From a bacterium (GTDB lineage Bacteria; UBA9089; CG2-30-40-21; SBAY01): DNA of 5,853 nt. The DNA lies in contig JBFLYA010000228.1 of the NCBI GenBank assembly GCA_040757115.1, positions 1-5,853 of the forward strand. The letters run 5' to 3'. The notes beneath the pieces are model-generated. The model saw nothing but the letters and a program-made list of their open reading frames with translations. It had not been told where the DNA came from and did not search any database. Position numbers and translations under genes: made by a program. Numbering within the stretch: the first letter of the stretch is position 1; each line of letters opens with the position of its first letter. Positions 1 to 5,853 of this stretch are shown here, one piece after another.

Positions 1-44
1 TCTTTGCGTTCTTTGCGGTTGATTTCTTTGCGTTCTTTGCGGTT
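1..44. repeat. Two-copy 24-base-period direct repeat (TCTTTGCG type)
   Basis: A 20-base unit, TCTTTGCGTTCTTTGCGGTT, occurs at 1-20 and again, identical, at 25-44, separated by GATT. Each unit is itself built from two TTCTTTGCG-like halves. Because the unit period is a multiple of three, more than one frame stays open through it, giving SLRSLRL-like or FAFFAV-like peptides, and I do not regard any of these as a gene. Similar CTTTGCG repeats are, from memory, common between genes in some environmental bacterial genomes. The array may continue to the left of the window. Confidence 0.85.
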
Positions 45-95
45 AAAAAAGGATAAACCACTTAATCTTAAAAAAACTTGAATATCGAGTTATAC

Positions 96-129
96 AAAGG
101 TGTCTATCAAAGCAGACACCTTTTATTTT
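96..129 (+). terminator. Terminator-like hairpin upstream of the htrA-like gene
   Basis: AAAGGTGTCT at 96-105 pairs perfectly with AGACACCTTT at 114-123 around an 8-base loop, and the stem runs into TATTTT at 124-129. This is the form of a rho-independent terminator on the + strand. It would serve a gene lying left of the window, because nothing convincing is encoded in 1-95. It ends only about 25 bases before the protease start codon, so an attenuator or 5'-leader hairpin for the downstream operon is an alternative. No clear -35/-10 pair is visible between the hairpin and the gene. Confidence 0.6.
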
Positions 130-153
130 GGATAAACAAAAAGGAGAATTTGA

Positions 154-1479
154 ATGCGAAAACTAATTATCATTTCTTTATTGCTATTATTTCCTGTTCA
201 CTTATTGGCTAATAATACAGGATTAGAGATGTTTATGGGACTTCAGGCAAAAATCATTGAGGTGTCAAATGAAATAAAACCTGTGGTTGTCCATATCGAG
301 GCCGTCCAGAAAAAAGGTGGGGCTAAACGAAGGGTTTTAGGCTCCGGGGTATTATTAGACCGTGAAGGGTATATCGTTACGACTGAACATTTGATTAGTG
401 AGGCTGATGAAGCAAGGGTAACAATGCTAAATGATGTTACAAAATACAGGGCAAAGATAATCGGAATAGATAAATTAACCGATTTAGCCTTGCTAAAGAT
501 AGAACATCAGCAGGAACTAAAATATCCTGTGCTTGGGGATTCAGATACAACTTGCGTCGGCGAATGGGTAATTGCCATTGGTAATCCTTATGGATTGGAT
601 GGAACAGTGTATCTTGGCATAATTAGCGCTAAGGGAAGAGACATTGAATCCGAAGGTGAAATAATAAATGAATTTCTGCAGACAGATACCTCAATCGACC
701 CGGGGAGTAGCGGTGGACCTCTGGTAAATTTAAAAGGTGAGGTCATCGGAATAAATAGTGGTGGGGCAGGGAGAGGCATTAGTTTTACTATTCCTATCAC
801 CGTGGTTAAAAAGGTCATAAATAAATTAAAAACTCAAGGGGAAATCGAGCGGGGCTGGATAGGTGTCTCAATCCAGGAATTTAATCGGGATATAGCCCAA
901 CAATTTGGCTTGCCCGAAGTTACCGGCGTAATAATAAATGGTGTGTTCGAAAACTCTCCTGCGGCGGAAAGTGGACTTAAACCACTTGATATTATCACTG
1001 AATTTGATGGCAAAAAGGTTAAGGCAGAGAAACCCGAAGCGGTAAATGAACTCATCCGAATAGTGGGAGACTCAAAAATCGGTCAAGAAGTCCAGATGAA
1101 GATAATCAGAGATAAACAACCACTCAGCCTTACTTTAAAAATCGCCAAACAGCCAAAGATAAAAGCTGATGAATTAGAAACAGACTTTGGTTTTGCGGTT
1201 AAGGAAATAACTGACTATATCTATCGGAATTACAAATTAGATTCAAAAGATGGGGTCTTTGTCTCAGAGGTAAAATGGGACACCTGTGCCTCTGATGCAC
1301 AACTCTATGAAAAGGACATTATTATTAAGATTAATGATATGGAAATAAAAGATATTAAAGATTTTAAAAAAACTATCGAGACGGTTAAGGATAATAATAG
1401 GATTTTACTTCAGGTAAAAAGACAAAAGGATTTAATCCTTATTCTTCTGAAGACAGGGGAGTTCAAAAAAAAGTGGTAA
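154..1479 (+). CDS. HtrA/DegP-like periplasmic serine protease with two PDZ domains
   Basis: Likely a trypsin-fold protease/chaperone of envelope protein quality control, exported by Sec. Residues 1-19 form a signal peptide (MRK, then a hydrophobic core ending in LLA before NN). The protease domain spans about 30-230. The catalytic triad is visible as His79 in GYIVTTEHLI, Asp110 in KLTDLALLK and Ser186 in DPGSSGGPL, the HtrA version of GNSGG. PDZ1 covers about 232-330 (RGWIGVSIQEF, SPAAESGLKPLDII). A more degenerate PDZ2 covers about 345-435, where the usual GSPAxxAGLxxGD segment reads DTCASDAQLYEKDI. The length of 441 residues fits DegP/DegQ-type enzymes. The start is set by AAGGAG at 141-146, seven bases before ATG, and by the signal peptide. 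The stop lies one base before folB, implying co-transcription. Whether it is DegP, DegQ or DegS in role cannot be told; two PDZ domains argue against DegS. Confidence 0.95.
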   Translation: MRKLIIISLLLLFPVHLLANNTGLEMFMGLQAKIIEVSNEIKPVVVHIEAVQKKGGAKRRVLGSGVLLDREGYIVTTEHLISEADEARVTMLNDVTKYRAKIIGIDKLTDLALLKIEHQQELKYPVLGDSDTTCVGEWVIAIGNPYGLDGTVYLGIISAKGRDIESEGEIINEFLQTDTSIDPGSSGGPLVNLKGEVIGINSGGAGRGISFTIPITVVKKVINKLKTQGEIERGWIGVSIQEFNRDIAQQFGLPEVTGVIINGVFENSPAAESGLKPLDIITEFDGKKVKAEKPEAVNELIRIVGDSKIGQEVQMKIIRDKQPLSLTLKIAKQPKIKADELETDFGFAVKEITDYIYRNYKLDSKDGVFVSEVKWDTCASDAQLYEKDIIIKINDMEIKDIKDFKKTIETVKDNNRILLQVKRQKDLILILLKTGEFKKKW

Positions 1480-1480
1480 G

Positions 1481-1840
1481 ATGAATTTAGATAAGATTAT
1501 CATTTCAGGAATAGTTTTTTATGGCTATCATGGTGTAACTGAGATTGAGCAAGAGTTGGGGCAAAAATTCTTAGTCGATGTAGAACTACATTTAGATTTA
1601 AAGTCAGTCCAACACCTTGAAGATACGGTTGATTACAAAGAAATTTATAATTTGGTGAAAAGCATTGAACAAAAGAAAAAATATCGGCTAATTGAATCTT
1701 TAGCCACAGACATTGCTCAGGCAATTTTAGACAAAACCAGAGCAATTGAAGTCATTGTTCGGGTAAAAAAACCTCAAGTCCCTATTGCGGGCGTAGTAGA
1801 TTATGTCGCGGCTGAGATTATCAGAAGGAAAAATGAGTAA
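1481..1840 (+). CDS. folB: Dihydroneopterin aldolase
   Basis: Cytoplasmic folate-pathway enzyme that cleaves 7,8-dihydroneopterin to 6-hydroxymethyl-7,8-dihydropterin and glycolaldehyde. The 119 residues match the family's usual length of about 120. The N-terminal FYGYHGV signature is at 13-19. By alignment from memory to the S. aureus enzyme, Glu23, Tyr52 (in DTVDYKEIY), Glu72 (in LIESLA) and Lys97 (in VRVKKPQVPI) correspond to its active-site Glu22, Tyr54, Glu74 and Lys100, so it looks catalytically complete. The ATG is one base after the protease stop. The only Shine-Dalgarno-like sequence nearby is weak (AAGTGG, 1471-1476), so translation is probably coupled to the upstream gene. The last eight bases overlap folK, whose product uses this enzyme's product. 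Confidence 0.95.
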   Translation: MNLDKIIISGIVFYGYHGVTEIEQELGQKFLVDVELHLDLKSVQHLEDTVDYKEIYNLVKSIEQKKKYRLIESLATDIAQAILDKTRAIEVIVRVKKPQVPIAGVVDYVAAEIIRRKNE

Positions 1841-2372
1841 AGTTTATATCTCTCTTGGCTCAAATTTAGGCGATAGAGAAAAAAATATTAAAGAGGCAAT
1901 AAAACTCATTAATAGGCGGATAAAGGTGATTAAAACCTCACCAATTTATGAAACAGAACCTGTCGGATTTAAAGAACAGGATTGGTTTTTAAATTTAGTC
2001 GCCGAACTAAAAACCAGACTTTCACCTCAAGAATTATTGGCTATTTTAAAACAAATCGAGGGAAAACTCGGTAAGAAAATAGAAAGGAAATGGGGTCCCC
2101 GAACCATTGATTTAGATATATTGCTTTATGATGATATTATTTTAGATTTACCCGATTTACAAATACCTCATAAATTAATGCACACACGGACATTTGTTTT
2201 AATTCCATTATCTCAAATCGCCCCAGACATCAAACATCCAGTCTTGAATAAAACAATAAAAGAATTATTAGATGAAGGGAATGACAAAAAATGTATGAAA
2301 GATAGCGTCAAGTTTTACGCAGAAGAAGTAGGTTTGAAGAATATCGAGAATATCAAAAGGACAAGAAAGTGA
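1833..2372 (+). CDS. folK: 2-amino-4-hydroxy-6-hydroxymethyldihydropteridine diphosphokinase (HPPK)
   Basis: Transfers diphosphate from ATP to 6-hydroxymethyl-7,8-dihydropterin, the step after FolB. I start at ATG 1833 and not at the in-frame ATG 1803, because family members begin with the VYISLGSNLGD motif (residues 4-14 here) and AGAAGGA at 1823-1829 precedes it, although the spacing is short. The product is 179 residues. Other motifs are YETEPVG (39-45), WFLNLV (51-56), WGPRTIDLDILLY (87-99) with the Mg-binding aspartates Asp93 and Asp95, and PHKLMHTRTFVL (112-123) with His113 and Arg119. The R-x-R of the catalytic loop in familiar HPPKs reads K-K-I at 81-83. Residues after about 150 form a Lys-rich tail beyond the E. 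coli length of 159. It overlaps folB by eight bases, indicating translational coupling. Confidence 0.95.
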   Translation: MSKVYISLGSNLGDREKNIKEAIKLINRRIKVIKTSPIYETEPVGFKEQDWFLNLVAELKTRLSPQELLAILKQIEGKLGKKIERKWGPRTIDLDILLYDDIILDLPDLQIPHKLMHTRTFVLIPLSQIAPDIKHPVLNKTIKELLDEGNDKKCMKDSVKFYAEEVGLKNIENIKRTRK

Positions 2373-2425
2373 TGAAAAATAATAGCCCTCTTCATCCAAT
2401 ATTAAAAGCAGGAGGTAGTAGATAG
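2372..2425 (+). other. 17-codon ORF coupled to folK stop, possible gene stump or leader
   Basis: ATG at 2372 shares its A with the folK stop (TGATG), the layout of a coupled next gene, but the frame ends at TAG 2423-2425 after 17 codons (MKNNSPLHPILKAGGSR). Upstream in the same frame, from about 2306, the codons read as a charged stretch ending EYREYQKDKK, so the frame is open for longer than the 17 codons, but it is closed by TAG at 2303-2305. I do not recognise the peptide. It could be the 5' end of a housekeeping gene truncated where the nuclease operon begins, a leader peptide carrying the AGGAGG at 2410-2415, or chance. Confidence 0.3.
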
Positions 2426-2435
2426 TAGGTGGGGT

Positions 2436-3554
2436 ATGGGAGAAAATAAAGAGATATCTACAAGAAATTACAGTAGTCTGCTTGAAAGAATTGCTGAAAT
2501 TCTCACTCAGGCAAGGACTAAGGCATTTAGAGAAATAAACAGAGCCCAGGTTTTAGCTTACTGGGGAATTGGCAGAGAGATTGTGGAGTTTGAGCAGAAA
2601 GGCAAGGCACGGGCAGAGTATGGAGAGGAACTACTCAAAAAACTTTCGGCAGACATGACTGCCAAATTTGGAAGAGGGTTCTCAGAAAGGAACTTAAGGA
2701 ACATCAGAACTTTTTATCTCAATTTTCCAATTTGGCAGACACTGTCTGCCAAATCTTCTGAAAGACAAAAAACGCAGACACCGTCTGGAAAATCTATAAT
2801 TCGCCAGACACCGTCTGGAAAATTTGAACCAATGTTATCTTGGTCGCAGTATTGCGAACTATTGAAGGTAGAAGAGCCCCTTGCCCGTTCTTTTTACGAA
2901 CAAGAATCCATTCAAAACAACTGGTCTGTCCGAGAACTGAAAAGGCAGATCGGCTCAATGCTATTTGAACGACTGGCTTTAAGCAAAGATACCAAAGCAG
3001 TAATGAAAATAGCAGAGAAAGGACAGATAGTAGAGAAACCAGAAGATGCTATTAAAGATCCATACATTCTGGAGTTCCTTAATCTCAAAGAAGAGACATC
3101 TTATACTGAAAGTCAGTTAGAACAAGCCTTGATTGATAATCTTCAACACTTTTTATTAGAACTTGGTAAAGGGTTTGCTTTCGTCGCCCGTCAAAAAAGA
3201 ATTACCATTGCTAATCGTCATTATCACATAGATTTAGTTTTTTATAACAGACTGTTAAAGTGTTTGGTTCTGATAGATTTAAAAACAGATGAACTTGACC
3301 ACGCTGACATAGGTCAGATGAATTTTTATCTGAACTATATCAAAGATAATGAGAAAGTTGAAGGAGAGAATGACCCTGTAGGGCTTATCCTCTGTGCGAA
3401 GAAAGATGATATTTTTGCTAAATATGTCTTAGGTGGCTTGAGCAATAAGGTCTTTGCTTCAAAATACAAATTAGCATTGCCATCAGAAAAGGAGTTGAGA
3501 GAAAAACTGAAATCGCTGCCATTGTTGCAGGGTAAAAGTGAGAGGAAAGAGTAA
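2436..3554 (+). CDS. DUF1016/YhcG-family PD-(D/E)XK nuclease
   Basis: Predicted nuclease of unknown target, typical of accessory and defence-rich regions. Residues 14-100 match the DUF1016 N-terminal domain (AYWGIGREIVEFEQ at 41-54, EYGEELLKKLSADM at 61-74, FGRGFSERNLRNI at 78-90). Residues about 134-345 match the C-terminal nuclease domain: LSWSQYCELL, then YTESQLEQALIDNL with a candidate Glu at 225 or 229, HIDLVFYNR with Asp266, LVLIDLK with Asp281 and Lys283, and DIGQMNFYLNY with Gln294. These make a complete-looking PD-(D/E)XK core. The 372 residues match the length of E. coli YhcG. Between the domains, residues 101-130 hold three QT(L/P)S(A/G)K repeats encoded by DNA palindromes. AGGAGG at 2410-2415 is too far (20 bases) from the ATG, leaving only a GGTGGGG near it; the N-terminus nevertheless fits the family. 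The next gene follows after two bases. Confidence 0.9.
   Translation: MGENKEISTRNYSSLLERIAEILTQARTKAFREINRAQVLAYWGIGREIVEFEQKGKARAEYGEELLKKLSADMTAKFGRGFSERNLRNIRTFYLNFPIWQTLSAKSSERQKTQTPSGKSIIRQTPSGKFEPMLSWSQYCELLKVEEPLARSFYEQESIQNNWSVRELKRQIGSMLFERLALSKDTKAVMKIAEKGQIVEKPEDAIKDPYILEFLNLKEETSYTESQLEQALIDNLQHFLLELGKGFAFVARQKRITIANRHYHIDLVFYNRLLKCLVLIDLKTDELDHADIGQMNFYLNYIKDNEKVEGENDPVGLILCAKKDDIFAKYVLGGLSNKVFASKYKLALPSEKELREKLKSLPLLQGKSERKE
2730..2823. repeat. In-frame palindrome cluster within the nuclease gene
   Basis: A perfect palindrome with 12-base arms (2730-2741 and 2743-2754, centre C2742) is followed by two shorter palindromes of the same core: CAGACACCGTCTG at 2775-2787 and at 2805-2817, the latter with six-base arms, CCAGAC/GTCTGG. 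All three share CAGACAC(T/C)GTCTG. Their offsets are 39 and 30 bases, exact multiples of three, so each is read as QT(L/P)S(A/G)K (residues 101-106, 114-119, 124-129). Both shorter copies continue as GGAAAAT. The ancestral copy is probably the first one, as QTLS at this place is, from memory, frequent in DUF1016 proteins. The others look like duplications. Confidence 0.9.
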
Positions 3555-3556
3555 TT

Positions 3557-4705
3557 ATGGAAGATAGAGATACTGCAAAAAACAAAGAACATTATCAAAT
3601 ATCTTTTCTACCTTGGGCTGGATTGAAAGGAGAGATAAAAATCGGACCTATTACATTTTGGTCATTTAACTTACATGCTAAAGATAAAATTCCAGATCAA
3701 GAAATGTTAAATCATCTGACTAAGTATTTTGGTTGCTATATTGATCATCAAGGAAGACCCGTTGATACAATAACAATTTGCTCTCATGGAAATATAGACT
3801 TTCGATGTCTTACAAATGATCAGTGTACCGATTTGCGCAGCGCAGTTGACATACTTATTTTTTGTACAATTGCACCACAAATAAAAAGGGCTGTATGTGC
3901 CAACAATAGGACTATAGGACCTCCCAGTGCAGAGGTTTTTCAGTTGGTAACACAAAATTTTAAACCGGGGAATGACCATATCGCTGTGCGTTCTGGTAGT
4001 CTCCTTAGCGCTGGTTGGAAAATAGGAGAGATCAGTTTTCCAGAACCTTGGTCTACAGGAGGTTCTTTTGGAACTCCTGACACTGAACTCATTGATGGGT
4101 TTAACAAAGTATTTGCCCCTTTGTTTGCTCAAGATATGCGTGAACGGTTATTCAGAAGTTTAGAGTGGTTCCGATTGGCTCATGTGGAGAGTGATGAAGT
4201 ATCACTGTTATCTAAAGTTGTTATGATGGCAACAGCGTTTGAGATACTTCTTCAATTTCCCAAGGAAGGCAAGCGTAGACATTTCGTAAATTATATGGAA
4301 AATAATATCGCATCAGATAGTTTCAATAAGGACAATCGAATCACGGACAGAGGGAAAACTTTTTCGTTGAGCCTTGCAGGATGCTGGGCTTGGGATTTCT
4401 ACGAGTTAAGGAGTACCATCGTGCACGGTGATCACATTAACTCAGAACAACTTAAATATGAGACACGCGATAAAAATTGGCTTACACATCTCATCGTTGC
4501 TGATTTAGTCTTTTGGGAGTGTATTAAACGAGAATTGTTTAATCAAAAATGTATTGGTGACAATGTGCGAGAATGTGCAAAGGAATTTGATAAAGCCTTT
4601 CCCAATGAACCAGAAGGGACTTCTGAAGAGCCACTAGCAAGGTGGTTTTTGGGGTTTAGTGATATGCATAGTGCTCTTGGTTGGGAAAAGGAGAAAGTTA
4701 AATGA
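3557..4705 (+). CDS. Uncharacterised protein with a HEPN-like C-terminal domain
   Basis: I do not recognise the full-length family. The 382-residue protein has no signal peptide or clear membrane segment, so it is probably cytoplasmic. The N-terminal half (about 10-190) is a mixed strand-rich region of unknown fold. From about 195 the sequence becomes helical (RERLFRSLEWFRLAH, VVMMATAFEILLQF) and ends with YELRSTIVHGDH at 282-293, in which Arg285 and His290 form an R-x4-H motif. In HEPN-domain RNases and toxins, R-x4-6-H is the catalytic signature, and the preceding LR plus following HG are typical. The overall plan, an unknown sensor-like half and a C-terminal HEPN, recalls ApeA-like anti-phage proteins, but this is an analogy. 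Ten cysteines are present, without a clear zinc motif. AGAGGA at 3541-3546 precedes the ATG. It begins two bases after the nuclease gene and overlaps the DUF1156 remnant, so all three were probably one operon. Confidence 0.75.
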   Translation: MEDRDTAKNKEHYQISFLPWAGLKGEIKIGPITFWSFNLHAKDKIPDQEMLNHLTKYFGCYIDHQGRPVDTITICSHGNIDFRCLTNDQCTDLRSAVDILIFCTIAPQIKRAVCANNRTIGPPSAEVFQLVTQNFKPGNDHIAVRSGSLLSAGWKIGEISFPEPWSTGGSFGTPDTELIDGFNKVFAPLFAQDMRERLFRSLEWFRLAHVESDEVSLLSKVVMMATAFEILLQFPKEGKRRHFVNYMENNIASDSFNKDNRITDRGKTFSLSLAGCWAWDFYELRSTIVHGDHINSEQLKYETRDKNWLTHLIVADLVFWECIKRELFNQKCIGDNVRECAKEFDKAFPNEPEGTSEEPLARWFLGFSDMHSALGWEKEKVK

Positions 4706-4912
4706 GTTTATATTGCAAGCGCTTAATTGAAGTTGATTCGCCGATAAAGAAGATTTCAGAACATCCAAGGCGTGACCAGAATGTGAAGAAGGGGCATTTA
4801 CATTCTATGCATGTATGGGTGGGCAACCCGTCCTCTTGCCTCTTGTAGGGCAGTAATAATGGGTGCCTTATTACCGGACCCTGTAGATTCAAATTGCTCA
4901 GAAAATTTTCGA
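4702..4912 (+). pseudogene. DUF1156-type methyltransferase-like gene, frameshifted N-terminal remnant
   Basis: ATG 4702-4704 overlaps the stop of the HEPN-like gene as ATGA. The first frame encodes 48 residues (KRLIEVDSPIKKISEHPRRD, then GHLHSMHVW) and stops at 4846-4848. Skipping one base within the GGGTGGG run at 4817-4823 restores WATRPLASCRAVIMGALLPD and then PVDSNCSENFR, to about 4912. The joined sequence follows the N-terminus of DUF1156 proteins as I remember it (RLIEVxLPIxxIxxHxRRE, GHxSTLHxWWARRPLAxCRAV, PDP). Those proteins are large methyltransferase-like components of defence or restriction clusters, usually of about 900 residues or more, so nearly all of the gene is missing. After 4912 the frame reads on to TGA 4967-4969 without recognisable similarity, which places a deletion junction there. 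The remnant should be non-functional. Confidence 0.8.
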
Positions 4913-4958
4913 CCTGTGCGGTTAGAAATTATCAAGGGCAATGGGATAAGAAGTATGT

Positions 4959-5378
4959 GTGAAAGCTGACAAATCTAACCATTACGCATACAATAAGGAA
5001 TTTCAACCATTCGCAAATAAGCTACGCAAAGAAATGACTAAAGCTTAAGGCATGTTTATGGAAGTTTGTTTTAAAAGCAAGACAAATGAAGGGTTATCAC
5101 TTCAGGAGGCAACGACCTGTATTGAATTATATCGTGGATTTTATGTGTAAAGAATTAAAGTTAGTCATTGAAGTAGATGGATTGACTCATCACAATGAGA
5201 AGACAGTGGAGAAGGATAAGAGGTAGGAGAAGGATTTAATAGAAGCAGGATTTATAGAGTATTGAGATTTGCGGATGATGAGGTATTAAATCACATAGAA
5301 GATGTGACAAGAAATATTGAAATGGTGATTGAAGAGGTTTCCACCCCCTTAATCCCCCGCCAGCGGGGGAGATTTTAG
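4959..5378 (+). pseudogene. DUF559-family endonuclease-like gene, broken by two frameshifts and a stop
   Basis: Joining three frames gives a nearly complete DUF559 protein, a small PD-(D/E)XK-type family related to Vsr-like nucleases, usually about 120 residues. Part 1, from a GTG at 4959, reads SNHYAYNKEFQPFANKLRKE and MTKA, then stops at 5046-5048. Part 2, in another frame from about 5050, reads ACLWKFVLKARQMKGYHFRR, then QRPVLNYIVDFMCKELK and LVIEVDGLTHHNEKTVEKDK, and meets TAG 5224-5226 where Arg, Gln or Lys is expected. It continues EKDLIEAGF to about 5256. Part 3, after two surplus bases, reads VLRFADDEVLNHIEDVTRNI and EMVIEE, then STPLIPRQRGRF encoded by a GC-rich repeat, ending at TAG 5376-5378. 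The family core (YIVDF, VIEVDG) is intact, so decay looks recent. The DUF1156 remnant ends just upstream. Confidence 0.85.
5353..5376 (+). terminator. GC-rich hairpin (repeat and possible terminator)
   Basis: TCCCCCGC at 5353-5360 pairs perfectly with GCGGGGGA at 5363-5370 around a CA loop, followed by GATTTT. In an AT-rich window this CCCCCTTAATCCCCCGC/GCGGGGG block is conspicuous and resembles short palindromic repeats dispersed in some environmental genomes. It also supplies the last codons of the DUF559 pseudogene. The T-tract is short, so termination is plausible but not certain. A further G-run, GTGGGGGG at 5389-5396, follows and may belong to the same element. Confidence 0.55.
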
Positions 5379-5403
5379 CTTCCATCAGTGGGGGGAACTC
5401 AAA

Positions 5404-5433
5404 TTGACAGTTTATAACCTAACCGCATAGGTT
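5404..5433 (+). promoter_or_regulatory. Possible promoter/operator for the 71-residue gene
   Basis: A perfect -35 consensus TTGACA is at 5404-5409, and the best-spaced -10 candidate is only TAGGTT at 5428-5433 (18-base spacer, 3 of 6 matches). The inverted repeat AACCTA (5416-5421) / TAGGTT (5428-5433) lies across the spacer and the -10 candidate, where a dimeric repressor such as an antitoxin could bind. It is 31 bases upstream of the ATG at 5464. The weak -10 keeps this tentative. Confidence 0.3.
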
Positions 5434-5463
5434 GAAAAATTTTGGATTTTAGATGAGGGAATT

Positions 5464-5679
5464 ATGAAACTTGAAAAAAGAAATATTGAAGTTTTAGATG
5501 AATTAATGGTTGAAGTGTTAAGAAAAAAAACTCCCCAACAAAGACTAATTATTGCATTTAATTTATGGGATTCTGCAAAGAAACAATTAACAAACTATCT
5601 ATCTTCTTTGCATCCCGACTGGGATAAGGAAAAAGTTCAACAGGAAGTAGTCAGGAGATTATCCTATGGAACAATATGA
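5464..5679 (+). CDS. Small uncharacterised protein, partner of a nucleotidyltransferase-like gene
   Basis: The 71-residue product is highly charged and probably all-helical. It has an N-terminal acidic/basic segment, then TPQQRLIIAFNLWDSAKKQL (23-42), then LHPDWDKEKVQQEVVRRLSY (49-68). From memory, small proteins with this plan, (P/T)xQ(R/K)L followed by HPxWxxxxxxxE(v/l)xRRLxxG, often precede a minimal-type nucleotidyltransferase gene, but I know no established function. Its own reading frame is intact. GAGGGA at 5455-5460 serves the ATG, with short spacing. Its end overlaps the start of the next ORF by 14 bases, and AGGAG at 5653-5657 within its 3' end is the ribosome site of that ORF. A role in a toxin-antitoxin-like pair is an inference from this arrangement. 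With the partner truncated, it may be an orphan. Confidence 0.7.
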   Translation: MKLEKRNIEVLDELMVEVLRKKTPQQRLIIAFNLWDSAKKQLTNYLSSLHPDWDKEKVQQEVVRRLSYGTI

Positions 5680-5734
5680 CTTGCTTAAACATCTGGTTCA
5701 GAGTTTTGAATCACTTGGGATTCAATATCTGTAA
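5666..5734 (+). pseudogene. Truncated nucleotidyltransferase-like gene (22 codons)
   Basis: ATG 5666 is preceded by AGGAG at 5653-5657 with good spacing and overlaps the upstream 71-residue gene. It encodes MEQYDLLKHLVQSFESLGIQ followed by YL and stops at TAA 5732-5734. The sequence matches, from memory, the N-terminal helix of small nucleotidyltransferases of the pattern LLKHxVExxExLxIPY, after which a TGSxAxxxYG and then a DID catalytic motif would follow. None of these is present downstream in any frame that I can see, so the gene was cut after the first strand. The call rests on 22 residues and on the typical pairing with the upstream gene. Confidence 0.55.
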
Positions 5735-5853
5735 CCGTTCAGGCTATATATCAAAAGTGTAAGAAAGGGGATAAGGAGATAAGAGTGATATGGAGATAAG
5801 ATAATAGAAATAGATTGAAATTTATAGAAATAGGTAGAAATTGATTGTGGAAA
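5735..5853. repeat. Purine-rich low-complexity tail with short direct repeats
   Basis: No gene is seen here. The + strand is rich in A and G. GATAAG/GATAAGG-type words recur between 5770 and 5800. ATAGAAATAG occurs at 5804-5813 and, 20 bases later, at 5824-5833, with GATTGAAAT and GTAGAAATTGATTG variants around them. The tract starts directly after the truncated nucleotidyltransferase-like ORF and may extend beyond the window. Confidence 0.6.

Follow-up and report, generated by a model that had tools for sequence, protein, structure and literature searches.

Two intact genes, one for a DUF1016 nuclease and the other for a protein of 382 residues outside the named families, stand directly in front of the start of a DUF1156 DNA methylase gene in a bacterial genome, and the arrangement raises the question of whether the three once formed a single defence system or came together in some other way. 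The sequence in question, here called the window, is the complete 5.85-kb contig C228 (5,853 nucleotides) of a 4.3-Mb assembly of 462 contigs. A sequence-only reading of it had described the set as a candidate defence operon, and we followed up that proposal by computational analysis of each gene, of the relatives of the 382-residue protein and of their genomic surroundings.

The coupled genes and the methylase remnant

The three genes lie on the + strand, preceded by a gene for an HtrA-type protease and then by folB-folK. The DUF1016 gene (2436..3554) ends with a TAA stop codon at 3552-3554, the ATG of the next gene (3557..4705) follows at 3557 after a gap of two bases, and an ATGA overlap at 4702-4705 joins the end of that open reading frame to the DUF1156 start at 4702, which is preceded by an AGGAG ribosome site. 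The tight coupling described in the sequence-only reading is thus reproduced exactly, down to the coordinates. Beyond the methylase remnant, the contig carries a DUF559 (Vsr-like endonuclease) pseudogene decayed by stops and frameshifts (4981..5340, + strand; Pfam PF04480 at 2e-25 in a read-through with the stops masked). At 5464-5730 there is an Rv0078B-type antitoxin gene (PF18993) followed by an apparently broken partner gene. No Rfam RNA, tRNA gene or RNA ligase gene is present in the window.

The first gene encodes a YhcG-like protein of 372 residues that matches DUF1016_N at 1e-44 and YhcG_C at 6e-58 (PF17761 and PF06250), both well over the Pfam cut-off, as well as the PADLOC candidate family PDC-S02 at 4e-144, and its Asp266, Asp281 and Lys283 make up a D...DxK core. 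Pfam domains, defence-candidate family and catalytic residues therefore agree with its initial assignment as a PD-(D/E)XK nuclease. Two further DUF1016 copies in the same genome, on contigs C20 and C86, close restriction or methylase operons. A palindromic CAGACAC(C/T)GTCTG element occurs three times within the gene, at 2730-2825, where it encodes part of the DUF1016 linker; shuffled sequence gives no match.

The third gene (4702..4933, + strand; PF06634 match) had been described as dead, and so it is: frameshifted, with about 78 of some 1,020 residues left. Tblastn reads it in two frames, 4702-4818 and then 4787-4933, as a genuine N-terminus that is 50–55% identical to DUF1156 methylases of Planktothrix. 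An assembly error was considered as the source of the frameshift and rejected. Homology ends at residue 78 of 1,021, and the remainder of the gene is absent from the 4.3-Mb assembly, so the gene is truncated regardless of the frameshift. The intact proteins most similar to the stub (52–56% identity) are encoded in plasmid loci with the order helicase-DUF1156-DUF499; these DUF499-centred loci, of the Hma or "BREX-related" kind, are restriction-like and carry VapBC, AAA ATPase or transposase genes as accessories between helicase, methylase and ATPase. Neither a helicase nor a DUF499 ATPase gene is found on C228, which ends at 5853, and the intact DUF1156 N6-methylase required for a DUF499/Hma system is represented in the window by the stub only. 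Another contig of the same genome, C309 (L027:1-3908), encodes in a row an ATPase fragment (no Pfam match; BrxC-like by eye only), a PglZ-like protein, an MNT protein, a HEPN protein and a DUF1156 methylase. The MNT-HEPN pair of C309, directly upstream of the DUF1156 gene, provides the second HEPN gene so placed.

The 382-residue protein and its predicted active site

The product of the middle gene has no significant match in Pfam, NCBIfam or PADLOC. Its relatives are encoded in a Chloracidobacterium genome (46% identity), in other genomes of the same phylum, on two Microvirga plasmids and on one phage contig; when the window protein alone was compared with phages and plasmids, only the Microvirga plasmids came up, and viral scans for relatives found one. 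An alignment of the nine members whose sequences extend over the C-terminal half, with pairwise identities of 13–59%, contains only six invariant residues, Pro164, Ala227, Trp277, Arg285, His290 and Leu327. The pattern RxxxxH occurs once in the protein, as RSTIVH from Arg285 to His290 (codons 4409..4426, + strand), and both of its ends are invariant in all nine covering sequences. By a simple-proportion estimate, both ends would fall among six invariant positions out of 382 by chance about 2 times in 10,000, so that the coincidence of a single motif with the invariant set is far beyond chance. An Rx4-6H motif is the defining feature of HEPN RNases (PMC3710099). The residue that follows the motif arginine, polar in HEPN proteins, is serine or asparagine in seven of the nine members and glycine in the other two; Glu229 is conserved in eight, but not in the Ex3[KR] context of the second acidic residue of HEPN domains.

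Predicted models of the whole protein and of its C-terminal half are of low confidence (pLDDT 42 and 51, the latter for the domain model); those of the C-terminal half are all-helical, the domain model places the motif at a helix end, and a structural search with these low-confidence models returned no significant match. HEPN structures (1jog, 4nqf) do stand among the first five entries of the Foldseek domain list, but at E >1, and the VIA-align list consists of helical bundles of the TetR-like type, with Z no higher than 5.4; neither was taken as evidence. The PDB sequence search with the protein gave phospholipase matches only, which we attribute to chance, and a PDB search with the family profile found nothing. 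The N-terminal 190 residues show no recognised fold or role. On the strength of its conserved residues, the protein is probably a HEPN-type RNase of a small unnamed family. The original proposal of a HEPN RNase-type protein stands as regards the conserved Rx4H motif, while the fold is not confirmed, both models being of low confidence.

Genomic surroundings of the relatives

The neighbourhoods of 12 relatives were tabulated, and restriction, toxin-antitoxin or DNA-methylase genes lie near seven of them. A BsuBI/PstI-type methylase-nuclease stands directly 5' of the relative in G156, HsdR and AbiEii occur nearby in G616, RES and AbiEii in G399, SIR2 in G403, and a cytosine methylase (by eye) in G192, where the relative itself appears truncated. 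On the phage contig (L009:4956-10004) the relative stands beside ParB-like and DNA-methylase genes (by eye). No restriction, toxin-antitoxin or methylase genes were found near the relative in the two Microvirga loci and G438. The anticipated link of the family to defence islands is supported by these surroundings. The recurrence of DUF1016 and intact DUF1156 genes, which a single three-gene system would predict, is not seen: tblastn across all loci, some of whose contigs end nearby, places DUF1016 beside none of the 12 relatives and DUF1156 within 10 kb of one. In that one, G427 (L043), which is also the seventh of the relatives near defence-type genes, an intact DUF1156 methylase and a SNF2 helicase are encoded on the opposite strand; 4.8 kb, including a transposase gene, separate the methylase gene from the relative. 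The tabulation does not support the claim that the three genes of the window constitute one recurring system.

Two of the 12 relatives are surrounded by genes of RNA repair, a pattern that was noticed post hoc. In G019, a Chloracidobacterium genome, 26 tRNA genes form an array (L010:7544-12561) that encloses the relative and, after it, an RNA ligase gene (PF09414). Since about 40 of the 67 tRNA matches in this genome lie outside the array, the latter is a spare set. Farther along the same locus (L010:16869-18709), an AAA/OLD-like ATPase gene and then a small DUF4276-like gene form, by eye, a possible two-gene defence pair. In the other genome (G295; L046:52-4925 and L024:7980-10136), the relative follows a Ro60/TROVE gene and a Y RNA of the YrlA-like kind (E 1.8e-9, under the Rfam gathering score) and stands just 5' of rtcB, at a distance of nine bases, with rtcR divergent; here the relative is split over contigs C78 and C70, and their join is deduced from the gene halves at the contig ends. 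HEPN RNases leave cyclic-phosphate ends. The RtcR operon of Salmonella is induced by tRNA fragments with such ends (PMC7790460), and spare tRNA operons of 26 genes have been described in Anabaena, where rtcB is likewise under the control of the repressor TrcR (PMC10272220). From the two settings together, tRNA emerges as the most likely substrate of the predicted RNase.

Possible origins of the locus and known systems

The reading that we prefer, and to which we assign about an even chance, sees in the predicted metal-independent HEPN RNase and the DUF1016 nuclease two accessory effectors that belonged to a DUF499/Hma locus now in decay. It draws on the invariant Rx4H pair and Trp277, the Hma loci of the stub's kin, the layout of C309, the DUF1016 copies on C20 and C86, and the defence and RNA-repair neighbours of the relatives. 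Both genes would have been placed just upstream of the adenine methylase of a BREX-related, restriction-like locus of this type, where infection or another stress would release the 382-residue effector, which would then most likely cut tRNA or another structured RNA and stop growth. The locus would subsequently have decayed, the methylase being reduced to a stub and the helicase and ATPase presumably lost, with the effectors left standing. Against it count the poor HEPN models, the absence of an ApeA profile match, the lack of DUF1016 beside any relative, the N-terminal 190 residues without recognised role and the limitation of the RNA-repair setting, itself spotted post hoc, to two of 12 relatives. 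As the 382-residue gene is intact though its supposed methylase partner is dead, it cannot depend strictly on that partner.

The alternatives differ in what they make of the same evidence. If the HEPN protein were an anticodon nuclease that damages tRNAs and whose usual partners are spare tRNAs, RNA ligase and RtcB, the methylase would be a neighbour by incidental clustering in a defence island; the gene inside the spare tRNA array with its ligase, and the one between the YrlA-like RNA and rtcB beneath rtcR, speak for such an arrangement, which we nevertheless consider rather unlikely here, as it concerns two of 12 relatives only, one of them split across two contigs, and the window contains neither ligase nor tRNA gene. 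The broader notion that the family comprises tRNA-cutting HEPN effectors of a new kind, which in some genomes travel with their own repair kit (spare tRNA array and ligase, or Y-RNA/RtcB operon) and so act as a damage-and-repair switch and not as one-way suicide, strikes us as similarly doubtful. It is also unlikely that two unrelated orphan genes, one for a mobile DUF1016 nuclease and the other a HEPN-like gene that stands alone, met by chance in a decaying island and have no joint function: the neighbours of the relatives do vary, and decay is evident nearby in the DUF1156 gene, the DUF559 pseudogene and the antitoxin pair, but the two-base gap, the ATGA overlap, the ribosome sites upstream and the integrity of both open reading frames amid this decay speak against a chance pairing. 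Quite improbable, finally, is a dedicated three-gene defence in which DUF1156 would mark self DNA, DUF1016 would cut unmarked DNA and the HEPN protein would serve as an abortive back-up. The tight coupling of the genes and the precedent of PrrC-PrrI (PMC3710099) favour it, but DUF1016 accompanies no relative, DUF1156 comes near just one, and the kin of the methylase are accompanied by DUF499 and a helicase and not by DUF1016.

The new element in these observations is an unnamed HEPN-type family for which a conserved active site and several genomic contexts are now described, and whose link to RNA repair is suggestive; the RNA-repair contexts predict both its target, tRNA, and its chemistry, the production of ends that RtcB could rejoin. 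On the preferred reading of accessory effectors, the window would exemplify the accumulation of accessory nucleases next to the methylase of Hma-type loci, and the decay of these loci around effectors that remain intact.

Several known systems resemble parts of this picture. Among them are the DUF499/Hma systems (HmaABC, BREX-related, BR), whose DUF1156 methylase is represented in the window by the N-terminal part encoded in the dead third gene. HEPN RNases occur fused to the DUF499 ATPase of these systems (PMC12839542), whereas the HEPN protein of the window is a separate gene product of another family, next to a methylase stub on a contig without helicase and DUF499. ApeA-type HEPN proteins (PF18739) share the Rx4H motif with the 382-residue protein and differ in the N-terminal half. 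One relative (L022) matches PF18739 weakly at the motif, at E 0.035 and under the cut-off, the window protein gives no match to it, and the best of 10 members scores 15.0 bits against a cut-off of 24.4; in hhalign, the family profile (A5) aligned with seven ApeA-like proteins at a probability of 0.1%, over just 20 columns at the motif. The family resembles the anticodon nucleases PrrC and RloC in its HEPN-type active site and in often lying near restriction-modification genes, although the 382-residue protein lacks their ABC-ATPase domain (no Pfam domain) and any sequence match to them. Links between HEPN proteins and restriction-modification genes are widespread in general, with PrrC as the model case (PMC3710099), and damage by PrrC is, in one account, countered by phage tRNA-repair enzymes (PMC2610378). 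The last comparison is with the rsr-yrlBA-rtcBA operon under RtcR: neither the name nor the layout of the Salmonella version, as described, includes a HEPN gene (PMC7790460), and the window has no repair genes, whereas the relative in G295 sits inside just such an operon.
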